Both the position numbers and the translations under genes were made by a program. 64,000 nt of DNA, taken from assembly GCF_900177765.1 (NCBI RefSeq), contig NZ_FXWI01000004.1:62001-126000 (forward strand), in the 5' to 3' direction. The notes beneath the pieces are model-generated. The model did not search any database. It was not told where the DNA came from and was given only the letters and a program-made list of their open reading frames with translations. The stretch is from Agreia sp. VKM Ac-1783 (lineage in GTDB: Bacteria > Actinomycetota > Actinomycetes > Actinomycetales > Microbacteriaceae). Shown one piece after another: positions 1 to 64,000 of this stretch (its first letter is position 1; every line of letters begins with the position of its first letter).

Positions 1-958
1 ACGCGTAGAAGCCGATCTTGTCGAGCGGAATGTCTTTGAGAGCCACGGCGATCGACACCATGGTGTCGGGCGAACTCAGGCTCGTGGACACCTGCATGTT
101 GCTGGCGGCTGCCTTCGCCAGACCGTAGAGCTTGGTGACGTCGGTGAGCGTGTCCGAACTCTTGATCGTGCGCACGAGCGACGATAAAAAGACCTGCTGC
201 GAGCTGATGCGGCCCAGGTCGCTGCCGTCGCCGACGCCGTGTCTGGTCCTCAAGAACTGCAGCGCATCCATGCCCTGCAGCTGGTGCGTGCCCGCGGTCA
301 GGTGGGTGTTCGTCCACTCGTCGTCGATGGGCGACGCGACGCAGACCGGCACGCCTCCGACGGCGTTCGACATCTCGATGACGCCGTTGAACTGGATCTC
401 GGCGGCGAAGGGAATCTCGAGTCCGGTGAGCTTCTCGACCGTGAGCACGGTGCAGGGCAGGCCGCCGTAGAGCAGGGTGACGTTGATCGGCTGCGCCGAC
501 ATCGCATCGCTCGTGCCGCCATCGCCGTCTGGGCACTCGGGAATCGAGACGACCAGGTCGCGCGGAAAGCTGACGACAGACGCACTCGAGTGGTCCTGCG
601 AGATATGCAGGAGCATCGTGACGTCGTTCAGGTTCGATGTCTCGTCTCCGTACGCCTCGCCCTGACCAGCGCGGCTGTCGCTGCCGACGAGCAGCAGATT
701 CACTCCCCCGTCGATCGCCGCGATGTTGGGCGGCGGAGCATCTGTCTTGTCACCCTCGAGGGCGACGACGGTCAGATCTTTACGCACATCCCACGTGGCG
801 ATCGCCGCGATCGAGACCCCGCTGACGAGAAAGACGGCCAGTACCAGGCCCACGACTCTGAAGAAAGAGGAGACGACGTTCGAGGTGCGCTGACGTCCGT
901 GCCGAATCGCGGTCGGTCGAGGCGAGCGCGCGCCGCGAGGCGAAGAATCTGCTCTCAC
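1..958 (-). CDS. LytR-CpsA-Psr (LCP) family cell-wall ligase, C-terminus cut by window edge
   Basis: LCP proteins transfer undecaprenyl-linked glycopolymers to peptidoglycan at the outer face of the membrane. Reading the minus strand from a GTG at 958 (AAAGGA sits 4 nt before it) gives a basic cytoplasmic head, one membrane segment at about residues 33-52 and then the LCP core. Visible core motifs are NLLLVGSDSR, the SFPRDLVVSIP block and FLRTRHGVGDGSDLGRISSQQ with the conserved arginines that bind the lipid pyrophosphate. The frame is still open at base 1, so at least 319 residues are present and the C-terminus is missing. The tRNA-Ser gene lies 52 bp upstream on the same strand. Family assignment is firm; the polymer transferred is unknown. 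Confidence 0.92.
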   Translation of the reverse strand, partial: MRADSSPRGARSPRPTAIRHGRQRTSNVVSSFFRVVGLVLAVFLVSGVSIAAIATWDVRKDLTVVALEGDKTDAPPPNIAAIDGGVNLLLVGSDSRAGQGEAYGDETSNLNDVTMLLHISQDHSSASVVSFPRDLVVSIPECPDGDGGTSDAMSAQPINVTLLYGGLPCTVLTVEKLTGLEIPFAAEIQFNGVIEMSNAVGGVPVCVASPIDDEWTNTHLTAGTHQLQGMDALQFLRTRHGVGDGSDLGRISSQQVFLSSLVRTIKSSDTLTDVTKLYGLAKAAASNMQVSTSLSSPDTMVSIAVALKDIPLDKIGFYA

Positions 959-1010
959 TCGGTCCTTTCACGCACACGGTCTCGGGTAGACCATGGTCAT
1001 CGGGGTGGAA

Positions 1011-1098
1011 TGGCGGAGGGCTAGGGATTCGAACCCTAGAGACATTTCTGCCCACCAGTTTTCAAGACTGGCTCCATCGGCCGCTCGGACAGCCCTCC
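1011..1098 (-). tRNA. tRNA-Ser (anticodon UGA)
   Basis: The minus strand folds as a class II tRNA. The acceptor stem pairs GGAGGGC with GCCCTCC, the anticodon stem is CCAGT/ACTGG around CTTGAAA (anticodon TGA at 1062-1064), there is a long variable arm typical of serine tRNAs, and the T arm contains GGTTCGAATCC. The 3' CCA is encoded (TGG at 1011-1013 on the plus strand). It reads UCA and wobble-related serine codons. It lies next to seryl-tRNA synthetase, the enzyme that charges it, with only a HAD gene between. No integrase or att duplication is seen beside it. Confidence 0.97.
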
Positions 1099-1165
1099 AT
1101 GCCCGGCAAAACCAGACAAGCCACGATTCTAACCGAACCTCATCGGTCAGTGGGTCCGGCAGTTT

Positions 1166-1972
1166 CTACACAAACGTACGAAGGGCGACGGCCAGGCCGT
1201 CGTCGTGCACGGATGCCGTCACCTCGCTGGCCACGGCCAGCACGTCGTCGGGCGCCTGGCCCATCGCGACGCCGCGGCCGTGTTCGCCGGCCCAGGTCAG
1301 CATGTCGACGTCATTGCGACCGTCGCCGATCGCGAAGATCCGCTCGCGCGGAACATCCAGGAGCTCGCGCACCCGCTCGAGGCCCGTGGCCTTGTTCACG
1401 CCGTCGGGCGCGATGTCGAGCCAGGCCGTCCAGCCGATGGCGTAGCTCACCTTGTGCAGGCCCATGCGCTCGACCAGCGAGAGAAAGTCCTCCATGTCGT
1501 GATCGGGCGAGATCACGACGACCCGAGTCGCCTCGATGGCGAGCAGTTGCTCGAACGGCACCGCTCGGCTGCCGAGATCGGCCGCAGACACGGGGAACGT
1601 GCCGTAGTAGCAGAAGTTGCCCTCTTCGTCTTCGACGGCGAAACTCGCCTCGGCGAGATGAGCCCTGATCTTCGTGAGCACGGGCCCCGGGTCGAAGGTC
1701 TCGACGAACTCGCGACGATAGCCCAGCGGCGCGGTCTCATCGCGCTTGAGCGTGATGGCACCGTTCGAGCACACCACGTACTCGGGCGTGATCGACAGCT
1801 GGTCGAGCATCGGCAGGGTCGACGCCACAGACCGCCCGGTCGCCAGCATGATCTCGTGTCCGAGGCCTGAAACGCGGGCGACCTCGTCGCGAACCGCGTC
1901 GGTCAGGGTGCCGTCTTCGTGGATGATCGTGCCGTCGATGTCGAGGGCGAGCAACCAGCGATCGTCGGTCAC
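1166..1972 (-). CDS. HAD superfamily hydrolase, Cof-type sugar phosphatase
   Basis: This is a predicted cytosolic phosphatase of the Cof/YidA class, acting on sugar phosphates or other small phosphomonoesters. Motif I is LALDIDGT near residue 8 (nucleophile Asp in DIDGT), motif II is in MLATGRS, and motif IV is [14 protein letters not shown] near the C-terminus, with a large C2-type cap between. The start chosen is GTG at 1972 because it overlaps the serS stop as GTGA, which indicates translational coupling. The longer open frame upstream only reads serS out of frame. At 268 residues it has normal length. The substrate cannot be told from sequence. Confidence 0.9.
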
Positions 1973-3231
1973 TTCGGCTCGATTCTCTCGACTCCGTTGA
2001 GGTACGGGCGAAGCACCTCGGGCACGATCACCGATCCGTCTGCCTGCTGATGCGTCTCGAGAATAGCGACGATCCAACGAGTGGTCGCCAGGGTGCCGTT
2101 CAATGTGGCGACGGGCGCGGTCTTGCCGCTCTCAGTGCGGTAGCGGGTCTCGAGGCGACGAGCCTGGAAGGTCGTGCAGTTCGAGGTCGACGTGAGTTCG
2201 CGGTACGCATCCTGCGTGGGAATCCACGCCTCGATGTCGTACTTTCGCGCGGCCGACGAGCCGAGGTCGCCCGCGGCCGTGTCGATCACGCGGTAGCTCA
2301 GACCCAGATCCTGCATCATCTGCTCCTGGAACGACACCAGGGCGAGGTGCTCGTTCTCGGCGTTCTCGGGCAGCACATAGCTGAACATCTCGAGCTTGTT
2401 GAACTGGTGCACGCGCAGGATGCCGCGGGTGTCTTTTCCGCCCGAGCCGGCCTCGCGGCGGTAGCAGGTCGACCATCCGGCGTAGCGCTTCGAGCCGCCC
2501 TCGAGGTCGAGAATCTCGTCGGAGTGGAAGCCCGCGAGCGCCACCTCGCTCGTGCCGGTGAGGTAGAGGTCGTCGGCGGGAAGGTAGTAGATCTCGTCGG
2601 AGTGCTCTCCGAGGAACCCGGTGCCGGCCATGATCTCGGGGCGCACGAGCGTCGGAACGATCAGCGGCACGAAGTCGTTCTTCTCAGCACGGTCGAGCGC
2701 CAGCGTCATCAGGGCGAGTTCGAGTCGGGCACCGATTCCGGTGAGGTAGTAGAAGCGCGCACCCGAGACCTTGGCGCCCCGCGCCAGGTCGAAGATGCCC
2801 AGGGTCTCGCCGAGCTCGACGTGGTCTTTCGGCTCGAAGTCGAACGACGGACGCTCCCCGACCTCGCGGAGGGTCACGAAGTCGTCCTCGCCGCCGGCGG
2901 GCACGCCGTCGATGATCGGGTTGGCGATCTGCCGAACGATCGTCGTGAACTCGGCCTCGGCATCCGACGCCCGCTGGCTCGCGGCCTTGACCTCGGCGGC
3001 CAGCGACTGGGCCTCGGCGACGAGGGCCTTCTTCTCTTCTTTGGCGGCCTGCGCGACCTTCTTGCCGAAGGCATTCTGGCTCGCTCGCAGGTTCTCGTAC
3101 TCGCCGATGGCGGCTCGGCGGGCGGCATCCGCTGACAGAGCCGCGTCGACCAGATCGACGGAGTCGCCCCTCGCCGCCTGCGATTGGCGGAGGACATCGG
3201 GATTTTCGCGCAAGAGTACGGGATCGATCAC
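1969..3231 (-). CDS. serS: Seryl-tRNA synthetase
   Basis: Class II aminoacyl-tRNA synthetase that charges tRNA-Ser. Residues 1-105 form the coiled-coil tRNA-binding arm (Ala/Lys/Glu-rich heptads). The catalytic domain follows, with motif 2 in [20 protein letters not shown] and motif 3 near the C-terminus around RWIVAILE. It is 420 residues, the usual length. The GTG start at 3231 has no Shine-Dalgarno sequence, but a TAGGCT -10 box ends 6 nt upstream, so the mRNA is probably leaderless. The stop overlaps the start of the HAD gene. The neighbouring tRNA-Ser supports the assignment. Confidence 0.98.
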
Positions 3232-3237
3232 CGCTCA

Positions 3238-3243
3238 AGCCTA
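3238..3243 (-). promoter_or_regulatory. -10 box of leaderless serS promoter
   Basis: TAGGCT on the minus strand, 6 nt before the GTG start of serS, places the transcription start at or within a base or two of the start codon. The same hexamer and spacing recur before the lipoate ligase-like gene and the ATP-grasp gene. Inferred from spacing only. Confidence 0.6.
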
Positions 3244-3289
3244 CCTTTTGCGGCGCGCGCGCCCGGATGGCGGCGGGTGAACAACGCGG

Positions 3290-3295
3290 TAGCTT
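3290..3295 (+). promoter_or_regulatory. -10 box of leaderless diacylglycerol kinase promoter
   Basis: TAGCTT followed by 7 nt and then GTG at 3303, with no ribosome binding site in between. It decides the start of the kinase. The serS promoter lies back to back, so the divergent promoter region is only about 70 bp. Confidence 0.55.
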
Positions 3296-3302
3296 TACAC
3301 TC

Positions 3303-4286
3303 GTGGCCACAATCGAAGAACCCGCAGAGCCCCAACGGGCCGCTGTCGTGTACAACCCGATCAAAGTGGATGTCACGAAGCTGCGCGTCGAGATCAACCG
3401 GGCCGCCGCGAAAGCCGGCTTCGAGAAGACGCTCTGGTTCGAGACCACGATCGACGAGGCCGGTCAGAACCTCACCCGGCAGGCGGTCGAGCAGGGCGCT
3501 ACCGTCGTGATCGCGGCGGGCGGCGACGGCACGGTCAGGGCCGTGGCAGAAGGGCTGCGCAATTCCGGGGCGGCACTCGGCCTGCTTCCGAGCGGCACCG
3601 GCAATCTGCTGGCTCGCAACCTCGACATGGGCGTTCCGCATACCGAGCGGGCGCTCGGCATCATCTTCACCGGTCACGACCGGGTCATCGACCTGGGTCT
3701 GGCCTCGATCACCCGAGCCGACGGCGACGTGCAAGAACACGTCTTTCTGGTGATGGCGGGCCTGGGCCTCGACGCGAAGATGATCGCGAACACCAACTCG
3801 AGGCTCAAGAAGGCCGTCGGATGGCTGGCCTACGTCGACGGCGTCGGCCGCTCGCTGCCCGAGCTGCGCCCGGTGAAGTTCCGCTTCTCGATCGACGGGG
3901 CGCCCTGGAAGTCCACGTCGGCGCACACCGTGATGGTGGGCAACTGCGGCGTGCTCCCCGGCGGCGTGCTCCTCATTCCGGATGCCAAGCTCGACGACGG
4001 CGTGCTCGACATCATGGCGTTGCGGCCCGAAGGTCCGTTCGGCTGGCTCAAGGTGTGGAACAAGATCGCGTGGGAGAACGGTGTGCTGCGCAAGTCAGCG
4101 GCTGGGCGGAAGATCATCGATCTGTCGAAGGATGTGCGCTCGGTAACCTACCGCACCGGCAAAGACCTGCAGCTGGTCGTCGCCGAGCCGGAGGAGTTCC
4201 AGCTCGACGGTGACGAGTTCGGCGAGGTCACCGCGGTGCACAGCTGGGTCGAACCGGGCGCGCTGCGCGTGAAGGTACCGGCGTAG
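3303..4286 (+). CDS. Diacylglycerol/sphingosine kinase-like lipid kinase
   Basis: Phosphorylates diacylglycerol or a related lipid with ATP, probably recycling lipid at the inner membrane face (DgkB/YegS type). The catalytic DAGK domain shows AAGGDGTVRA at about 71-80, the nucleotide-binding loop, and PSGTGNLLARN at 96-106, the substrate loop. The C-terminal YegS-like lobe includes MVGNCGVLPGG and DAKLDDGVLD. Start chosen is the leaderless GTG at 3303, giving 327 residues. An upstream ATG at 3267 would add 12 residues but has no ribosome binding site. Divergent from serS. Exact lipid substrate not certain. Confidence 0.9.
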   Translation: MATIEEPAEPQRAAVVYNPIKVDVTKLRVEINRAAAKAGFEKTLWFETTIDEAGQNLTRQAVEQGATVVIAAGGDGTVRAVAEGLRNSGAALGLLPSGTGNLLARNLDMGVPHTERALGIIFTGHDRVIDLGLASITRADGDVQEHVFLVMAGLGLDAKMIANTNSRLKKAVGWLAYVDGVGRSLPELRPVKFRFSIDGAPWKSTSAHTVMVGNCGVLPGGVLLIPDAKLDDGVLDIMALRPEGPFGWLKVWNKIAWENGVLRKSAAGRKIIDLSKDVRSVTYRTGKDLQLVVAEPEEFQLDGDEFGEVTAVHSWVEPGALRVKVPA

Positions 4287-4292
4287 CTCCTG

Positions 4293-4378
4293 CGCCGGTC
4301 GAGTAGCGAGGAACGAGCGTATCGAGACCATCAACGACCCGGTCTCGATACGGTCGCGGGCGACCTACTCGACCAACG
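4293..4378. repeat. Dispersed palindromic repeat, family A copy 1
   Basis: An intergenic inverted repeat of about 86 bp. The left arm reads GGTCGAGTAGCGAGGAACGA and the right arm is an imperfect reverse complement ending in CTACTCGACC; the inner part is TATCGAGACC/GGTCTCGATA. It sits between the convergent ends of the lipid kinase and pheA, so it may also act as a bidirectional terminator. Related copies are at 24648, 51895 and 58697. Confidence 0.85.
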
Positions 4379-4384
4379 AAATGC

Positions 4385-5341
4385 TTACTCCGGCTCGCCC
4401 GAGATGACTCCGCGCAGCCAGTCGCGCGCCTCGATGAACACGTCGTCGTCGTAGCGGGGGATGTACTCGATGGGCGCCTTGTCTGCACGCGGGTACGAAC
4501 CGAGGAAGATCACCTTCGGGCTGAATCGGCGTACGCCCAGCAGAGAGTCGGCCACGCGCTCGTCGAGGATGTGCCCGTCGGCGTCGATCACGAAACGGTA
4601 CCGGCCGAGGGCGTCGCCGATGGGCCGCGATTCGAGCAGGCTCATGTTCACACCGCGGGTCGAGAACTGCTCGAGCAGTTCGAGTAGCGCTCCGGCGCGG
4701 TCGTCGGGCAGTTCGACGATGAGGCTCGTCTTGTCTGCACCCGTGCGGGGCGGAATGGCGGTGGTCTTGCTCACCAGCACGAAGCGGGTGACCGCATTGT
4801 CGTTGTCACCGATGTTCTCGGCGAGCACGTCGAGGTCATAGTGGTCGACGATTCCGGGAGGCGCGACGGCCGCGTCGGCCAGGTCGTTCTCGAACAGAGA
4901 GGCGGCCGCCGCCACGTTCGACGTGGCCGGGATATGTCCGTGGCTCGGCAGATTCGCGTCGAGCCAGTGGTGACACTGCGTGTAGGCCACCGGATGCGCG
5001 TTGACGACCTTCACATCGGCCAGCGTCGTTCCCGGGCGCGCCACCAGAACGAACTGCACCTTCACGAGGTACTCGCCCACGATGCGCAGATTCGGGATGT
5101 TCGCCAGAGCATCCTGCGTAGCATTCACCCCGCCCTCGATCGAGTTCTCGATCGCGATCATCGCCGCGACGCTGCGCCCGGTGACGACGTCGTCGAGGGC
5201 CTCACCCACATTGTTGACGCTGCGCCAGATCTTGCCCCGGGCATCCGGAACCTGCGCGAGCGCCGCCTCGGTGAACGTGCCCCGAGGACCCAGGTAGCTG
5301 TAGCTCTCGGTGGTGGCGGCGTTCTGCGGTGCATCGGACAT
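4385..5341 (-). CDS. pheA: Prephenate dehydratase
   Basis: Converts prephenate to phenylpyruvate in phenylalanine synthesis, in the cytosol. Residues 16-195 form the periplasmic-binding-like catalytic domain: YLGPRGTFTEAAL at the start, ENSIEGGVNATQD in the middle and the TRFVLV signature with the catalytic Thr. An ACT regulatory domain follows (about 208-290), with the phenylalanine-binding ESRPIGDALGRYRFVIDADGH segment. At 318 residues it is a stand-alone enzyme without a chorismate mutase domain. ATG start at 5341. Feedback inhibition by phenylalanine is expected from the ACT domain. Confidence 0.97.
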   Translation of the reverse strand: MSDAPQNAATTESYSYLGPRGTFTEAALAQVPDARGKIWRSVNNVGEALDDVVTGRSVAAMIAIENSIEGGVNATQDALANIPNLRIVGEYLVKVQFVLVARPGTTLADVKVVNAHPVAYTQCHHWLDANLPSHGHIPATSNVAAAASLFENDLADAAVAPPGIVDHYDLDVLAENIGDNDNAVTRFVLVSKTTAIPPRTGADKTSLIVELPDDRAGALLELLEQFSTRGVNMSLLESRPIGDALGRYRFVIDADGHILDERVADSLLGVRRFSPKVIFLGSYPRADKAPIEYIPRYDDDVFIEARDWLRGVISGEPE

Positions 5342-5404
5342 GGCTCAGAGCCTATTGGACGCGACCATTTCCCCGTGGTGTCAGCGGTTCTCGCACCGGC
5401 GCTC

Positions 5405-5472
5405 TTATTCAGGAAGAACCGGCCGAAACTGGGGTTGTCGCGCGCGGCGGGCACGTTTCTCCTGAATAGGGC
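5405..5472. repeat. Palindromic repeat, family B copy 1
   Basis: About 68 bp with inverted ends: ATTCAGGAAGAAC at 5407-5419 and GTTTCTCCTGAAT at 5455-5467. The centre is GC-rich. A second copy with clear similarity along its whole length lies at 6086-6155 in the same orientation, so the two flank the GNAT gene. Function unknown; REP- or MITE-like. Confidence 0.75.
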
Positions 5473-5558
5473 GGCACGCGGACCATCAGGGAAGGGCGCG
5501 GCGATTTTGTAGAGTGGCGCGGGCGCGAAAACGCCTATCGCCAACAGGGAGAGGGCCC

Positions 5559-6071
5559 GTGACTACTGCACGCAGCGGCGATGCGCTCACGACAGAACTC
5601 GTCGACCCTCGATCCGCAGAAGGCCGAGCGGTCGTGAGGCGCTTCTACGCCGACATCGTCGGCCGGTACTGGGGCCGTCCCGCGACGGATGCCGAGATCG
5701 AGCGGGCCATGCTCGACGAGCCGAGCGACGACCTTCGCGGCGACAGCGGGTTTCTGCTCGTGGTTCAGGACGGCGTGCACGTGGTCGGATGCGGAGGCGT
5801 GCGCCTCATCGAACCGGGCGTCGGCGAACTCACCCGGATCTTCATCGACAAGACTGTCCGGGGCCGTGGCGCAGGTCGCACTCTGATCGGCGAACTCGAG
5901 TCGATGAGCGCCAGCCGCGGCGTGCGCACCCTGAGGCTGACGGTGCGCGGCGATCTCGTCGAAGCACACCGGCTGTACCAGCGGCTCGGCTACGAGACGG
6001 TCGAGCCCTTCTCGAGTTCTCCTTACGCCGACTTCCACCTTGCGAAAAAGCTGCCGCCCACTGCCGACTAG
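5559..6071 (+). CDS. GNAT family N-acetyltransferase
   Basis: Transfers an acetyl group from acetyl-CoA to an unknown amine. The acetyl-CoA pyrophosphate loop is visible as VRGRGAGRTLIGELE (consensus Q/RxxGxG/A), preceded by the beta strand GVGELTRIFID and followed by HRLYQRLGYETVEPF, the usual GNAT C-terminal motif. The start is GTG at 5559, preceded by GGGAG with 7 nt spacing, giving 170 residues; the frame is open further upstream but without a good start. The gene is isolated and bracketed by two family B repeats, an arrangement that could mark it as a mobile cassette, although no recombinase is present. Confidence 0.85.
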   Translation: MTTARSGDALTTELVDPRSAEGRAVVRRFYADIVGRYWGRPATDAEIERAMLDEPSDDLRGDSGFLLVVQDGVHVVGCGGVRLIEPGVGELTRIFIDKTVRGRGAGRTLIGELESMSASRGVRTLRLTVRGDLVEAHRLYQRLGYETVEPFSSSPYADFHLAKKLPPTAD

Positions 6072-6085
6072 CCCTGCACCGCGCT

Positions 6086-6155
6086 CCTACTCAGGAAAAA
6101 CGGGCCGAGATCGCGGTTTTCGCACGCGGCGAGCTCGTTTCTCCTGAATACGGGC
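6086..6155. repeat. Palindromic repeat, family B copy 2
   Basis: About 70 bp. The left end is TACTCAGGAAAAACGGG and the right end GTTTCTCCTGAATACGGG. It aligns with the copy at 5405-5472 along the whole length, including the central GCGCGGCG-like tract. It lies between the GNAT gene and the pgm promoter. Confidence 0.75.
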
Positions 6156-6197
6156 GGCCCCTCCTCTGCGCCGTGTCGAAGTGCCAGACTGGGAGGC

Positions 6198-7820
6198 ATG
6201 GAAAACCGCGCCGGCACCGTTGCCCTCCCCGAAGACCTGGTCGATGTCGAGGCGCTCGTTCGCGCCTACTACGAGCTGAAGCCCGATGTCACGATCGCCG
6301 ACCAGAAAGTGGTCTTCGGCACGAGCGGCCACCGCGGCTCATCGCTGAACACCGCCTTCAACGAAGACCACATCGCCGCGACCACGCAGGCCATCGTCGA
6401 GTACCGTGCGGGCCAGGGCATCACAGGCCCCCTCTTCATCGGCATCGACACGCACGCGCTCAGCCGCCCTGCGCAGACGACGGCACTCGAGGTGCTCGTC
6501 GGCAACGAGGTGCGTGTGCTCGTCGACGAGTTCGACAGCTTCACCCCGACCCCCGCCGTCAGCCACGCGATCATCGCGTACAACCTGGCGCATCCGAATG
6601 AGCCGCAGGCCGACGGCATCGTCGTCACCCCCAGCCACAACCCGCCGGCGGATGGTGGATTCAAGTACAACCCGCCTCACGGAGGCCCGGCCGACAGCGA
6701 CGCCACGGGCTGGATCGCGAACCGCGCCAATGAACTGCTCGCCGACGGTCTGCGCGGCGTGAAGCGTGCCGAGCCCAGCGCGGTCGAGACCTACGACTTC
6801 ATGAACAACTACGTGAACGACCTCGGCACCATCATCGACATGGAGGCCATCAAGAAGTCGGGCATCCGCATCGGCGCCGACCCCCTGGGCGGCGCGAGCG
6901 TCTACTACTGGCAGGCCATCCGCGAGCGCTACGGAATCGACCTCACCGTCGTGAACCCCGTCGTCGACCCGCAGTGGGGCTTCATGACCCTCGACTGGGA
7001 CGGCAAGATCCGCATGGACCCGTCGTCGTCCAGCGCCATGGCATCCGTGCTCGCCCACCAGCATGACTACGACCTCCTCACGGGCAATGACGCCGACGCC
7101 GACCGGCACGGCATCGTGACCCCGGATGGCGGCCTCATGAACCCCAACCACTACCTGGCCGTCGCCATCCAATACCTCTACGCGAACCGCGCCGATTGGA
7201 AGCCCGACGCCGCGATCGGCAAGACCCTCGTGTCGTCGAGCATGATCGACCGCGTCGCCACCGAGCTCGACCGCACGCTGCTCGAGGTGCCCGTGGGCTT
7301 CAAGTGGTTCGTGCCCGGGCTGGTCGACGGAACCGTTGCCTTCGGCGGCGAGGAGAGCGCCGGCGCGAGCTTCCTGCGCTTCGACGGCACCGTGTGGACG
7401 ACCGATAAAGACGGCATCATCCTGTGCCTGCTCGCGGCAGAGATTCTCGCGGTCACCGGCAAGACACCCAGCGTTCTCTACGCCGAGCTCACCGAGAAGT
7501 TCGGCTCGCCCGCCTACGAGCGAGTGGATGCGGCGGCCACGAAAGCGCAGAAGGCCCGGCTCGGCAAGCTCGACGGCGACGCGATCACCGCAACCGAGGT
7601 CGCGGGCGAGACGATCATCGCGAAGCTCAGCCACGCGCCCGGTAACGGAGCGGCCATCGGCGGCGTGAAGGTCGTGACCGAGAACGCGTGGTTCGCGGCG
7701 CGTCCCAGTGGCACCGAAGACGTGTACAAGATCTACGCCGAGAGCTTCTTGGGCGAGGAGCACCTGCGCCAGGTGCAGAAAGAGGCCAAGGCGATCGTCG
7801 ACGAGGCGCTCGCGGAGTAG
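6198..7820 (+). CDS. pgm: Phosphoglucomutase (alpha-D-glucose phosphate-specific)
   Basis: Interconverts glucose 1-phosphate and glucose 6-phosphate in the cytosol, linking glycogen and cell-wall sugar synthesis to glycolysis. Four domains are recognisable by motif: the active-site serine loop TSGHRGSS near residue 42, the metal loop [11 protein letters not shown] near 295, the sugar-binding [11 protein letters not shown] near 382 and the phosphate-binding RPSGTED near 500. At 540 residues it matches the pgm type rather than the shorter phosphomannomutases. A CAGACT -10-like box ends 7 nt before the ATG, suggesting a leaderless transcript. Ends 6 nt from the convergent lipoprotein gene. Confidence 0.97.
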
Positions 7821-7826
7821 CGCCCG

Positions 7827-8696
7827 CTACGCGATGCTGTAGAACCAGGCGGTAGCGCCGGGATTCTCGATCGTGATGGCCTGATCGAGGTCACGGTACT
7901 GAGCATCGATGGTGTGCCCCACCATGTTGATCGCACCCGTGGCCGCGTCGACCTTCGAGATGAGCATCGTGTGGTCGACGCCGTTCTCGTTCGCCGGATC
8001 CCAGTCGAACATCACGACGTCGCCGACTTTCGCCTGTGCACGCTGCTCGAGAGAGAGCCGCGTCGCTCGGTCTGTCTGCGACGCGAACCACGCGTCCATC
8101 GCGGGGCCGCGCGCCCAGCTGTCGCTGAAGTCGCCGGTGGTGTTCCACTCGCTGTACCAGTCGTCTGTCTGTACCCAGCCGCGTGCGATCAGGGTCTGGT
8201 TCACGAAGTTGCCGCAGTCGTTGTCGGGAAAAGTGCCCCAGACCTCGTCGTTGTAGTCCTGCCAGTGGGCGAAGGCGTATTGCATCTGCGCGTCGACCGC
8301 CGTGACGACCTGATAGTCGTAGTCGGCCGCACTCGCGATGACCTCCCCCTCTTCGCTGGCGGCGGTCACGCTCACCGCGCCCTCGGCGTAATCGAGGGCC
8401 GCGGGAGCCACGACCTGAAGCTGGTTGTCGTCGGCCACGGTGATCGACGACGCCGCGACGCCTCCGAAGACCACGCTCGACACATGGTCGAGCCCCTCGC
8501 CGGTGAGCGTGATCGTCTCGCCGCCGAGAAGAGAACCGGATGCCGGCGACATCGTATCGATGCGAGTCGCGTCGGTCTTCCTCGACTGCTCAGACCCCTC
8601 GGTGTGAGTCTCTTCGACCGCCGCGCAGCCGGTGAGCGCGAAGGCCGCCACGAACAGGGAAGCAAGAACAGAACGGGTGGTGCGCGTGCGGCGAAT
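7827..8696 (-). CDS. Lipoprotein with IPT/TIG domain and amidase-like (CHAP/amidase_6) domain
   Basis: A predicted surface lipoprotein that may cleave a cell-wall or other amide. From the proposed start it has a textbook lipoprotein signal: basic RRTRTTR, hydrophobic VLASLFVAAFA, lipobox LTGC with Cys 24. An IPT/TIG fold follows (PASGSLLGGETITLTGEGL), then an amidase_6-like domain with DNDCGNFVNQTL (putative catalytic Cys) and GVDHTMLISKV (His). The first ordinary start, GTG at 8651, would leave only eight residues before the lipobox Cys and no charged n-region. The start is therefore placed at ATT 8696, 8 nt after GGAGG; ATC at 8699 is also possible. Function of the domain pair is inferred. 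Confidence 0.78.
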   Translation of the reverse strand: MRRTRTTRSVLASLFVAAFALTGCAAVEETHTEGSEQSRKTDATRIDTMSPASGSLLGGETITLTGEGLDHVSSVVFGGVAASSITVADDNQLQVVAPAALDYAEGAVSVTAASEEGEVIASAADYDYQVVTAVDAQMQYAFAHWQDYNDEVWGTFPDNDCGNFVNQTLIARGWVQTDDWYSEWNTTGDFSDSWARGPAMDAWFASQTDRATRLSLEQRAQAKVGDVVMFDWDPANENGVDHTMLISKVDAATGAINMVGHTIDAQYRDLDQAITIENPGATAWFYSIA

Positions 8697-8830
8697 GATG
8701 ATGTCCTCCAGAGAAATCTTCAGGGGCGCATGAGGAGCAAAAACGAGCGCGAAATCGGGTTCGACTATTCGAACACAGCTTTCTGGACGCCCCCTAAAGG
8801 GTTACGCAGAGAGATGTGCTGTGTTAGCCG

Positions 8831-10210
8831 CTACGCCGCTCTGGCCCGCTGCGACACCCGCGTGCTCACGAGCAGAGCCAGGATGCCGACCACCAGCGAG
8901 AAGGCGAAGGTCGCCACGAAAGAAGGCTGGCTTCCGGGCTCGCCCGCCACGGAGAACGCGACCGCGCCCAACGCGAGCGCGATGGCCGAACCGCCCGAGT
9001 CGGCGATGGCGAGCGCCGACGAGTTGAAGCCCTGCTCAGCAGGGGCCGAGTAGTCGAACGTCAGCACGGTGATGCGCGGGTAGGCGAACCCCATGCCCGC
9101 TCCTCCGAGGAACCAGCCACCGATGATCACCCAGGCCGGTAGGTCGAGAGCGGTGACGAGCAGCACGACGCCGATCGCCGCGGTCGCGCCGAGTATGCCG
9201 ATGCGGATGGCGGTGCGATGAGACACCCGGTCTCCGAGCCGCCCCTGAACCAGCGACGACGATCCCCAGGCGACGCCCGAAAAGCTCAGCGCGAGTCCGG
9301 CGAGCGCCGCCGTCAGCCCGAAGCGTTCGGTGAGCACATAGGGCAGATACACCTCGGCGCTCATGAACGCCCCGGCGAGCAGACCGCGCAGCGCGATCAC
9401 ACTCGGCAGCCCACGGCGCAGACGCAGGCTGGCCGCGGGCAGAAGCGGCCGGAGGGCCACGAGCGCGACGGCCAGGCCCCCGGCGGCCAGAGCCCAGCGG
9501 GCCACGCCATCCAGATCGGCCGCGATGTTCAGGCCCAGGATGGCGACGGCCAGCAGCACGGCCCAGAGCGCACGCGCGGTGCTGCTACGGCCGTCGGGTT
9601 CGAGGCGATCGTGCGGCGCCATGCTGCGCATGGCCGGCAGCACCATCGCCATCGCCGGTAGAACGAGCACGACGACGCCGAGAAAGACCCAGCGCCACCC
9701 CAGGTACTGTCCGACAACGCCCGCGATGAACGGCCCGACTAGAGCGGGAACGACCCATGCCGCCGCGAAGGCTCCGAAGATCTTGGGCTGCAAGCGGGGC
9801 GGATAGATCTTCGCGACGATGACGTAGAGAGCGACGGTCAGTGCGCCGCCACCGAGACCCTGAACCAGGCGTCCGGCGAGAAAGAGCGGCATCGTCGGCG
9901 AGGTTCCCGCAATTACGAGGCCCAGGGCGAAGAGCGCGACGGATGCGTAGAGCGCCTTCACCGGCCCGCGGCGATCTGACCAGTCCCCGGCCAGCACCAT
10001 GCCGATCACGCCCGACGCCAGCGGGCCAGCGAAGGCGAGGGCGTAGAGGGCCAGCCCATCCAGATCGCGCGCGATCGCGGGCATGATCGTGGTGACAGCG
10101 AGCTGCTCGAAGGCGGCGATCACGATGAGCGCGCACGCGCCGATGCTCACCAGGCGATACGGCTTGTCGAGAATGCCCTGGGGGCGCGCGGCGGCCTCCG
10201 GCCTAGTCAA
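8831..10210 (-). CDS. MFS transporter, 14-TM-like drug/metabolite exporter
   Basis: A proton-coupled inner-membrane carrier, probably an exporter. Motif A is present as GDWSDRRGPVKALY after TM2 and motif C-like GxxxGPxxAG as VGPFIAGVVGQ in TM5; 12-14 hydrophobic segments are visible along 459 residues. It starts 8 nt inside the end of the upstream D,D-carboxypeptidase, so the two are translationally coupled. The downstream end is 134 bp from the lipoprotein gene. Substrate cannot be predicted. Confidence 0.88.
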   Translation of the reverse strand: MTRPEAAARPQGILDKPYRLVSIGACALIVIAAFEQLAVTTIMPAIARDLDGLALYALAFAGPLASGVIGMVLAGDWSDRRGPVKALYASVALFALGLVIAGTSPTMPLFLAGRLVQGLGGGALTVALYVIVAKIYPPRLQPKIFGAFAAAWVVPALVGPFIAGVVGQYLGWRWVFLGVVVLVLPAMAMVLPAMRSMAPHDRLEPDGRSSTARALWAVLLAVAILGLNIAADLDGVARWALAAGGLAVALVALRPLLPAASLRLRRGLPSVIALRGLLAGAFMSAEVYLPYVLTERFGLTAALAGLALSFSGVAWGSSSLVQGRLGDRVSHRTAIRIGILGATAAIGVVLLVTALDLPAWVIIGGWFLGGAGMGFAYPRITVLTFDYSAPAEQGFNSSALAIADSGGSAIALALGAVAFSVAGEPGSQPSFVATFAFSLVVGILALLVSTRVSQRARAA

Positions 10211-11210
10211 GGTAGCCGGGAGCAGCGGGCAGGCCGAAGAACTCTTCGAGGGTGGTGACGCCCTCGTTGTGCATCTCGTTCGAGAGGTCGACTCCGATGT
10301 AGCGGAAGTGCCACGGCTCGTACTCGTAGCCGGTCACGGCCGTCTTGTCGGCCGGATAGCTCAGCAGGAAGCCGAACCGGTAGGCGTTGGCGGCGAGCCA
10401 CTGCCCCGCTGTCGTGTCGCCGAAGCACGGACCGTCGAGCGAGCATCCGCTGCCCGTCGCGAGAAGGTCGATGGCCATTCCGGTCTGGTGTTCGCTGAAA
10501 CCGGGGCGTGCGCTCGTGAGGTCTGCGCCGGCGGTGCCGAGCTGGTTCACGTATCGGTTGTACGCGTTGACCTGGATGCCGTAGGAGCGATATCCGCTCT
10601 GAGCCACGAGTTGCTGTCCGGTCTCGGCGGCCGCCGCGTCGACCATCGTTGCGAGCGCATCGGCCGCCTCTTGACGCAGAGGGAATCCGTTGGGATTCGG
10701 AATGTCGGATCGCAGCGGGACGAGGTCCGGTGGCTCGTAGTTCGCCGCGTCGGGGATCGGGCGTGTCTTGTTGACGACGAACCAGATACTCGTGGGGTCG
10801 TCGATCGAGCGCGCCGCCTTATTGAAGCCAGCGGGCGCCGCGGGCGCGGGTTCTGCGGGAGCGGCGAGCGGCACCGCTGTCTGGATGGGCGCGGGGATCG
10901 TGATCTGCGCCGGAGCCGAGGCATCGTTCGGCAACGAATCGGCGGTCACGGATGCCGCGGGCGCGGTGCGCTGTGCCGTCGCGCTCCACAGGGCCGTTTC
11001 GCCGACGATGACGAGCAGGATGGCAGCCAGACCGGCGGTGAGCACGCGGACTTTCGACCGACGAGAGGGTTCACGAAGGAAGACGTCGCGGCGAGACAGC
11101 TCGCGGCGGGTCGATTCGCTCCGTCGAGGAGCTTCACTCCGTCGAGGAGCTTCGCGGCGACGAGCGGGTTCGCGGCTACGCAGTTCGCGGCGCGGTCTCA
11201 ACTCAGTCAC
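10203..11210 (-). CDS. M15 family D-alanyl-D-alanine carboxypeptidase (VanY-like), membrane-anchored
   Basis: Zinc peptidase that trims D-Ala from peptidoglycan stem peptides outside the membrane. A very basic cytoplasmic head (residues 1-53) contains short repeats of the type RRSEAP, encoded by direct DNA repeats at about 11115-11165. A membrane segment lies at 54-72 and an Ala/Pro-rich linker follows. The peptidase domain shows SGYRSYGIQ, the zinc motif SEHQTGMAIDL and the EPWHFRYIG motif with the third ligand. GTG start at 11210; TATTGT (11217-11222) ends 6 nt upstream, so probably leaderless. The stop overlaps the MFS gene start. Confidence 0.92.
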   Translation of the reverse strand: MTELRPRRELRSREPARRREAPRRSEAPRRSESTRRELSRRDVFLREPSRRSKVRVLTAGLAAILLVIVGETALWSATAQRTAPAASVTADSLPNDASAPAQITIPAPIQTAVPLAAPAEPAPAAPAGFNKAARSIDDPTSIWFVVNKTRPIPDAANYEPPDLVPLRSDIPNPNGFPLRQEAADALATMVDAAAAETGQQLVAQSGYRSYGIQVNAYNRYVNQLGTAGADLTSARPGFSEHQTGMAIDLLATGSGCSLDGPCFGDTTAGQWLAANAYRFGFLLSYPADKTAVTGYEYEPWHFRYIGVDLSNEMHNEGVTTLEEFFGLPAAPGYLD

Positions 11211-11216
11211 CGTCCC

Positions 11217-11222
11217 ACAATA
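11217..11222 (-). promoter_or_regulatory. -10 box of leaderless carboxypeptidase-MFS promoter
   Basis: TATTGT on the minus strand, 6 nt before the GTG at 11210, with no ribosome binding site between. It would drive the two-gene carboxypeptidase-exporter transcript. Confidence 0.5.
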
Positions 11223-11363
11223 CGGGCGCGATCCGTTCTTTTCTTGGAGGTCGCACCGTCGAGCAGTTGAGAAGCCCTTTCACTCGGTGTAACTTTGCAC
11301 TCTGCGCAATTTTTCTGTCGTGCGATTTTTCCCCGTTTACCCTCTCTCCCCGTCAGGAATCTC

Positions 11364-13226
11364 ATGACCTCAGCATCGCGCGCTCCTCGGAGCTCGAAGA
11401 AGTCCAGCGCCGATCGCGCTCGGGCAGCCGCCGAATCCGGAGGCCAGCTGTCTCCGCGGCAGATCCAATTCATCATCTTCGGCCTCATGGCCGGCATGTT
11501 CCTCGCCGCGCTCGACCAGTCCATCGTGGGCACGTCGATGCGCACCATCGGCGACGATCTGAAGGGCCAGGACCAGCAGGCGTGGGTCACCACGGCCTAC
11601 CTCGTGGTGTCGACCATCGCCACGCCGATCTACGGCAAGCTCAGCGACATCTTCGGTCGCCGCCCGCTCTACATCATCGCCATCTCGATCTTCATCCTCG
11701 GCTCGCTCCTCGCTGGCATCTCCACGTCGATGATCGAGCTCGCCGGCTTCCGCGCCATCCAGGGCCTGGGCGCCGGTGGACTGATGTCGTTGGCACTCAC
11801 GGTGATGGGCGACATCCTCGCTCCCCGCGAGCGGGCCAAGTATCAGGGCTACTTCCTCGCCGTCTTCGGTGTCTCGAGCGTGCTCGGCCCGCTGCTGGGC
11901 GGCCTGATCTCGGGCACCCCCGAGATCTTCTTCATCACCGGATGGCGTTGGATCTTCCTCCTCAACCTGCCCGTGGCCGCGATCGCGATGATCCTCGTGG
12001 TCAGCTTCCTGCACATTCCGCACACCCGCCGCGACGCGCGCATCGACTGGTGGGGTGCCGCGTTCATCGTCATGGGCATCGCGCCCCTGCTCCTCGTCGC
12101 CGAGAACGGCCGCGACTGGGGCTGGGGCTCGGCGGGCGCACTCGCCTGCTACGTCATCGGCGTCGTCGGCATCGTCGCGTTCATCCTCACCGAGCGCCGC
12201 ATGGGCAGCAACGCCCTCATCCCGCTCTCGCTGTTCTCGTCATCGACGTTCTCGATGGCGAGCATCATCGGAACTCTCGTGGGCTTCGGAATGTTCGGCG
12301 GCATGCTGACCATCCCCCTCTACCTGCAGATCGTCAACGGGGCCACCCCCACCGAGTCGGGCCTGCTGATGATCCCGATGGTCGTCGGCCTGATGATCGC
12401 GTCGATCGTGTCGGGACAGATCATCGCTCGAACGGGCAAGTACAAGGTCTTCCCGATCGTCGGAACCTTCCTGATGTCGGCGGCCTTCTTCTACCTCACG
12501 TTCGCCACCGCGACCAGCGGCGTCGTCTACATCATGGGTGGAATGCTGATGCTGGGTCTGGGACTCGGCCAGCTCATGCAGACGCTCACGATCGCGACGC
12601 AGAACTCGGTCGGGCCTCGTGACATCGGAGTGGCCACGAGCGCCGCGACCTTCTTCCGCCAGATCGGTGGAACGCTCGGTACGGCCGTCATCTTCTCCGT
12701 CGTGTTCTCGCGCGCTCCCAGCGCCATTCAAGACGCGTTCAAGACGCCGGATGTCGTGGCCGGCATCGCAGCGGCAGGTCAAGACCCGAAGGTGCTCACC
12801 AACCCGGCCAACGTCGACATCCTGACGCAGATGCAGCTCGCGCAGTCCGGACAGCCGAACACCCTGGGCAGTGCGCTCAACGGCGACACCTCGTTCCTGA
12901 ACCTCATCGATCCGCGCCTGGCCCGGCCGTTCCTCGAGGGCTTCTCGACCGCCATGGTCACGGGCTTCTGGATCAGCCTCAGCGTGGTGCTCGTCGCCTT
13001 CCTCCTCAGCTGGTTCCTCAAGGCCACTCCGCTGCGGCAGAAGTCGGCTCTGCAGGAGGCCAACGACGACGCCCAGGCTGCTGCCGCCGCGAAGGCCGAT
13101 GGCGCGAGCCCCGAGTCCGAGGGCGAACTCCAACTGCAGCTTGGATCGACGCGTGCGGCAGAGACCTTCGGAGCGCTCGTCGAACCAGCGACCGGCAGCG
13201 TTCCGGCGCAGAAGCCCAAGGCCTAG
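11364..13226 (+). CDS. DHA2 (EmrB/QacA) family multidrug exporter with long C-terminal tail
   Basis: A drug:proton antiporter of 14 membrane segments. Motif D1 is in FLAALDQSIVGTSMRTI of TM1, motif A is GKLSDIFGRRPLYI, and motif C-like VLGPLLGGLISG is in TM5. A large extracytoplasmic loop lies before the last TM (about residues 455-530), and an Ala-rich cytoplasmic tail of about 55 residues ends the protein. The ATG at 11364 follows AGGA at 5 nt spacing; the frame is open upstream but reads low-complexity sequence. 620 residues. Substrate unknown. Confidence 0.9.
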   Translation: MTSASRAPRSSKKSSADRARAAAESGGQLSPRQIQFIIFGLMAGMFLAALDQSIVGTSMRTIGDDLKGQDQQAWVTTAYLVVSTIATPIYGKLSDIFGRRPLYIIAISIFILGSLLAGISTSMIELAGFRAIQGLGAGGLMSLALTVMGDILAPRERAKYQGYFLAVFGVSSVLGPLLGGLISGTPEIFFITGWRWIFLLNLPVAAIAMILVVSFLHIPHTRRDARIDWWGAAFIVMGIAPLLLVAENGRDWGWGSAGALACYVIGVVGIVAFILTERRMGSNALIPLSLFSSSTFSMASIIGTLVGFGMFGGMLTIPLYLQIVNGATPTESGLLMIPMVVGLMIASIVSGQIIARTGKYKVFPIVGTFLMSAAFFYLTFATATSGVVYIMGGMLMLGLGLGQLMQTLTIATQNSVGPRDIGVATSAATFFRQIGGTLGTAVIFSVVFSRAPSAIQDAFKTPDVVAGIAAAGQDPKVLTNPANVDILTQMQLAQSGQPNTLGSALNGDTSFLNLIDPRLARPFLEGFSTAMVTGFWISLSVVLVAFLLSWFLKATPLRQKSALQEANDDAQAAAAAKADGASPESEGELQLQLGSTRAAETFGALVEPATGSVPAQKPKA

Positions 13227-13234
13227 GCTCGCCG

Positions 13235-13269
13235 ACCGCTCCGGCAGGTTTGACACCTGTCGGAGTGGT
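13235..13269 (+). terminator. Hairpin after DHA2 exporter, overlapping GH1 promoter
   Basis: Arms of 15 nt (ACCGCTCCGGCAGGT and ACCTGTCGGAGTGGT) pair at 13 of 15 positions around TTGAC. It begins 8 nt after the exporter stop codon. There is no U tract, as is common in high-GC actinobacteria. The loop and right arm include the TTGACA -35 box of the GH1 promoter, so it could also be a regulatory site. Confidence 0.55.
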
Positions 13270-13279
13270 CGCCTAGCGT
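13250..13279 (+). promoter_or_regulatory. Promoter of the GH1 beta-glucosidase gene
   Basis: TTGACA at 13250-13255 and TAGCGT at 13274-13279 with an 18-nt spacer. The predicted transcription start is about 7 nt further on, at or just before an ATG at 13287. Confidence 0.65.
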
Positions 13280-13290
13280 GGTGAGAATGC

Positions 13291-13308
13291 CGAGAGAGCG
13301 CTCTCTCG
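13291..13308 (+). promoter_or_regulatory. Palindromic operator, LacI type
   Basis: CGAGAGAGCGCTCTCTCG is a perfect 18-bp palindrome with the central CG step usual in LacI-family operators. Its core resembles the GAGCGCTC core of actinobacterial CelR-type sites. It lies just downstream of the predicted transcription start and before the GH1 coding start, a position suited to repression. The LacI gene at 15908 is a candidate regulator but this is not shown. Confidence 0.65.
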
Positions 13309-13334
13309 CCGCAATTGAGGAGCCCGTCACCACT

Positions 13335-14762
13335 ATGTCGCTCGACACACCCACATTCACGTCTTTCCCTCCAGGCTTCATCTGGGGCTCCGCCACGGCC
13401 GCCGCGCAGATCGAAGGGGCAGCCCACGAGGGCGGCAAAGATGACTCGGTGTGGGACGCGTTCGCTCGCGTGCCCAACGCGATCATCAACGGCGACACCC
13501 CCGAGGTCGCGGTCGACCACTACCACCGCTTCGCAGGCGATGTGGCGATCATGAAAGAGCTGGGCCTCGACTCCTACCGGTTCTCGACGAGCTGGTCGCG
13601 CATCAAGCCGGGCGACCGCGAATTCAACCGCACCGGGCTCGACTTCTACTCGCGCCTGGTCGACGACCTGCTCGAGGCCGGCATCCTGCCGTGGCTCACG
13701 CTGTATCACTGGGACCTGCCTCAGGTGGTCGAGGAACTCGGTGGATGGGCCAACCGCGACACCGCCTTCCGCTTCCGTGACTACGCCGAGGGCGTCTACG
13801 CGGTCCTCGGCGATCGCGTCGAGCACTGGACCACGTTCAACGAACCGTTCTGCTCGGCGCTGCTCGGCTACGGAGCCGGCGTGCACGCGCCGGGTCGCCG
13901 CGAGCCCCTCGCCGCGATCCAGGCCGTGCATCACCATCACCTCGCGCACGGTCTCGCCGTGAACCGCCTGCGCGAGCTCGGCGCGCAGAACCTGGGCGTC
14001 ACGTACAACCTGACCAACGCGATCCCAGCCGATGCCGCGGACCCCGTCGACCTCGACGCCGCGCGCCGCCTCGACGGCATGATGAACCGCATCTTCCTCG
14101 ACCCCGTGCTGCGTGGTGCCTACCCCGTCGATGTGGCCGACGATCTGGCGGCCGTCGGCATCCAGCTGTCTGAGATCGTGCACGACGGCGACCTCGAGAT
14201 CATCTCGGCGCCCATCGACTTCCTCGGCATCAATCACTATCACGACGATGTCGTGAGCGGACATCCGCTGGAGGCCGGCACCATCGACCCCCACCTCGTC
14301 GAGAACGGGCGGCCGCTGTCGTCGCCGTTCGTCGGCAGCGAGTTCCTGACCTTCCCGAGCCGCGGCCTGCCGCGCACCGCCATGGACTGGGAGGTGAACC
14401 CCGACGGTCTGCGGCACCTGCTGGTGCGCCTCGGTCACGAGTACCCGAACCTGCCGCCGCTGTACATGACCGAGAACGGCGCGGCCTACGACGACGTCGT
14501 GTCGCCCGACGGCGCCGTGCACGACCCCGAGAGGGCAGCCTTCATCCTGGCTCACGTGGCCGCCGTCGCCGAGGCGATCGCCGAAGGTGCGGATGTCCGT
14601 GGCTACTTCGTGTGGTCACTGCTCGACAACTTCGAGTGGGCCTGGGGCTACGACAAGCGCTTCGGCATCGTGCGCGTCGACTACGACTCGCAGGAGCGCA
14701 CGATCAAGGACTCGGGGCGCGCGTTCGCTGCCGTATTCGCTGGGCGGCCCGCGGCGGAGTAG
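13335..14762 (+). CDS. GH1 family beta-glucosidase
   Basis: Retaining glycosidase releasing terminal beta-glucosyl residues, probably cytosolic since no signal peptide is seen. The N-terminal signature FIWGSATAAAQIEG starts at residue 15. The acid/base Glu is in TFNEP (about E170), the nucleophile in MTENG (about E380), and the glycone-binding DNFEW is at about 431-435. The ATG at 13335 is preceded by GAGGAG at 12 nt and gives 475 residues. A leaderless ATG at 13287 is an alternative but would place the operator palindrome inside the coding region. Likely controlled through the adjacent palindrome. Confidence 0.95.
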   Translation: MSLDTPTFTSFPPGFIWGSATAAAQIEGAAHEGGKDDSVWDAFARVPNAIINGDTPEVAVDHYHRFAGDVAIMKELGLDSYRFSTSWSRIKPGDREFNRTGLDFYSRLVDDLLEAGILPWLTLYHWDLPQVVEELGGWANRDTAFRFRDYAEGVYAVLGDRVEHWTTFNEPFCSALLGYGAGVHAPGRREPLAAIQAVHHHHLAHGLAVNRLRELGAQNLGVTYNLTNAIPADAADPVDLDAARRLDGMMNRIFLDPVLRGAYPVDVADDLAAVGIQLSEIVHDGDLEIISAPIDFLGINHYHDDVVSGHPLEAGTIDPHLVENGRPLSSPFVGSEFLTFPSRGLPRTAMDWEVNPDGLRHLLVRLGHEYPNLPPLYMTENGAAYDDVVSPDGAVHDPERAAFILAHVAAVAEAIAEGADVRGYFVWSLLDNFEWAWGYDKRFGIVRVDYDSQERTIKDSGRAFAAVFAGRPAAE

Positions 14763-14773
14763 CTGGGCGAGCA

Positions 14774-15178
14774 TCAGTTGCAGTCGCCGCTGCCGCTGTA
14801 ACACGGCTTGTAGTACGGCGACAGAGGCTCGCTCGTCGGTTCCGGAGGGAACCATCTGCCCGCCGGCACCGAGAACACCGCCGAACCGCCCAGGGCCACA
14901 ACCACCAGGATGCCGCTCAGTACGACTAGCCACACTGATCTTCGAGTTATCGAGATCACCAGAGCGGCAATCACGCTGCCGACGCACAGTATCGCCGTTA
15001 GGTCGTGTCTCGCGATGTCTGATGTCGACGGGACGACGGGCTGACTCCCCAGGTTGAAATAGACATCGAAGACTTGCCAGAGCAGCGCGAGGCCCGAACA
15101 ACTACCGAGCGCCCATAACCCGAAGACCCAGCCGCGACCAACTCGGGGTGATGACATGTCCGCCGCCCTGTCTGCCAT
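14774..15178 (-). CDS. Small membrane protein of unknown function
   Basis: 134 residues with three or four hydrophobic stretches: WVFGLWALGSCSGLALLW, LTAILCVGSVIAALVIS and VWLVVLSGILVVVALGG. The C-terminus after the last segment is Pro/Ser-rich and ends with two cysteines (KPCYSGSGDCN), possibly a disulphide pair outside the cell. No family is recognised. It is convergent with the GH1 gene (11 nt between stops) and 105 bp from the VOC gene. Codon use and hydrophobic pattern support a real gene. Confidence 0.65.
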   Translation of the reverse strand: MADRAADMSSPRVGRGWVFGLWALGSCSGLALLWQVFDVYFNLGSQPVVPSTSDIARHDLTAILCVGSVIAALVISITRRSVWLVVLSGILVVVALGGSAVFSVPAGRWFPPEPTSEPLSPYYKPCYSGSGDCN

Positions 15179-15283
15179 GAGGTGATGGTGACACGGCGGC
15201 CCCGCTCACGACACGTCGGCATTTGCGCCGACCGGCGCCAAACCGCAACTATGCCCCCGCTCTGCGCATCCGGTTGCCCGAAG

Positions 15284-15742
15284 TCAGTCGCCGGTCGTGA
15301 ACTCGGGGCTGGCCTCCCGCGATTTCAGCGACTCGAGCTCGTGGAATACGGTCAACTGCAGGCCCGCAGGAGCCTCTAGACGCGAGTTGACCGAGCGCCA
15401 CGGAGTCTTGCGCGGCTCGGCGAGCAGCTCGGCCCCCGCGTCGACGAGATCGTTGGTCACGGATGGCGAGTCGTCGACCTCGAAGGCGATCCGGATGCGC
15501 GCGCTCGGCTTTCCCTCGGCCTCGACCCGGTCGATCATGCGCACCTGGGCGGGGTTGGCGATCTCGAGGGTCGCGAGCCCGGCGTTGAGGATCATCACCT
15601 TGGCGTCACCCTCACCCTCGTAGGCGGCCTGCTCCGTAAGTCCGAGCGCATCGCGGTAGAAGGCGACGGCCGCGTCGTAATCATCAGCCTCGACCACGAG
15701 TCGGAGCTGGCGAACAGAGGTGGGCGGAATCGATTCGGTCAT
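15284..15742 (-). CDS. VOC (glyoxalase/bleomycin resistance) family protein
   Basis: 152-residue metal-dependent vicinal oxygen chelate protein. It has paired beta-alpha-beta-beta-beta modules: VRQLRLVVEADDYDAAVAFYRDALGL at the N-terminus and ARIRIAFEVDDSPSVTNDLVDAGAE in the second half, ending in PAGLQLTVFHEL with the last Glu ligand. Reaction cannot be assigned; candidates include lactoylglutathione-lyase-like or resistance functions. TACGCT ends 6 nt before the ATG, a leaderless pattern. Isolated gene. Confidence 0.88.
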   Translation of the reverse strand: MTESIPPTSVRQLRLVVEADDYDAAVAFYRDALGLTEQAAYEGEGDAKVMILNAGLATLEIANPAQVRMIDRVEAEGKPSARIRIAFEVDDSPSVTNDLVDAGAELLAEPRKTPWRSVNSRLEAPAGLQLTVFHELESLKSREASPEFTTGD

Positions 15743-15782
15743 ACTCCGAGCGTAAGAGGAACCCCCGCGACGGGGAAGACCG

Positions 15783-15842
15783 CTGAGGTTCGGGATACGG
15801 CTGCATCCTGCGGCTTCTAAGCGGCCATATCCCGCACCTGAG
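15783..15842. repeat. Long imperfect palindrome between VOC gene and LacI gene
   Basis: Left arm 15783-15804 (core TTCGGGATACGG) and right arm 15821-15842 (core CCATATCCCGCA) pair at most of 22 positions around a 16-nt loop. It lies between divergent genes, so a terminator role is unlikely. It is probably another intergenic repeat or a structured regulatory site upstream of the LacI gene. Confidence 0.5.
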
Positions 15843-15878
15843 CGACGTGGCCTGTGAGGCGGCCACGACTCGCGCTCC

Positions 15879-15884
15879 TAGACT
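15879..15884 (+). promoter_or_regulatory. -10 box of the LacI gene
   Basis: TAGACT, a strong actinobacterial -10 hexamer, 29 nt upstream of the lacI-type TTG start. The -35 region is weak. Confidence 0.45.
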
Positions 15885-15907
15885 GGTGTCCACGCAGGAG
15901 AAGGGCA

Positions 15908-16948
15908 TTGTCAATGTCGATCGACACCCCCGAGCAGACGATTCCGCAGGCGCCCACGCTCGAGATGGTCGCGCACGAAGCCGGCGTCTCGCGGGCCACC
16001 GTATCGCGCGTCGTGAACGGGTCGACCGCGGTGACCCCGCAGGTGACGGCCGTCGTGAATGCCGCCATCGAGAAGCTCAACTACGTGCCCAACCGAGCGG
16101 CACGCTCGCTGGCGAGTCGGCGCACGAATGTGATCGCGCTCATCGTTCCCGAGCATACGTCGATCGTGTTCAGCGACCCCTTCTTCGCCGCCGTCATCCA
16201 GGGCGTGGCCGTGTACCTCAACGACACCGACTACACGCTCAACCTGCTCATCGCGTCGGAGACCTCGAGCGACAAGACCCGTCGCTACCTGCTCGGGGGC
16301 AACGTCGACGGCGCCCTCGTCGTGTCGCACCATTCGGGCGACCATTCGTACACGCGGCTCGGCCAGAAACTGCCGATCGTCTTCGGTGGACGCCCCCTCA
16401 CCCCCGAGCTCGACGACAGCTTCTTCGTCGACGTCGACAATGTCGCCGCCGCCCGGGCGGCGACCGAGCACCTCATCTCGCTCGGCCGCAGCCGCATCGC
16501 CACGGTCGCCGGCCCTCAAGACATGCCGCCCGGCGTCGACCGCCTGCGCGGGTGGCGCGAGGCGCTGCATGCCGCCGACCTCGCCGACGACCTCGTCGAG
16601 ATCGGCGGCTTCTCTCCCGCGTCGGGTGCGGATGCGATGGGTCGGCTGCTCGATCGCGATCCGTCGATCGATGCCGTCTTCTTCGCGAACGATCAGATGG
16701 CGGCCGGCGCGTACCCGGTGCTTCGCGAGCGGGGACTCTCGATTCCTCGAGACATCGCCGTCGCGGGCTTCGATGACGATCCCCTCGGCACCGCGCTGAG
16801 CCCGACCCTCACGAGCGTGCACCAACCATCGTCAGAGCTCGGAGCCGGCATGGCGGCGGCTCTCGTTCGCTTGATCGCCAAGGAGGAGATCGAACGGGCG
16901 ACGATCATGCCGACGAACCTCGTGGTCAGGGAGTCGACGACGCTCTAA
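15908..16948 (+). CDS. LacI family transcriptional regulator
   Basis: N-terminal helix-turn-helix: TLEMVAHEAGVSRATVSRVVNG, then the hinge helix NRAARSLASRRTNVIALI. The periplasmic-binding-like sensor domain follows with FFANDQMAAGAYPVLRERG and VAGFDDDPLGTALSPTLTSVHQP, typical of sugar-responsive LacI proteins. TTG at 15908 is chosen because AGGAG lies 7 nt upstream; ATG at 15914 is the alternative. It may control the GH1 gene at 13335, whose promoter carries a LacI-type palindrome, but two unrelated genes lie between. Its stop overlaps the convergent TetR gene by 4 nt. Confidence 0.92.
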   Translation: MSMSIDTPEQTIPQAPTLEMVAHEAGVSRATVSRVVNGSTAVTPQVTAVVNAAIEKLNYVPNRAARSLASRRTNVIALIVPEHTSIVFSDPFFAAVIQGVAVYLNDTDYTLNLLIASETSSDKTRRYLLGGNVDGALVVSHHSGDHSYTRLGQKLPIVFGGRPLTPELDDSFFVDVDNVAAARAATEHLISLGRSRIATVAGPQDMPPGVDRLRGWREALHAADLADDLVEIGGFSPASGADAMGRLLDRDPSIDAVFFANDQMAAGAYPVLRERGLSIPRDIAVAGFDDDPLGTALSPTLTSVHQPSSELGAGMAAALVRLIAKEEIERATIMPTNLVVRESTTL

Positions 16949-17586
16949 CGCGCCGGTGCCGGCCGCAGGCCGACCGCGGGGAGGATGACTCCGTCGATGA
17001 CCGTGATCAGAAACTCCCGGTCGACCGGCTTGCGCTGGATGAGCGAGTGGTAGGCCACCATCGACGGAGAGATCAGCGAGACGAGCTGGATGTCGACGTC
17101 CGCGGAGATCTCACCACGCTCGACAGCGCGGTTGAGCAGCATGCGGTTGATGCGGGCACGCGGTTCGACGATGGCCTCGTTGGCCGCTTCGGCGAGATCG
17201 GGAGCAGACGAGAGCATCGACGCGAGGCCCGCCATCACTTTGAGTTTGCGCTCGGCGTCATCGATCGTGGGCGGGCGGATCATGGCGACCAGGTCGCCGC
17301 GCAGCGTTCCGGTGTCGGGGATCGGCATGGAGTCGAGGTCGGTTTTCTTGAGACACGCGACCGCGTCGAGCACCAGCTCGTTCTTCGAGGCCCAGCGCCG
17401 GTAGACCGTGGCCTTGCCCGCGCCGGCTCTGGCCGCAACCATGTCGATGGTCATGCCATCAAAGCCGGTCTCGGCGAGAACGTCCACCGCGGCATCCAGG
17501 ATCTGCTGATCTTTCGCAGGATCGCGTCGCCGGCCGAGCTTGGGGGCGTCGTCCGCCGCCTTCTGATCACTGTCGAGCTGCGTCAT
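16945..17586 (-). CDS. TetR/AcrR family regulator, probable repressor of adjacent exporter
   Basis: 213 residues. The DNA-binding domain is at about 24-70: ILDAAVDVLAETGFDGMTIDMVAARAGAGKATVYRRW. The C-terminal half is an all-helical ligand-binding domain of the TetR_C_11-like type (ISADVDIQLVSLISPSMVAYHSLIQ). It is divergent from the DHA2 exporter at 17723 with a palindrome between them, the classic layout of a TetR repressor and its efflux target. Inducer unknown. Confidence 0.92.
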   Translation of the reverse strand: MTQLDSDQKAADDAPKLGRRRDPAKDQQILDAAVDVLAETGFDGMTIDMVAARAGAGKATVYRRWASKNELVLDAVACLKKTDLDSMPIPDTGTLRGDLVAMIRPPTIDDAERKLKVMAGLASMLSSAPDLAEAANEAIVEPRARINRMLLNRAVERGEISADVDIQLVSLISPSMVAYHSLIQRKPVDREFLITVIDGVILPAVGLRPAPAR

Positions 17587-17689
17587 TGCGGCCGTCTCTT
17601 TCTGTCATCTAGCAAGCGCTTCGCCTCTACCCTATCAATTCGGGAACCGTCGAGATCCGAAACTGAACAAATTCGAAACTGTATCTATC

Positions 17690-17707
17690 CGGAACTGCAG
17701 AGTTCCG
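17690..17707. promoter_or_regulatory. Probable TetR operator
   Basis: CGGAACTGCAGAGTTCCG has 7-bp inverted arms around a 4-bp centre. It lies in the TetR/exporter divergent region, directly before a TATATG box that could be the exporter -10. Binding by the adjacent TetR would occlude the promoter. Confidence 0.6.
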
Positions 17708-17722
17708 TATATGCTCCTTCGT

Positions 17723-19258
17723 ATGACCCAGATCACTTCATCGCCCTCGGACGTCGCCGACGCCGCGAAGGTCTCCCAACGCCGCTGGCTGACGCTCACC
17801 GTCGTCGCCCTCGCCCAGCTCATGGTCGTGCTCGACTCGACCGTGGTCAACATCGCCCTCCCCGCCGCACAGACCGATCTCGGATTCAGTGACGGCGACC
17901 GCCAATGGGTTGTGACCGCCTACTCCCTCGCCTTCGGCAGCCTGCTCCTCCTCGGCGGCCGCCTCTCCGATCTCATCGGCCGCAAGCGCACGTTCATCAT
18001 CGGGCTCGTCGGATTCGCGGTGGCCTCTGCACTGGGAGGTGCTGCTGACAGCTTCGGCACACTCGTCGCCGCCCGCGCCCTGCAGGGAGTCTTCGGAGCT
18101 CTTCTCGCCCCGACCGCCCTCGCGGTTCTCACCACGACCTTCACCATCCCCAAGGAACGCGCCCGCGCCTTCGGCATCTTCGGTGCAATCGCCGGAGCCG
18201 GCGGTGCGGTCGGACTGCTCCTCGGCGGATTCCTCACGGAGCGCTTCGACTGGCGCTGGAACCTCTACATCAACGTCTTCATCGCGATCATCGGCGTGAT
18301 CGGCGCCGTCATCTACGTGTCGGAGTCCAAGCGCACCGGTCCGCGACCGAAGCTCGATATCCCGGGCACCGTCCTCATCTCCGGCGGCCTCTTCGGCCTG
18401 GTCTACGGCTTCGCCAACGCCGAGACCGACGGTTGGGATTCGCCGCTCACGTGGGGCATGCTCGCGGGCGCCGCGGTACTCCTCGTCGCCTTCGTGCTCT
18501 GGCAGCGCAGAGCCGCCCACCCCCTGCTACCGCTGAAGATCGTGCTCGATCGCAACCGCGGCGCGGCATACGCCTCGGTGCTCATCGCGGGCGCCGGCAT
18601 ATTCGGCATCTTCCTCTTCGTCACCTACTACCTGCAGACGTCGCTGGCCTTCTCACCGATCCAGACGGGCCTCGCCTTCCTGCCGATGATCGGCATGCTC
18701 GTGCTCGCCGCGCAGCTGTCGACAAACATCTTCGTGCCGCGGTTCGGCCCGAAGATCATGGTTCCGACCGGAATGATCCTCGCCATGATCGGCATGATCC
18801 TGCTCACCCGACTCGACCTCGACAGCAGCTACGCCGCCAACGTGCTTCCCGCCCTGATGGTCATGGGCTTCGGAATGGGCACGATCATGCCCGCATCGAT
18901 GCAGACCGCAACGCTCGGCGTCGACCGCGAGTTCGCCGGCGTCGCGTCGGCCATGGTGAACACGAGCCAGCAAGTCGGAGGATCGATCGGCGTCGCGCTG
19001 CTCAACACTCTGGCAGCCACGGCCGCCGCCGATTACCTTACGGCGAACGCACCCGTCACCGCGGCGGTGGCCGCGAACGCCGCCATCGCGAGCTACGCGA
19101 CCGCGTACTGGTGGGGTGCCGGCTTCTTCGCACTCGGTGCGGTCGTCTCCGCGCTGCTGTTCCGCCGACGCGGCCAGGGGCTGTCGCTCTCCGCGCACCC
19201 TGCGGCACCGGCCGCGCAGGCCGACGCATCCGACGCCGTGCCGATGCCCGTTCACTAG
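17723..19258 (+). CDS. DHA2 family MFS multidrug exporter
   Basis: A 14-TM antiporter of 511 residues. TM1 carries LMVVLDSTVVNIALPAAQTDL (motif D1), followed by WVVTAYSLAFGSLLLLGGRLSDLIGRK (motif A), and TM5 carries the motif C region GAGGAVGLLLGGFL. The cytoplasmic C-terminal tail is short. ATG at 17723 is preferred because the ATG at 17711 lies inside the putative -10 box; there is no clear ribosome binding site, so the transcript may be leaderless. Likely repressed by the divergent TetR protein. Confidence 0.92.
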   Translation: MTQITSSPSDVADAAKVSQRRWLTLTVVALAQLMVVLDSTVVNIALPAAQTDLGFSDGDRQWVVTAYSLAFGSLLLLGGRLSDLIGRKRTFIIGLVGFAVASALGGAADSFGTLVAARALQGVFGALLAPTALAVLTTTFTIPKERARAFGIFGAIAGAGGAVGLLLGGFLTERFDWRWNLYINVFIAIIGVIGAVIYVSESKRTGPRPKLDIPGTVLISGGLFGLVYGFANAETDGWDSPLTWGMLAGAAVLLVAFVLWQRRAAHPLLPLKIVLDRNRGAAYASVLIAGAGIFGIFLFVTYYLQTSLAFSPIQTGLAFLPMIGMLVLAAQLSTNIFVPRFGPKIMVPTGMILAMIGMILLTRLDLDSSYAANVLPALMVMGFGMGTIMPASMQTATLGVDREFAGVASAMVNTSQQVGGSIGVALLNTLAATAAADYLTANAPVTAAVAANAAIASYATAYWWGAGFFALGAVVSALLFRRRGQGLSLSAHPAAPAAQADASDAVPMPVH

Positions 19259-19280
19259 GGCCGCCGCGCTCGACCCTGTT

Positions 19281-19340
19281 CGCGCCCGTTCGGCGCATCC
19301 GCTGCCTCTCGACCGGTGGCGGATGCGCCGAACGGGCGCG
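19281..19340. terminator. Bidirectional hairpin terminator
   Basis: Perfect 22-bp inverted arms at 19281-19302 and 19319-19340, with core CGTTCGGCGCATCC and its complement, around a 16-nt loop. It lies between the convergent stops of the exporter and the methyltransferase, so it can act on both strands. No U tract, as usual for high-GC terminators. Confidence 0.75.
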
Positions 19341-19347
19341 GATGCGT

Positions 19348-20217
19348 TCAGGCGTCGTGCAGGGGCACGTCGGGCATGCGGTCGTGCATCACCTGGATCG
19401 CCTCGGGGTTCTGGTCGACGAGCACGAATCGTCGACCGAGCGCCTGAGCGACGGCGCCGGTCGTGCCGCTGCCCGCGAAGAAGTCGAGTACCCAGTCGCC
19501 CTCACGGCTCGACGCCTGAATGATGCGGCGCAGGATGCCCTCGGGCTTCTGGGTGGGATAGCCCGTCTTCTCGCGGCCGGTGGGCGACACGATCGTGTGC
19601 CACCACACGTCGGTGGGCAGCTTGCCGCGCTCGACCTTCTCAGGCGTGACGAGACCGGGCGCCATATACGGCTCGCGGTCGACCGACGACGAATCGAAGT
19701 AGTAGCCCGCAGGGTCTTTCACGTAGACGAGGATCGTGTCGTGCTTCGCCGGCCAGCGGCTCTTCGACTTGGCCCCGTAGTCGTAGGCCCAGATGATCTC
19801 GTTGAGAAACGACTCTCGCCCGAACAGCGCATCGAGCAGCACCTTGGCGTAGTGGGCTTCGCGGTAGTCGAGGTGCAGATACAGCGTTCCGTCGGGGGCG
19901 AGCAGGCGCCAGGCCTCGATCAGGCGGGGTTCGATGAACTCCCAGTAGTTCTCGAACACGTCGTCATAGGCGAGCAGGTCGCCCTTGATGCGCTCATAGC
20001 TGCGACCCTTGAACCCGGTGACCGAGCCGACTCCGGCCTGCGTGCGAACGGATGTCGTCGACTGCCGCTTCTGCACGCGGCCCGTGTTGAACGGCGGGTC
20101 GAGATAGATCAGTGTGAACGCCTCATCGGCGAGGCCGGCGAGGACCGGAAGATTGTCACCCTGGATGATCCGGCTGACTCCCTGGTCAGACGCCGGGTCT
20201 GTCGGATGATCGGGCAT
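19348..20217 (-). CDS. Orphan N4/N6 DNA methyltransferase (beta class)
   Basis: 289 residues. Catalytic motif IV is DPPF at about 40-43 in TLIYLDPPFNTGR, and the SAM-binding motif I FAGSGTT is near 247-253. Motif IV therefore precedes motif I, the beta-class order. DPPF favours N6-adenine methylation. The target-recognition region lies between. No restriction endonuclease or specificity subunit is nearby, so it is a solitary methylase that could act in regulation or phage protection. ATG at 20217 follows a CACAAT box 6 nt upstream, in a 43-bp divergent region shared with the GNAT-like gene. Confidence 0.9.
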   Translation of the reverse strand: MPDHPTDPASDQGVSRIIQGDNLPVLAGLADEAFTLIYLDPPFNTGRVQKRQSTTSVRTQAGVGSVTGFKGRSYERIKGDLLAYDDVFENYWEFIEPRLIEAWRLLAPDGTLYLHLDYREAHYAKVLLDALFGRESFLNEIIWAYDYGAKSKSRWPAKHDTILVYVKDPAGYYFDSSSVDREPYMAPGLVTPEKVERGKLPTDVWWHTIVSPTGREKTGYPTQKPEGILRRIIQASSREGDWVLDFFAGSGTTGAVAQALGRRFVLVDQNPEAIQVMHDRMPDVPLHDA

Positions 20218-20260
20218 CCTGCAATTGTGGCAGGTCTTGCCGAGGCGTATCGTTCGTTGA

Positions 20261-20545
20261 ATGCAGAGCCGCGAAGTGCGCCATGAACCCGATGCCCGCC
20301 GCTACACCCTCTGGATCGACGGTGAACAGGTCGGCCTCGCCGACTACGAGATGCGGGGCGACGCGATCGCCATCACGCACACCGAGATCGATCCCAGCAA
20401 GCAGCACGGAGGTCTCGGCAGCGTGCTCGTTCAGGGCATGCTCGACCAGATCGCCCAGGGCACAGAGCGCGTGATTCCCGCATGCCCGTTCGTGGCGAGC
20501 TACATCGACAATCACGACGAGTACCAGCCGCTCACCACGCGCTGA
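20261..20545 (+). CDS. GNAT-like N-acetyltransferase, short YjdJ/Gcn5-related type
   Basis: 94 residues, the usual length of this minimal acetyltransferase family. Motifs are YTLWIDGEQVGLADYEMRGD, the core strand ITHTEIDPSKQHGGLGSVLVQGMLDQI with the acetyl-CoA loop, and VIPACPFVASYIDNHDEY at the end, which matches the conserved CPF.xxY block of the family. TATCGT ends 7 nt before the ATG, so probably leaderless. The physiological substrate of the family is not established. Confidence 0.9.
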   Translation: MQSREVRHEPDARRYTLWIDGEQVGLADYEMRGDAIAITHTEIDPSKQHGGLGSVLVQGMLDQIAQGTERVIPACPFVASYIDNHDEYQPLTTR

Positions 20546-20568
20546 GCCCTCTCACCTGGCACTGAGCC

Positions 20569-21618
20569 CTAGGGAACGCGGGCGATCCACTCGGGCGTGC
20601 TGAACTTGGTGCGCACGAGCTCTTCGGCTTTCGCGTACTCCTCGTCGGTGATGTCGCCGGGCGTCGCTCCGTAGAGGCCCGTGAAGGTCGCGATCATCTT
20701 GTCGATGATCTCGGCGCGTGACAGACCCGTCTGGCTGCGCAGCGGGTCGACCCTCTTCGCAGCCGACTTCGTGCCCTTGTCGCTCATCTTCTCGCGGCCG
20801 ATGCGCAGAACCTGCACCATCTTCTCGCCGTCCATGTCGTAGCTCATGGTCACGTGGTGCACCACGGCGCCGTTGCCGAGTCGCTTCTGCGCTGCCCCGC
20901 CGATCTTGCCCGTGGGGCTCGTGATGTCGTTCAGCGGCGCGTAGTGCGCGTCGATTCCGAGCGCCTTGAGCGCGATGATGACCCACTCGTCGAGAAAGGC
21001 ATAGGAGTCGGCGAAGGTCATTCCCGAGACCAGCGCCGCGGGCACGTAAATGGAGTAGGTGATCACGGAGCCGGCCTCCATGAACATGGCCCCGCCTCCC
21101 GAGATGCGCCGAACCACGTCGAAGCCGTGCTTGGCCGCGTTCTCGAGGTCGACCTCGTTCTTGAGCGACTGGAAGCTGCCGATGACGACGGCGGGCGACT
21201 CCCACTCCCAGATGCGCATCGTGGGCTGGCGCCGACCCTCGCCCACCTCGACCGCGAGCACCTCGTCGAGAGCCATCTGCTCGACCGGCGGGACGGCCTT
21301 CGAGTGGATGACCTGCCAGTCGTAGTCGCGCCATCCGGTGGCCTTGGCAAGCGAGCGCCGCACGGCTACCGCCACGGCCTCGGGCGAGAAGCCCAGAAGC
21401 TGCGCACCCTCGGGCAGCGCGGCCTTCACGGCGGTGGCGATGGTAGCCGCGTCGGACTCGACCGGCAGACCCTCGATCGCCGCGTTGATCAGCGGAAGAG
21501 CGTCGTCGGGCTCGAGAAAGAAGTCACCCGCCAGGCGGAAGTTAGCGATGCGACCATCGACTTGATCGAGGTCGACGACCACGAGTTTGCCGCCCGGAAC
21601 CTTGTACTCACCATGCAT
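20569..21618 (-). CDS. Lipoate-protein ligase A family protein with N-terminal accessory domain
   Basis: Probably attaches lipoate (or octanoate) to E2 or GcvH proteins. Residues 1-95 look like the small LplA accessory domain (KLVVVDLDQVDGRIANFRLAGDFFLEP), and the catalytic BPL/LplA fold follows with RRISGGGAMF at about 170-179 and PTGKIGGAAQKR with the catalytic Lys. In Escherichia coli LplA the accessory domain is C-terminal, so the order here is swapped. Ends in a Lys/Asp-rich helical tail. TAGGCT at 21625-21630 ends 6 nt before the ATG, indicating a leaderless mRNA. The exact acyl substrate is inferred. Confidence 0.85.
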   Translation of the reverse strand: MHGEYKVPGGKLVVVDLDQVDGRIANFRLAGDFFLEPDDALPLINAAIEGLPVESDAATIATAVKAALPEGAQLLGFSPEAVAVAVRRSLAKATGWRDYDWQVIHSKAVPPVEQMALDEVLAVEVGEGRRQPTMRIWEWESPAVVIGSFQSLKNEVDLENAAKHGFDVVRRISGGGAMFMEAGSVITYSIYVPAALVSGMTFADSYAFLDEWVIIALKALGIDAHYAPLNDITSPTGKIGGAAQKRLGNGAVVHHVTMSYDMDGEKMVQVLRIGREKMSDKGTKSAAKRVDPLRSQTGLSRAEIIDKMIATFTGLYGATPGDITDEEYAKAEELVRTKFSTPEWIARVP

Positions 21619-21624
21619 GCAGCC

Positions 21625-21630
21625 AGCCTA
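21625..21630 (-). promoter_or_regulatory. -10 box of leaderless lipoate ligase-like gene
   Basis: TAGGCT on the minus strand, 6 nt before the ATG, identical in sequence and spacing to the serS and ATP-grasp promoters. Confidence 0.55.
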
Positions 21631-21701
21631 CGCCGCGAGGGTCAGAACTCGTCTCGGTGCGAGGAAGCCGCCGAGGCGCGCAGCGGATGTGGCGCGTCGA
21701 G

Positions 21702-21824
21702 GTGCGGCAGATACCCCTTCGTTCTGAAGGCGAACGGCGTTTTGCCGCAACTCGATTGCCGCCCCGCGGAGCGAGTGCAGCAAAAACCCCTTCGGCGACG
21801 GAACGAAGGTGCATTTGCCACACT
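21702..21824. repeat. Large imperfect inverted repeat
   Basis: Arms of about 53 nt at 21702-21754 and 21773-21824 are imperfect reverse complements (roughly three quarters matching by eye), with shared cores CCTTCGTTC and GAACGAAGG. It fills the gap between the divergently placed ends of the lipoate ligase gene start and the hydrolase stop. MITE-like in size, with no coding potential. Confidence 0.6.
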
Positions 21825-21840
21825 TCGCTCGAACCCGAAC

Positions 21841-22683
21841 TCAGCGCGCGCGGCGCTCGAGCCAGTCGACGAGGCGGTCGGCCACCGCCGCGCGGTTGGT
21901 CTCGTTGAAGACCTCGTGCCGCGCCTCGGGAAAGACGACGACCTCCACGTCAGAGAGCCTCGACCGCCGCGTGAAGGCGCGGGCGAGTCGACGCATGCTG
22001 ACGGTTCCACCCAGTGTGTCGTCGCTGCCGCCCATGATGAGCACCGGCAGATCGCGGCGGATATCGCGCCCCGGCAGCCCGAACAGCAGCAGACCGTCGC
22101 GCACCCCGAGCTCTTCCAGCGCCTTCGCATCGAACATGAACGGGTCGGCCGCGGCAGCCGCCTGAATGGCCACGTCGCGGCTCAGCCACTCGAACCCCGT
22201 GCCCTGGCCGCGGGCCGGGCGGTGACGCCGCGTCAGGTCGCCGCCATCCATCGACCCCGGCATCCGCAACGCCGTGCCGGTGAGCACCACGCCATCGAAC
22301 GCCGTCGATCGGGTGTTGATCACGCGCTGCAGCAGCAGCGATCCGAGGCTGTGGCCGATCGCGAAGAGCGGAACGCCGGGCACCTCGTCGCGCAGCAGCC
22401 TGGTGAAACGCAGGATGTCGGCGCCCGCCGTGCGCACGCCGTCAGGCCCCATGCGCTGGCCGGGCTGCGTCTCGCCGCCGGGCAGTCGGGCGGTCTCGCC
22501 ATGGCCACGCAGGTCGTGCGCGTACACGGCGTATCCGGATGCGTTCAGTCGGCCCGCGAGTTCGGCGTACCTGCCCGAGTGCTCGCCCAGGCCGTGCACG
22601 ATCTGCACGACACCGCGCGGGTTCTCGATGGGCCAGGCGGAATAGCTGATGGCGACGCCGTGGTCGCTGAGAAACTGGGGCAC
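21841..22683 (-). CDS. Alpha/beta hydrolase, monoacylglycerol lipase-like
   Basis: A serine hydrolase of the Hydrolase_4 (monoglyceride lipase) type. It has the oxyanion segment QIVHGLGEHSGRY, the YAVYAHDLRGHG strand and the nucleophile elbow AIGHSLGSLL. The acid is in IMGGSDDTL, and the catalytic His is in FPEARHEVFNE. GTG at 22683 is chosen since a CACAAT box ends 6 nt upstream; longer starts read into the palindrome behind. 280 residues. Substrate is inferred as a monoacylglycerol or similar ester. Confidence 0.87.
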   Translation of the reverse strand: MPQFLSDHGVAISYSAWPIENPRGVVQIVHGLGEHSGRYAELAGRLNASGYAVYAHDLRGHGETARLPGGETQPGQRMGPDGVRTAGADILRFTRLLRDEVPGVPLFAIGHSLGSLLLQRVINTRSTAFDGVVLTGTALRMPGSMDGGDLTRRHRPARGQGTGFEWLSRDVAIQAAAAADPFMFDAKALEELGVRDGLLLFGLPGRDIRRDLPVLIMGGSDDTLGGTVSMRRLARAFTRRSRLSDVEVVVFPEARHEVFNETNRAAVADRLVDWLERRAR

Positions 22684-22715
22684 CCGTTCATTGTGCACCC
22701 GCGCCCGGCCTCTGC

Positions 22716-22812
22716 CTTCCCTTCGCGGATGAGGAAAAAAGCGCGACACCCCGCTGCAAGCTCAGGGCCAGCCGGCGTGTCTTCACTTTTTCCTCATCCG
22801 CGAACAGGGAAG
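22716..22812. repeat. Long palindromic intergenic repeat
   Basis: Left arm 22716-22740 (core TCGCGGATGAGGAAAAA) and right arm 22787-22812 (core TTTTTCCTCATCCGCGA) are near-perfect inverted repeats, with outer ends CTTCCC and GGGAAG also pairing. The centre is about 46 nt. It lies upstream of the hydrolase and downstream of the transglutaminase operon, which it might terminate. Confidence 0.75.
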
Positions 22813-22840
22813 CACGGGGAGCGGGGCGGTCAGCTCCGGG

Positions 22841-23686
22841 TCAGCTCTCTCTGGTGATCTCCACCGTGACGAAGAGGCTCGATCCGAAGGGGCCGGCGTA
22901 GACACCGCGCAGCGGCGCCACGTCGTTGTAGTCGCGACCTCGGCCCACCGTGACGTGGCGGTCGCCGATGTCGATGGAGTTCGTGGGGTCGAAGCCCCGC
23001 CACTCTCCGCAGTACCACTCGACCCAGGCGTGCGACTCCCCGGCGACGGTCTCCCCGATCTCCGCGTTCGGCTTGGGGTGCAGGTAGCCCGACACGTAGC
23101 GCGCGGGGATTCCGACGGAGCGCAGGGCGCCGAGCGCGATGTGAGCGATGTCCTGGCAGACGCCCCGTTTGTCGGCCCAGGAGTCCTTCGCCGTGGAGTG
23201 CACGTGTGTGACGCCCTGCACGTACTGCATCTGGTCGCCGATCGCCGAGCAGATCTCGAGGGCGGCCTCGCACGGGCTGTCGTAGCGCGAGGCGATCTCG
23301 CCGGCCAGCTCGACGATGTCGTCAGCCGGGTCGGTGAGCCTCGTCTGCTTGGAATGCTCGACGAACGAGGTGGCTTTCGCGGACGCGTCGGCCAACGCCT
23401 CCCACCCGACAGCGTGGGGCTTGTGTGCGCGGGGGCGCACCTCGACGAGGCTGTTGGCGGTGAGCGACAACTCCTTGTGCGGAGTCAGCACTTCGAAGCT
23501 CGACACCCGGGTGCCCCAGTAGTCGAGGTAGTTGTGGTTGCTCGAGACGGGCGCGATCTCGAGGTTGGAGTACAGCACGAACTGGTCTGTGCTCGAGACG
23601 GGGAGCATGCGCGCCTCGTTGTACGAGGCCGCGACCTCGCCCTCGTAGCGGTAGCCGGTCACGTGTCGGATGCGGAGCCGGTTCAT
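22841..23686 (-). CDS. Transglutaminase-like family protein of the ATP-grasp/alpha-E operon
   Basis: A cytosolic transglutaminase/protease fold of 281 residues. The N-terminal beta domain begins IRHVTGYRYEGEVAASYNEARM. The catalytic triad is visible: Cys 177 in RGVCQDIAH, His 219 in AGESHAWVEWY and Asp 233 in GFDPTNS. The ATG at 23686 overlaps the alpha-E stop as ATGA; a longer open frame upstream only reads alpha-E out of frame. The family is thought to cut or form amide bonds in peptides made by the partner ATP-grasp enzyme, but the product is unknown. Confidence 0.93.
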   Translation of the reverse strand: MNRLRIRHVTGYRYEGEVAASYNEARMLPVSSTDQFVLYSNLEIAPVSSNHNYLDYWGTRVSSFEVLTPHKELSLTANSLVEVRPRAHKPHAVGWEALADASAKATSFVEHSKQTRLTDPADDIVELAGEIASRYDSPCEAALEICSAIGDQMQYVQGVTHVHSTAKDSWADKRGVCQDIAHIALGALRSVGIPARYVSGYLHPKPNAEIGETVAGESHAWVEWYCGEWRGFDPTNSIDIGDRHVTVGRGRDYNDVAPLRGVYAGPFGSSLFVTVEITRES

Positions 23687-24615
23687 GTGTTCTCTCCCGT
23701 CCAGGAAGGAGCCGCGTTGGTGGGGAAGTATCTCTGCCTGATCGCCTCGGACGCGGTCGACGTGGCATCCTGCACGCTGTCCATGTGCTTTGGCAGCTCG
23801 TGCAGAATGTCCATGATCGGGCGGTATTCGAGCTGGCTGCGGATCTGGCCGAGCAGGCGCTGGGCCCTGTCGGTGACCCCGACGCGGTCGTTGCGGGGCT
23901 CGATGGCTCGCAACGACTCCTCTGCCCGAGACACCGAGAAGATGATCGAGCGCGGAAAGAGACGGTCGAGCAGCAGGAACTCGGCCGCGTTGCGCGCCGA
24001 GGGCACGCCGCGATAGGTGCGCAGGTAGGTCTCGTAGGCGCCGCACGACCGCAGAATGGTCGTCCAGCTGGGGCCGGATGCCTCGGTGAGGCTTCTCGTC
24101 GCGAGCAGGCGGGCCGTCATGTCGGCCTGCTCGAGCGAGCGGCCGAGGTTGAAGAAGTGCCAGGCCTCGTCGCGGCTGGTTCCCGCCTCGACGATGCCCA
24201 CCGCGAGCGCGGCACGCTCGCGTACCCAGCCGAAGAACTCGTGGGTCTTCTCGGCCGCGACCTTGCGCGGCATCTTGGCACGGGTCGTATTGAGGCACTC
24301 CCACAGCTCGGTCGACACGATCTCGCGCGCCCGGCGGGCGTTCTCGCGGGCCGCTCCGAGCGAATAGGCGATGGATGCGGGATGCGTGCGGTCTACCGCG
24401 AGGGTGGCGAGCACGTCCTGTCGCGTCAGTTCACGTTCGGGTCCGGGGACCTCGCTGCCCATGAGCGCAAGAAGCGAGCGGCAGGCGAGGTCCTCTTCGA
24501 TCCACGGGTCTTCGAGCAGGAGCTGAAGGTGCACGTCGAGGATGCGGGCGGTGCCGTCGCTGCGCTCGATGTAGCGCCCGATCCAGAAGAGGCTCTCGGC
24601 GATGCGGCTCAGCAT
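23683..24615 (-). CDS. Alpha-E domain protein (DUF403)
   Basis: 310 residues, almost entirely alpha-helical. The start is typical of the family: MLSRIAESLFWIGRYIERSDGTARILDVHLQLLLED. Conserved features include NARRAREIVSTELWECLN and the ARLLATRSL helix. No catalytic motif is known. It always travels with the circularly permuted ATP-grasp and transglutaminase-like genes, which overlap it on either side here (7 nt upstream, ATGA downstream). AAGGAG lies 7 nt before the ATG. Role likely structural or as an accessory to the ligase; this is inference. Confidence 0.93.
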   Translation of the reverse strand: MLSRIAESLFWIGRYIERSDGTARILDVHLQLLLEDPWIEEDLACRSLLALMGSEVPGPERELTRQDVLATLAVDRTHPASIAYSLGAARENARRAREIVSTELWECLNTTRAKMPRKVAAEKTHEFFGWVRERAALAVGIVEAGTSRDEAWHFFNLGRSLEQADMTARLLATRSLTEASGPSWTTILRSCGAYETYLRTYRGVPSARNAAEFLLLDRLFPRSIIFSVSRAEESLRAIEPRNDRVGVTDRAQRLLGQIRSQLEYRPIMDILHELPKHMDSVQDATSTASEAIRQRYFPTNAAPSWTGENT

Positions 24616-26381
24616 TTGTCTGCTCCTTCATTCCGTTCGTCGAAGGATGGTCTCGATACGTCGGCTCGTTCCTCGCCGACTACTCGACCAGCGCTGCTGC
24701 GCTGATCGAGTAGGCCGCCCGCGGCCGTATCGAGATCGTTGCCGCTCTGTTGCTGCTGTTGCTGCTGCTGGTCGTTGTTCGGCTTGTCTTGAGGCGAGTG
24801 ATCGACCGCGTGCTTGCCCACGATCGGAATCGACTGCGTGTTCGCCGCCTGGTCGGCCACCAGGCCCTGGATGTTGCGGGCCGAGGACTCCTGGAAGAAA
24901 TCGGGCTCGAGGCCGATGACCCACGTGTCCTTCGATCCGCCGCCCTGGCTCGAGTTCACGACGAGCTCGCCCTCGGGAAGCGCGACCCGCGTGAGCCCAC
25001 CGGGCAGAACCCAGATGTCGCTGCCGTCGTTGACGGCGAACGGCCGCAGGTCTGCGTGACGCGGCCGCATCCCGTCTTCGACCAGCGTGGGGATCGTCGA
25101 GAGCTGCACGACCGGCTGCGCGATCCAGCCGCGCGGGTCTTTGAGCAGCCGCTTGCGCAGCGTCTCGAGCTCGGTCTTGGATGCCGCCGGTCCCACCACG
25201 AGGCCCTTGCCGCCGGATCCGTCGACGGGCTTCACGACGAGTTCGTCGAGGCGGTCGAGCACCTCCTCGAGCGAGGCCGGGTCTTCGAGGCGCCACGTGT
25301 CGACGTTGGGGATGATCGGCTTCTCGCCCAGGTAGTACTGGATGAGGTCGGGCAGGTAGGTGTAGACGAGCTTGTCGTCGGCCACGCCGTTGCCGACCGC
25401 GTTGGCGATCGTGACATTCCCGAGCCGTGCCGCCATCATGATGCCGGGCGAGCCCAGTTGGCTGTCGGCGCGGAACTGCAGCGGGTCGAGATACTCGTCG
25501 TCGACCCGGCGATAGATCACGTCGACGCGCATGGGACCGGCCGTGGTGCGCATCCAGACCCTGCCGCCCGAGCAGAACAGGTCGCGGCCCTCGACGAGCT
25601 CGACGCCCATGAGTCGGGCCAGCAGGGTGTGCTCGAAGTAGGCCGAGTTGTAGACGCCGGGGGTGAGCACAACGACGTTGGGGTCGTCTACTCCGGCGGG
25701 CGCCGAGGCGCGCAGGGCCTGCAGGAGCTTGTTGGGGTAGTCGCCGACGGGACGCACGCGCATGCTGACGAAGAGCTCGGGCAGGGTCTGCGCCATGACG
25801 CGGCGATTGGAGATGACGTAGCTGACCCCGCTCGGTACGCGAACGTTGTCTTCGAGCACCCGCCAGGCGCCCTTCTCATCGCGGATGAGGTCGATGCCCG
25901 ACACCTGGATGCGCACGTTGTTCGCCGAGACGATGCCGGCGGCCTGACGATGGAAGTGGCTCGACGAGCTGATCAGGCCCGCGGGGATGACGCCGTCGCG
26001 CACCGCGTGCTGGGGGCCGTAGATGTCCGCGAGAAAGGCCTCGAGCGCTCTGACGCGCTGCTTGATTCCGGCCTCGACGTTCAGCCACTCCTTCTGCTCG
26101 ATCACCCGAGGAACGGCGTCGAGCGGGAAGGGCCGTTCTTCGCCGGCGAAGTCGAAGGTGACGCCCTGGGCGAGGTACGAACTGGCCAGCGCATCGGTGC
26201 GCCCGCGCAGTTCCTCCTGCGTCATGCGGGCCAGCGCCTGGTACACGTCTTTATAGGCGGCGCGGGCCTCTACGGGCGCCAGAGAGCTGGGTTCGGGGAA
26301 CATTTCGTCCCAGGCGCTCGCGGACCCACGCGAGGAGCGAGGGTTGAGTGTGGCGCCGTAACCGGCGAACAGGTCGACCAT
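24609..26381 (-). CDS. Circularly permuted type 2 ATP-grasp protein (DUF404/DUF407) with repeat-encoded tail
   Basis: Predicted ATP-dependent amide ligase. The core (about 1-510) has EDNVRVPSGVSYVISNRRVM, VVVLTPGVYNSAYFEH, RVDVIYRRVDDEYLDPL, ELVVKPVDGSGGKGLVVG with the ATP-binding Lys, and LPGGLTRVALPEGELVVNSSQGGGSKDTWV. After that come a run of eight Gln (about 538-545) and a 44-residue C-terminus. Most of that tail is encoded by a copy of dispersed palindrome family A at 24648-24739. TAGGCT ends 6 nt before the ATG (leaderless). First gene of the three-gene operon; reaction product not known. Confidence 0.92.
   Translation of the reverse strand: MVDLFAGYGATLNPRSSRGSASAWDEMFPEPSSLAPVEARAAYKDVYQALARMTQEELRGRTDALASSYLAQGVTFDFAGEERPFPLDAVPRVIEQKEWLNVEAGIKQRVRALEAFLADIYGPQHAVRDGVIPAGLISSSSHFHRQAAGIVSANNVRIQVSGIDLIRDEKGAWRVLEDNVRVPSGVSYVISNRRVMAQTLPELFVSMRVRPVGDYPNKLLQALRASAPAGVDDPNVVVLTPGVYNSAYFEHTLLARLMGVELVEGRDLFCSGGRVWMRTTAGPMRVDVIYRRVDDEYLDPLQFRADSQLGSPGIMMAARLGNVTIANAVGNGVADDKLVYTYLPDLIQYYLGEKPIIPNVDTWRLEDPASLEEVLDRLDELVVKPVDGSGGKGLVVGPAASKTELETLRKRLLKDPRGWIAQPVVQLSTIPTLVEDGMRPRHADLRPFAVNDGSDIWVLPGGLTRVALPEGELVVNSSQGGGSKDTWVIGLEPDFFQESSARNIQGLVADQAANTQSIPIVGKHAVDHSPQDKPNNDQQQQQQQQSGNDLDTAAGGLLDQRSSAGRVVGEERADVSRPSFDERNEGADKC
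24648..24739. repeat. Dispersed palindromic repeat, family A copy 2, inside ATP-grasp coding sequence
   Basis: Reads GGTCTCGATACG then CTCGTTCCTCGCCGACTACT on the plus strand, with the matching GATCGAGTAGG and CGTATCGAGATC arm following. It is in frame with the 3' end of the ATP-grasp gene, so it encodes about 31 residues of that protein rather than lying between genes like the other copies. Confidence 0.85.
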
Positions 26382-26387
26382 GCCCCG

Positions 26388-26393
26388 AGCCTA
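26388..26393 (-). promoter_or_regulatory. -10 box of leaderless ATP-grasp operon promoter
   Basis: TAGGCT on the minus strand, 6 nt before the ATG at 26381. It would drive the ATP-grasp, alpha-E and transglutaminase genes together. Just upstream lies a short CCTGAGCCTGTCGAAGG element (about 26447-26464), a motif often found dispersed in bacterial genomes. Confidence 0.55.
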
Positions 26394-26468
26394 GTGCGGC
26401 GTTGTTGCCGGGGTGTTTCGGACCTTCCTGAGCCTTACTCCCGCTCCCTGAGCCTGTCGAAGGGGAAC

Positions 26469-27428
26469 TCAGGCGGTCGTCCCTGCGCGCAGCGCCTCGG
26501 CGAAGAAGTCGAGCGACCGGGAGACCTCCGGCAGCGTCGGCGTGCGGTTCAGATGTCCGTGCAGCATTCCCGCCGCGAGCCGCGTCTCGACGGGAACGGC
26601 CACCTCGGCCAGCTGCTCGGCGAACAGCTCTCCCGACGGCCTGAAGTCGTCGTACTCGCTGATCAGGATGCGTGTGGCCGGGAACCCCTCGAGCGGCGCG
26701 TTGCCGGGAATCACCTCGGCCGGGAGGTCGGAGAGCCGCCCGGCGTAGTTGGCGAACATCGCGCTCACCGCCGAAGCGGGAGCCCGAAGCACCCGCGGCA
26801 GCGTCGTCATCACCGCGTGAACCTCGTCGTCGACCGAGGGAAGGGGGAAGTGGAGCGCCGGATAGGCGAGCAGCAGCGCCGCGGGAATCGGGCCGCCGTT
26901 GCCGCGCACCCGCACGACCGTCGCGGCGGCCAGGTTGGCCCCCGCGCTTCCGCCGCCGATCGCGATGCGGCGGGCATCCACCCCCAGGTCGTCGGCGTGA
27001 GCCGCAAGCCAGAGCCAGGCTGCCTCGACATCCTCGAGCGGAACCGGATAGCGAACGCCCGCGTTCGCGAGCCGGTAGCCGACGGCCACGACGAGGGCGC
27101 CCGATCGCGCGGCGAGCTCCGCGCCCACGACGTGGGACTCGTTCATGTCGAGGTCGCCTCCGACGAAGCCGCCGCCGTGGTTCCAGAGCAGCGCCGGCAC
27201 TGGGCCCGAAGCACCGACGGCCCGATACAGCCGCACCGGAATCGGTCCGTGCGGCCCCGGCACGACGTCGTCACGGATGTCCACCGACAGGGGAAGCTCG
27301 TATGGCGCCGGGTCGGTGAAGAACTCGGCATAGACGCGGGCGTTGTCCGGATCGGAGCGATCCGCGTTCCACGCAGGGTCGGTCGGGATGCTGCGCACCC
27401 TGTCGGCGAGGTGAGGGTCGAGGGGCAT
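26469..27428 (-). CDS. Alpha/beta hydrolase of the hormone-sensitive lipase (HSL) family
   Basis: 319-residue esterase. The oxyanion-hole HGGG is in LLWNHGGGFVGGDLDMNE, the nucleophile elbow is GGGSAGANLAA, the acid Asp is in ISEYDDFRPSGE and the His in AAGMLHGHLNR. No signal peptide, so cytosolic. It begins 2 nt after the stop of the GH1-phosphatase fusion and is the last gene of the importer operon. Likely removes an acyl group from the imported substrate, alongside the glycosidase; this is inference from context. Confidence 0.9.
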   Translation of the reverse strand: MPLDPHLADRVRSIPTDPAWNADRSDPDNARVYAEFFTDPAPYELPLSVDIRDDVVPGPHGPIPVRLYRAVGASGPVPALLWNHGGGFVGGDLDMNESHVVGAELAARSGALVVAVGYRLANAGVRYPVPLEDVEAAWLWLAAHADDLGVDARRIAIGGGSAGANLAAATVVRVRGNGGPIPAALLLAYPALHFPLPSVDDEVHAVMTTLPRVLRAPASAVSAMFANYAGRLSDLPAEVIPGNAPLEGFPATRILISEYDDFRPSGELFAEQLAEVAVPVETRLAAGMLHGHLNRTPTLPEVSRSLDFFAEALRAGTTA

Positions 27429-27430
27429 GA

Positions 27431-29605
27431 TCAGGCGACCATTTTTCGCCGGAGAGCAGTCAGATCCTCGGCGGAGAATCCGTGCGACCTCAGGTATTCC
27501 GTCACCGTGCCGTGGTCGTGCCGGATGACGCCGAGCACCTCTTCGATGAGCTCGCGGGGCGATGCGAGCAGGTCGTCGAGAACGGCATCCGGCACGGGCG
27601 ACCCGTCTGGCGACGTCAGTTGCATCAGCGACGACACCTCTGCCCGGAACCCGGCGCCGAGCAGGTCGCTCGATTCCGCGTAGGTGCGCACGATGTCGGC
27701 GTCGCGCACGCCGAGTGCGGCCAGCAGGATCGCCACGAAGACGCCCGTGCGATCCTTGCCCGCGGTGCAGTGGGCGAGCACCGCGCCCTGGGCGGCGGTG
27801 ATCGCGCGCAGCGCCTGAACGATCTCGTCGCCCCTGGTCTGCACGATCTGCCGGTAGATGGAGCCCAGTCCTGACTCACCGGAGTCGTCGGCCGCAGCAC
27901 CCACGAACAGGCCGGCCTCGGGGTCGGACGGTTCGTGCAGGGGGAGATGGATGAGTCGCGCGCCCTCGATCTCGTCGGGCGCCTGCGTCACCTCGGTCGT
28001 GCCGCGCAGATCGAGGATGGTATCGACCCCCAGCAGCGTCAGCGACCGCCGGCCGTCGAGCGTGATGCCGTGGAGTCCGGCCGTACGGAAGAACAGTCCG
28101 TCGTGCACCCGCCGACCGTCCATGGTCTCGAGCCCCCCGATGCCTCGGGCGTTGTGCACCCCGGCGATGTCGATACCCCTGTGGTCGCCGGCGGGCGAGG
28201 TCTCGACGGCAGCGGGCACCGCACCCGTGCGGACCACCTCTCGGTACCAGTCGAACGACGCTTTCGGCGTGCGAACAAGAGTGTCGGCGTCGACGTGGAT
28301 CAGCCCGAACCGTTGGGTGAAGCCGGCCATGTACTGCAGATTGTCGTGGCTCGACCAGGCGTGGTAACCGATGACTCGGGCGCCGTCGGCGATGGCGTCC
28401 GCGACCTCCTGAATCGCCCAGGTGAGATACCGGATGCGATGGGCGTCGTCGACGACGCCCGTCGCGTCGGGCGCGTCCGGGTATCCCACGCCGTTCTCGG
28501 TGATCACCACGTCGGGGTGATCAGGGTAGGTGGACCCCAACCAGTCGAGCGCCTCGCGGAGCCCGCCCGGTGTGAGCTGCCGGTGCGCCCCTCCCCAGGG
28601 CAGGCCGGGTGCCGGCACGATCGCGAAGCCGAGTCCGGCCGTCACGGGCGCGAATCCGCCGAACATCGCGGCTCTTACCGGGAGCTCGGCGAGGTGTGCC
28701 GCGGCGCGTTCGGAGGAGGCCACACTGTACGTGGAGTACCAGTTCACGCCCAGCACATCCATCGGCTGCGCGATCGTCTCGAGGTCGCCGTCGCGCACGA
28801 CGTCACCGAGCACGGCCTCGAGCTCCGGAAGGTGGCCGCGCCCCAGCATGGGGTCGAGGAAAAGCCGGCCGTCGAAGTACTCGGCGCGTTCGGCCGCGGC
28901 GATATCGTCGGGGTGACTCGTCGCCGGAACAACTCCGTTCATGCTGAGGATGGTGCCGATCCGCCCGGCCACGCCTGCCGCGCGCAGGGCGAGGATGGAC
29001 GTTCCGTGGGCGAGCAGCAGGTTATGCACGGTCGCCAGACCCGCGGCGCCCTCCCGTCGAGCGGGCGGCAGGAAGCCGGCGACGTAACCGGCGAGCGATG
29101 GATGGGTCGGCTCGTTCATGGTGAACCACTGCGAGACCCGGTCGCCCAGGCGCTCCCCCACCGCCGTGGCCAGCCGGCCGAAGTGCTCCGCGAAATCGCG
29201 GGTCATCATGCCGCCGAGGTCCTCCATCCACTGCGGTGTGTCCCAGTGATACAGGTTCAGGGCCGGCTCGATGCCGCGCTCCAGCAGGCCGTCGACCAGC
29301 CGCTCGTAGTAATCGAGCCCGGCCTCGTTGACCGTGCCCGTCGCATCCGTCACGATTCGCGGCCACGCCACCGAGAAGCGGTGGGCGCCCGCCCCCAGGC
29401 TCTTCAGCAGGTCGAGGTCTTCGGCGAGCCGGTGGTACTGGTCGATCGCGCGATCGCCGCTCGTTCCGTCGGGGGTCGTCAGACCGGAGTGCATCGCGGT
29501 GTCCCAGATCGACGGCACCTTGCCGTCGATGTTCCAGGCGCCCTCGACCTGGTACGCCGAGGTTCCGGTGCCCCAGGTGAAGCCTGCGGGGAAGGTGTTC
29601 GTCAT
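27431..29605 (-). CDS. Fusion of GH1 glycosidase and tyrosine phosphatase-like domain
   Basis: One uninterrupted 724-codon frame. Residues 1-460 are GH1: signature FTWGTGTSAYQVEGAW, acid/base E165 in MNEP and nucleophile E370 in VITENG. The glycone-binding motif is DNLQY instead of the usual DNFEW. Residues 476-724 are a Y_phosphatase3-type domain: NARGIGGLETMDGRRV, FFRTAGLHGIT, ILDLRGTTEV and the P-loop HCTAGKDRTG with C613 and R619. No start codon with a ribosome binding site separates the two. The ATG overlaps the ABC ATPase stop as ATGA. Context suggests it acts on a glycosylated, perhaps phosphorylated, imported compound. The fusion is seen directly; substrate is unknown. Confidence 0.93.
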   Translation of the reverse strand: MTNTFPAGFTWGTGTSAYQVEGAWNIDGKVPSIWDTAMHSGLTTPDGTSGDRAIDQYHRLAEDLDLLKSLGAGAHRFSVAWPRIVTDATGTVNEAGLDYYERLVDGLLERGIEPALNLYHWDTPQWMEDLGGMMTRDFAEHFGRLATAVGERLGDRVSQWFTMNEPTHPSLAGYVAGFLPPARREGAAGLATVHNLLLAHGTSILALRAAGVAGRIGTILSMNGVVPATSHPDDIAAAERAEYFDGRLFLDPMLGRGHLPELEAVLGDVVRDGDLETIAQPMDVLGVNWYSTYSVASSERAAAHLAELPVRAAMFGGFAPVTAGLGFAIVPAPGLPWGGAHRQLTPGGLREALDWLGSTYPDHPDVVITENGVGYPDAPDATGVVDDAHRIRYLTWAIQEVADAIADGARVIGYHAWSSHDNLQYMAGFTQRFGLIHVDADTLVRTPKASFDWYREVVRTGAVPAAVETSPAGDHRGIDIAGVHNARGIGGLETMDGRRVHDGLFFRTAGLHGITLDGRRSLTLLGVDTILDLRGTTEVTQAPDEIEGARLIHLPLHEPSDPEAGLFVGAAADDSGESGLGSIYRQIVQTRGDEIVQALRAITAAQGAVLAHCTAGKDRTGVFVAILLAALGVRDADIVRTYAESSDLLGAGFRAEVSSLMQLTSPDGSPVPDAVLDDLLASPRELIEEVLGVIRHDHGTVTEYLRSHGFSAEDLTALRRKMVA

Positions 29606-30396
29606 GCGGTGTCTCTCTTCTCGGAGTAATCGGGGATTCGTGGCGCTGCCTCGAGCAGCTGGCGGGTGTAGGAGTGCTGCGGGGCCGAGATGACGCTCTC
29701 GGTGTCGCCGCTCTCGACGATGCGCCCATCGCAGAGCACAGACACCGAGTCGGCGATCATGCGCACCACGGCGAGGTCGTGCGAGATGACGAGCAGGCTG
29801 AGGCCGACCTCGTCGCGCAGATCGGCGAGCAGGTTGAGCACGCGGGCCTGCACCGAGACGTCGAGCGACGAGACGGGTTCGTCGCAGAGAAGCAGCGCGG
29901 GGCGGGCCACAAGCGCACGCGCGATGGCGACCCGCTGCGCCTGACCGCCCGACAGCGTGCCCGGGCGCGCATCCGCGAAACGGTCGGGATCGAGGCCGAC
30001 GCGGGCGAGCAGCTCGCGCGCGGTCTCGCGGCGCTGGCGGCGTGTTCCCTCGCCGCGGATGGTGAGCGGCTCGGCGACGATGGCGATCGTGGAGCGGTGC
30101 GGGTTGAGTGAGGAGATCGGATCCTGGAAGACCATCTGCACGGGGTGGTCGGCTCCGCCGTCGTCGATGTGCACCGAGCCGGAGCGCGGCCTCTGGAGGC
30201 CGAGGATCGTTCGGGCGAGTGTCGACTTGCCCGAGCCCGACTCGCCGACCAGCCCGACGCATCCGCCGGCCGGCACACGCAGACTCACGCCGTCGAGCAC
30301 GATGCGGTCGCCGTAGCCGACCACGAGGTCGTCGACCGCGAGCAGGTCCCGGGGAGTGGACTCGGTGTGATGGGTCGGATCGATGGAATCGGTCAT
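29602..30396 (-). CDS. ABC importer ATPase, DppF/OppF type
   Basis: Energises the oligopeptide-type importer of this operon. Walker A GESGSGKSTL, Q-loop MVFQDPISSLNP, signature LSGGQAQRVAIARAL, Walker B LLLCDEPVSSLDV and H-loop VISHDLAVV are all present. The ATG at 30396 is chosen because it overlaps the previous ATPase stop as ATGA; the open frame upstream is an out-of-frame read of that gene. 264 residues, slightly short because the C-terminal OppF extension is reduced. Confidence 0.94.
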   Translation of the reverse strand: MTDSIDPTHHTESTPRDLLAVDDLVVGYGDRIVLDGVSLRVPAGGCVGLVGESGSGKSTLARTILGLQRPRSGSVHIDDGGADHPVQMVFQDPISSLNPHRSTIAIVAEPLTIRGEGTRRQRRETARELLARVGLDPDRFADARPGTLSGGQAQRVAIARALVARPALLLCDEPVSSLDVSVQARVLNLLADLRDEVGLSLLVISHDLAVVRMIADSVSVLCDGRIVESGDTESVISAPQHSYTRQLLEAAPRIPDYSEKRDTA

Positions 30397-31265
30397 GAGA
30401 GTGCTCCGGTCTCGGGCACGCGGAGCCGTCTGAGACGGGGCCCGTCGAGCCGCGGGATGCTGTCGAGAAGTGCTCGGGTGTAGGGGTGCGACGGAGCGGC
30501 GATGACCTCGGCCGTGATGCCCGCCTCGACGATGCGGCCGGCCCGCATAACGATGATCTCGTCGCACCGCTCGGCGGCGACTCCGAGGTCGTGGGTCACG
30601 AGCAGCATGCTCGACCCGGTTCGCTCGCGGGTCTCCTGCATAAGATCGAGAACACGCTTCTGCACGGTGACGTCGAGCGCCGTCGTGGGCTCGTCTCCGA
30701 TGATCAGGGCGGGCTCCGTCAGCGCGGCCGCGCCGATGCCGATGCGCTGGCGCTGCCCACCAGACAACTGGTGCGGGTAGCGACGCGACTCGTCCTCCGA
30801 GTTGCGGAAGCCGACGCTGCGCATGAGCTCGACACCTCGTGCCGCCCGGTCGCGGCGAGTCGAGCGCCCCGTGAACGCCAGGGTCTCTGTGAGCTGCTCG
30901 CCCACCCTGATCGTGGGGTTGAGTGAGCGCAGCGGGTCCTGGTGGATCATGCCCACGCTCGCCGCGAGCGCCCTCCGGCGCTCGCGGCCGCGGAGCCGCA
31001 GCATGTCGTGCCCGTCGAGCCGCACCTCGCCCGTGACGCGCATGGTGACGCCCGGCGGATGAACGCCCAGGATCGAGCGGATGAGCATGGACTTGCCGGC
31101 ACCGGACTCGCCGACGATGCCGAGCGATCGCCCGCGGGCAAGCGAGAAGGTCACGCCCTCGATCACGGGGCGCTCGCTGCCGTGGCGCTGCACGGTGGCG
31201 GTGAGGTCGCGCACCTCGAGAATCAAATCATTCGAGCTGATGGTCTTCATCGCTTCACGGTTCAT
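30393..31265 (-). CDS. ABC importer ATPase, DppD/OppD type
   Basis: 290 residues. Walker A is GESGAGKSMLI with Met after the Lys-Ser, Q-loop MIHQDPLRSLNP, signature LSGGQRQRIGIGAAL-like, Walker B ALIIGDEPTTALDV and the H-loop LLVTHDLGVAAERCD. The C-terminal HPYTRALLDSIPRLDG is typical of the OppD/F family. ATG at 31265 overlaps the permease stop as ATGA. Pairs with the following ATPase to form the heterodimer of the importer. Confidence 0.94.
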   Translation of the reverse strand: MNREAMKTISSNDLILEVRDLTATVQRHGSERPVIEGVTFSLARGRSLGIVGESGAGKSMLIRSILGVHPPGVTMRVTGEVRLDGHDMLRLRGRERRRALAASVGMIHQDPLRSLNPTIRVGEQLTETLAFTGRSTRRDRAARGVELMRSVGFRNSEDESRRYPHQLSGGQRQRIGIGAAALTEPALIIGDEPTTALDVTVQKRVLDLMQETRERTGSSMLLVTHDLGVAAERCDEIIVMRAGRIVEAGITAEVIAAPSHPYTRALLDSIPRLDGPRLRRLRVPETGALS

Positions 31266-32134
31266 CGCTTCGCCTCTCGGAGGTGTTCGCCGAGCACGTT
31301 GATCGACAGGATGGTGGCGCAGAGGAGCAGCGCGGGCATCAGCGTGACCCACGGCGCGAGGGCGAGCTGCGTGCGGCCCTCGGCGATGAGCCCTCCCCAG
31401 GAGGGCTCGGGCGGCCGCAGGCCGAATCCGAGAAAGCTCAGGGCGCCCTCGGCGACGATCGCGGTGGCGAGGGTGGTGAGCACGAACGGCATCAACGCCG
31501 GCAGCACCCCGGGCAGCACCTCACGGGTGAGAATACGCCATCCGCTCGCACCGAGCGTGCGGGCGACCACAACGTGGTTCTCGGTCGCGACCGCGAGGGT
31601 CGCGCTGCGGCCGAGGCGGGCGAACACGGGGATGGCGAAGGCGGCGATCGTGAGCGCGATCGTCGGAAGGCTGGGGCCGGCGAGGGTGACGATCGTGGCG
31701 ACGATGATCAGCGACGGCAGGGCGATCGTGACGTCCGTCACGAAGCCCGTGATCGCATCCGCAATACCGCGCCGCAGGCCGGCCCACACGCCGAGCAGGA
31801 TGCCCAGGCCGCCGCCCACGGTCACGGTCACCAGCGCGACGATGGCGCTGGCGCCTGCCCCGTGCAGGGAGCGGGAGAAGACGTCGCGACCGAGGTTGTC
31901 GGTGCCGAACGGGTGGGCGAGGCTCGGTGCCTGGCTGATGACGGCGTAGTCGTTGGCGAGCGGATCGGCGGTGAGGCCGGCGGCGGCCGCAAGCGCGCCG
32001 ACGGCCAGGACGGCGAGCCACGCGACCGCGATGGTCACGCCCACACGCGGTATGCGGAGGCGGCTGGCCGATGAAGCGGATGCGGTCGATGGGAGCGGCA
32101 CGACGTTCGGCGACGCCAGGTCAGACAGGGACAC
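31262..32134 (-). CDS. ABC importer permease, DppC type
   Basis: 290-residue integral membrane subunit. Six membrane segments are visible, with an N-terminal one at about 33-53, and HPFGTDNLGRDVFSRSLHGA, the hallmark of DppC/OppC proteins. The EAA loop is seen around VVARTLGASGWRILTREVLP. Its start lies 14 nt inside the end of the DppB-type permease gene. Conducts the substrate across the inner membrane with its partner. Confidence 0.94.
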   Translation of the reverse strand: MSLSDLASPNVVPLPSTASASSASRLRIPRVGVTIAVAWLAVLAVGALAAAAGLTADPLANDYAVISQAPSLAHPFGTDNLGRDVFSRSLHGAGASAIVALVTVTVGGGLGILLGVWAGLRRGIADAITGFVTDVTIALPSLIIVATIVTLAGPSLPTIALTIAAFAIPVFARLGRSATLAVATENHVVVARTLGASGWRILTREVLPGVLPALMPFVLTTLATAIVAEGALSFLGFGLRPPEPSWGGLIAEGRTQLALAPWVTLMPALLLCATILSINVLGEHLREAKR

Positions 32135-33071
32135 GGGTGCTCCTCGGATCGATGCGGCTGACGGCGATGTCGGCGAGAATGCCGAACACCACCACGATTA
32201 CTGCGGCGAAGAGCACGACGCCCTGAATGACCGGCAGGTCTCTCGCTCCGAGGGCACTGACGGTGAGGCGGCCCAGTCCGGGGATCGCGAACAGGCTCTC
32301 GACGAGAAGCGTTCCCCCGAGCGAGACCCCGAGGCTGATCGCCACGAGCGCCACCAGGGTGGGCGACGAGGGGCGCAGGATCCGCCGCCAGAGCAACTGC
32401 GAGTCGGATGCGCCGCGCACGATCGACGCGTAGGCATAGGGGGCGCGCAGTGCCTCGATGGCCGAGCCGCGGAGTGCGCGAACGTAGACGGCGCCCTCTG
32501 CGATTCCCAGGGTCAGCACGGGCAGCACCATCCGTGAGAGGTTGCCCGCCGGATCCTCGGCGAACGGCGTGTAGCCCGAGGCGGGGAGCCACCCGAGCTG
32601 CACCGCGAAGAACTGGATCATCAGGATGCCGACGACGAACGACGGCACGGCGAGCAGCAGGAAGGTGCCGGTCGACACGATGCGGTCGAGACGCCCGCCG
32701 ACGGCGCGCGCGCTGTGCAGGGCGAGAGGAATGGAGATGGCGAGGGCCACGACCTGGCTCAGAATGACGAGCTCGGCGGTGGCCGGCACTCGGGAGAGGA
32801 TCTCCGACAGCACGGGGCGACCCGAGGTGAACGAGGTGCCCCAGTCGCCCGTCACGACACCGCCCACGAACGAGACGAAGCGCACGAAGGCGTTCTGGTC
32901 GAGACCCAGCGTGTGGCGCAGGGCCTCACGCTGGGCCTCGGTCGATTCCTGTCCGAGGAGAACGAGCGCCGGGTCGCCGGGCAGGAGAACGGCGAGCTGG
33001 CAGGTGAGCGCCGCGATGACGACCAGCACGAGCAGCGATCGTCCTGCGCGCGGCAACCAGGCGAAGGTCAT
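32121..33071 (-). CDS. ABC importer permease, DppB type
   Basis: 316 residues. N-terminal TM followed by LGQESTEAQREALRHTLGLDQNAFVRF, the conserved extracytoplasmic region of DppB/OppB, and FVGGVVTGDWGTSFTSGRPV. Five more membrane segments and the EAA loop at APYAYASIVRGASDSQLLWRRILRP complete the fold. Its ATG overlaps the stop of the binding-protein gene as ATGA, so the transporter is translated as a coupled set. Confidence 0.94.
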   Translation of the reverse strand: MTFAWLPRAGRSLLVLVVIAALTCQLAVLLPGDPALVLLGQESTEAQREALRHTLGLDQNAFVRFVSFVGGVVTGDWGTSFTSGRPVLSEILSRVPATAELVILSQVVALAISIPLALHSARAVGGRLDRIVSTGTFLLLAVPSFVVGILMIQFFAVQLGWLPASGYTPFAEDPAGNLSRMVLPVLTLGIAEGAVYVRALRGSAIEALRAPYAYASIVRGASDSQLLWRRILRPSSPTLVALVAISLGVSLGGTLLVESLFAIPGLGRLTVSALGARDLPVIQGVVLFAAVIVVVFGILADIAVSRIDPRSTRVPV

Positions 33072-34609
33072 TCTGCAGCCCAGCCGATCGTCGACGGCTG
33101 CACCGAGATGAGGGTGAGTCCGGTGAGGTCGGGGAACCCTGCGAGCTTGTTAGAGCCGATGAGGCCGGCATTGCTCGCGGTGAGCCAGAGCATGGGCAGG
33201 TCGGTGGCGAGGTGGTCGGACGCGTCGGCGAGCAGCGCAGACCGTTCGCTTCCGTCGGTGAGCCCGCTGGCCTGCTTCAGCAGCTGGTCGACATCGTCGT
33301 TGGCGTAGCCCGTGAAATTGTACGGGCCGGTCGAGGTCGCCACGAGCGCTCCGCCCGAGGGGTCGGAGAAGATCGAGGTGACCAGCTGGGCGGCCTCGAA
33401 GTCCTTCGCGGTGAGCGTGGAGAGGAACGAGGCGCCCTCGACGGGCACGATCTCGACGTCGACGCCGGCCTCGCCGAGCATGTCCTTGACCGCCGTCGCG
33501 CGCTGGATCGAGTCGGGAGAGTTGTCGGAGGTGATGGAGAAGCTGAGCCCCGCCCCCTCGAGCACCTTCTTCGCGGCCTCGAGGTCGTACTCGGGGTAGT
33601 CGACCTTGGGGGCCGCATCACCGAGGAGGCTGTACGGGCTGTCGACCGGCGTTCCCTCGCCGAGGTTCACGACGGCGTTGACGGCGTCGCGGTCGATCGC
33701 CTGCGCGAGGGCGGTGCGCACCTTCACATCGGCGAACTTGGGGCTCGAGAGGTTCAGCAGCAGGCTGCTCACGGCGGCGGGTTCTGCATGAACCTGCAGC
33801 GAGTCGTCGGCCCTGGCCTGCTCGAACTGGCTGGTCACCTCGGTCCAGATGAGGTCGACGTCGCCCGACTGCAGGCTCTGGAAGCGGGAGTCGGCATCCG
33901 GCATCATGCGGAAGGTGATGCTGTCGAGCGTCGCGGGCTCACCCCAGTAGTTGTCGTTGCGGACGACCGTGACCGAGTCGCCCGGCGTGAAGTCCTTGAC
34001 GACGAAGGGGCCGGCGCCGAGCGGGAACCCGAACTCGTCGGTCGCCGTGGTCGACGTGATCATGCCGAGGGTCCGGGCGAGCAGGGAGGTGAAGTCGGCG
34101 TTGGGCGCCTTCAGGTCGAAGACCATGGTGGTGTCGTCGGTGATCGTCATCGCGCTGATCTGGGCAGCCTGCCCGGCCGCCGAAGACTTGGATGCCGGAT
34201 CGGCCAGGCGCTCCACGTGGGCCTTGACCGACGCGGTCGTCAGCGGCGAGCCGTCTGAGAAGGTGACATCGTCGGGAAGGGTCAGCGTCCAGTGGGTGGC
34301 GGTCTCGTCGGATTCGAGCGACTTGGCGAGCCCCGGGGTGAATGTTCCCCCGGCGGCGGGTGCCATCAGTGGCTCGTACAGGGCGTTGGAGAGAATGAGC
34401 ACGGGCTGCGTGGCGAGCAGTCCGTTCGTCACGTCGAGTGTCGGAAGCTCCCTGTCGAGGGCGACGGTGAGAGTGCCGCCCGGAGCGGCGGTGCGGGTGT
34501 CGGCGCCGTCGCCGGTGGCGCCGGTGGCCGGGCCGCTGCACGCCGTGAGCGCGAGCGACCCGATGATCGTGGCTGCGATAAGGGCGCTGGATGCCCTGCG
34601 TCGGAACAT
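33068..34609 (-). CDS. ABC importer solute-binding lipoprotein, SBP family 5 (DppA/OppA type)
   Basis: 513 residues. Signal peptide MFRRRASSALIAATIIGSLA with lipobox LTAC (Cys 24) anchors it to the outer face of the membrane. The family 5 fold is recognisable from LTVALDRELPTLDVTNGL, FTPGLAKSLESDETATHWTLTL and DGSPLTTASVKAHVERL. The ATG at 34609 has AGGAGG 6 nt upstream; an open frame further upstream is ignored. First gene of the seven-gene operon ending at 26469. Ligand could be a peptide, a glycoside or another oligomer. Confidence 0.94.
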   Translation of the reverse strand: MFRRRASSALIAATIIGSLALTACSGPATGATGDGADTRTAAPGGTLTVALDRELPTLDVTNGLLATQPVLILSNALYEPLMAPAAGGTFTPGLAKSLESDETATHWTLTLPDDVTFSDGSPLTTASVKAHVERLADPASKSSAAGQAAQISAMTITDDTTMVFDLKAPNADFTSLLARTLGMITSTTATDEFGFPLGAGPFVVKDFTPGDSVTVVRNDNYWGEPATLDSITFRMMPDADSRFQSLQSGDVDLIWTEVTSQFEQARADDSLQVHAEPAAVSSLLLNLSSPKFADVKVRTALAQAIDRDAVNAVVNLGEGTPVDSPYSLLGDAAPKVDYPEYDLEAAKKVLEGAGLSFSITSDNSPDSIQRATAVKDMLGEAGVDVEIVPVEGASFLSTLTAKDFEAAQLVTSIFSDPSGGALVATSTGPYNFTGYANDDVDQLLKQASGLTDGSERSALLADASDHLATDLPMLWLTASNAGLIGSNKLAGFPDLTGLTLISVQPSTIGWAAE

Positions 34610-34674
34610 GGAAGTCCTCCTGGTCGAGTGGCCGGGATGACCACACAAGCGACGGTACGGAGGAAGCGTGAATT

Positions 34675-34690
34675 GTGGCACCAGTGCCAC
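34675..34690. promoter_or_regulatory. Operator copy 1 in importer/TetR divergent region
   Basis: GTGGCACCAGTGCCAC: 7-bp inverted arms around a 2-bp centre. A second copy differing only in the last base lies at 34722-34737, 47 bp centre to centre. Probably bound by the divergent TetR protein and placed to control the importer operon. Confidence 0.7.
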
Positions 34691-34721
34691 TTTCCATCCG
34701 GTGAACGGAAGGTGAACGAAA

Positions 34722-34737
34722 GTGGCACCAGTGCCAG
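34722..34737. promoter_or_regulatory. Operator copy 2 in importer/TetR divergent region
   Basis: GTGGCACCAGTGCCAG repeats the 34675 site in the same orientation. Between the two sites is a direct repeat GTGAACGGAAGGTGAACG. The pair of sites suggests cooperative binding and control of both divergent promoters. Confidence 0.7.
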
Positions 34738-34786
34738 ATTCTGCTCTCGCATGGCACGATCGTCTTCAGGAGGAATCACGTACGCC

Positions 34787-35392
34787 ATGAATACGACGAC
34801 ATCCCGGCCCGCGACCAGGGCCGAACAGAAGGACCGCACCCGCGAGGACATCCGGGCCGCTGCCCTCGATCTGTTCGAGTCTCGTGGCTTCGACGCCACG
34901 ACGATCGATGACATCGCAGCCGAGGCGTCTGTCGGTCGACGCACCTTCTTCCGCTACTTCTCCTGCAAGGAGGCCGTGCTCTTCAGCGGTGGGGTCTTTC
35001 AGGAACTGGCCGATCACCTGGACGAGGCGCTGACCGCGGGACTGCCACCCGTACGCGCACTCATCCGCGCCATCGAGCAGGATGCTTACGGCGCCGACGA
35101 CCCCAACGAGGTCACGATTCGCCGCCGCCGCGTGCGCAAGGCCCTTCTGGAGAGGCCGAGCGTGGCCTCCTTCTACCGGAGCCAGATCGCCGACATGGCG
35201 CAGGTCGTGACCGCGGTCATCCACCGCCACCCGGAGCACGCGCGCATACGCTACCTGCCCGAGCTCGTCGGGGGGCTCCTGCACGTCATGACATTGGAGC
35301 ACCTCGAGAGCGGCGAGACGCACCACTTCTCGGTCGACGCCGACGCGTGGCGCACGGCTCTGCTCGCGCTCGAGCGCGGCTTCGACGCCTAG
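34787..35392 (+). CDS. TetR family regulator of the importer operon
   Basis: 201 residues. Helix-turn-helix in IRAAALDLFESRGFDATTIDDIAAEASVGRRTFFRYFSCKE (about 21-61; note FFRYF, frequent in the TetR_C_17-like group). The C-terminal region is helical with VRKALLERPSVASFYRSQIADMAQ. ATG at 34787 is the only ordinary start; AGGAGG lies 12-13 nt before, which is longer than usual. Divergent from the binding-protein gene with two operator-like palindromes between, so it probably represses the importer/glycosidase operon until its ligand is present. Confidence 0.9.
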   Translation: MNTTTSRPATRAEQKDRTREDIRAAALDLFESRGFDATTIDDIAAEASVGRRTFFRYFSCKEAVLFSGGVFQELADHLDEALTAGLPPVRALIRAIEQDAYGADDPNEVTIRRRRVRKALLERPSVASFYRSQIADMAQVVTAVIHRHPEHARIRYLPELVGGLLHVMTLEHLESGETHHFSVDADAWRTALLALERGFDA

Positions 35393-35656
35393 GCGAATAC
35401 GTCGCGCGCTGAAGTGCGGGTGAGGTTGTTCGTGGTTGGTGGTTTGACAGCCTGCGGCATCGACCCGGTCGGTCCAGTAGCGGGCGTAGGCGTCGCCCAC
35501 GGCGAGAAGCTCGGCGTGGGTGCTGGCCCCACGGACGCCGCCGCTGCCGCCGAGCAAGGATCTGCTCCTCGGTCCACCGCAAAAACGTTGAGGACAACGA
35601 GCCGGGACTCGCATGCCCGGACTTCGGGGAACATCACCTGCCCGGCACCCACAGGA
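35393..35656. other. Intergenic stretch with no supported gene, left edge of lower-GC island
   Basis: 264 bp between the convergent stops of TetR and SDR. Short minus-strand frames give protein-like fragments (RWTEEQILAR near 35560 and ELLAVGDAYARYWTDRV near 35460) in different frames, which could be a decayed gene, but no family is recognised. Base composition becomes visibly less GC-rich after this point. Confidence 0.35.
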
Positions 35657-36400
35657 TTACCCCGCGGACCGCCCGCCGTCGATCGCCCAGATCTGGCCCG
35701 TAATGTGCGGGGCGAGTGCATCGTCTGCAAGGAACGCCACGACGTTTGCCACATCGCTCGGCTCTCCAAGTCGACCCTGAGGAACCTGGCTCTCGAGCAT
35801 GTGGAGCACGTCCGGGTCACTCCCGTCGAGAATCGGCGTGCGCGTCACGCCCGGAGCGACCGCATTGACTCGGATGCCCTGCTGCGCATACTCGAGGGCC
35901 GCTGTGCGTGTCATCATGACGCTGGCCCCTTTCGACGTGATGTAGCCGCTGGAGTAGGGTGTCGCCCGGAAGCCACCGATCGAAGCCGTGTTCACGACTG
36001 CGCCACCACCACTGGCCAACATAAGACGCAAGCCCGCTTGCAACACCATGTACGCGCCTCGGACATTTACTGCCATCACTGCATCGAACGCTTCGATGGG
36101 GTACTCATGGGTGAGAGCCTGCGGCCCGCCGATACCGGCGTTATTGGCGAGTACATCCAAGCCGCCGTACGTTTCAGTGATCCACGTTTCGAGCTCGAGA
36201 ACGCTCTGCTGCGAACTGACGTCCAACGTCCGGGCCACCGCCGGAGAACCGAGAGCAGCAGCGACGGCATCCTGCTTTCCGCTTACATCTGCAACGATCA
36301 CCGTCGCGCCCTCGTGAGCGAGCTTCATGGCGATAGCTTCGCCAAGCCCCGATCCGGCACCGGTCACCAATGCAACCTTGCCTTCGAACTGACTCGTCAT
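35657..36400 (-). CDS. Short-chain dehydrogenase/reductase (SDR)
   Basis: 247-residue classical SDR using NAD(P)H. Cofactor loop TGAGSGLGEAIA at about 13-24, the Asp in VIVADVSG suggesting NAD(H), NNAG near 88, catalytic Ser in NTASIGG and the YxxxK motif as YITSK. C-terminal DGGRSAG. GAGAGG lies 8 nt before the ATG. Divergent from a MarR gene only 17 nt away, so the MarR protein probably controls it through the palindrome at 36449. Substrate unknown. Confidence 0.92.
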   Translation of the reverse strand: MTSQFEGKVALVTGAGSGLGEAIAMKLAHEGATVIVADVSGKQDAVAAALGSPAVARTLDVSSQQSVLELETWITETYGGLDVLANNAGIGGPQALTHEYPIEAFDAVMAVNVRGAYMVLQAGLRLMLASGGGAVVNTASIGGFRATPYSSGYITSKGASVMMTRTAALEYAQQGIRVNAVAPGVTRTPILDGSDPDVLHMLESQVPQGRLGEPSDVANVVAFLADDALAPHITGQIWAIDGGRSAG

Positions 36401-36417
36401 TGTGCCAACCTCTCTTT

Positions 36418-36921
36418 ATGGCCATCTCTGAACAGACAGCGGCAGATATAACCTTAGGTTACTTACGGCGCACCGAGCGAATTCTTCCGCACGACATCGG
36501 AGTCGCGGCGACCAGGTTTCAACGCGCGCTGGCCCAGGTGGTCGGAGCCGCGCTGAAACCGTTCGACCTGACCCCTGCCGAATACGGGATCTTCGACCAC
36601 GTCCACTCCAACCCGGGCGTGAGCAATGCCGAACTGGCGCGGTATCTGCTCATCACACCGCAGGCACTCGGCCGAATGAGCACCCGCCTGCAAAAGCGAG
36701 GCTACATTCGACGCGCTCCCGCAAAGGGGGGTCGCCGCGAACCCATCGAAGTAACGGAAGAGGGTTTGGAACTGCTGCAACGAATCGAACCGCTCGTCGA
36801 CACGGCGTTGGGGACGCTGCTCGAGAACCTCGAGGCGGCCGACATCTCTGTGTTATTTCGCACCCTCACCACGGCGGTCGATTCCGTTAGCTCCCACAAG
36901 AGCGAGACACAATTCGTCTGA
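36418..36921 (+). CDS. MarR family regulator
   Basis: 167 residues. Winged helix: LTPAEYGIFDHVHSNPGVSNAELARYLLITPQALGRMSTRLQKRGYIRRAP followed by the wing GGRREPIEVTEEG. Long N-terminal and C-terminal dimerisation helices. ATG at 36418 without a clear ribosome binding site. Divergent from the SDR gene. The palindrome TAACCTTAGGTTA falls within codons 11-15 and about 50 bp upstream of the SDR start, so it may bind within its own coding sequence. Confidence 0.9.
   Translation: MAISEQTAADITLGYLRRTERILPHDIGVAATRFQRALAQVVGAALKPFDLTPAEYGIFDHVHSNPGVSNAELARYLLITPQALGRMSTRLQKRGYIRRAPAKGGRREPIEVTEEGLELLQRIEPLVDTALGTLLENLEAADISVLFRTLTTAVDSVSSHKSETQFV
36449..36461. promoter_or_regulatory. Possible MarR operator inside the MarR coding sequence
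   Basis: TAACCTTAGGTTA is a perfect palindrome around one central base, A/T-rich in a GC-rich genome. On the minus strand it overlaps a TATATC box suitable for the SDR promoter. MarR proteins typically bind such short inverted repeats. Confidence 0.55.
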
Positions 36922-36939
36922 AAGGCAGGTGGCTACCGC

Positions 36940-39198
36940 TTACAGAGCGGCCTCAGGCCCTTCGTCAGTCGGGGTCAATGCGATTCTGAGCTCCTCCGTC
37001 ATCTCCTGGTCAAGAATCCGCGGGAGCCGCGAAACCGGCAGCGACTCGACCATTCGAAGAGTCTCAAGATGCTGAGCTGCAGTGTACCCGGTCAAGCGCT
37101 CGAGTGCGTTCAGAAGGCGCTCACGGCTGGCCGGGTCCCTCAACCATTGCCCCACAGGCGAATCCATAGTCAAGGAGTACGTCAAGACCTCCCCTTCCAG
37201 CCACATGTCTCCTGTTAGGCGAATGTCTCGGGATGAGGACCCGACACGAATCTCGAACCGGCCCTGCTCCACGTGCCATCGCCCGAGCTCCTGATGCCAG
37301 TATGAGAACGCCCTGCTGTCAAGCTCGATCGTCACTCTTCGGCTTTGCCCGGGCTCGAGCAGAATCTTCGTGAAGCCCTGGAGTTCTTGCGCCGGCCGGT
37401 CGACCGTACTTTCGGTATCGCTCACATATAACTGCACGACCTCTTTGCTGCTCCGGCTCCCCTCATTCGTCACAGTAAGGCTCACGCGCGTCTCTCCTGT
37501 GACAGAGTCCAGGACATCTACCTCGAGATCGGAATACGCAAATGAGGTGTAGCTCAAACCATGCCCAAACGGGAAGGCGACATCCACCTCAACCGAATCG
37601 AAGTACCGATAACCCACGTAGATTCGCTCGCCGTACAACACGTCGGAGCTCGTTCCCGGAAAATTCAACTGCGCCGGGGAATCCTTCAGCCGCCGCGGGA
37701 TAGTCTCCGCCAAACGCCCGCCCGGAGAGGAGATGCCGAAAAGCAAGTGAGCAGCCGCAGAACCGGAAGCCTGACCACCCAACCACATTTCGAGAATCGC
37801 GTTGCTGTAGGGGATGAGTTCACCCGCGGAGACGATACCTCCATTGGACAGGACCACGGCGACCTGAGGCGTCACGGAGGCGACAGCCTTCAGGAGTTCA
37901 CGCTGCTTCGCGGGAATGTTCAGCCCCGTGCGGTCGAAGCCTTCGGACTCATCGGCGTCAGGCAGGCCGAGGAACATGACGGCGATTCCCGCATTCTCTG
38001 CAGCGGCGACAGCCTCTTCGAGGAGCCGCTCATCGTTGTCCTCGTCGTCGAGCGTGAAGCCCGCAGAAAATGTCACCGTTCCTCCGCCGCCCACGAGCTG
38101 CCGTATCTCATCCAACGCTGAATCCACTCGCGTAGGAACGACGCGAGAGCTGCCGGCGCCTTGAAATCTGGGGGTGCGCGCAAACTCGCCAATGACCGCA
38201 ATGCTCGCGTCGAGCGGCAAGGGAAGCAATCCCTCGTTCTTGAGGAGTACTGCCGAATCTACAGATGCTCGACGAGCCAGGTCATGGTGTGCATCGAAGT
38301 CGACCGCCTCGGGAGCGTGGGAGCGAACTGAAACTAATCGGTCAAGCGTGCTGAGTTGACGGCCGACGGCGCGGTCGACGATGGACTCACTGAGCGACCC
38401 CGCCCTCACTGCTTCTCGTACGGCTGACGCACCGTCGCCACCATCAGCCGGCATACTCAGATCGAGACCGGCCGCTACCGCGGCTACAGGATCGACCACG
38501 GCCGCCCAGTCTGAAACGACGTAGCCGTCGAAGCCCCAATCCTTGCGGAGAACATCGCTCAGAAGCCAGGTATTCTCTGACGCGTAAATGCCGTTGATCT
38601 TGTTGTACGAGCACATGACCGTAGCCGGGTCGGCTTTGCGGACGACCTTCTCGAAAGCAGGAAAATAGATCTCGCGCAACGTCCGCTCGTCAACATTGCT
38701 ACTCACCATCATTCGGTTTGTCTCTTGATTGTTCGCCGCGAAGTGTTTGACAGAAGCGCCCACGCCGTGGGACTGCACGCCCTGCACCCAGGCAGCTCCC
38801 AACACTCCCGACACGAACGGGTCTTCGGAGAAGTACTCGAAGTTGCGGCCGCATAACGGCGAGCGTTTGATATTTACTCCCGGCCCGAGGAGAACATCGA
38901 CTCCAAGATTGCGGGCCTCGGCCCCCAGCGCCGATCCGATTTCGCTCAATAGCTCGGGGTCGAATGACGAGCCGAGAGCGGAGCCGGTGGGGAACGCCGT
39001 GGCTGGTGCACTCCCTCCGATGCCGAGGTTGTCCACCTCCTCCCCCTGCAGTCGCACTCCGTGTGGGCCATCCGTCAGGGTCGACGAGGGGATGCCCAGT
39101 CTCGGAACAGCGACCGTGTGCCAGAAGCTGAGGCCGGTGAGCATCTCCGTTTTCTCGTCAAGGGTCAGATCCGATACTCGGTCCGAGAGGGTACCCAT
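36940..39198 (-). CDS. GH3 family beta-glucosidase/glycosidase with fibronectin III-like domain
   Basis: 752 residues, cytosolic (no signal peptide). The TIM-barrel half contains LTDGPHGVRL, NIKRSPLCGRNFEYFSEDP, KHFAANNQETNR and the nucleophile Asp of GYVVSDWAAV (about D230). The alpha/beta sandwich follows with LLKNEGLLPL and GAGSSRVVPT, then a C-terminal fibronectin III-like domain (TVTNEGSRSSKEVVQLYV). ATG at 39198 is chosen; AAGGAG lies 11 nt upstream. Follows the MFS carrier at 39294 with 95 bp between, suggesting uptake then hydrolysis of a glycoside. Confidence 0.95.
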   Translation of the reverse strand: MGTLSDRVSDLTLDEKTEMLTGLSFWHTVAVPRLGIPSSTLTDGPHGVRLQGEEVDNLGIGGSAPATAFPTGSALGSSFDPELLSEIGSALGAEARNLGVDVLLGPGVNIKRSPLCGRNFEYFSEDPFVSGVLGAAWVQGVQSHGVGASVKHFAANNQETNRMMVSSNVDERTLREIYFPAFEKVVRKADPATVMCSYNKINGIYASENTWLLSDVLRKDWGFDGYVVSDWAAVVDPVAAVAAGLDLSMPADGGDGASAVREAVRAGSLSESIVDRAVGRQLSTLDRLVSVRSHAPEAVDFDAHHDLARRASVDSAVLLKNEGLLPLPLDASIAVIGEFARTPRFQGAGSSRVVPTRVDSALDEIRQLVGGGGTVTFSAGFTLDDEDNDERLLEEAVAAAENAGIAVMFLGLPDADESEGFDRTGLNIPAKQRELLKAVASVTPQVAVVLSNGGIVSAGELIPYSNAILEMWLGGQASGSAAAHLLFGISSPGGRLAETIPRRLKDSPAQLNFPGTSSDVLYGERIYVGYRYFDSVEVDVAFPFGHGLSYTSFAYSDLEVDVLDSVTGETRVSLTVTNEGSRSSKEVVQLYVSDTESTVDRPAQELQGFTKILLEPGQSRRVTIELDSRAFSYWHQELGRWHVEQGRFEIRVGSSSRDIRLTGDMWLEGEVLTYSLTMDSPVGQWLRDPASRERLLNALERLTGYTAAQHLETLRMVESLPVSRLPRILDQEMTEELRIALTPTDEGPEAAL

Positions 39199-39293
39199 GT
39201 GATTGTGTTCTCCTTGATGTTCAGGCGGTAGTTGAGACAGAGCTGTTCGTAAGGCCACACCGTCGGATGACCGCTGAACTGATACGGAAGGTC

Positions 39294-40586
39294 CTAACGA
39301 GCGGACTTCACGCGGGTGATCGTTAGTGCCCCGAGTGCGCCGAGGAGGGCGCCCCCAAGAAAGAGCCCGGGGTAGCCGAAGGCATTGATAAGTACCGGGG
39401 CGCCAGCCGGGACAAGCGATTGAGGCAGCGCCTGAGCGATATTCACCACTCCAAGGTCCTTGGCCGTGTCTTCGGCACTCGGCAGGATATCCGAGATAAG
39501 GGCAAGTTCTACCGCGAGGAATGCACCCAAGCCAGCGCCGAGCACGACCTGGCTCACGAGAAGTTGAGAAAAGTCATTTGCGAACGCCATGAGCACGAGC
39601 CCGATGACGACCGCGATCGCCGAGAGGATGACGAAAGGCTTGCGACGACCGAGTTTGTCGCTCAACCAGCCCAGGAGAACAGTCATGACGATGACGCCGA
39701 CGCCGTTCGCGAGTGTCGCCTGGAAGACAAGGTTGGGAGTTTCGGCCTCGGACACCCCAAGATGATCGATGAGAAAAAGAGGTAGGTAACTTCCACCTGC
39801 GGTTCCCGCCGCGATCATCAAAAAACGTGTGAGCCACGCCCATCCGAGGTCAGGGTACTTTCGCGGATTGAAGACGAATGACATGAACAGGACCTTGACT
39901 CCGAAGGCCTCGGGTGATCGCTCGGCTCGGACCTTGTCTTTCATCGGCAGAACAAAAGCGAACATCAATGCGAGGCCGATAGCACTGGGAAGCAGGCTCT
40001 GCGTCAATCCTGCAGGAATCAGCTGGACCAGGAATGTTGCGACGACCGATCCGAAATTCTGAGAGAGGCTGACGAAGGAAGCGACTCGACCGCGGCGACT
40101 CGACCTAACCTGGTCGGGAAGCATGGCGATGAGCGCCGCGAGAGCGAAGTTGAAACCGACTTGAGCGAGTGAAAAGCCTGCCACGACCCCGACCACATTC
40201 GGCGCGAGGCCGGTAGCGATGATCCCGGCGTATCCGATCCCGGAGCCGATGACAATCCAGATCTTGCGCATCCCGAATCGGCTCATCGAACGGTCTGACA
40301 GCCGCCCGCCGATCGGATTGGCCACAAAGGCGAAGAGCGCACTGATGCCGAGCACGAGACTGAAGTTCCCCGCGACGTTCTGCGGTTCCAACTCATTGAG
40401 TCGGAGCGCGATCGTTACGAGCATGGGCGCCAGAAGCGCGACCATCAGGCCCAGCATTGCTATGGGGATCGCAATCATGGGGTAGAGCGCCTGAGGCACG
40501 GCACCGACGCTTCTCGTCTCGGGCATCCTCGAGAGCGGGAAAGCGGGTGTTTCGCCTAGCGGTGATGATGCGCGGGGTTCGTCCAC
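39294..40586 (-). CDS. MFS transporter, probably for a glycoside or sugar
   Basis: 430 residues with 12 membrane segments. The cytoplasmic loop motif is GGRLSDRSMSRFGMRKIWI after TM2 and LLGWLSDKLGRRKPFVI after TM8. It lacks the extra two TMs of the DHA2 exporters in this window and resembles sugar carriers of the SLC45/GPH-like MFS. GTG start with GAGGAG 5 nt upstream. Probably co-transcribed with the GH3 gene downstream and controlled by the divergent TetR gene. Substrate inferred from context. Confidence 0.88.
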   Translation of the reverse strand: MDEPRASSPLGETPAFPLSRMPETRSVGAVPQALYPMIAIPIAMLGLMVALLAPMLVTIALRLNELEPQNVAGNFSLVLGISALFAFVANPIGGRLSDRSMSRFGMRKIWIVIGSGIGYAGIIATGLAPNVVGVVAGFSLAQVGFNFALAALIAMLPDQVRSSRRGRVASFVSLSQNFGSVVATFLVQLIPAGLTQSLLPSAIGLALMFAFVLPMKDKVRAERSPEAFGVKVLFMSFVFNPRKYPDLGWAWLTRFLMIAAGTAGGSYLPLFLIDHLGVSEAETPNLVFQATLANGVGVIVMTVLLGWLSDKLGRRKPFVILSAIAVVIGLVLMAFANDFSQLLVSQVVLGAGLGAFLAVELALISDILPSAEDTAKDLGVVNIAQALPQSLVPAGAPVLINAFGYPGLFLGGALLGALGALTITRVKSAR

Positions 40587-40704
40587 GATGACTCCTCTTC
40601 GAATAACGACCCGGGTATTAGCACAGTCGTCTAAGCGAGGAACATATCAGCAAAATGGCCACATGGATACTTTCAATCTGACGGGTCGCCTTCGGGACCG
40701 CGTG

Positions 40705-40710
40705 TAGCGT
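40705..40710 (+). promoter_or_regulatory. -10 box of leaderless TetR gene
   Basis: TAGCGT followed by 7 nt and then ATG at 40718; the GGGGAGG in between is too close to the ATG to act as a ribosome binding site. The same box and spacing occur before the ATG at 13287. Confidence 0.5.
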
Positions 40711-40717
40711 GGGGAGG

Positions 40718-41311
40718 ATGACAGCGACGCGCGGGGAAGGCGCGAGCCTTCGAGGGCCTTATGCGAAAGGGATCCGGCGCAGGCAAGAGATCCTCGACAA
40801 GACCCTTGACGTCGTTGTCAATCGCGGAGTGCATCAGACCTCTTTGCGAGCAATAGCCGAGACCATTGGCGTTTCGCACTCGGTACTCACACACTATTTC
40901 GGCTCCCGCGAAGCCCTATTGGTGGAAGTCATACGCCAGCACGACAATGACGTCGAGGAACACATCGGGAGCCAGCCCTCGGTCATCGATGGAATGATGG
41001 CCGGTGCCGCCTTGAATATCCAAGTTCCCGGCCTGGTGGCGCTGTTCACCAGCCTCATGGCAATGAGCGTCGAGCAAGACAGCGAGGATGCGACGAAGTA
41101 CTTTCGCGAGAGGTACGAATTAGCGCGGCGCGACCTTGTAGAGGCCCTCAGAGGCGAGATGTCGGCGCGACACAGCCTCACAGACGTCGACCTGGAGAAC
41201 GTGAGCGCACTCATTCTCGCTGCGTTCGATGGACTGCAGGTTCAGTGGCTCCTCGACCCCTCGGTCGACATCGGCGCCAGCCTCAATCTGATCAAGCGCA
41301 TCATTCACTAG
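40718..41311 (+). CDS. TetR family regulator next to GH3/MFS genes
   Basis: 197 residues. DNA-binding region RRQEILDKTLDVVVNRGVHQTSLRAIAETIGVSHSVLTHYFGSREALLVEVI at about 21-72; the helix ISHSVLTHYFGS-type is common in carbohydrate-linked TetR proteins. Ligand domain is helical and ends QVQWLLDPSVDIGASLNLI. ATG at 40718 appears leaderless. Divergent from the MFS gene at 40586 across 131 bp, so it likely controls the glycoside uptake pair. Confidence 0.9.
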   Translation: MTATRGEGASLRGPYAKGIRRRQEILDKTLDVVVNRGVHQTSLRAIAETIGVSHSVLTHYFGSREALLVEVIRQHDNDVEEHIGSQPSVIDGMMAGAALNIQVPGLVALFTSLMAMSVEQDSEDATKYFRERYELARRDLVEALRGEMSARHSLTDVDLENVSALILAAFDGLQVQWLLDPSVDIGASLNLIKRIIH

Positions 41312-41385
41312 CTCAAGCCTGCACCCTGGCCCCACCCCTGAAACAAGTGGTCACGATCGTCGCGCCGGCGATCACGGATCTCTTT

Positions 41386-41403
41386 ACCGACCATTTAGTC
41401 GGT
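41386..41403. promoter_or_regulatory. Operator overlapping the promoter of the 41416 exporter
   Basis: ACCGACCATTTAGTCGGT has 6-bp inverted arms around a 6-bp centre and directly precedes TAGCAT (41404-41409), the likely -10 box, which ends 6 nt before the ATG. A TetR protein, from 43013 or 40718, is the expected ligand. Confidence 0.65.
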
Positions 41404-41415
41404 TAGCATTGCGGC

Positions 41416-42924
41416 ATGAGTGTTCAGCCACCCGCCACCGTCCGCCGCGCAGGGCATCGAGAATGGATGGCTCTTGCCGTCGTGACCCTCGCCGTTGTTC
41501 TTCTGGCCATAGACGGGACGGTACTTGCGCTAGCCGTGCCGTCTCTCACGGAGTCTCTTGCACCCACGGCAACGCAGATCCTGTGGATCGGCGACATATA
41601 CTCGTTGGCTCTGGCGGGTCTTCTTATCACGATGGGAAATGTCGCCGACCGCATAGGACGCAAGCGCCTTCTCCTCATCGGGGCCGTCGGCTTCGGTCTG
41701 GCCTCTGCGATTGCCGCCTTCGCACCCACACCTGAACTGCTCATCGCGGCTCGCGCATTGCTCGGCATCAGTGGTGCGACGATCATGCCCTCGACATTGT
41801 CGATCGTGCGGAACCTTTTCCCTGACGCGCGTCAGCGCACCCGAGCCATAGCTATCTGGTCCGCGGGAGCGACGGGCGGTGCCGCTGTCGGTCCTCTCGT
41901 CGGGGGCGTCCTCCTCGAGAACTTCTGGTGGGGATCAGTATTTCTCATCAACGTCCCCGTCGTCTTGATCCTCGTACCAGCCGGGATCTTCCTCTTGCCG
42001 GAATCTCGGAATGTCCGCGCCGGTCGCATCGACGTCGTGTCCGCCATCCTCTCCCTCTGCGCAATAGTTCCGATCGTGTACTCCGCCAAGACGTTCGCGA
42101 CCGCCGGCGTCTCGGCAGAGGGAGTAGGCGCAGCTGTACTTGGCGCCTTCTGTGGAGCGATATTCGTTCTACGCCAGCGACGCCTCGCTCATCCGATGAT
42201 CGACATCGCCCTTTTCAAAAAACCCGCCTTCAGTGGGGCGGTCATCTCGAACACCATGGCCATCTTCGCGTTCGTTGGAGTTCTCTTCTTCTTCTCCCAG
42301 TACCTTCAACTGGTCCGCGGCTTTGGACCTCTGCAGGCGGGCCTTCTCGAGCTTCCGGCCACAATAGCGTCGCTCCTTGTCGTCATCGTCATCGGCACCA
42401 TGGTCTCGAAGTGGGGCCGAGGTCCTGTCATCGGTGCCGGCCTCGGCACAGCGGCCGTCGGAATGGTGATCTTGGCAGGCGGTGAGCCCTTAGAGGGGAT
42501 CGGCATATTGGTTCTTGCGCTGACGGTGATCGGGGTGGGTGCCGGCGTTGCCATGACAGTATCTGTTGATGCCGTCATGACTGCCGTTCCCCGCGAGCGG
42601 GCAGGCGCCGCGTCGGCCGTTTCCGAAACAGCATACGAACTGGGAATCGCCCTCGGAATCGCTATCCTGGGCTCAATTCTCACGTCAAACTATCGCTCGG
42701 GGCTCAGCCTCCCGGATGGACTGGACTCGAAGACGGAGACAACGATTCGAGACTCGCTGGCATCGGCGAGCCACGCGCCCGAGCACCTGTATCTCATGGC
42801 TCAAGAATCTTTCGTCTCGGCGATGCAGAACACGTCGCTGATCGCGGCGGCTCTCACAGCGATTGCGGCAGTCATTGCGTGGCGATTGATCCCAGCCACT
42901 CGGCACTCCTCTGATGGCCACTGA
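41416..42924 (+). CDS. DHA2 family MFS exporter (QacA/SmvA-like)
   Basis: 502 residues with 14 TMs. TM1 holds VVLLAIDGTVLALAVPSL (motif D1), the next loop GNVADRIGRKRLLLIG (motif A), and TM5 GGAAVGPLVGGVLL (motif C). Expected to expel cationic or amphipathic toxic compounds. Probably a leaderless mRNA. Followed 88 bp later by a TetR gene on the same strand, which likely controls it through the ACCGAC/GTCGGT site upstream. Confidence 0.92.
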   Translation: MSVQPPATVRRAGHREWMALAVVTLAVVLLAIDGTVLALAVPSLTESLAPTATQILWIGDIYSLALAGLLITMGNVADRIGRKRLLLIGAVGFGLASAIAAFAPTPELLIAARALLGISGATIMPSTLSIVRNLFPDARQRTRAIAIWSAGATGGAAVGPLVGGVLLENFWWGSVFLINVPVVLILVPAGIFLLPESRNVRAGRIDVVSAILSLCAIVPIVYSAKTFATAGVSAEGVGAAVLGAFCGAIFVLRQRRLAHPMIDIALFKKPAFSGAVISNTMAIFAFVGVLFFFSQYLQLVRGFGPLQAGLLELPATIASLLVVIVIGTMVSKWGRGPVIGAGLGTAAVGMVILAGGEPLEGIGILVLALTVIGVGAGVAMTVSVDAVMTAVPRERAGAASAVSETAYELGIALGIAILGSILTSNYRSGLSLPDGLDSKTETTIRDSLASASHAPEHLYLMAQESFVSAMQNTSLIAAALTAIAAVIAWRLIPATRHSSDGH

Positions 42925-43012
42925 TGCGGCTGCAGTGAGACGTGCCGATAGCGACCAAGACCGTCCATGAGGCTGCTACTGTTCCATACACGTCCGTACG
43001 AGGGGCCAAAAG

Positions 43013-43582
43013 ATGTCGGGAGTCGTCCGTAGGAGAAACTCTGAGACAACCCGTCGGGCGATTCTTGGAGCGGCTCGAGAGGTCATCAGAGAGCGCGGAG
43101 GTGGAGTCGCTCTCGCGGAGATCGCCGCGGCGGCAGGTGTGTCCAAAAGCGGCCTCCTGCACCACTTCGCATCACGGGATGCGCTTTTCCTTGCCGTAGC
43201 GGAAGACATCGTCGAGTTCACTCGTTCTCGAATGCTGAACAGCATAGATTCGGAGGACGATAGCCCGGGCAGAGTATTGCGCGCATACTTACGCACCGCT
43301 TTAGACGCCCGGAGCGCGCGCGAGTGGTTCGACCCTACGGGCTTATGGGCTTCGCTGCACAGTGCTCCCGGCGTACCTGAGCTCCTCTCCGAAGATGAAC
43401 GCTGGCTGCGGGAACGTTTCGCAGAGGACGGATTGCACCCCCAGCGCGTTCTCGTGATCTCCCGTGCGGCGGAGGGCCTCGCCGTTTCGTCCATCTGGGA
43501 CGACCTGTCCCCCGAGGAATATCGGCTGTCATACGAACTGCTCGTCGCACTGACCATGGAAAACGGCCCACTGGTCACATGA
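43013..43582 (+). CDS. TetR family regulator, probable repressor of the upstream exporter
   Basis: 189 residues. Helix-turn-helix ILGAAREVIRERGGGVALAEIAAAAGVSKSGLLHHFASRDALFLAV at about 17-62. SKSGLLHHFAS is typical of TetR proteins linked to QacA/SmvA-type pumps (TetR_C_37-like group). C-terminal domain helical with LSPEEYRLSYELLVALTMENG. Start ATG at 43013; no strong ribosome binding site. Downstream of, and on the same strand as, its likely target. Confidence 0.9.
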   Translation: MSGVVRRRNSETTRRAILGAAREVIRERGGGVALAEIAAAAGVSKSGLLHHFASRDALFLAVAEDIVEFTRSRMLNSIDSEDDSPGRVLRAYLRTALDARSAREWFDPTGLWASLHSAPGVPELLSEDERWLRERFAEDGLHPQRVLVISRAAEGLAVSSIWDDLSPEEYRLSYELLVALTMENGPLVT

Positions 43583-43655
43583 GTCCCAGGGGGGCGCCCC
43601 TCCCTCTCGTGTGCCGTTGCACGGCGCGGGGTCTAGTCTCTCCTGTCCCGCCGGG

Positions 43656-44972
43656 CTACCGCGTGGCCGCGCCGATTGCGGCGTCGATACTCGAAAGCAG
43701 CCAGTCGATGTCGGTTGAGGCGAATGCCAACGGGGGGCGCAGTTTCAGGACACTACCTCCCGGACCCGCTACGGAGGTGAGAACGTGTCGGTTACGCATT
43801 TCTTCGACCACATCCAAGGCGAGTTGAGTCGCTGGCGTCTTCGATGATCGGTCCAGGACGAGCTCGAGTCCGGTGAATTGTCCCGAACCGCGGATGTCGC
43901 CGATCACCTCGTGGCGCTGTGCGAGATCAGCCAATCCGCGCCTGACCTCATTTCCCACCGTCATCGCGCGATCCTGAAGTCCTTCGTCGCGAATGACATC
44001 AAGGACCGCCTGTGCCGCTGCGATTGAGACGGGGTTGCCGCCGAAGGTATTGAAGTACGGGATCTTGGTGCTGAAAGCCTCGAGGACGTGGCGTCGGGCT
44101 GCCATTCCAGAGATCGGCATCCCGTTCCCCATAGGTTTGCCCATGGTGACAATGTCCGGGATGACGTCGTGCCGACCGAAGCCCCAGAAGGATTCACCGG
44201 TGCGTGCAAACCCGGGTTGCACCTCGTCTGCGATGAAGACTCCTCCGTTTGCATGAACGACATCGATGGCCTGGGCGAGCATGCCAGGGTTGCCGGTGAA
44301 AACGCCATCCGAGGAGAACACGGAATCCGCGATGAACCCGGCGAAAGCAACGCCGTCCTCGCGCATTCTGTTGATCGTGCGTTGCATTTCCTGAGCGAAC
44401 GCCGCTCCGACGTCGGGGCCTAGGCGATACGTGTCGGGTGCCTGTATCGATCGCGATGTGGCGTCCTGGGGCTGATTCGACCCGAGTGCGGGCGAGTGAG
44501 CGGATGTGAGCTCTGTGTTGCCGTGATAGGCCTCATTGCTCACGATGATGCCTCGGCCTCCGGTGTATTCGCGTGCGACTCTGATAGCGAGGTCGTTCGC
44601 CTCCGAGCCTGTACACATGAACATGATCTGGTCGATATCGTCGGGCAGGGTCGACAGGACGTCGTCTGCGTATGCCAGGACGGAATCGTGCAAGTAGCGG
44701 GTGTGCGTGTTGAGGAGTTTCATCTGTCGCGTGACTGCTTCGACCACGCGGGGATGCGCGTGGCCGATGCTTGGCACGTTGTTGTACATGTCGAGGTACT
44801 TGTGCCCGTCGGCATCCCACAGGTAAGCGCCAGCACCGCGGACGAGATGGACGGGATTTCGGTAGAACAGTCGGTAGGACGCGCCGAGGACATCGGCTCG
44901 TTTGCCTGTCATGAGCCGGGTCGATTCGTCGAGACCTCCTTCGTTCTCGGCGCGGAAGCTGTTCCCGTCCAT
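43656..44972 (-). CDS. Class III aminotransferase family PLP enzyme, possibly a phospho-lyase
   Basis: 438 residues, normal for the family. PLP-binding features: TGSEANDLAIRVAREYTGGRGIIV near 121-144, NEAYHGNT near 146, FIADEVQPGFART near 246-258 and the Schiff-base Lys in MGKPMGNGMP (about K279). Sequence features are closer to the AGXT2L/ethanolamine-phosphate phospho-lyase branch than to ornithine or GABA transaminases. It is divergent from an APH-type kinase at 45280, the same partner seen in hydroxylysine degradation. ATG at 44972 is the chosen start; ATG at 44912 is possible. Exact reaction is inferred. Confidence 0.85.
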   Translation of the reverse strand: MDGNSFRAENEGGLDESTRLMTGKRADVLGASYRLFYRNPVHLVRGAGAYLWDADGHKYLDMYNNVPSIGHAHPRVVEAVTRQMKLLNTHTRYLHDSVLAYADDVLSTLPDDIDQIMFMCTGSEANDLAIRVAREYTGGRGIIVSNEAYHGNTELTSAHSPALGSNQPQDATSRSIQAPDTYRLGPDVGAAFAQEMQRTINRMREDGVAFAGFIADSVFSSDGVFTGNPGMLAQAIDVVHANGGVFIADEVQPGFARTGESFWGFGRHDVIPDIVTMGKPMGNGMPISGMAARRHVLEAFSTKIPYFNTFGGNPVSIAAAQAVLDVIRDEGLQDRAMTVGNEVRRGLADLAQRHEVIGDIRGSGQFTGLELVLDRSSKTPATQLALDVVEEMRNRHVLTSVAGPGGSVLKLRPPLAFASTDIDWLLSSIDAAIGAATR

Positions 44973-45279
44973 GATGGTGGATCGTGTCGACAAGGGGAGT
45001 CCGTTCGTAGTGGGGCGGCGCCCGGAGGCGCTGTCATTGAGTCGGGCGAGGTGAGGCACCAGACCGGTTCTGATTGGTGTGAACACCCACCATCCCGCAA
45101 ACACTTGCGCTCGCGCCCCAGCTAGGTTTCCGTCATGTAACGGAGACCGAGGCCAACATGAATGGTTTGTTTCCCCGATTAAGTCGATGTTAAGAACGAC
45201 CGCCAGACCACCCTCGAAGACGAGGACAGCCGTAATCTTCTGAAGGTGAGGCGCCGGGCCCGATCACTAAGGGCTCATC

Positions 45280-46350
45280 GTGGTAATAAGTACCGATCAA
45301 GAAATTCCCTCCGCGCTCAGCGGCGTTTCGCCGCTGACTGTCTTCGACTCATTGCAGCGGGGAGCGGCGGCGCCCGCCTGGATCATGCACGGCATCTGCG
45401 CTCGCTGGCAGTTGGCTGAGATGAACGTTGATGCCGTGCTGATCGCGGTCTCCGAAAACGCCACCTTCCGTGTCTCGGTCAACGGACTGCCACGCATGGT
45501 CGTGCGCCTTCACCGACCGGGTTATGTCGGCGATCTGGCTAACGCGCGCTCGGAACTCACCTGGGTCGAAGCGATCTCGACGAGCACGCCGCTTCGCACA
45601 CCACCGCCCGTCAGAGGTGTCGATGGCGACTTCGTCCAGTCGTTTCCGGGACCGGACTCCAGGAACTGGAGCGCAGTCGCTTTCGAATTCGTTTCCGGCC
45701 GAATTCTTGAAGAGCACACGAACCTGGTGCCGCATTTCGCGCAGATCGGGAGGCTTACCGCTGTGCTTCACCAGCAGGCCCGGTCGTGGAAACTACCTCC
45801 CGGGTTCCAACGCTTCGACTGGAACCTGACCGATATGGTCGGCCCTACCGCCCGCTGGGGCAACTGGGAGAACTGGCCCCTGAAACGTGCAGAACATGCG
45901 CTGGTGAAGCGAGCCGAAGAGCAGGCTCTGAGCGACCTGTCCGGCCTCACTAAATCAGTGAGGAGTTGGGGCCTTATCCACTCCGACCTTCGTCCCTCGA
46001 ATCTCATGCTCGAGGGGAACGAACTCACAGTCATCGACTTCGACGATGCAGGCTTCAGCTGGTTCCTCTACGACTTCGCCTCAGCCTTGACCTTCTACGA
46101 ACACACCCCGGAGGCCCCAGAAATGGCGGCCAACTGGATCGAGGGGTATTCGTCTCTGGTTCCCCTGACTATTCAGGACCGCAAGCACGCCGCGGCGCTC
46201 TCTGTCATACGACGCCTGACGATGCTCGGGTGGGCAACAACCCACCGCGAGGACGCCCTGCCGAAGAACCTGTGGACTGAAAATGCGCCAGGAACCGTCG
46301 AGATCGCTTCACGGTACCTCGCGAACAGCTCGTGGCTCGTAGACGGATAG
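45280..46350 (+). CDS. APH-family small-molecule kinase (aminoglycoside phosphotransferase fold)
   Basis: 356 residues. Catalytic loop GLIHSDLRPSNLM (Asp 236, Asn 241) and metal-binding VIDFDDAGFSWFLYDFASAL (Asp 253) are those of the APH/choline kinase fold, with the rest resembling homoserine- or hydroxylysine-kinase-like members (RWQLAEMNVDAVLIAVSENATFRV at the N-lobe). Such enzymes phosphorylate hydroxyl groups of amino alcohols or hydroxy amino acids. GTG start at 45280. Divergent from the class III aminotransferase, which suggests kinase then PLP phospho-lyase. Substrate unproven. Confidence 0.85.
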   Translation: MVISTDQEIPSALSGVSPLTVFDSLQRGAAAPAWIMHGICARWQLAEMNVDAVLIAVSENATFRVSVNGLPRMVVRLHRPGYVGDLANARSELTWVEAISTSTPLRTPPPVRGVDGDFVQSFPGPDSRNWSAVAFEFVSGRILEEHTNLVPHFAQIGRLTAVLHQQARSWKLPPGFQRFDWNLTDMVGPTARWGNWENWPLKRAEHALVKRAEEQALSDLSGLTKSVRSWGLIHSDLRPSNLMLEGNELTVIDFDDAGFSWFLYDFASALTFYEHTPEAPEMAANWIEGYSSLVPLTIQDRKHAAALSVIRRLTMLGWATTHREDALPKNLWTENAPGTVEIASRYLANSSWLVDG

Positions 46351-46496
46351 AAGCCGAAACATGCCATTCACATGCGACGGCCACTAGTTCACACACCCGA
46401 AACACTCAGCGGCTTCTGGCGGGCACTCACCCGGGAAGCTTGACCCACCCGCACCGAAACGCGGGGGAACAACACAAGATCATCAAGGAGAACCCC

Positions 46497-47414
46497 ATGG
46501 TAATGACAAGTTCCGACATCAAGCTCGAAATGTCCGAGAGGCGACTTGGTGGGGCCGGCGTTGACTTTCGCATCGTCGAACTCAGCGAGTTCGGCGATGA
46601 GACAGTGTGGCCTGGCCTTGCCTCTACCCTCCCCCACATCGTTCACGCCAAGATCGATGCGGGCATGACGATTCCAGCAGCGGCGCACTCATCGTGGTAC
46701 TCCACCTACGTTCTCGCGGGAAGCGGAACCGTCGACGGCCACACGTTGAAAGCGGGCGACGTGATCATCTCTCCGCCATGGGCGGAGGCCGGTGAATTCG
46801 TCAGCGGACCAGACGGGTACGAGGAGTTCACCCTCTTCAACGATGGCCCCGGCGTCTACCCTCACCTGACGAGTGCTCCGGCCGACAGCGAGACGCTGCA
46901 GCGGCTTTTCGGGATATTCGAGCCCGATGTGATCGCGTTCACGTCGACTATCGAGGCGCCGACCGGCGAGCGTGAGTTCTACCTCGACAACGACAAGAAC
47001 CGCTTCAACACTCCGTTCTACAGCTCGAAGCTGTGGGAGTCCGGCCCGATGGGGTGGATTGATTCCGACAAGATCGGACCCGCGCACCCGGATATCGTCG
47101 CCAGCTCGAACCCGTTCCTCAGCCAGACGGTTATCCCCGGCGGCGAAGACATGCCCAAGTGGCCCGATCACCGCCACGAGGGCTGGACCTTCCTCTACAT
47201 CCTCGACGGCTACTACCAGGAATCCACTATGCGGCTGGACGCGGGGCAGATGTGGATAACAGCCCCGTCGCACGTGTTCGACGCGCGCCTCCGACCGGGC
47301 CCGGACGGGGTCTCGGAGATCGCGGTCTTCGGCGACGGCCCCTCCGTGACGCCCATCATCCTCAGCGACTCCAGTCCCGATACCGCAACCTTCGCACAGT
47401 CGCTGCAGCTCTGA
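46497..47414 (+). CDS. Bicupin protein of unknown reaction
   Basis: 305 residues with two cupin barrels. The first is at about 40-115 (IPAAAHSSWYSTYVLAGSGTVDGHTLKAGDVIISPPW), the second at about 210-285 (WPDHRHEGWTFLYILDGYYQESTMRLDAGQMWI). Histidines in the second barrel could bind a metal, while the first has only one in the expected place. AAGGAG lies 6 nt before the ATG. Downstream of the kinase, before a hairpin and an MFS gene, so it is probably an isomerase, dioxygenase or decarboxylase in the same pathway. No closer family is recognised. Confidence 0.82.
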   Translation: MVMTSSDIKLEMSERRLGGAGVDFRIVELSEFGDETVWPGLASTLPHIVHAKIDAGMTIPAAAHSSWYSTYVLAGSGTVDGHTLKAGDVIISPPWAEAGEFVSGPDGYEEFTLFNDGPGVYPHLTSAPADSETLQRLFGIFEPDVIAFTSTIEAPTGEREFYLDNDKNRFNTPFYSSKLWESGPMGWIDSDKIGPAHPDIVASSNPFLSQTVIPGGEDMPKWPDHRHEGWTFLYILDGYYQESTMRLDAGQMWITAPSHVFDARLRPGPDGVSEIAVFGDGPSVTPIILSDSSPDTATFAQSLQL

Positions 47415-47424
47415 CCCTCTGCGC

Positions 47425-47458
47425 CCAACCGTCCACCGGGCATCCGGTGGACGGTTGG
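47425..47458 (+). terminator. Perfect hairpin after bicupin gene
   Basis: CCAACCGTCCACCGG and its perfect reverse complement are separated by GCAT: 15-bp stem, 4-nt loop, 10 nt after the bicupin stop. No U tract. It ends the bicupin transcript or lowers expression of the MFS gene that follows 98 nt later. Confidence 0.8.
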
Positions 47459-47556
47459 CTCAGACCCGCCGCCCGCACCTCTTGAGAAGGGCGCTCCTCG
47501 CCGAATCACTGCAACATCTGCCCCGCCTGGCAGACAATAACCGGAAGGCTCCAAAA

Positions 47557-49059
47557 ATGCCTGCACCAATCCGCTCCAACGCACCTGTCACTGATTCACA
47601 CCCGTCGCCTACCGGAGCCTCGACGAGAGGCCCTACGGGGACCTTCTTCCTCGTTCTGGCCGTGTCGATGTCCATGATCCAGTACGCATTCATGCTGGGT
47701 TTTCTCAACGTCGGCATTGTTCAAATCCAAGGAGAATTGAAAGCTGGAATCGAGTTCACCAGCTGGCTGTTCCTTGGCGGCCAGATGTTCAGTGTCCTGA
47801 TCTCCCTGGTCGCCGGCCGGCTTGGAGACTCGTATGGGCGGAAACGTGTCTTGGTCATCCTCTACTCCTTGTCCGTCATCGGATCGCTACTTGCCCTCAT
47901 CGCGGGAGGCCCGTGGCTGCTCCTGATCGCGTTGACCCTGCAAGGCGCCGCTCTGGCTACACCGAGCCTGGCATCCGCGATCATCCAGCAGCAGGTCGCG
48001 CCCAAGCATGTCCCCGTCGCCATCGGTTGGCAGTACGGTTCCCAAAGCATCGGCTCTCTCACAGGGGCGCTGCTCGGCGGTTTCCTGCTCGTGAATCTGC
48101 CCTTCCAGACAGTTTTCGCCATACCCGCCGCCCTCGCCGCCGCTGGACTCATCCTCACCCTGGTGTTCGCTAAGAAGGACGAGAATCTGACCAGGCAACC
48201 ACTGGACTGGAAATCCAGTTCGCTCCTGACGATCGGATTCTTCACCTTCATCCTCGCTCTCAGCGAAGTGAACGTCTGGGGGGTGTCGTCCCTCTCGTTC
48301 GTCGGCTGCATCGCGCTGAGCATCGCCGCATTCATCGGGTTCGTTGTCTCCAGCCGCCGGTCCGCCAACCCGCTCATCCCACTCGCCGTGTTGAAGTCCC
48401 GGTCCGTGTGGATGTCACTCCTGCTCGTGACTCTGTTTTCCGTCGCCACGATCTTCGACTACTACATGCTGCCCTACTTCCTCGCAAACCCGGCAGAAAG
48501 CGGTCGTGGCTTCGGCTGGACATCCGACGCGATCGGTGTGGTCGTCGCCTTCACCGGGATCTTCGCCGTGCTCGGCGCCCCACTCTCCGGAGTAGTGACA
48601 CGGCTCATCGGAAGTGGAAAATCGATGGCGATCGGCTTCGGGATCGCAGCGGCCTCACAACTGGTTATGGGATGGGTTCCGTTCCCCGCAGAATTCATCT
48701 ACGTCATCCAGGCAGCTGCCGGTCTCGGCGCCGGATGGGCTTTCGCCTCCGTGATGAATGCTGTCGTCGAAGGCGCGACCATCAATGTGCCCGCCCTGCT
48801 GGCAACGATCGTCTCCCTCTCGGTCGTTATGCAGACCGTCGGCAACTCTGTCGGAATCGCGACCACCGCAGCAATAGTCAGCGGATCGACAAGGCCTGAC
48901 GGTGTCCTACCGCCGTCGACATTCATCATTCTCTTCTCGATCGCCGCCGTCTTCTACGGGGCCGGACTTGTCGTAGCGCTCCTTGTCAGGCGTGCCAGGG
49001 CGACCTCTGGCGAACTACTACCCGAATCAGAAGTCGACGCTCCTGTGATAAAACTCTAA
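47557..49059 (+). CDS. MFS transporter, 14-TM type, of the kinase/bicupin cluster
   Basis: 500 residues, 14 hydrophobic segments. Motif A is VAGRLGDSYGRKRVLVI; TM5 carries SIGSLTGALLGGFLL. Despite the DHA2-like topology it sits in a catabolic cluster and could import or export a pathway compound. ATG at 47557 is supported by GGAAGG 8 nt upstream. Followed 22 nt later by the GntR gene, so the two are likely co-transcribed. Confidence 0.88.
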   Translation: MPAPIRSNAPVTDSHPSPTGASTRGPTGTFFLVLAVSMSMIQYAFMLGFLNVGIVQIQGELKAGIEFTSWLFLGGQMFSVLISLVAGRLGDSYGRKRVLVILYSLSVIGSLLALIAGGPWLLLIALTLQGAALATPSLASAIIQQQVAPKHVPVAIGWQYGSQSIGSLTGALLGGFLLVNLPFQTVFAIPAALAAAGLILTLVFAKKDENLTRQPLDWKSSSLLTIGFFTFILALSEVNVWGVSSLSFVGCIALSIAAFIGFVVSSRRSANPLIPLAVLKSRSVWMSLLLVTLFSVATIFDYYMLPYFLANPAESGRGFGWTSDAIGVVVAFTGIFAVLGAPLSGVVTRLIGSGKSMAIGFGIAAASQLVMGWVPFPAEFIYVIQAAAGLGAGWAFASVMNAVVEGATINVPALLATIVSLSVVMQTVGNSVGIATTAAIVSGSTRPDGVLPPSTFIILFSIAAVFYGAGLVVALLVRRARATSGELLPESEVDAPVIKL

Positions 49060-49081
49060 CCATCCGGGAGGAGGGAGCTAC

Positions 49082-49819
49082 GTGAGTTCAACGGCCAGCA
49101 ACCTTGTCGAGCGCATTCGGGAGTGGATCGCTGCCGAAGAATTCTCGGCAGGCGAACGCATCGGCACTGAACGACTTCTCGCGGAAGCGTTGCAGGCGCC
49201 GCGCTCAGCGATTCGCGCTGCTCTGGCAATCATGGAGGCCTCCGGCGAGATCCACCGCTCCATGGGTCGAAGCGGGGGCATCTTCATCCCTAGCCGCAAG
49301 ATCGAGCGACAGCTGGACACCATCGAAGGCGTACCGAGCATGCTGCGGCGCCAAGGCATGCTCTCCCGAACCCACGTCCTCGAATTCACGATCACGATCG
49401 GATCCCCGCTCGAACGCCGCAACCTCGGTTTGGACGAGGGAGACAATGTCTACCGACTCGTACGACTCCGAGAAGCAGACAATGTTCCCCTGTCCGTTGA
49501 CACAGCTGTTCTGCCGGCCAAACTCTACCCCCGACTGACGGAGAACGATCTCACAGAATCCCTCTACGAAACGCTCGCTCATCGCTACAACCAACGTCCC
49601 GTCGAAGCCGACGAATCCATCGATGTGATCGCCGCGTCAGCGACACAGGCCAGCCAACTCGGAATAGAGACCGGAGATCCCGTATTCAGCATCTGGCGTA
49701 TGACGAAGAGCCAGTCGGGCGCGTGGATGGAGCTGGCCAACGATATCTTTCGCGCCGACCGCACTCGGATCCAATCTCGGCGCCACGGCGGTCGCTGGAA
49801 ACACGTCCCACCCCAATAG
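49082..49819 (+). CDS. GntR family (HutC type) regulator with UTRA domain
   Basis: 245 residues. N-terminal winged helix: LVERIREWIAAEEFSAGERIGTERLLAEALQAPRSAIRAALAIMEASGEI, followed by GRSGGIFI. The UTRA ligand domain (about 85-235) shows LSRTHVLEFTITIGSPLERRNLGLDEGDNVYRLVRLREADNVPLSVDTAVLP and the C-terminal WMELANDIFRADRTRI. GTG start with GGAGGAGGGAG 4 nt upstream. Last gene of the island cluster and its likely regulator; ligand likely the pathway substrate or a phosphorylated intermediate. Confidence 0.92.
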   Translation: MSSTASNLVERIREWIAAEEFSAGERIGTERLLAEALQAPRSAIRAALAIMEASGEIHRSMGRSGGIFIPSRKIERQLDTIEGVPSMLRRQGMLSRTHVLEFTITIGSPLERRNLGLDEGDNVYRLVRLREADNVPLSVDTAVLPAKLYPRLTENDLTESLYETLAHRYNQRPVEADESIDVIAASATQASQLGIETGDPVFSIWRMTKSQSGAWMELANDIFRADRTRIQSRRHGGRWKHVPPQ

Positions 49820-49945
49820 ACGCGCGGTCACCGACGATGTCGGCAACGCGACGACTTCGCAATGGCTAACGGCCGGAATGTATGCGCATCCCACCGCGCC
49901 AACTAGGCTTGTCGCACACCCCGCACGCACTCACTGAGGAGACGC

Positions 49946-50740
49946 ATGACCGCGACCATTTCGCTCCAGCTCTATACGGTCAAGGAGGCGCTCGCCGCCG
50001 ATCCGGATGCGACGCTCGGGCGGATCGCCGACCTCGGCTTCACGGCCGTCGAGCTCTACGGACTGCAGCAGTTCGGCGACGCCTACGCCGCGGGGCTCCC
50101 GAAGCACGGCCTCAGCGCACCGAGCGCCCACGTGCCGCTCGCGACCGGCGAGCTCGAGGAGTCCTTCGACCTGGCCGAGCGCCTGGGCGTGAAGACGGTG
50201 ATCGAGTCGTTCACCCCGCCGACCCTCTGGGAGAGCGCCGACAACATCGCCCGCCTCGCCGACCGCCTCAACTCCGCGGTCGAGCCCGCCGCCGCCCGCG
50301 GCATGCGCGTGGGCTACCACAACCACGACGGCGAGATCCGCAACCGCGTCGAGGGCGTCACCGGCCTCGACCACTTCGCGAGCCTGCTCGACCCCGCCGT
50401 CGTTCTCGAGGTCGACGCCTACTGGGTGGCCGCGGGAGGCGAAGACCTCGTCGAGTTCCTCACCCGCAACGCCGACCGTATCAAGTTCATCCACGTGAAA
50501 GACGGATCGCTCACCGGCGACCTGCCCAACCAGGTACCCGCCGGGCATGCCTCCCTCGAGCAGCCCGAGCACCTCTCGAGCCAGCTCCCCGCAGGGCAGG
50601 GCGTCGTCCCCCTCGCCCCAGGCCTCGACGCGGTTCCCGACCTCGAGTTCGCCGTCGTCGAGTTCGACGTCTACTCGGGCGACCTCTTCGCCGGCATCGC
50701 CGAAGCCAGACAGTTCCTCGTCGAGAGGGGTCTCCGCTGA
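49946..50740 (+). CDS. Sugar phosphate isomerase/epimerase (xylose isomerase-like TIM barrel)
   Basis: 264 residues. Begins ISLQLYTVKEALAADPDATLGRIADLGFTAVELYG, typical of the AP endonuclease 2/IolE-like barrel. Metal ligands are seen in YHNHDGE, VLEVDAYWVAAGG, FIHVKDG and the last strand FAVVEFDVY. GAGGAG lies 4 nt before the ATG. Its stop overlaps the start of the Gfo/Idh gene by 1 nt (TGATG), so the two act together in sugar or inositol-like catabolism. Substrate unknown. Confidence 0.9.
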   Translation: MTATISLQLYTVKEALAADPDATLGRIADLGFTAVELYGLQQFGDAYAAGLPKHGLSAPSAHVPLATGELEESFDLAERLGVKTVIESFTPPTLWESADNIARLADRLNSAVEPAAARGMRVGYHNHDGEIRNRVEGVTGLDHFASLLDPAVVLEVDAYWVAAGGEDLVEFLTRNADRIKFIHVKDGSLTGDLPNQVPAGHASLEQPEHLSSQLPAGQGVVPLAPGLDAVPDLEFAVVEFDVYSGDLFAGIAEARQFLVERGLR

Positions 50741-51876
50741 TGAGCACCGCCGCCTACAGCCCCGCCACCTACAGCCCTGTCGGTTCCGGCCCCGTCGGCA
50801 TCGGCATTATCGGCGCTGGCGCGATCAGCGACCAGTACCTCACCCACCTCACGACCTTCCCTGACGTGCGCGTCGTGATGATCGGCGATCTGGATGTCGC
50901 ACGAGCCGCGCAGCAGGCCGAGAAATACGGCGTGCCGCGTTCCGGACGCGCAGACGAGGTTCTGAAAGACGACGACGTCGAGATCGTGATCAACCTCACG
51001 ATCCCGGCCGTGCACGCCGAACTCTCGTCGGCCGCGCTCAGCGCCGGCAAGCACGTGTGGAGCGAGAAGCCGATCAGTCTCGACCGCGAGAGCGGACAGG
51101 CTCTGCTCGACGAGGCCGCGGCATCCGGTCTTCGTATCGGCGTCGCACCCGACACCATTCTCGGCCCCGGCGTGCAGAGCGCACTCCGCGCCATCGCGCG
51201 CGGCGACATCGGCCGGCCGCTCACGGCGATGACCGCATTCCAGGGCCCCGGCCCCGAGTCGTGGCACCCGAACCCCGACTTCTTCTTCGTTCCCGGCGCG
51301 GGTCCGCTGTTCGACATGGGGCCGTACTACCTCACGACGCTCGCCTGCATCTTCGGCTCGTTCACCGAGGTGGCAGCGATCGGCTCGCGCGCCCGGGATA
51401 TCCGGGTCATCGGATCGGGCCCGCGCGCCGGAACCGAGCTGCCCGTGACCGTGAACACGCAGGTGAGCGCGCTCGCCCGTTTCGCGGGCGGCGAATCGTC
51501 GCAGAGCATCTTCAGCTTCGACTCACCGCTTCGCCGTTCGGGGCTCGTCGAGATCACCGGCGAGACCGGAACTCTCGTGCTCCCGGATCCGAACATGTTC
51601 GAGGGCGTGAGCACGCTGGTGCGTGGCGACGAGAGCATCGAGCTCGCCGAGATCGGATTCGCCGGGGGCCGCGGATCGGCCGTGCTGGAGATGGCCAGGG
51701 CCATCCGCTCGGGCGGCGCAGATCTGCTGCCCGCCGAGCTCGGCTACCACGTGCTCGACGTGATGACCGCGATGGAGGAGTCCTCGGAGAGCGGACAGTT
51801 CGTGCGCGTCGAGAGCACGGCCCCCGCGAGCCCTGTCCTCCCAGAGTCGTGGGATCCGACCACCCGCACGCTGTAG
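50740..51876 (+). CDS. Gfo/Idh/MocA family NAD(P)-dependent oxidoreductase
   Basis: 378 residues. Rossmann domain: VGIGIIGAGAISDQYLTHLTTFPDVRVVMIGDLD, then the family signature HVWSEKPISLDRESG (EKP with catalytic Lys). The C-terminal alpha/beta domain contains DMGPYYLTTLACIFGSFTEV with the catalytic region. The ATG overlaps the isomerase stop. A longer frame upstream is an out-of-frame read of that gene. Oxidises a hydroxyl of a cyclic sugar or polyol; exact compound unknown. Confidence 0.93.
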   Translation: MSTAAYSPATYSPVGSGPVGIGIIGAGAISDQYLTHLTTFPDVRVVMIGDLDVARAAQQAEKYGVPRSGRADEVLKDDDVEIVINLTIPAVHAELSSAALSAGKHVWSEKPISLDRESGQALLDEAAASGLRIGVAPDTILGPGVQSALRAIARGDIGRPLTAMTAFQGPGPESWHPNPDFFFVPGAGPLFDMGPYYLTTLACIFGSFTEVAAIGSRARDIRVIGSGPRAGTELPVTVNTQVSALARFAGGESSQSIFSFDSPLRRSGLVEITGETGTLVLPDPNMFEGVSTLVRGDESIELAEIGFAGGRGSAVLEMARAIRSGGADLLPAELGYHVLDVMTAMEESSESGQFVRVESTAPASPVLPESWDPTTRTL

Positions 51877-51894
51877 CGGCGCGGCGCGGCCCCA

Positions 51895-51994
51895 GCGCTG
51901 GTCGAGTAGCGAGGAACGAGCGTATCGAGACTACCTCGCCATGGTCTCGATACGCGGTGCTCGTTCCTTGCGACCGCTACTCGACTGGCGCAGG
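51895..51994. repeat. Dispersed palindromic repeat, family A copy 3
   Basis: About 100 bp. The left arm has GCTGGTCGAGTAGCGAGGAA and CGTATCGAGAC; the right arm has GGTCTCGATACG and GCTACTCGACTGGCGC. Located between the convergent Gfo/Idh and esterase genes, like copy 1. Confidence 0.87.
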
Positions 51995-51999
51995 AGCGG

Positions 52000-53296
52000 C
52001 TAGTGGATCAGCGGCAGCACGTCGTCGTACGCACCCTCGACTGGGCGGGTCGTCGCCGTCGAGTCAGCACCGAAGACCAGCGCGGGATCTCCCCGCACTC
52101 CTCGCGCGGCAGGCCACGAGGGCTCCTCTCCCTTGACGAACGCGACGAACTCGCGGTGCATCCGGTCGGCCAGAGCGGTGGGCGGCTCACTTCCGAGAAC
52201 AGCTTCGACACCCTCCGCGCCGAAGATGTCGAAGAAGAACGGTAGGTCGATGCAGTGAGCGGCCCCTCCGAGGATCGGCGACTCCCAGTCGAACGAGTAG
52301 AGCCAGGTGCCGGCTGAGTCGGATGCCCGAGCGCGGGCCGTGCGCACAACCGCGGCTCTGAAAAGAGTGTCGGTCTCTCGAGGAAAGACGGTCGGCTTTG
52401 CCGCGCCACCGGCGCCGGGGCTGTCGAACTCGTCAGCTGTCGACCCGATGAGAAGGGGCTTGTCGAGTCCGTTCACCGCGAGTCCGTCGCGAATGGAGAG
52501 AGGCAGTAGCTCGCCGCCGCTCACCCCGGTGGATCACCTCATCCTGCAGCGCATCCGGGTCTACCGAGCCAAAGCCCTCTGCCGTGGGCTCGACCCCAAG
52601 CGACTGTGCGAGCGTGGCAGCGCGCCGGCTCGCCTCATCGAGTGGAATCGAGATGTCGACGGGCGACACCGCGATGGCCAGATGGAAGAGCGGTTGGGCC
52701 TGAGGACTGGCCAACAGGGCGAGCACAGCGCCTCCTCCGGCGGACTGCCCAGCCACGGTCACCCGAGCCGGGTTCCCGCCGAACGCGGCGATGTTGTCGC
52801 GCACCCACGTGAGGGCCAACATCCAATCGGCGACACCGCGATCCGCCTGGCCATCCACTACGGCGAAGCCGTCGACGCCCAGCCTGTACGACAACGAAAC
52901 GAACACGATGCCGTCGCCGACGAGGGGCGCACAGCCATACCAGGGACTCGCGGCGGATCCCGCGGTGTAGCCGCCGCCGTGGATCCAGACGAGCACCGGC
53001 GCTGGTTCACCTTCGATCGCCTCGCGGGGAGCGAAGACGTTGAGCGTGAGTGTGTCGTCGCCCGGAATCGACGGCTCGGGGATCGTCGTGACCGGGTAAG
53101 GCTGGCCGCGTTGCGGCGTCGCGCCGAAAGCGGATGCTGAGAACGGCTCGGCGAAGACGCCCCGCGGCACCGGCGCGGCGAAGCGACGAGAGCCGGTGGG
53201 GGCCTCGGCGAACGGGATGCCGAGGAAACGCGCCTCCAGCCCGTCGGTGAATCCGACGATGGTGCCGGCCGCGCAGGTGACCTCGTATGTCGGCAT
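52000..53296 (-). pseudogene. Type B carboxylesterase, frameshifted
   Basis: The N-terminal part (ATG at 53296 after GAGGAG) reads YEVTCAAGTIVGFTDGLEARFLGIPFAEAP, VLVWIHGGGYTAGSA and the serine elbow VAGQSAGGGAVLAL. It continues in frame to about 52530. The C-terminal part continues in another frame from about 52523 with LAVNGLDKPLLIGSTADEF and the catalytic His region GGAAHCIDLPFFFDIFGAEG, ending at 52000. The two join if one base is removed from the GGGG run at 52524-52527. Either an inactivating indel or a sequencing error in a homopolymer. An intact protein would be about 431 residues. Confidence 0.87.
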
Positions 53297-53410
53297 GGAT
53301 GACTCCTCGATCTCGGCGGCGCTGGGAAGCACCGGGTGGTGGACCCAGCTCATGCTAACGACGTGCGAAAACGCGTGCCACGCCGCCGTTTCGCCGCGTA
53401 CGCTACAACG

Positions 53411-53518
53411 GTGGCTGTCGACGATGAGCCGGCTTCTGCCATCTCACCGGATGCGTCGGCCGCGACCGCATCGCTCGAAGAGGGCGACGAGACCATCTAC
53501 ACAGAAGGATCCCCGTGA
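53411..53518 (+). CDS. Possible 35-codon leader ORF before the alditol oxidase gene
   Basis: GTG at 53411 follows TACGCT by 6 nt, a leaderless pattern. The acidic peptide MAVDDEPASAISPDASAATA and 15 further residues ends in TGA that overlaps the alditol oxidase GTG as GTGA. It could couple translation of the oxidase or be only the 5' leader. No homologue is recognised. Confidence 0.4.
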   Translation: MAVDDEPASAISPDASAATASLEEGDETIYTEGSP

Positions 53519-54777
53519 GCCACGACTCCGAGCTGAACTGGGCGGGCACGCTCGAGTACAGCGCCGCCGACATCATCGACGCCACCACGATCGATGAGGT
53601 CTCCTCCCTCGTCGCCGGCGCGGAGCGCATCCGGGCTCTCGGAACACGGCACTCGTTCAGCGACATCGCCGACACCGACGCTCTGCTCGTGACGGTCACC
53701 GATATCGAGCCCGACTTCGTGCTCGACGAGGAGGCCCGCACGGTCACCGTCGGCGGCGGAACGCGCTACGGCATCCTCGCCCGATTCCTTGAAGACCACG
53801 GCTGGGCGCTGCACAACATGGGCTCGCTTCCGCACATCTCGATCGCGGGCGCCATCGCCACCGGAACGCACGGCTCGGGCAACGGCAACGGTGTTCTCTC
53901 GACCGCCGTATCAGCCCTCGAGATCGTGATCTCCGATGGTGAGCGCCGCACCGTGCGTCGCGGCGAGCCGGGCTTCGACGGTCTCGTCGTGGGACTCGGG
54001 GCGTTCGGCGTCGTCGTTCGGGTGACCCTCGACATCCAGCCGTCGTTTCAGGTTCGGCAGGATGTCTTCCGAGGCCTGCCCTGGGACGTTCTGCTCGACG
54101 ACCTCGACGGCGTCACCAGCCTCGGCTACAGCGTGAGCGTGTTCACCGACTGGGTCGAGGAGACGATCGCGAACTTCTGGGTGAAAACGCGCATGGATGC
54201 CGACACCGAGGTCGTCGACGAATGGCGCGGAGCCAAGCGCGACATCGTGTCGGCGGGCGCCCTCTGGGAGACGTCGGACGACAATCTCAACGAGCAGGGC
54301 GGCAAGCCCGGGCCATGGCTCGAGCGGCTTCCGCACTTCAGGCTCGACCGCGTTCCGTCAGCCGGCGACGAGATCCAGACCGAGTACTTCGTTCCGCGCT
54401 CGCAGGGCGCTGACGCCATTCGGGCAGTTCGTGCCCTCGGCGCGAAGATCGCGCCGCATCTCATGATCACCGAGCTGCGCACCGCAGCCGCCGACGACCT
54501 CTGGCTGAGCATGGCCTACCAGCGCGACTCGCTGATCATCCACTTCACCTGGAAGAACGAGCCGAAGGCCGTGAAGGCGCTCCTGCCGCAGATCGAAGAG
54601 GCGCTCGCGCCGTTCGACGCACGGCCGCACTGGGGCAAGCTCAACACCGTGGATGCCGCCACTCTCGAGCGCCTGTACCCGCGGCTCCCCGAGTTCCGGG
54701 CTCTGGCAGCGGAGTGGGACCCGACCGGTGCGTTCCGCAACGACTACCTGGACAGGCTGATCTTCACGGGCGAGTAG
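53515..54777 (+). CDS. FAD-dependent alditol (xylitol/sorbitol) oxidase
   Basis: Oxidises the C1 hydroxyl of polyols to an aldehyde, reducing oxygen to peroxide. 420 residues. The FAD-binding PCMH domain shows ALGTRHSFSDIADTD, with His 46 at the position of the covalent flavin link in Streptomyces AldO, and ISIAGAIATGTHGSGNGNGVLSTAV. The C-terminal ALO domain contains TEYFVPR, ITELRTA and the RPHWGKLN motif. GTG start at 53515 overlaps the stop of a possible leader ORF. Soluble. The nearby sugar isomerases fit a polyol/sugar context. Confidence 0.92.
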   Translation: MSHDSELNWAGTLEYSAADIIDATTIDEVSSLVAGAERIRALGTRHSFSDIADTDALLVTVTDIEPDFVLDEEARTVTVGGGTRYGILARFLEDHGWALHNMGSLPHISIAGAIATGTHGSGNGNGVLSTAVSALEIVISDGERRTVRRGEPGFDGLVVGLGAFGVVVRVTLDIQPSFQVRQDVFRGLPWDVLLDDLDGVTSLGYSVSVFTDWVEETIANFWVKTRMDADTEVVDEWRGAKRDIVSAGALWETSDDNLNEQGGKPGPWLERLPHFRLDRVPSAGDEIQTEYFVPRSQGADAIRAVRALGAKIAPHLMITELRTAAADDLWLSMAYQRDSLIIHFTWKNEPKAVKALLPQIEEALAPFDARPHWGKLNTVDAATLERLYPRLPEFRALAAEWDPTGAFRNDYLDRLIFTGE

Positions 54778-54786
54778 CGCCGCGGC

Positions 54787-55059
54787 TCAGCTCGGCAGCA
54801 ACTCTGCTTCGCTGGCCCGGCGTCGTGCGCAATACTCCCTCGCCTTGGACATGGCCTCGTCGAGTGAGGACACGTGCTGCACCGACAGAGTCGGAAGCCA
54901 GAGGACTTCGTAGCCGTCTTTCGATTTCTCGACATAGCTGATGAGCCGACGGGAGTCGGTGGCAGGAATACGCGCGTCGCAGAGTCTCCATTCGCCCTCG
55001 CAGAGACACACGACCTCGAGGTCGGTCGTCGCTTCTGCGGCTGCCGCATATCTGGTCAT
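54787..55059 (-). CDS. Small hypothetical protein
   Basis: 90 residues, no membrane segment. Central region EGEWRLCDARIPATDSRRLISYVEKSKDGYEVLWLP looks like a mixed alpha/beta fold. ATG at 55059 with AAAGGA 6 nt upstream. Convergent with the alditol oxidase gene (9 nt between stops). No family recognised; good codon pattern supports a real gene. Confidence 0.7.
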   Translation of the reverse strand: MTRYAAAAEATTDLEVVCLCEGEWRLCDARIPATDSRRLISYVEKSKDGYEVLWLPTLSVQHVSSLDEAMSKAREYCARRRASEAELLPS

Positions 55060-55240
55060 GGCCGGTCCTTTCGCGATCGATCTGTGCAGCAGAGTATTCG
55101 GCGGCAGCGCGGGTGATTTCTGGGGTTGACGGCGCCGCGCGGCTGATGCAGCGCAGCTCCGCGCTGGGGTTTATACGCCTCTCTCCGCGAGAGCCGCAAG
55201 TCCCAGATTCGTCGCTCTGGCGGAGTGCTGAGCTTGTTGC

Positions 55241-55609
55241 ATGAACGCACGGACAGGCGCCCGAGAGGTGATCAGCTGGATGCGCACCCTCCGTGGCTCC
55301 AACCGACCGAAGCGCGTAGACGAACTCACCGACGACGAGCGACTGAGAATCACGCGTTTCGCGGCTCGCCTCGACGACACGTACAGCGGATCGACATCAT
55401 GGCTCCTCGAGATCTATGGATTCGGGTCGATCACCTCGCTCGCAGAGCAGAGCATCGAGTTGCCCGCAGAGCCGACCGCTCGTCGGGCGGCCCTCGACAG
55501 AGCGCTCGGCACGCTGTCACTCGTTCGGTGGGGCCGGTGCATGGCCGTCGACAACGAGCGCATCGAAGGATGCTGCGTGCACGACTTCGCCGAGCGCTCT
55601 GTCGCGTGA
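55241..55609 (+). CDS. Small hypothetical protein
   Basis: 122 residues, soluble. It begins MNARTGAREVISWMRTLRG and contains LTDDERLRITRFAARLDDTYSGSTSWLLEIYGFG. Two Cys lie near the C-terminus (IEGCCVHDFAE). No recognised domain. ATG at 55241 lacks a clear ribosome binding site. Followed 50 nt later by the DUF2795 gene on the same strand. Confidence 0.6.
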   Translation: MNARTGAREVISWMRTLRGSNRPKRVDELTDDERLRITRFAARLDDTYSGSTSWLLEIYGFGSITSLAEQSIELPAEPTARRAALDRALGTLSLVRWGRCMAVDNERIEGCCVHDFAERSVA

Positions 55610-55659
55610 ACGCCGAGCGGAACCCCTAGAGAAGAAACCGACACGAAAGAAGGAGACCC

Positions 55660-55854
55660 ATGGCGGAGAAGCCCACCCCCATCGAACTGCAGAAGTACCT
55701 CTCGGGAGTCGACTACCCGGTAAGCAAGGCTGACTTGCTCCAGACCGCCCGAGATCAGGGCGCACCCGACGACGTGCTCAGCGCATTGAACGGCGTCGAC
55801 CAAGACGAGTTCGACGGGCCAACCGCGGTGAGCAGTGCCGTCTCGGGCGGCTGA
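55660..55854 (+). CDS. DUF2795 domain protein
   Basis: 64 residues. The whole protein is the DUF2795 fold: IELQKYLSGVDYPVSKADLLQTARDQGAPDDVLSALNGVDQDEFDGP. AAGGAG lies 4 nt before the ATG. This short helical family is common in actinobacteria and of unknown function. Its stop is directly followed by the ATG of a decayed glycosyltransferase. Confidence 0.88.
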   Translation: MAEKPTPIELQKYLSGVDYPVSKADLLQTARDQGAPDDVLSALNGVDQDEFDGPTAVSSAVSGG

Positions 55855-56275
55855 ATGCCGAGTCGGGTGACCTCCGATCGGTGGGCCGAGCCTCGGCTCG
55901 ACCCACCGGTCGACATCGACGTCCTCATTCCGACCGTCGGTCGGGTACCTCTTCGAGTGTTCGAGCGCCCCCGCGGTTCTCTACCTCGACGACGATGTAT
56001 GGCTCGAGCCGGGCCAACTCGAGCGGCTCAGTAGCGCGCTCGATACCTCGGGCTGCGGATTCGTCGGCGAGGCGGTGCAGGGCCTGTCGTACATCGACGA
56101 CGAGAGACGCGGTCAGCAGGTGGGTTTCGAGTTGTGGCGCGAGAGAGTCGAACCCGAGCGCGTGCGGCGCGACTCACCCGCTTTCAATCGTTGGCCTCTG
56201 CACAACGCGGCGAATCTCGCCCACATCGCCCGGCGCATCCGGCTACCGAGCGACGGGTGGAGGCATCGGTCATAG
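55855..56275 (+). pseudogene. Remnant of a GT2-type glycosyltransferase
   Basis: An ATG at 55855 opens a frame reading DIDVLIPTVGR, the N-terminal motif of family 2 glycosyltransferases. From about 55950 a different frame reads LFECSSAPAVLYLDDDVWLEPGQLERL, the DXD-like metal motif region, and continues FVGEAVQGLSYIDDERR to WPLHNAANLAHIARR, ending at 56275. The stretch between the two motifs is far too short, so an internal deletion of perhaps a hundred codons plus a frameshift is the simplest reading. Confidence 0.7.
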
Positions 56276-56413
56276 CCCCAGTATCGCGGGTCGCGGCTAC
56301 CGACGCCGAGGTTCTCGCCTCGTCAGCCGAGATGTCACAAATGGCGACGTCATCCGTGTTTCAACCCGCCATGTGCGACAACTCACGCGCCGCGAAATGG
56401 GCCGCCTAGGATG

Positions 56414-57424
56414 TCAGGCCTGCGTCGACGCGCGCACCACCAGTTCGGGCTGAAACACCACGTGCCGCGGGGCCGCGGCCGGGTCCTGAGCCTCGGCGAG
56501 CAGAATCTCGACCGCGGTCTTTCCGATCAGCGCACTGGGCTGGCGGATCGACGACAGCGGCACGACGGCGGCACTGGCGAAGTCGATGTCGTCGTAACCG
56601 ATGAGGGCTATCTGCCCCGGCACCGCCACGTCGGCGCCCTGCATCGCGAACGCCTGCAGCAGCCCCATCGACACCAGGTCGTTCGCCGCGAAGATCGCGT
56701 CGGGCCTCTCGCCCGATGAGCGCCCGACGACGTCGGCTCCGGCCGCCCGGCCCGCCAAGACGCTCAGCGCGTCGATCTCGATGACCTCGAGCGAGACGTC
56801 CGGATGCGCCGCGACGGCCGCGCGGGCGCCCTCGAGTCGGTCGGCCACCTGGCGGATGCCCATCGGCCCGCCCACGAAGGCGAGCCGAGTTCGACCCAGC
56901 GAGATGAGGTGCTCGACCGCGAGCCTGCCACCGGCGAGGTCGTCGACGGCCACCGAGCTGAATGCCGAATCGGGGCTCGACCGGTCGACGAGCACAGCGG
57001 GGATTCCGCGCTGCTTGAGCCGCGTGAGCCGTTCGGTGATGTCGGCATAGGCCGAGATGACCACGCCGTAGACGCGTTGCTGCTCGAACAGATCGAGGTA
57101 CGTCGCCTCGCGCTCCGGGTTCTCGTCGCTGTTGCCGAGAGTCACGGTGAGGCCGGAGCCCGCGGCCTCATCTTCAGCCCCGCGCGCCAGATCGGTGAAG
57201 AACGGGTTGCGCACATCGAGCACCACCATGCCGATGGTGCGGCTGCGACCGTTGCGCAGCTGCCGTGCGGCATCGTTGCGAATGAAACCGAGCTCGTCGA
57301 TCGCCCGCTGAACGCGTTCGACGGTCTCCGGAGAGACCTTCTCGGGGTGGTTCAAGACGTTCGAGACCGTGCCCACAGAGACGCCCGCCCGCAGGGCGAC
57401 ATCCCGAACACTCGACGCCGACAT
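56414..57424 (-). CDS. LacI family regulator, probably of rhamnose genes
   Basis: 336 residues. Helix-turn-helix VRDVALRAGVSVGTVSNVLNHPEKVSPETVERV at about 6-38 and hinge NDAARQLRNGRSRTIGMVVLD. The sensor domain contains AIFAANDLVSMGLLQAF and ALIGYDDIDFASAAVVPLSSIRQP. TAGGGT (57431-57436) ends 6 nt before the ATG. Divergent from L-rhamnose isomerase with two A/T-rich palindromes between them, so it probably represses rhaI, with rhamnose or a derivative as inducer. Confidence 0.93.
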   Translation of the reverse strand: MSASSVRDVALRAGVSVGTVSNVLNHPEKVSPETVERVQRAIDELGFIRNDAARQLRNGRSRTIGMVVLDVRNPFFTDLARGAEDEAAGSGLTVTLGNSDENPEREATYLDLFEQQRVYGVVISAYADITERLTRLKQRGIPAVLVDRSSPDSAFSSVAVDDLAGGRLAVEHLISLGRTRLAFVGGPMGIRQVADRLEGARAAVAAHPDVSLEVIEIDALSVLAGRAAGADVVGRSSGERPDAIFAANDLVSMGLLQAFAMQGADVAVPGQIALIGYDDIDFASAAVVPLSSIRQPSALIGKTAVEILLAEAQDPAAAPRHVVFQPELVVRASTQA

Positions 57425-57457
57425 GGCTCAACCCTAGAGGCGAGAACCGCGGCCTTG

Positions 57458-57469
57458 TGAATCCATTCA
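57458..57469. promoter_or_regulatory. LacI operator copy 1, rhamnose region
   Basis: TGAATCCATTCA: half-sites TGAAT/ATTCA as in the perfect palindrome at 57492, with one mismatch in the central step. Lies 35 bp (centre to centre) from it. Confidence 0.65.
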
Positions 57470-57491
57470 TTGTCTTTTAGTGTGAGGTGTA

Positions 57492-57505
57492 TTGAATCGA
57501 TTCAA
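57492..57505. promoter_or_regulatory. LacI operator copy 2, rhamnose region
   Basis: TTGAATCGATTCAA is a perfect 14-bp palindrome with central CG, the canonical LacI operator form. It lies 20-33 nt upstream of the rhaI ATG, so binding would block rhaI transcription. Confidence 0.8.
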
Positions 57506-57524
57506 AAAAGAACGGAAGAACGCC

Positions 57525-58688
57525 ATGGTGCAATTCAGCGACATCGCCACTCAGCTCGAGGGGCAGTCCATCGAACTGCCGTCGTGGGCGTTCGGCAACT
57601 CGGGCACGCGATTTCGCGTCTTCGGAACCCCCGGCACGGCCCGCAACCCCGAAGAGAAGATCGCCGACGCCGCACAGGTGAACAAGTACACGGGCCTGTC
57701 GCCCAAGGTGGCCATCCACATTCCGTGGGACAAGGTCGACGACTACGCGGCCCTCGGCGCCTACGCCAACGATCTCGGGGTCGAGCTCGGAACGGTGAAC
57801 TCCAACACGTTCCAAGACGAGGACTACAAGTTCGGCTCGCTGACCTCGTCGAACCCGGTCGTGCGCCAGAAGGCCATCGATCACCACTTCGAGTGCATCG
57901 ACATCATGGATGCGACGGGGTCGAAAGACCTCAAGATCTGGCTCGCAGACGGCACGAACTACCCCGGGCAAGACGATATCCGCGGGCGCCAGGACCGCCT
58001 CGCAGAGTCGCTGCAGACCATCTACGACCGCATCGGCAGCGATCAGCGGCTGGTGCTCGAATACAAGTTCTTCGAGCCGGCTTTCTATCACACCGACGTT
58101 CCCGACTGGGGAACGAGCTACGCGCAGGTCGCCGCCCTCGGCGAGCGCGCGCTGGTCTGCCTCGACACCGGACACCACGCCCCGGGCACCAACATCGAGT
58201 TCATCGTGGCTCAGCTTCTGCGCCTCGGAAAGCTCGGCTCGTTCGACTTCAACTCGCGTTTCTACGCCGACGACGACCTGATCGTGGGAGCGGCCGACCC
58301 GTTCCAGCTGTTCCGCATCCTCTACGAGGTCATCCGTGGAGGCGGCTACGGCCCCGACTCGGTCGTGGCATTCATGCTCGACCAGTGCCACAACATCGAA
58401 GCCAAGATCGCCGGTCAGATGCGCTCGGTGCTCAACGTGCAGGAGATGACGGCGCGTGCTCTGCTCGTCGACCGCGCGGCGCTCACCGCGGCGCAGGAGT
58501 CGAACGACGTGCTCGGCGCCAACGCCGTGCTCATGGACGCCTTCTACACGGATGTCCGCGGCCCCCTGGCCGAGTGGCGCGAGTCTCGCGGCCTTCCGGC
58601 CGACCCGATCGCCGCGTTCCAGGCATCCGGCTATCAGGAGAAGATCTCGGCCGAGCGCGTCGGCGCCCAGGCGAGCTGGGGCGCGTAG
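57525..58688 (+). CDS. rhaI: L-rhamnose isomerase
   Basis: Converts L-rhamnose to L-rhamnulose. 387 residues with the xylose isomerase-like barrel of the actinobacterial RhaI type. Visible landmarks are SIELPSWAFGNSGTRF, HIPWDKVDDYAALGAYA, IKWLADGTNYPGQ-like KIWLADGTNYPGQ, LEYKFFEPAFYHTDVPDWG and LDTGHHAPGTNIEFIV with metal ligands. ATG at 57525 with GGAAG 6 nt upstream; the upstream ATG-less extension overlaps the operator. No rhamnulose kinase or aldolase lies downstream, so the rest of the pathway is elsewhere. Confidence 0.95.
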   Translation: MVQFSDIATQLEGQSIELPSWAFGNSGTRFRVFGTPGTARNPEEKIADAAQVNKYTGLSPKVAIHIPWDKVDDYAALGAYANDLGVELGTVNSNTFQDEDYKFGSLTSSNPVVRQKAIDHHFECIDIMDATGSKDLKIWLADGTNYPGQDDIRGRQDRLAESLQTIYDRIGSDQRLVLEYKFFEPAFYHTDVPDWGTSYAQVAALGERALVCLDTGHHAPGTNIEFIVAQLLRLGKLGSFDFNSRFYADDDLIVGAADPFQLFRILYEVIRGGGYGPDSVVAFMLDQCHNIEAKIAGQMRSVLNVQEMTARALLVDRAALTAAQESNDVLGANAVLMDAFYTDVRGPLAEWRESRGLPADPIAAFQASGYQEKISAERVGAQASWGA

Positions 58689-58696
58689 CGAAGACG

Positions 58697-58797
58697 GCTG
58701 CGCTGGTCGAGTAGCGAGGCACGAGCGTGTCGAGACCATCACCGGGGTGATCTCGATACGCCGGCTCCTTCGTCGCGCGGATACTCGATCAGCGCAG
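58697..58797. repeat. Dispersed palindromic repeat, family A copy 4
   Basis: About 101 bp, GCTGCGCTGGTCGAGTAGCG at one end and ATACTCGATCAGCGCAG at the other, inner GTGTCGAGACC and GATCTCGATACG. It follows rhaI and may terminate it. Confidence 0.85.
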
Positions 58798-58931
58798 ATC
58801 GCCGCGACTCTTTCGGGTGTCGGGGGAATAGAGGAGAGTGGTCGCAGGTTCTCCCGACGAAGCGAATTCCGTGAGCCATCGCTGCGCTCGCCTCCGCTCC
58901 CACTTCTTCTTTTCTCAGCCCTGGAGTTCTC

Positions 58932-60464
58932 GTGACTGACCGCCTCGCCCCGCCCACGGACTCCGTGCCGGTCTCCGCACCGCCCGCCGCGCACGACGCC
59001 CCCGCATCCCCCTGGGCAGAAGATCCCGCACTGGCCGGGCGCAACCGACTCGTGATCTCGCTGCTGCTCGTCTCGGCGTTCGTCGTGATTCTCAACGAGA
59101 CGATCATGAGCGTGGCCCTGCCCGTGCTCATGAAAGACCTCGACATCGCCGCAGAGGCGGCCCAGTGGCTGACGACCGCGTTCATGCTCACGATGGCCGT
59201 GGTCATTCCGATCACCGGATTCCTGCTGCAGCGGTTCAACACGCGCCCGGTCTTCCTCGCCGCCATGGCGCTGTTCAGCGCGGGCACGTTCATCTCCGCG
59301 ATGGCGCCCGGCTTCGAGGTGCTGCTCGCGGGTCGCGTCATCCAGGCCAGCGGAACGGCCATCATGATGCCGCTGCTCATGACCACGGTGCTCAACCTCG
59401 TGCCGCCCGCCACCCGCGGCCGCACCATGGGCAACATCTCGATCGTCATCTCGGTCGCGCCGGCCATCGGCCCCACGATCTCGGGCCTCATCCTCAGCGT
59501 TCTCGACTGGCGCTGGATGTTCTGGATCGTCCTGCCTATCGCCGTCGGCGCGTTGGTGCTCGGCTTCCTCAAGATCCCCAACGTCACCGAGCCGCGCAAG
59601 GCTCCCATCGATGTCTTCTCCGTCATCCTCTCGGCCTTCGCCTTCGGCGGTCTCGTCTACGGCCTCAGTTCGATCGGTGGCCACGGGGCGAGCGAGGGCG
59701 GCATGCCTAGTTGGCTTCCGCTAGCCGTCGGCATCGTCGCACTGGCCGCATTCATCCTTCGCCAGGTCATGCTGGCCCGCCGCGAGAAGGCGCTGCTCGA
59801 CCTCCGGGTCTTCCGCTCGTCGACCTTCTCGGTGGCCATCGCCATGCTCGCGATCAGCATGATGGCCCTGTTCGGCACGCTCATCATCCTGCCCCTGTAC
59901 ACGCAGAACGTCCTCGGGCTCAACACTCTGTCCACGGGCCTGTTGCTGCTGCCGGGCGGACTGCTGATGGGCATCCTGGCGCCGTTCGTCGGTCGCATCT
60001 ACGACCGTTTCGGCCCGCGCGTGCTGCTGATCCCCGGTTCCATCATCGTGAGCGCGGCCTTCTGGGGCATGACCCTGTTCACGGCGACGACGCCATGGGG
60101 CTGGGTGCTCGCCGCCCACGTCACCATGAGCCTTGGCCTGGCGCTGCTCTTCACTCCCCTGTTCACCGCCGGACTCGCCTCATTGACCCCGAAGCTCTAC
60201 TCCCACGGCAGCGCCGTGGTGGGCACGGTGCAGCAGCTCGCCGGAGCGGCAGGAACCGCGCTGTTCGTGTCGGTCATGTCGGCTCAGGCGATCGCGTTGT
60301 CGGGCGGCGGCACTCCGAGCGCGGTCGACACGGCCGGAGGCATCCACTCGGCCATCATGTACGGAGCGTTCATCTCACTCGCCGCGATCGCGATCTCGTT
60401 CTTCGTGAAGGCGCCCGCGCAGTCCTCCGAAGGCGTGCACGACGCGATGCCCGCGGGCCACTAG
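58932..60464 (+). CDS. DHA2 family MFS multidrug exporter
   Basis: 510 residues, 14 TMs. TM1 contains VILNETIMSVALPVLMKDL, where the motif D1 Asp is replaced by Asn-Glu; the loop reads FLLQRFNTRPVFL, a reduced motif A. TM5 has SVAPAIGPTISGLIL. Both features match the MdtB/Lde-like subgroup of DHA2 carriers (ILNETIMSVALP). GTG start with CTGGAG 5 nt upstream. No regulator adjacent. Substrate unknown. Confidence 0.92.
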   Translation: MTDRLAPPTDSVPVSAPPAAHDAPASPWAEDPALAGRNRLVISLLLVSAFVVILNETIMSVALPVLMKDLDIAAEAAQWLTTAFMLTMAVVIPITGFLLQRFNTRPVFLAAMALFSAGTFISAMAPGFEVLLAGRVIQASGTAIMMPLLMTTVLNLVPPATRGRTMGNISIVISVAPAIGPTISGLILSVLDWRWMFWIVLPIAVGALVLGFLKIPNVTEPRKAPIDVFSVILSAFAFGGLVYGLSSIGGHGASEGGMPSWLPLAVGIVALAAFILRQVMLARREKALLDLRVFRSSTFSVAIAMLAISMMALFGTLIILPLYTQNVLGLNTLSTGLLLLPGGLLMGILAPFVGRIYDRFGPRVLLIPGSIIVSAAFWGMTLFTATTPWGWVLAAHVTMSLGLALLFTPLFTAGLASLTPKLYSHGSAVVGTVQQLAGAAGTALFVSVMSAQAIALSGGGTPSAVDTAGGIHSAIMYGAFISLAAIAISFFVKAPAQSSEGVHDAMPAGH

Positions 60465-60504
60465 GCGGCAGCGCCGCACACGGCAGTGCATGTCGCGTGC
60501 CGGG

Positions 60505-61161
60505 TCACGAGTCGCTGACGGTCGGCCTGTCGGTAGAAAAGCGGTTCATGCGGTCGATCAACTCCTGCTGCGCTCCGACCGAGCTCAGATCGATCGCAGC
60601 ACCGAAGCCGCTGCCCGGCTTGCGGGCGATGAGCGGAAACGTCACCTCGGTGCCGTCACGGCTGACGCCCGTGACGGCGATGGCGTGGATGCCGTCTGGC
60701 GGCCCGAAAAACATGCTGGTGCTCCGAACGACGGTCGGGGCAAGACCCGTCAGGGTCGACCACCTGATCCACAGGTCCAAGACCTTCCTGTCTCCGTATG
60801 AATAGAAGAACAGTCCGCTTCGGTTCACCACGAGCCTGAACGGATCGGCCAGCCTTCGGGCCTCATCGCCGAAGCCGAGCGCGGCGAGACCTGCAACGGT
60901 TCGCGGATCGCGCTTGACGTCGATCACGAGTTCGCCCGGCGGATCCGGCCTCGTGCCCCACGGTTCGGAGACAGATCGGCCCCACACGGCCTGTTCTGCG
61001 CCCGCCGCGTCGGCGCTGTTCCAGATGCGGTTGCTCGTGACCCCCTGGCCCAAGACGGGCACGGCACCCTCGTCGTCGGCCCGACCTCTCATCGCGCGGG
61101 CGAGGCCCGAGACGACACGGGTGAGCCGAGGCGCCAGGGGAAATCGTGCTTGCCGGGGCAT
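60505..61161 (-). CDS. Unknown protein with PH-like beta domain, first of a three-gene group
   Basis: 218 residues, no membrane segment. The region at about 107-205 (RLVVNRSGLFFYSYGDRKVLDLWIRWSTLTGLAPTVV, then IHAIAVTGVSRDGTEVTFPLIARK) is beta-rich. It aligns by eye with residues 45-135 of the protein at 61879, both showing G-L/V-x-F/L-Y, a W-S-x-L/V pair and alternating strands as in bacterial PH domains. ATG at 61161 follows CATAATGAGGC, a motif also seen before the 63276 start. Function unknown. Confidence 0.65.
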   Translation of the reverse strand: MPRQARFPLAPRLTRVVSGLARAMRGRADDEGAVPVLGQGVTSNRIWNSADAAGAEQAVWGRSVSEPWGTRPDPPGELVIDVKRDPRTVAGLAALGFGDEARRLADPFRLVVNRSGLFFYSYGDRKVLDLWIRWSTLTGLAPTVVRSTSMFFGPPDGIHAIAVTGVSRDGTEVTFPLIARKPGSGFGAAIDLSSVGAQQELIDRMNRFSTDRPTVSDS

Positions 61162-61218
61162 GCCTCATTATGGCCGGAAGGCACGGCCGCAGCGCGCAGA
61201 CGTCACCCCCGGCCCGCG

Positions 61219-61845
61219 CTACCTTCGTCCCCGCCGCTGACCGTCGAGGTAGCGGGCGACGTCGCGCACGCGCGTGAGAGCTTCTGCCTCTTCGCGCTTG
61301 GTGAGTCGCGAGGCCCCGGCAGGGCGGATCTCGAAGCCCGTCTCGCGATCCACCTGCGGCCTGTGCACGTCTCCCTTCCTCCAGACCGTGTAGCCCTCCG
61401 CATGCTCCTGCCGCGAGCGCGTGATCCAGTCGCCCCGGGCCCTGACGAAGACAACAGCGCCTGCAACGAGAGCGACCACCGCGAGGAGGGCGACCAAGAG
61501 CTTGTCGTCGCCCGTGAGAAAGGCGAATGTCACCACGATGACGTAGCCCACAAGCACTCGCTTCGCCACGCCTCGGGCTTGAGTTCTGAGCTCGATCGAT
61601 GAGCGCCCGCGCAGCAGCTCCACCCGTGGGGGAATCTGCGACGGTTGAATCCCCCACGCCGGAACCGAGGACTGGGCGGCCTGCATGCGCTGCGCGGTCA
61701 CGGCATCGACGACCGGCGCATCCGCAGCGGGATGATCCGCCGGATCAAGCGCACGCGCGCCCTCCGCAGAATCACCTCGAACGGCTCGGGCTACCGAGAG
61801 GACGGCTGCCCTCCCCACCCGGGTGATGTGCTGTCGCCACGTCAT
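61219..61845 (-). CDS. Unknown membrane protein with C-terminal GYT/IRPAG repeat
   Basis: 208 residues. Two membrane segments at about 97-112 and 115-134. Before them is a WG-x(7)-P-x-R-x(2)-LL-x-GR-S motif (PAWGIQPSQIPPRVELLRGRS), and after them one copy of a repeat of about 52 residues. That repeat runs from EHAEGYTVWRKGD through FEIRPAGASRLTKRE to VARYL. Both motifs recur in the next protein at 61879. Not assigned to any family. Confidence 0.68.
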   Translation of the reverse strand: MTWRQHITRVGRAAVLSVARAVRGDSAEGARALDPADHPAADAPVVDAVTAQRMQAAQSSVPAWGIQPSQIPPRVELLRGRSSIELRTQARGVAKRVLVGYVIVVTFAFLTGDDKLLVALLAVVALVAGAVVFVRARGDWITRSRQEHAEGYTVWRKGDVHRPQVDRETGFEIRPAGASRLTKREEAEALTRVRDVARYLDGQRRGRR

Positions 61846-61878
61846 CTCTCAATCATGCTGCCCCGCTCGAGTCTCACC

Positions 61879-63276
61879 TCACCGCGGCAGCATCCTCACT
61901 CGAGCGGCGGCCGCGCGCTCCTGCGCTCGCGTGAGGGCTGGCTGCCCGGCAGGCCGGATGACGTAGCCGGTCACCGGGTCGACCTGGTCGAGGTCTGGCC
62001 GTAGGGTGCGGCTCACCGTGTAGCCGGCCTCGTGCTCGGCGGCTCGGCGCCGCCGAACGTCCGCCCTTCGGTACCAGGCGATGCTGCGCGAGTGCCTGCC
62101 GGCCAGCAGCGGATAGCGCGCAGGAACCGGCTCGCCTGCCCCTGTTCCCCAGACCGGCGTACCCGCCGCTTTCTCGCCGCGAAGCTCAGATGTCGGCTGT
62201 GGCTGCACCGCCGGATCTTCTCCGCCCGAGACGATCTGTCGCGCCCGCAACACCGCCCATTCGGATGCCGGCAACTCGGGACCGCCGGCATCCAGCAGTC
62301 GCGCGGCCGCACGCGCCCTCCTCTGCTCGCGGCGCGTGAGCGCACGTTCACCGGCACGCCGGATCACGATCGAGGTCGCGGGATCCAGTTGATCCACCTG
62401 AACAGGCCCGGAGCGCCACAGCGTGTACCCGGCCTCGAGCTCCTCCAGCATGATGCGTCTCGGCGAGCGCTTGCGGATGGATATGGTGCGAAGCGTCACA
62501 GCGCAGGCGAGCGCGGCGACAATGGCCAGCCCTCGAACGAACTCGGAGCCGTTCACGAGCGACCCGATCACCACCACGATGCCGCTCACGAGCAGCAGAC
62601 CGCCGACAACTCTCCAGATCCATTGGATTCGCGCCGACGACGACCCGTAGACCGGTTCTCGGCGCACGGCGTCGCCCAGGAGCTCGTCGGCCGTGCGGCT
62701 CGGAAGGTCTGGGTCTGCCGCCAGCCTCTTCCGATTCGGATCGAACTCGGGTACCTCCTCGCGCCACAGATCACTCGGGTTCAACCGCGCGGTGGGTGTG
62801 CCGCGCAGCGCGTTCACCGCCCGCGCGACCCCGAGGGTATCGAGCGACGCCTGCCCGGAATCGATGCTCTCGAGGCTGACAGACGCCGGGTATACAAGCA
62901 GGGGAATCGTCACCGAGCGAGCCGTGATCGTGATCGCGTCTCTCATGATCGGAGAGCGGGGGGTGATCGCGAACACTTCCTTGATGAACGAGCGACGCCT
63001 CAACCCCGGCATCGTCACGGTAGCGAGACCGACGCGGTCCACCTCCGACCACGGAATGAATGCCCGCCAATTCGCGGCGACGCCGGGTTCAATAGGGGCG
63101 GCCATGTCATAGAGCCTGACTCCGTCGCCGTCGAACACCACCTGAAACTGGTCGCCGAGTCCGCGAAGCCGACCGCCGTATCCCGCCTCCCAGAGCCGGA
63201 TGAGTGTCTTCTCCGACGCCGTTGCGTGCAGGTGGAGGTCACGGGCTTGCGATTCCTCTGTCGGTCCGGCAGCCAT
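61879..63276 (-). CDS. Unknown membrane protein with PH-like domain and two GYT/IRPAG repeats
   Basis: 465 residues. About 40-140 is a PH-like beta domain (FQVVFDGDGVRLYDMA, FIPWSEVDRVGLATV). Two membrane segments lie at 221-239 and 244-266. Repeat 1 is at 279-328 (LEAGYTLWRSG to IVIRRAGERALTRRE), repeat 2 at 413-462 (HEAGYTVSRTL to YVIRPAGQPALTRAQ). A WG...GRHS motif precedes repeat 2 at 376-397. ATG at 63276 follows GATAATGAGGC. Architecture suggests a membrane-bound regulatory or scaffolding protein; no family is known to me. Confidence 0.72.
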   Translation of the reverse strand: MAAGPTEESQARDLHLHATASEKTLIRLWEAGYGGRLRGLGDQFQVVFDGDGVRLYDMAAPIEPGVAANWRAFIPWSEVDRVGLATVTMPGLRRRSFIKEVFAITPRSPIMRDAITITARSVTIPLLVYPASVSLESIDSGQASLDTLGVARAVNALRGTPTARLNPSDLWREEVPEFDPNRKRLAADPDLPSRTADELLGDAVRREPVYGSSSARIQWIWRVVGGLLLVSGIVVVIGSLVNGSEFVRGLAIVAALACAVTLRTISIRKRSPRRIMLEELEAGYTLWRSGPVQVDQLDPATSIVIRRAGERALTRREQRRARAAARLLDAGGPELPASEWAVLRARQIVSGGEDPAVQPQPTSELRGEKAAGTPVWGTGAGEPVPARYPLLAGRHSRSIAWYRRADVRRRRAAEHEAGYTVSRTLRPDLDQVDPVTGYVIRPAGQPALTRAQERAAAARVRMLPR

Positions 63277-63436
63277 GCCTCATTATCTCTGGAGCACTGT
63301 CGGGTCGCGTCATGCGTCGCGACGTTCCTGTCCAGACGAGTGATATCGAGGGCGATCTTTTCGCTCGCCGGGTGATGTGGGCGGCGCCGGAGCCTCGGTA
63401 GCTTTCACAGTGAGGAATAAATGAGGAGGAATCCGC

Positions 63437-63481
63437 ATGCTTGATCATCGATCGACGCCGCATGCGGTCACAGCGCCGTGA
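63437..63481 (+). CDS. 14-codon leader peptide of the LuxR-type regulator gene
   Basis: ATG at 63437 has a perfect GAGGAGG 7 nt upstream and encodes MLDHRSTPHAVTAP. Its TGA overlaps the downstream GTG as GTGA. The downstream gene has no Shine-Dalgarno of its own, so ribosomes probably reach it by coupling from this peptide. Confidence 0.6.
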   Translation: MLDHRSTPHAVTAP

Positions 63482-64000
63482 CCCGGATCGAAGTCGGCCC
63501 GCACACCGAGGGCCGAGAACGCCAGGTCTCCGGCTCCGGCTCTGGCTCCGGCGAATCGGACCTCGCACTCGACGCTCCCTCCCGGCGACCCGCGCTGATC
63601 GCGCGCGAGACCGAGATCGCGGCCATCCGGAATGCCGTCAAGGCTGCCGCCCGAACCGGCTCGACCCTTCTCATCTCTGGCGAAGCGGGGCTCGGCAAGA
63701 CCTCGCTGGCATCCGCGGCCGTGGAGTACGCCCGTTGGTCGGGCCTCGACGTTCTGCAGGCATCCGGTGTTCAGGCCGAGGAGGACGTGCCCTACGCTAC
63801 GCTGCACCAGCTCCTCCACGTGCTGCGCGACCGCGTTGCCGACCTTCCGACTCCGCAGCGTCAGGCACTGCAGGCGGCCTTCGGCGAAAGCCGGGAGTCG
63901 CCGAGCATCTTCCTCGCCGGTGTCGCCGCGCTCACCCTCCTCTCCGAACGCGCAACGTCGGCCGGCCTCCTGATCGTGATCGAAGACATCCATTGGGTCG
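63478..64000 (+). CDS. LuxR/LAL-type ATPase regulator, N-terminal part (cut by window edge)
   Basis: 174 codons are visible. After a Gly/Ser-rich start comes the STAND/AAA ATPase domain: LIARETEIAAIRNAVKAA, Walker A ISGEAGLGKTSLA at about 72-84, YATLHQLLHVLRD and Walker B LLIVIEDIHWV at the window end. This is the layout of large ATP-binding LuxR regulators (MalT/LAL type), which end in a LuxR helix-turn-helix; that end lies beyond the window. GTG at 63478 is the first start after an in-frame stop and is coupled to the leader peptide. Might regulate the divergent repeat-protein group. Confidence 0.85.
   Translation, partial: MTRIEVGPHTEGRERQVSGSGSGSGESDLALDAPSRRPALIARETEIAAIRNAVKAAARTGSTLLISGEAGLGKTSLASAAVEYARWSGLDVLQASGVQAEEDVPYATLHQLLHVLRDRVADLPTPQRQALQAAFGESRESPSIFLAGVAALTLLSERATSAGLLIVIEDIHWV

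Follow-up and report, generated by a model that had tools for sequence, protein, structure and literature searches.

Why should an actinobacterium carry a family 1 glycosidase (GH1) and a tyrosine-phosphatase domain in one polypeptide, and do the two halves serve one task? The question is raised by a gene within 64,000 nucleotides of Agreia sp. VKM Ac-1783 (contig NZ_FXWI01000004.1, positions 62,001 to 126,000), a stretch referred to below as the window. The gene runs on the minus strand from an ATG at 29605 to a TGA ending at 27431, and its 724 codons contain no internal stop, which confirms the single open frame reported without a strand by the initial annotation. Residues 2-460 match Glyco_hydro_1 (PF00232) with 422.5 bits against a cut-off of 22.6, over profile positions 2-450 of 453, and residues 478-723 match Y_phosphatase3 (PF13350) with 182.9 bits against a cut-off of 22.2; the latter domain was classed as PtpB-like in fold. 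The key residues E165 (in NEP), E370 (in ENG), and C613 to R619 (in HCTAGKDRTG) had all been placed correctly. The two halves come from known families; what is new is the fused architecture together with a pair of residues in the GH1 pocket. The initial annotation was aware of no characterised GH1/phosphatase fusion, and no report of one was found in the open-access literature. No signal peptide was seen in the protein. Translation of the phosphatase from a start of its own was considered and rejected; the linker region has several GTG codons, with no convincing ribosome site by eye. An AlphaFold2 model of the fusion reached a pTM of 0.44, with pLDDT below 50 over much of the GH1 half, for which the alignment consisted of three fusion rows. 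Positions of the fusion gene and its neighbours are collected in Table 1.

Table 1. Features of the fusion gene and the surrounding operon (positions in the window)
Feature	Position	Strand	Basis or remark
alpha/beta hydrolase (Abhydrolase_3, hormone-sensitive-lipase-like esterase)	26469..27428	-	
GH1/Y_phosphatase3 fusion gene, 724 aa	27431..29605, stop included	-	frame and Pfam
Y_phosphatase3 (ALP-type) domain, residues 478-723	27437..28174	-	Pfam
phosphatase P-loop H612-R619	27749-27772	-	
GH1 domain, residues 2-460	28226..29602	-	Pfam
Gln424 of GH1 domain	28334-28336	-	
E370 of GH1 domain	28496-28498	-	
Arg342 of GH1 domain	28580-28582	-	
E165 of GH1 domain	29111-29113	-	
ABC ATPase 2 (Opp/Dpp/Nik type)	29602..30396	-	start codon chosen by us
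ABC ATPase 1	30393..31352	-	longest ORF; true start probably further in
ABC permease C (BPD_transp_1)	31262..32134	-	
ABC permease B (BPD_transp_1)	32121..33071	-	
substrate-binding protein (SBP_bac_5), probable lipoprotein by eye	33068..34609	-	start codon chosen by us
palindrome TGGCACCAGTGCCA, copy 1, likely TetR operator	34676..34689	.	
palindrome TGGCACCAGTGCCA, copy 2, likely TetR operator	34723..34736	.	47 bp from copy 1
TetR-family regulator, 201 aa, divergent from operon	34787..35392	+	TetR_N 54 bits; start codon chosen by us

A stop or frameshift between the domains, or orthologues always encoded as two genes, had been named as grounds for giving up the fusion, and a comparison with orthologues in other Microbacteriaceae had been proposed. 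When the whole protein was searched against 299 genomes of the family, up to three candidates being scored per genome, the full-length in-frame fusion turned up in five, the window's own included, from four genera. The other carriers are Agreia pratensis VKM Ac-2510 (G278, locus L091), of the same genus and 87% identical to the window's fusion, Glaciihabitans tibetensis CGMCC 1.12484 (G122, locus L090; 77%), and two genomes designated G037 (81%) and G017 (62%). A sequencing or frame artefact is ruled out, because four further genomes carry the identical in-frame arrangement. No orthologue split into two genes was found among the best two to five candidates scored per genome, or up to nine in the phosphatase-only search, a depth at which one could be missed. 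The remaining matches listed in the 299 genomes cover the GH1 part at 39-45% identity, and some run on briefly past its stop.

The fusion is patchily distributed. Within the genera sampled it occurs in 2/8, 1/3 and 1/6 genomes, and in samples of the order (396 genomes, E <= 1e-80) and of the class (345 genomes, E <= 1e-125), drawn without the other four carriers and scored for two or three candidates per genome, it appeared in the window's own genome only. Farther away, Nocardia stercoris has a broken copy (L134, 9914-10752), which lacks most of GH1 and keeps its final helix, the linker and a phosphatase divided over two frames; a search of 201 genomes of its family (E <= 1e-60) yielded GH1-only matches in 35 and no fusion. 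A tblastn search of 72,556 plasmid records returned no place covering at least 80% of the query, and viral contigs scanned for GH1 gave one fragment. Such a distribution suggests that the gene was transferred horizontally or lost repeatedly. Purifying selection acts on both domains: over ten pairs compared by the NG86 method, dN/dS was 0.08-0.24 for GH1 and 0.15-0.43 for the phosphatase, values that are rough in the distant pairs, where dS is near or above 1, and the phosphatase ratio was the higher one in all ten.

The catalytic pair of the GH1 half is intact, and its sugar pocket is altered. The acid/base Glu of NEP and the nucleophile Glu of ENG are present in all five fusions and in all of 41 unfused relatives (44 loci were tried, and those with more than 380 uninterrupted amino acids after cutting at the first stop were counted); Gln19, His120, Trp121, Asn164, Tyr290 and Trp417 are likewise unchanged. 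The full GH1 set that the initial annotation had described therefore stands for both catalytic residues and most of the glycone site and fails at two positions: the glycone-binding Glu of DNFEW, present in 41/41 unfused relatives, is Gln424 in every fusion, and Arg342 replaces a Trp that is equally invariant among the relatives. The latter lies at a position that we take to be on the aglycone side of the pocket. The five fusions also share Trp289, where unfused relatives have Tyr, His or Thr, and His341, where they have Gly, Asp or Glu; Tyr425 stands for Trp in four of the five. Thus, the domain resembles GH1 beta-glucosidases in fold family, both catalytic Glu and these glycone residues, but differs from them in Gln424, Arg342, the attached phosphatase and its score against the BGL model TIGR03356 (427.1 bits, below the equivalog cut-off of 478.5). 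Two other glycosidase genes lie in the window: a second GH1 (13362-14738) with a canonical DNFEW motif, and a GH3 (36940-39258) whose best NCBIfam model is exo-alpha-(1->6)-L-arabinopyranosidase (832.3 bits, with the cut-off of 1300 not reached). Just past the TetR and SDR genes, GC content falls from 0.66-0.71 to 0.59-0.61 over 36000-40000, possibly the sign of a segment with a different origin.

Does the altered pocket point to a phosphorylated sugar? According to the available part of a survey of GH1 sequences, Glu at the position equivalent to 424 is accompanied by Phe at that of 433 in 99% of sequences, and Tyr at the latter by Ser at the former, also in 99%, including the 6-phospho-beta-glucosidases; Ser and Tyr at 451/460 in Sf beta-gly numbering are the rule for 6-phospho-beta-glucosidases and galactosidases (PMC4013033). 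All five fusions have Phe433 with Gln424, which is neither of the published pairings, Glu/Phe and Ser/Tyr. The fusion shares with these phospho-glycosidases the GH1 family and a change at the same glycone position; theirs, however, is Ser with Tyr nine residues on, in the portion of that survey available (PMC4013033), and the fusion scores far under the cut-offs of the NCBIfam models for 6-phospho-beta-glucosidases and galactosidases. An ordinary 6-phospho-beta-glucosidase is ruled out by the residue pair, and because Ser/Tyr is absent, the known rule does not indicate a 6-phosphate on the glycone. Gln424 removes a negative charge at the glycone site and Arg342 adds a positive one, an arrangement that may suit an anionic or otherwise substituted sugar.

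The phosphatase half likewise combines a standard active site with unusual substitutions. The P-loop, HCXXGKDR[TA]G in general form, is HCTAGKDRTG in 5/5 fusions, as the initial annotation had it; the N-terminal blocks that it called usual are not so throughout, one reading NARGIGG where most relatives have N-x-RD-x-GG. Three Asp residues common in stand-alone relatives are replaced in the window's protein by Gly488, Ala509 and Thr641. All five fusions have the Gly and the Ala, with Thr (four) or Ser (one) at 641, whereas Asp occupies the three positions in 51, 52 and 61 of the 63 unfused rows. Those rows comprise 27 whole-genome loci plus 36 taken from the 77 stand-alone loci among the best 80 of 571 relatives; a row from the broken Nocardia copy was tried and dropped, as it contains a stop. 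The Asp losses raise the idea of a domain that binds and no longer cleaves, a sensor of phosphate ligands or a structural add-on, which we consider very improbable. His612, Cys613, Lys617, Asp618, Arg619 and Asp532 are kept in every fusion, and the accessible part of one study shows the P-loop Asp and Lys to be important in catalysis and binding in the ALP family (PMC3091653). Moreover, the stand-alone proteins L092 (Bifidobacterium commune) and L094 have the same Gly and Ala, so neither substitution is peculiar to the fusions.

Among known ALP phosphatases (PtpB, the Listeria and Leishmania members, Pho16B and the Clostridioides difficile PTP 8dhi), the copy studied here stands apart in sitting behind a GH1 domain, in the three replaced Asp, and in having no signal peptide that we could see. 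Both halves might be active on unrelated compounds, the phosphatase being a general scavenger or detoxifier of phospho-metabolites that was joined to GH1 by an accident of operon structure. Tightly packed adjacent genes fuse easily, the phosphatase evolves faster than its partner, and a characterised soil member, Pho16B, is promiscuous as far as the available text of its description goes (PMC6409689). We give this account a minor share of our belief. Besides the lack of a split version among the few candidates scored per genome, two features of the fusions speak against it: their phosphatase parts are 50-86% identical to that of the window, with the stand-alone relatives listed at 40% or below, and all five have replaced the same three Asp.

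The gene lies in an operon with the order SBP_bac_5 substrate-binding protein, two permeases, two ATPases, fusion and esterase, opposite a TetR gene. The stop of ATPase 2 and the start of the fusion overlap by four nucleotides (ATGA), and two nucleotides separate the fusion stop from the esterase ATG. The substrate-binding protein matches NikA-like models best, all under their cut-offs; it was found in 4/299 genomes of the family (E <= 1e-60), each of them a fusion carrier. Two palindromes in the divergent promoter are likely operators of the TetR protein. With up to two mismatches the pattern has four matches in the window, the two sites on both strands, against 0.38 expected, and 1/100 shuffles reached four; since the pattern was taken from the same place, this figure is no fair test, and recurrence is the better evidence. 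Two such palindromes, with 0-1 mismatches on the better strand and the same 47-bp spacing, occur in G278 and G122, and one in G017. A promoter scan gave no sigma-70-like sites.

G278 and G122 have the whole cassette. Near the fusion copy of G017, tblastn gave no esterase match in the surrounding 20 kb. G037 lacks the substrate-binding protein and one permease; its other permease is short of roughly the first 75 codons and its TetR of roughly the first 15 of 201, and the intervening palindromes are gone. At about 13871 of its locus (L071), a deletion has brought permease C (preserved from about codon 76) up against TetR (preserved from about codon 16 of 201) and has removed the binding protein, permease B and the palindromes. 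The fusion itself is intact there, so it may be useful without this importer.

What do the stand-alone relatives do? Their gene contexts were surveyed in the best 80 of 571 relatives, which include two intact fusions and the broken one. In 39 of the 80, the phosphatase lies between genes for a substrate-binding protein and a metallophosphoesterase, mostly in Ugp-like import cassettes; 23/80 have it downstream of smpB, five are partial, and the remaining 13, which include the three fusion loci, have other settings. Within the group of 39, some of whose contigs are short, RpiR was found in 34, the ATPase in 28, both permeases in 30 and all of these in 25. The group amounts to 27 distinct cases, because thirteen of its members are near-identical copies (99.6-100% over 2.2 kb). 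These thirteen (L143, L144, L146, L148-L152 and L155-L159), nine of which have no ATPase match, are titled Microbacterium, Brevibacterium, Herbiconiux, Leucobacter, Microcella and Arthrobacter, and stem either from contamination or from a mobile element that spread recently. In the cassette of L074 (5129-13668), RpiR, a UgpC-like ATPase, a substrate-binding protein, Y_phosphatase3, a metallophosphoesterase and UgpA/E-like permeases are accompanied by a histidine phosphatase. Its ATPase is above the cut-off of the UgpC model, both permeases score best against UgpA/UgpE, under cut-off, and the metallophosphoesterase has 3',5'-cAMP phosphodiesterase as its best model, also under cut-off. Ugp is an importer of glycerol-phosphate compounds, and the recurrent RpiR/Ugp-like cassette looks like an uncharacterised system for import and cleavage of phospho-compounds. 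Such cassettes (for example L074 and L097) resemble the fusion operon in combining an importer, an ALP phosphatase and a further hydrolase, but have a Ugp/MalK-type transporter, an RpiR regulator and a metallophosphoesterase, with no GH1 match. Among the smpB-linked loci, exemplified by L075 (6393-9669), 19/80 have the phosphatase directly downstream of smpB and four more within about 2.1 kb; an ABC ATPase further upstream is presumably FtsE. A third, smaller setting is seen in L085, L086 and L109, where the phosphatase neighbours an Opp-type operon and genes for CMD-domain, hydrolase or amidase proteins; in these and L087, Opp/Nik-type ABC operons adjoin, with varying sets of CMD-domain, alpha/beta hydrolase, amidase and arginase genes.

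These contexts also bear on the suggestion, raised by the initial annotation, that the phosphatase regulates uptake. It would act on a protein, such as a transporter or regulator, or on a lipid, with GH1 anchoring it or sensing sugar; indeed, phosphoinositides are substrates of ALP members from Mycobacterium, Listeria and Leishmania, and MptpB also acts on protein, according to the accessible part of the report (PMC3091653). Such a role seems unlikely to us. The import cassettes beside metallophosphoesterase (39/80 loci, 27 distinct, among the best 80 of 571) fit small phospho-substrates, no kinase was found among the operon proteins scanned, and a TetR with repeated palindromes already offers regulation.

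On balance, the fusion is probably a cytoplasmic bifunctional hydrolase in a TetR-controlled import-and-degrade operon for a glycoside bearing a phosphate or other anionic group. That all full-length copies found have the two domains fused, alongside a specific importer, gives good grounds for assigning both activities to a single task. The initial proposal that one imported compound loses both sugar and phosphate fits the ABC-import operon, the esterase, the lost negative charge at the glycone site and, among the best 80 of 571 relatives, the stand-alone phosphatases in Ugp-like cassettes beside metallophosphoesterase; it does not fit the residue pair of 6-phospho-beta-glucosidases. The substrate-binding protein and the Opp/Nik-type transporter would import a glycoside with an ester as well as a phosphate (or another anionic substituent), and the esterase would take off the acyl group. 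GH1, its pocket altered by Gln424 and Arg342, would cut the beta-glycosidic bond by a retaining mechanism with Glu165 as acid/base and Glu370 as nucleophile. The phosphatase would then remove the phosphate through a phospho-enzyme at Cys613, where Arg619 and Lys617 would bind the phosphate and Asp618 would act as acid/base. Fusion would keep the two activities close together and in fixed ratio, and an intermediate may bind TetR and release it from both palindromes. Several points weigh against this bifunctional reading: the three lost Asp, the broken importer of G037, the missing esterase match near the G017 copy within 20 kb, and the 23/80 loci (best 80 of 571) linked to smpB and not to import. 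Teichoic-acid fragments and acylated plant glycosides are guesses at the substrate.

The nearest precedent, by analogy, may be agrocinopine catabolism. In the accessible part of its description, a cluster C binding protein and an ABC transporter (AccA-BCDE) import a sugar phosphodiester, which AccF cleaves, and AccG is a putative phosphatase (PMC4526662). Both systems would thus couple an ABC importer to co-encoded hydrolases that open a phosphate-bearing sugar compound. There, however, AccF, a phosphodiesterase, and AccG are separate proteins, and the text available names no GH1 (PMC4526662); no phosphodiesterase family was found among the operon proteins scanned here. AccA entries match the window's binding protein weakly (60-64 bits), and NikA and others score better.

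A more specific form of the bifunctional reading, and one that we hold only as a tentative, rather improbable conjecture, is that the operon is dedicated to a natural beta-glycoside whose sugar already bears a phosphate or similar anionic group, the Gln424/Phe433/Arg342 pocket reading the glycone and the fused phosphatase stripping the phosphate. If true, this pocket would be a third solution beside Glu/Phe of beta-glucosidases and Ser/Tyr of 6-phospho-beta-glucosidases, and the compound a phospho-glycoside from soil, plants or microbes that has yet to be recognised.

The literature, as far as it was accessible, links PtpB-like phosphatases mainly to virulence; here many relatives, among the best 80 of 571, lie in nutrient-import cassettes. 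The Gln/Phe pair is a testable addition to the GH1 specificity rule, and the fusion with its importer gives direct access both to an uncharacterised substrate and to the role of the environmental branch of PtpB-like phosphatases.
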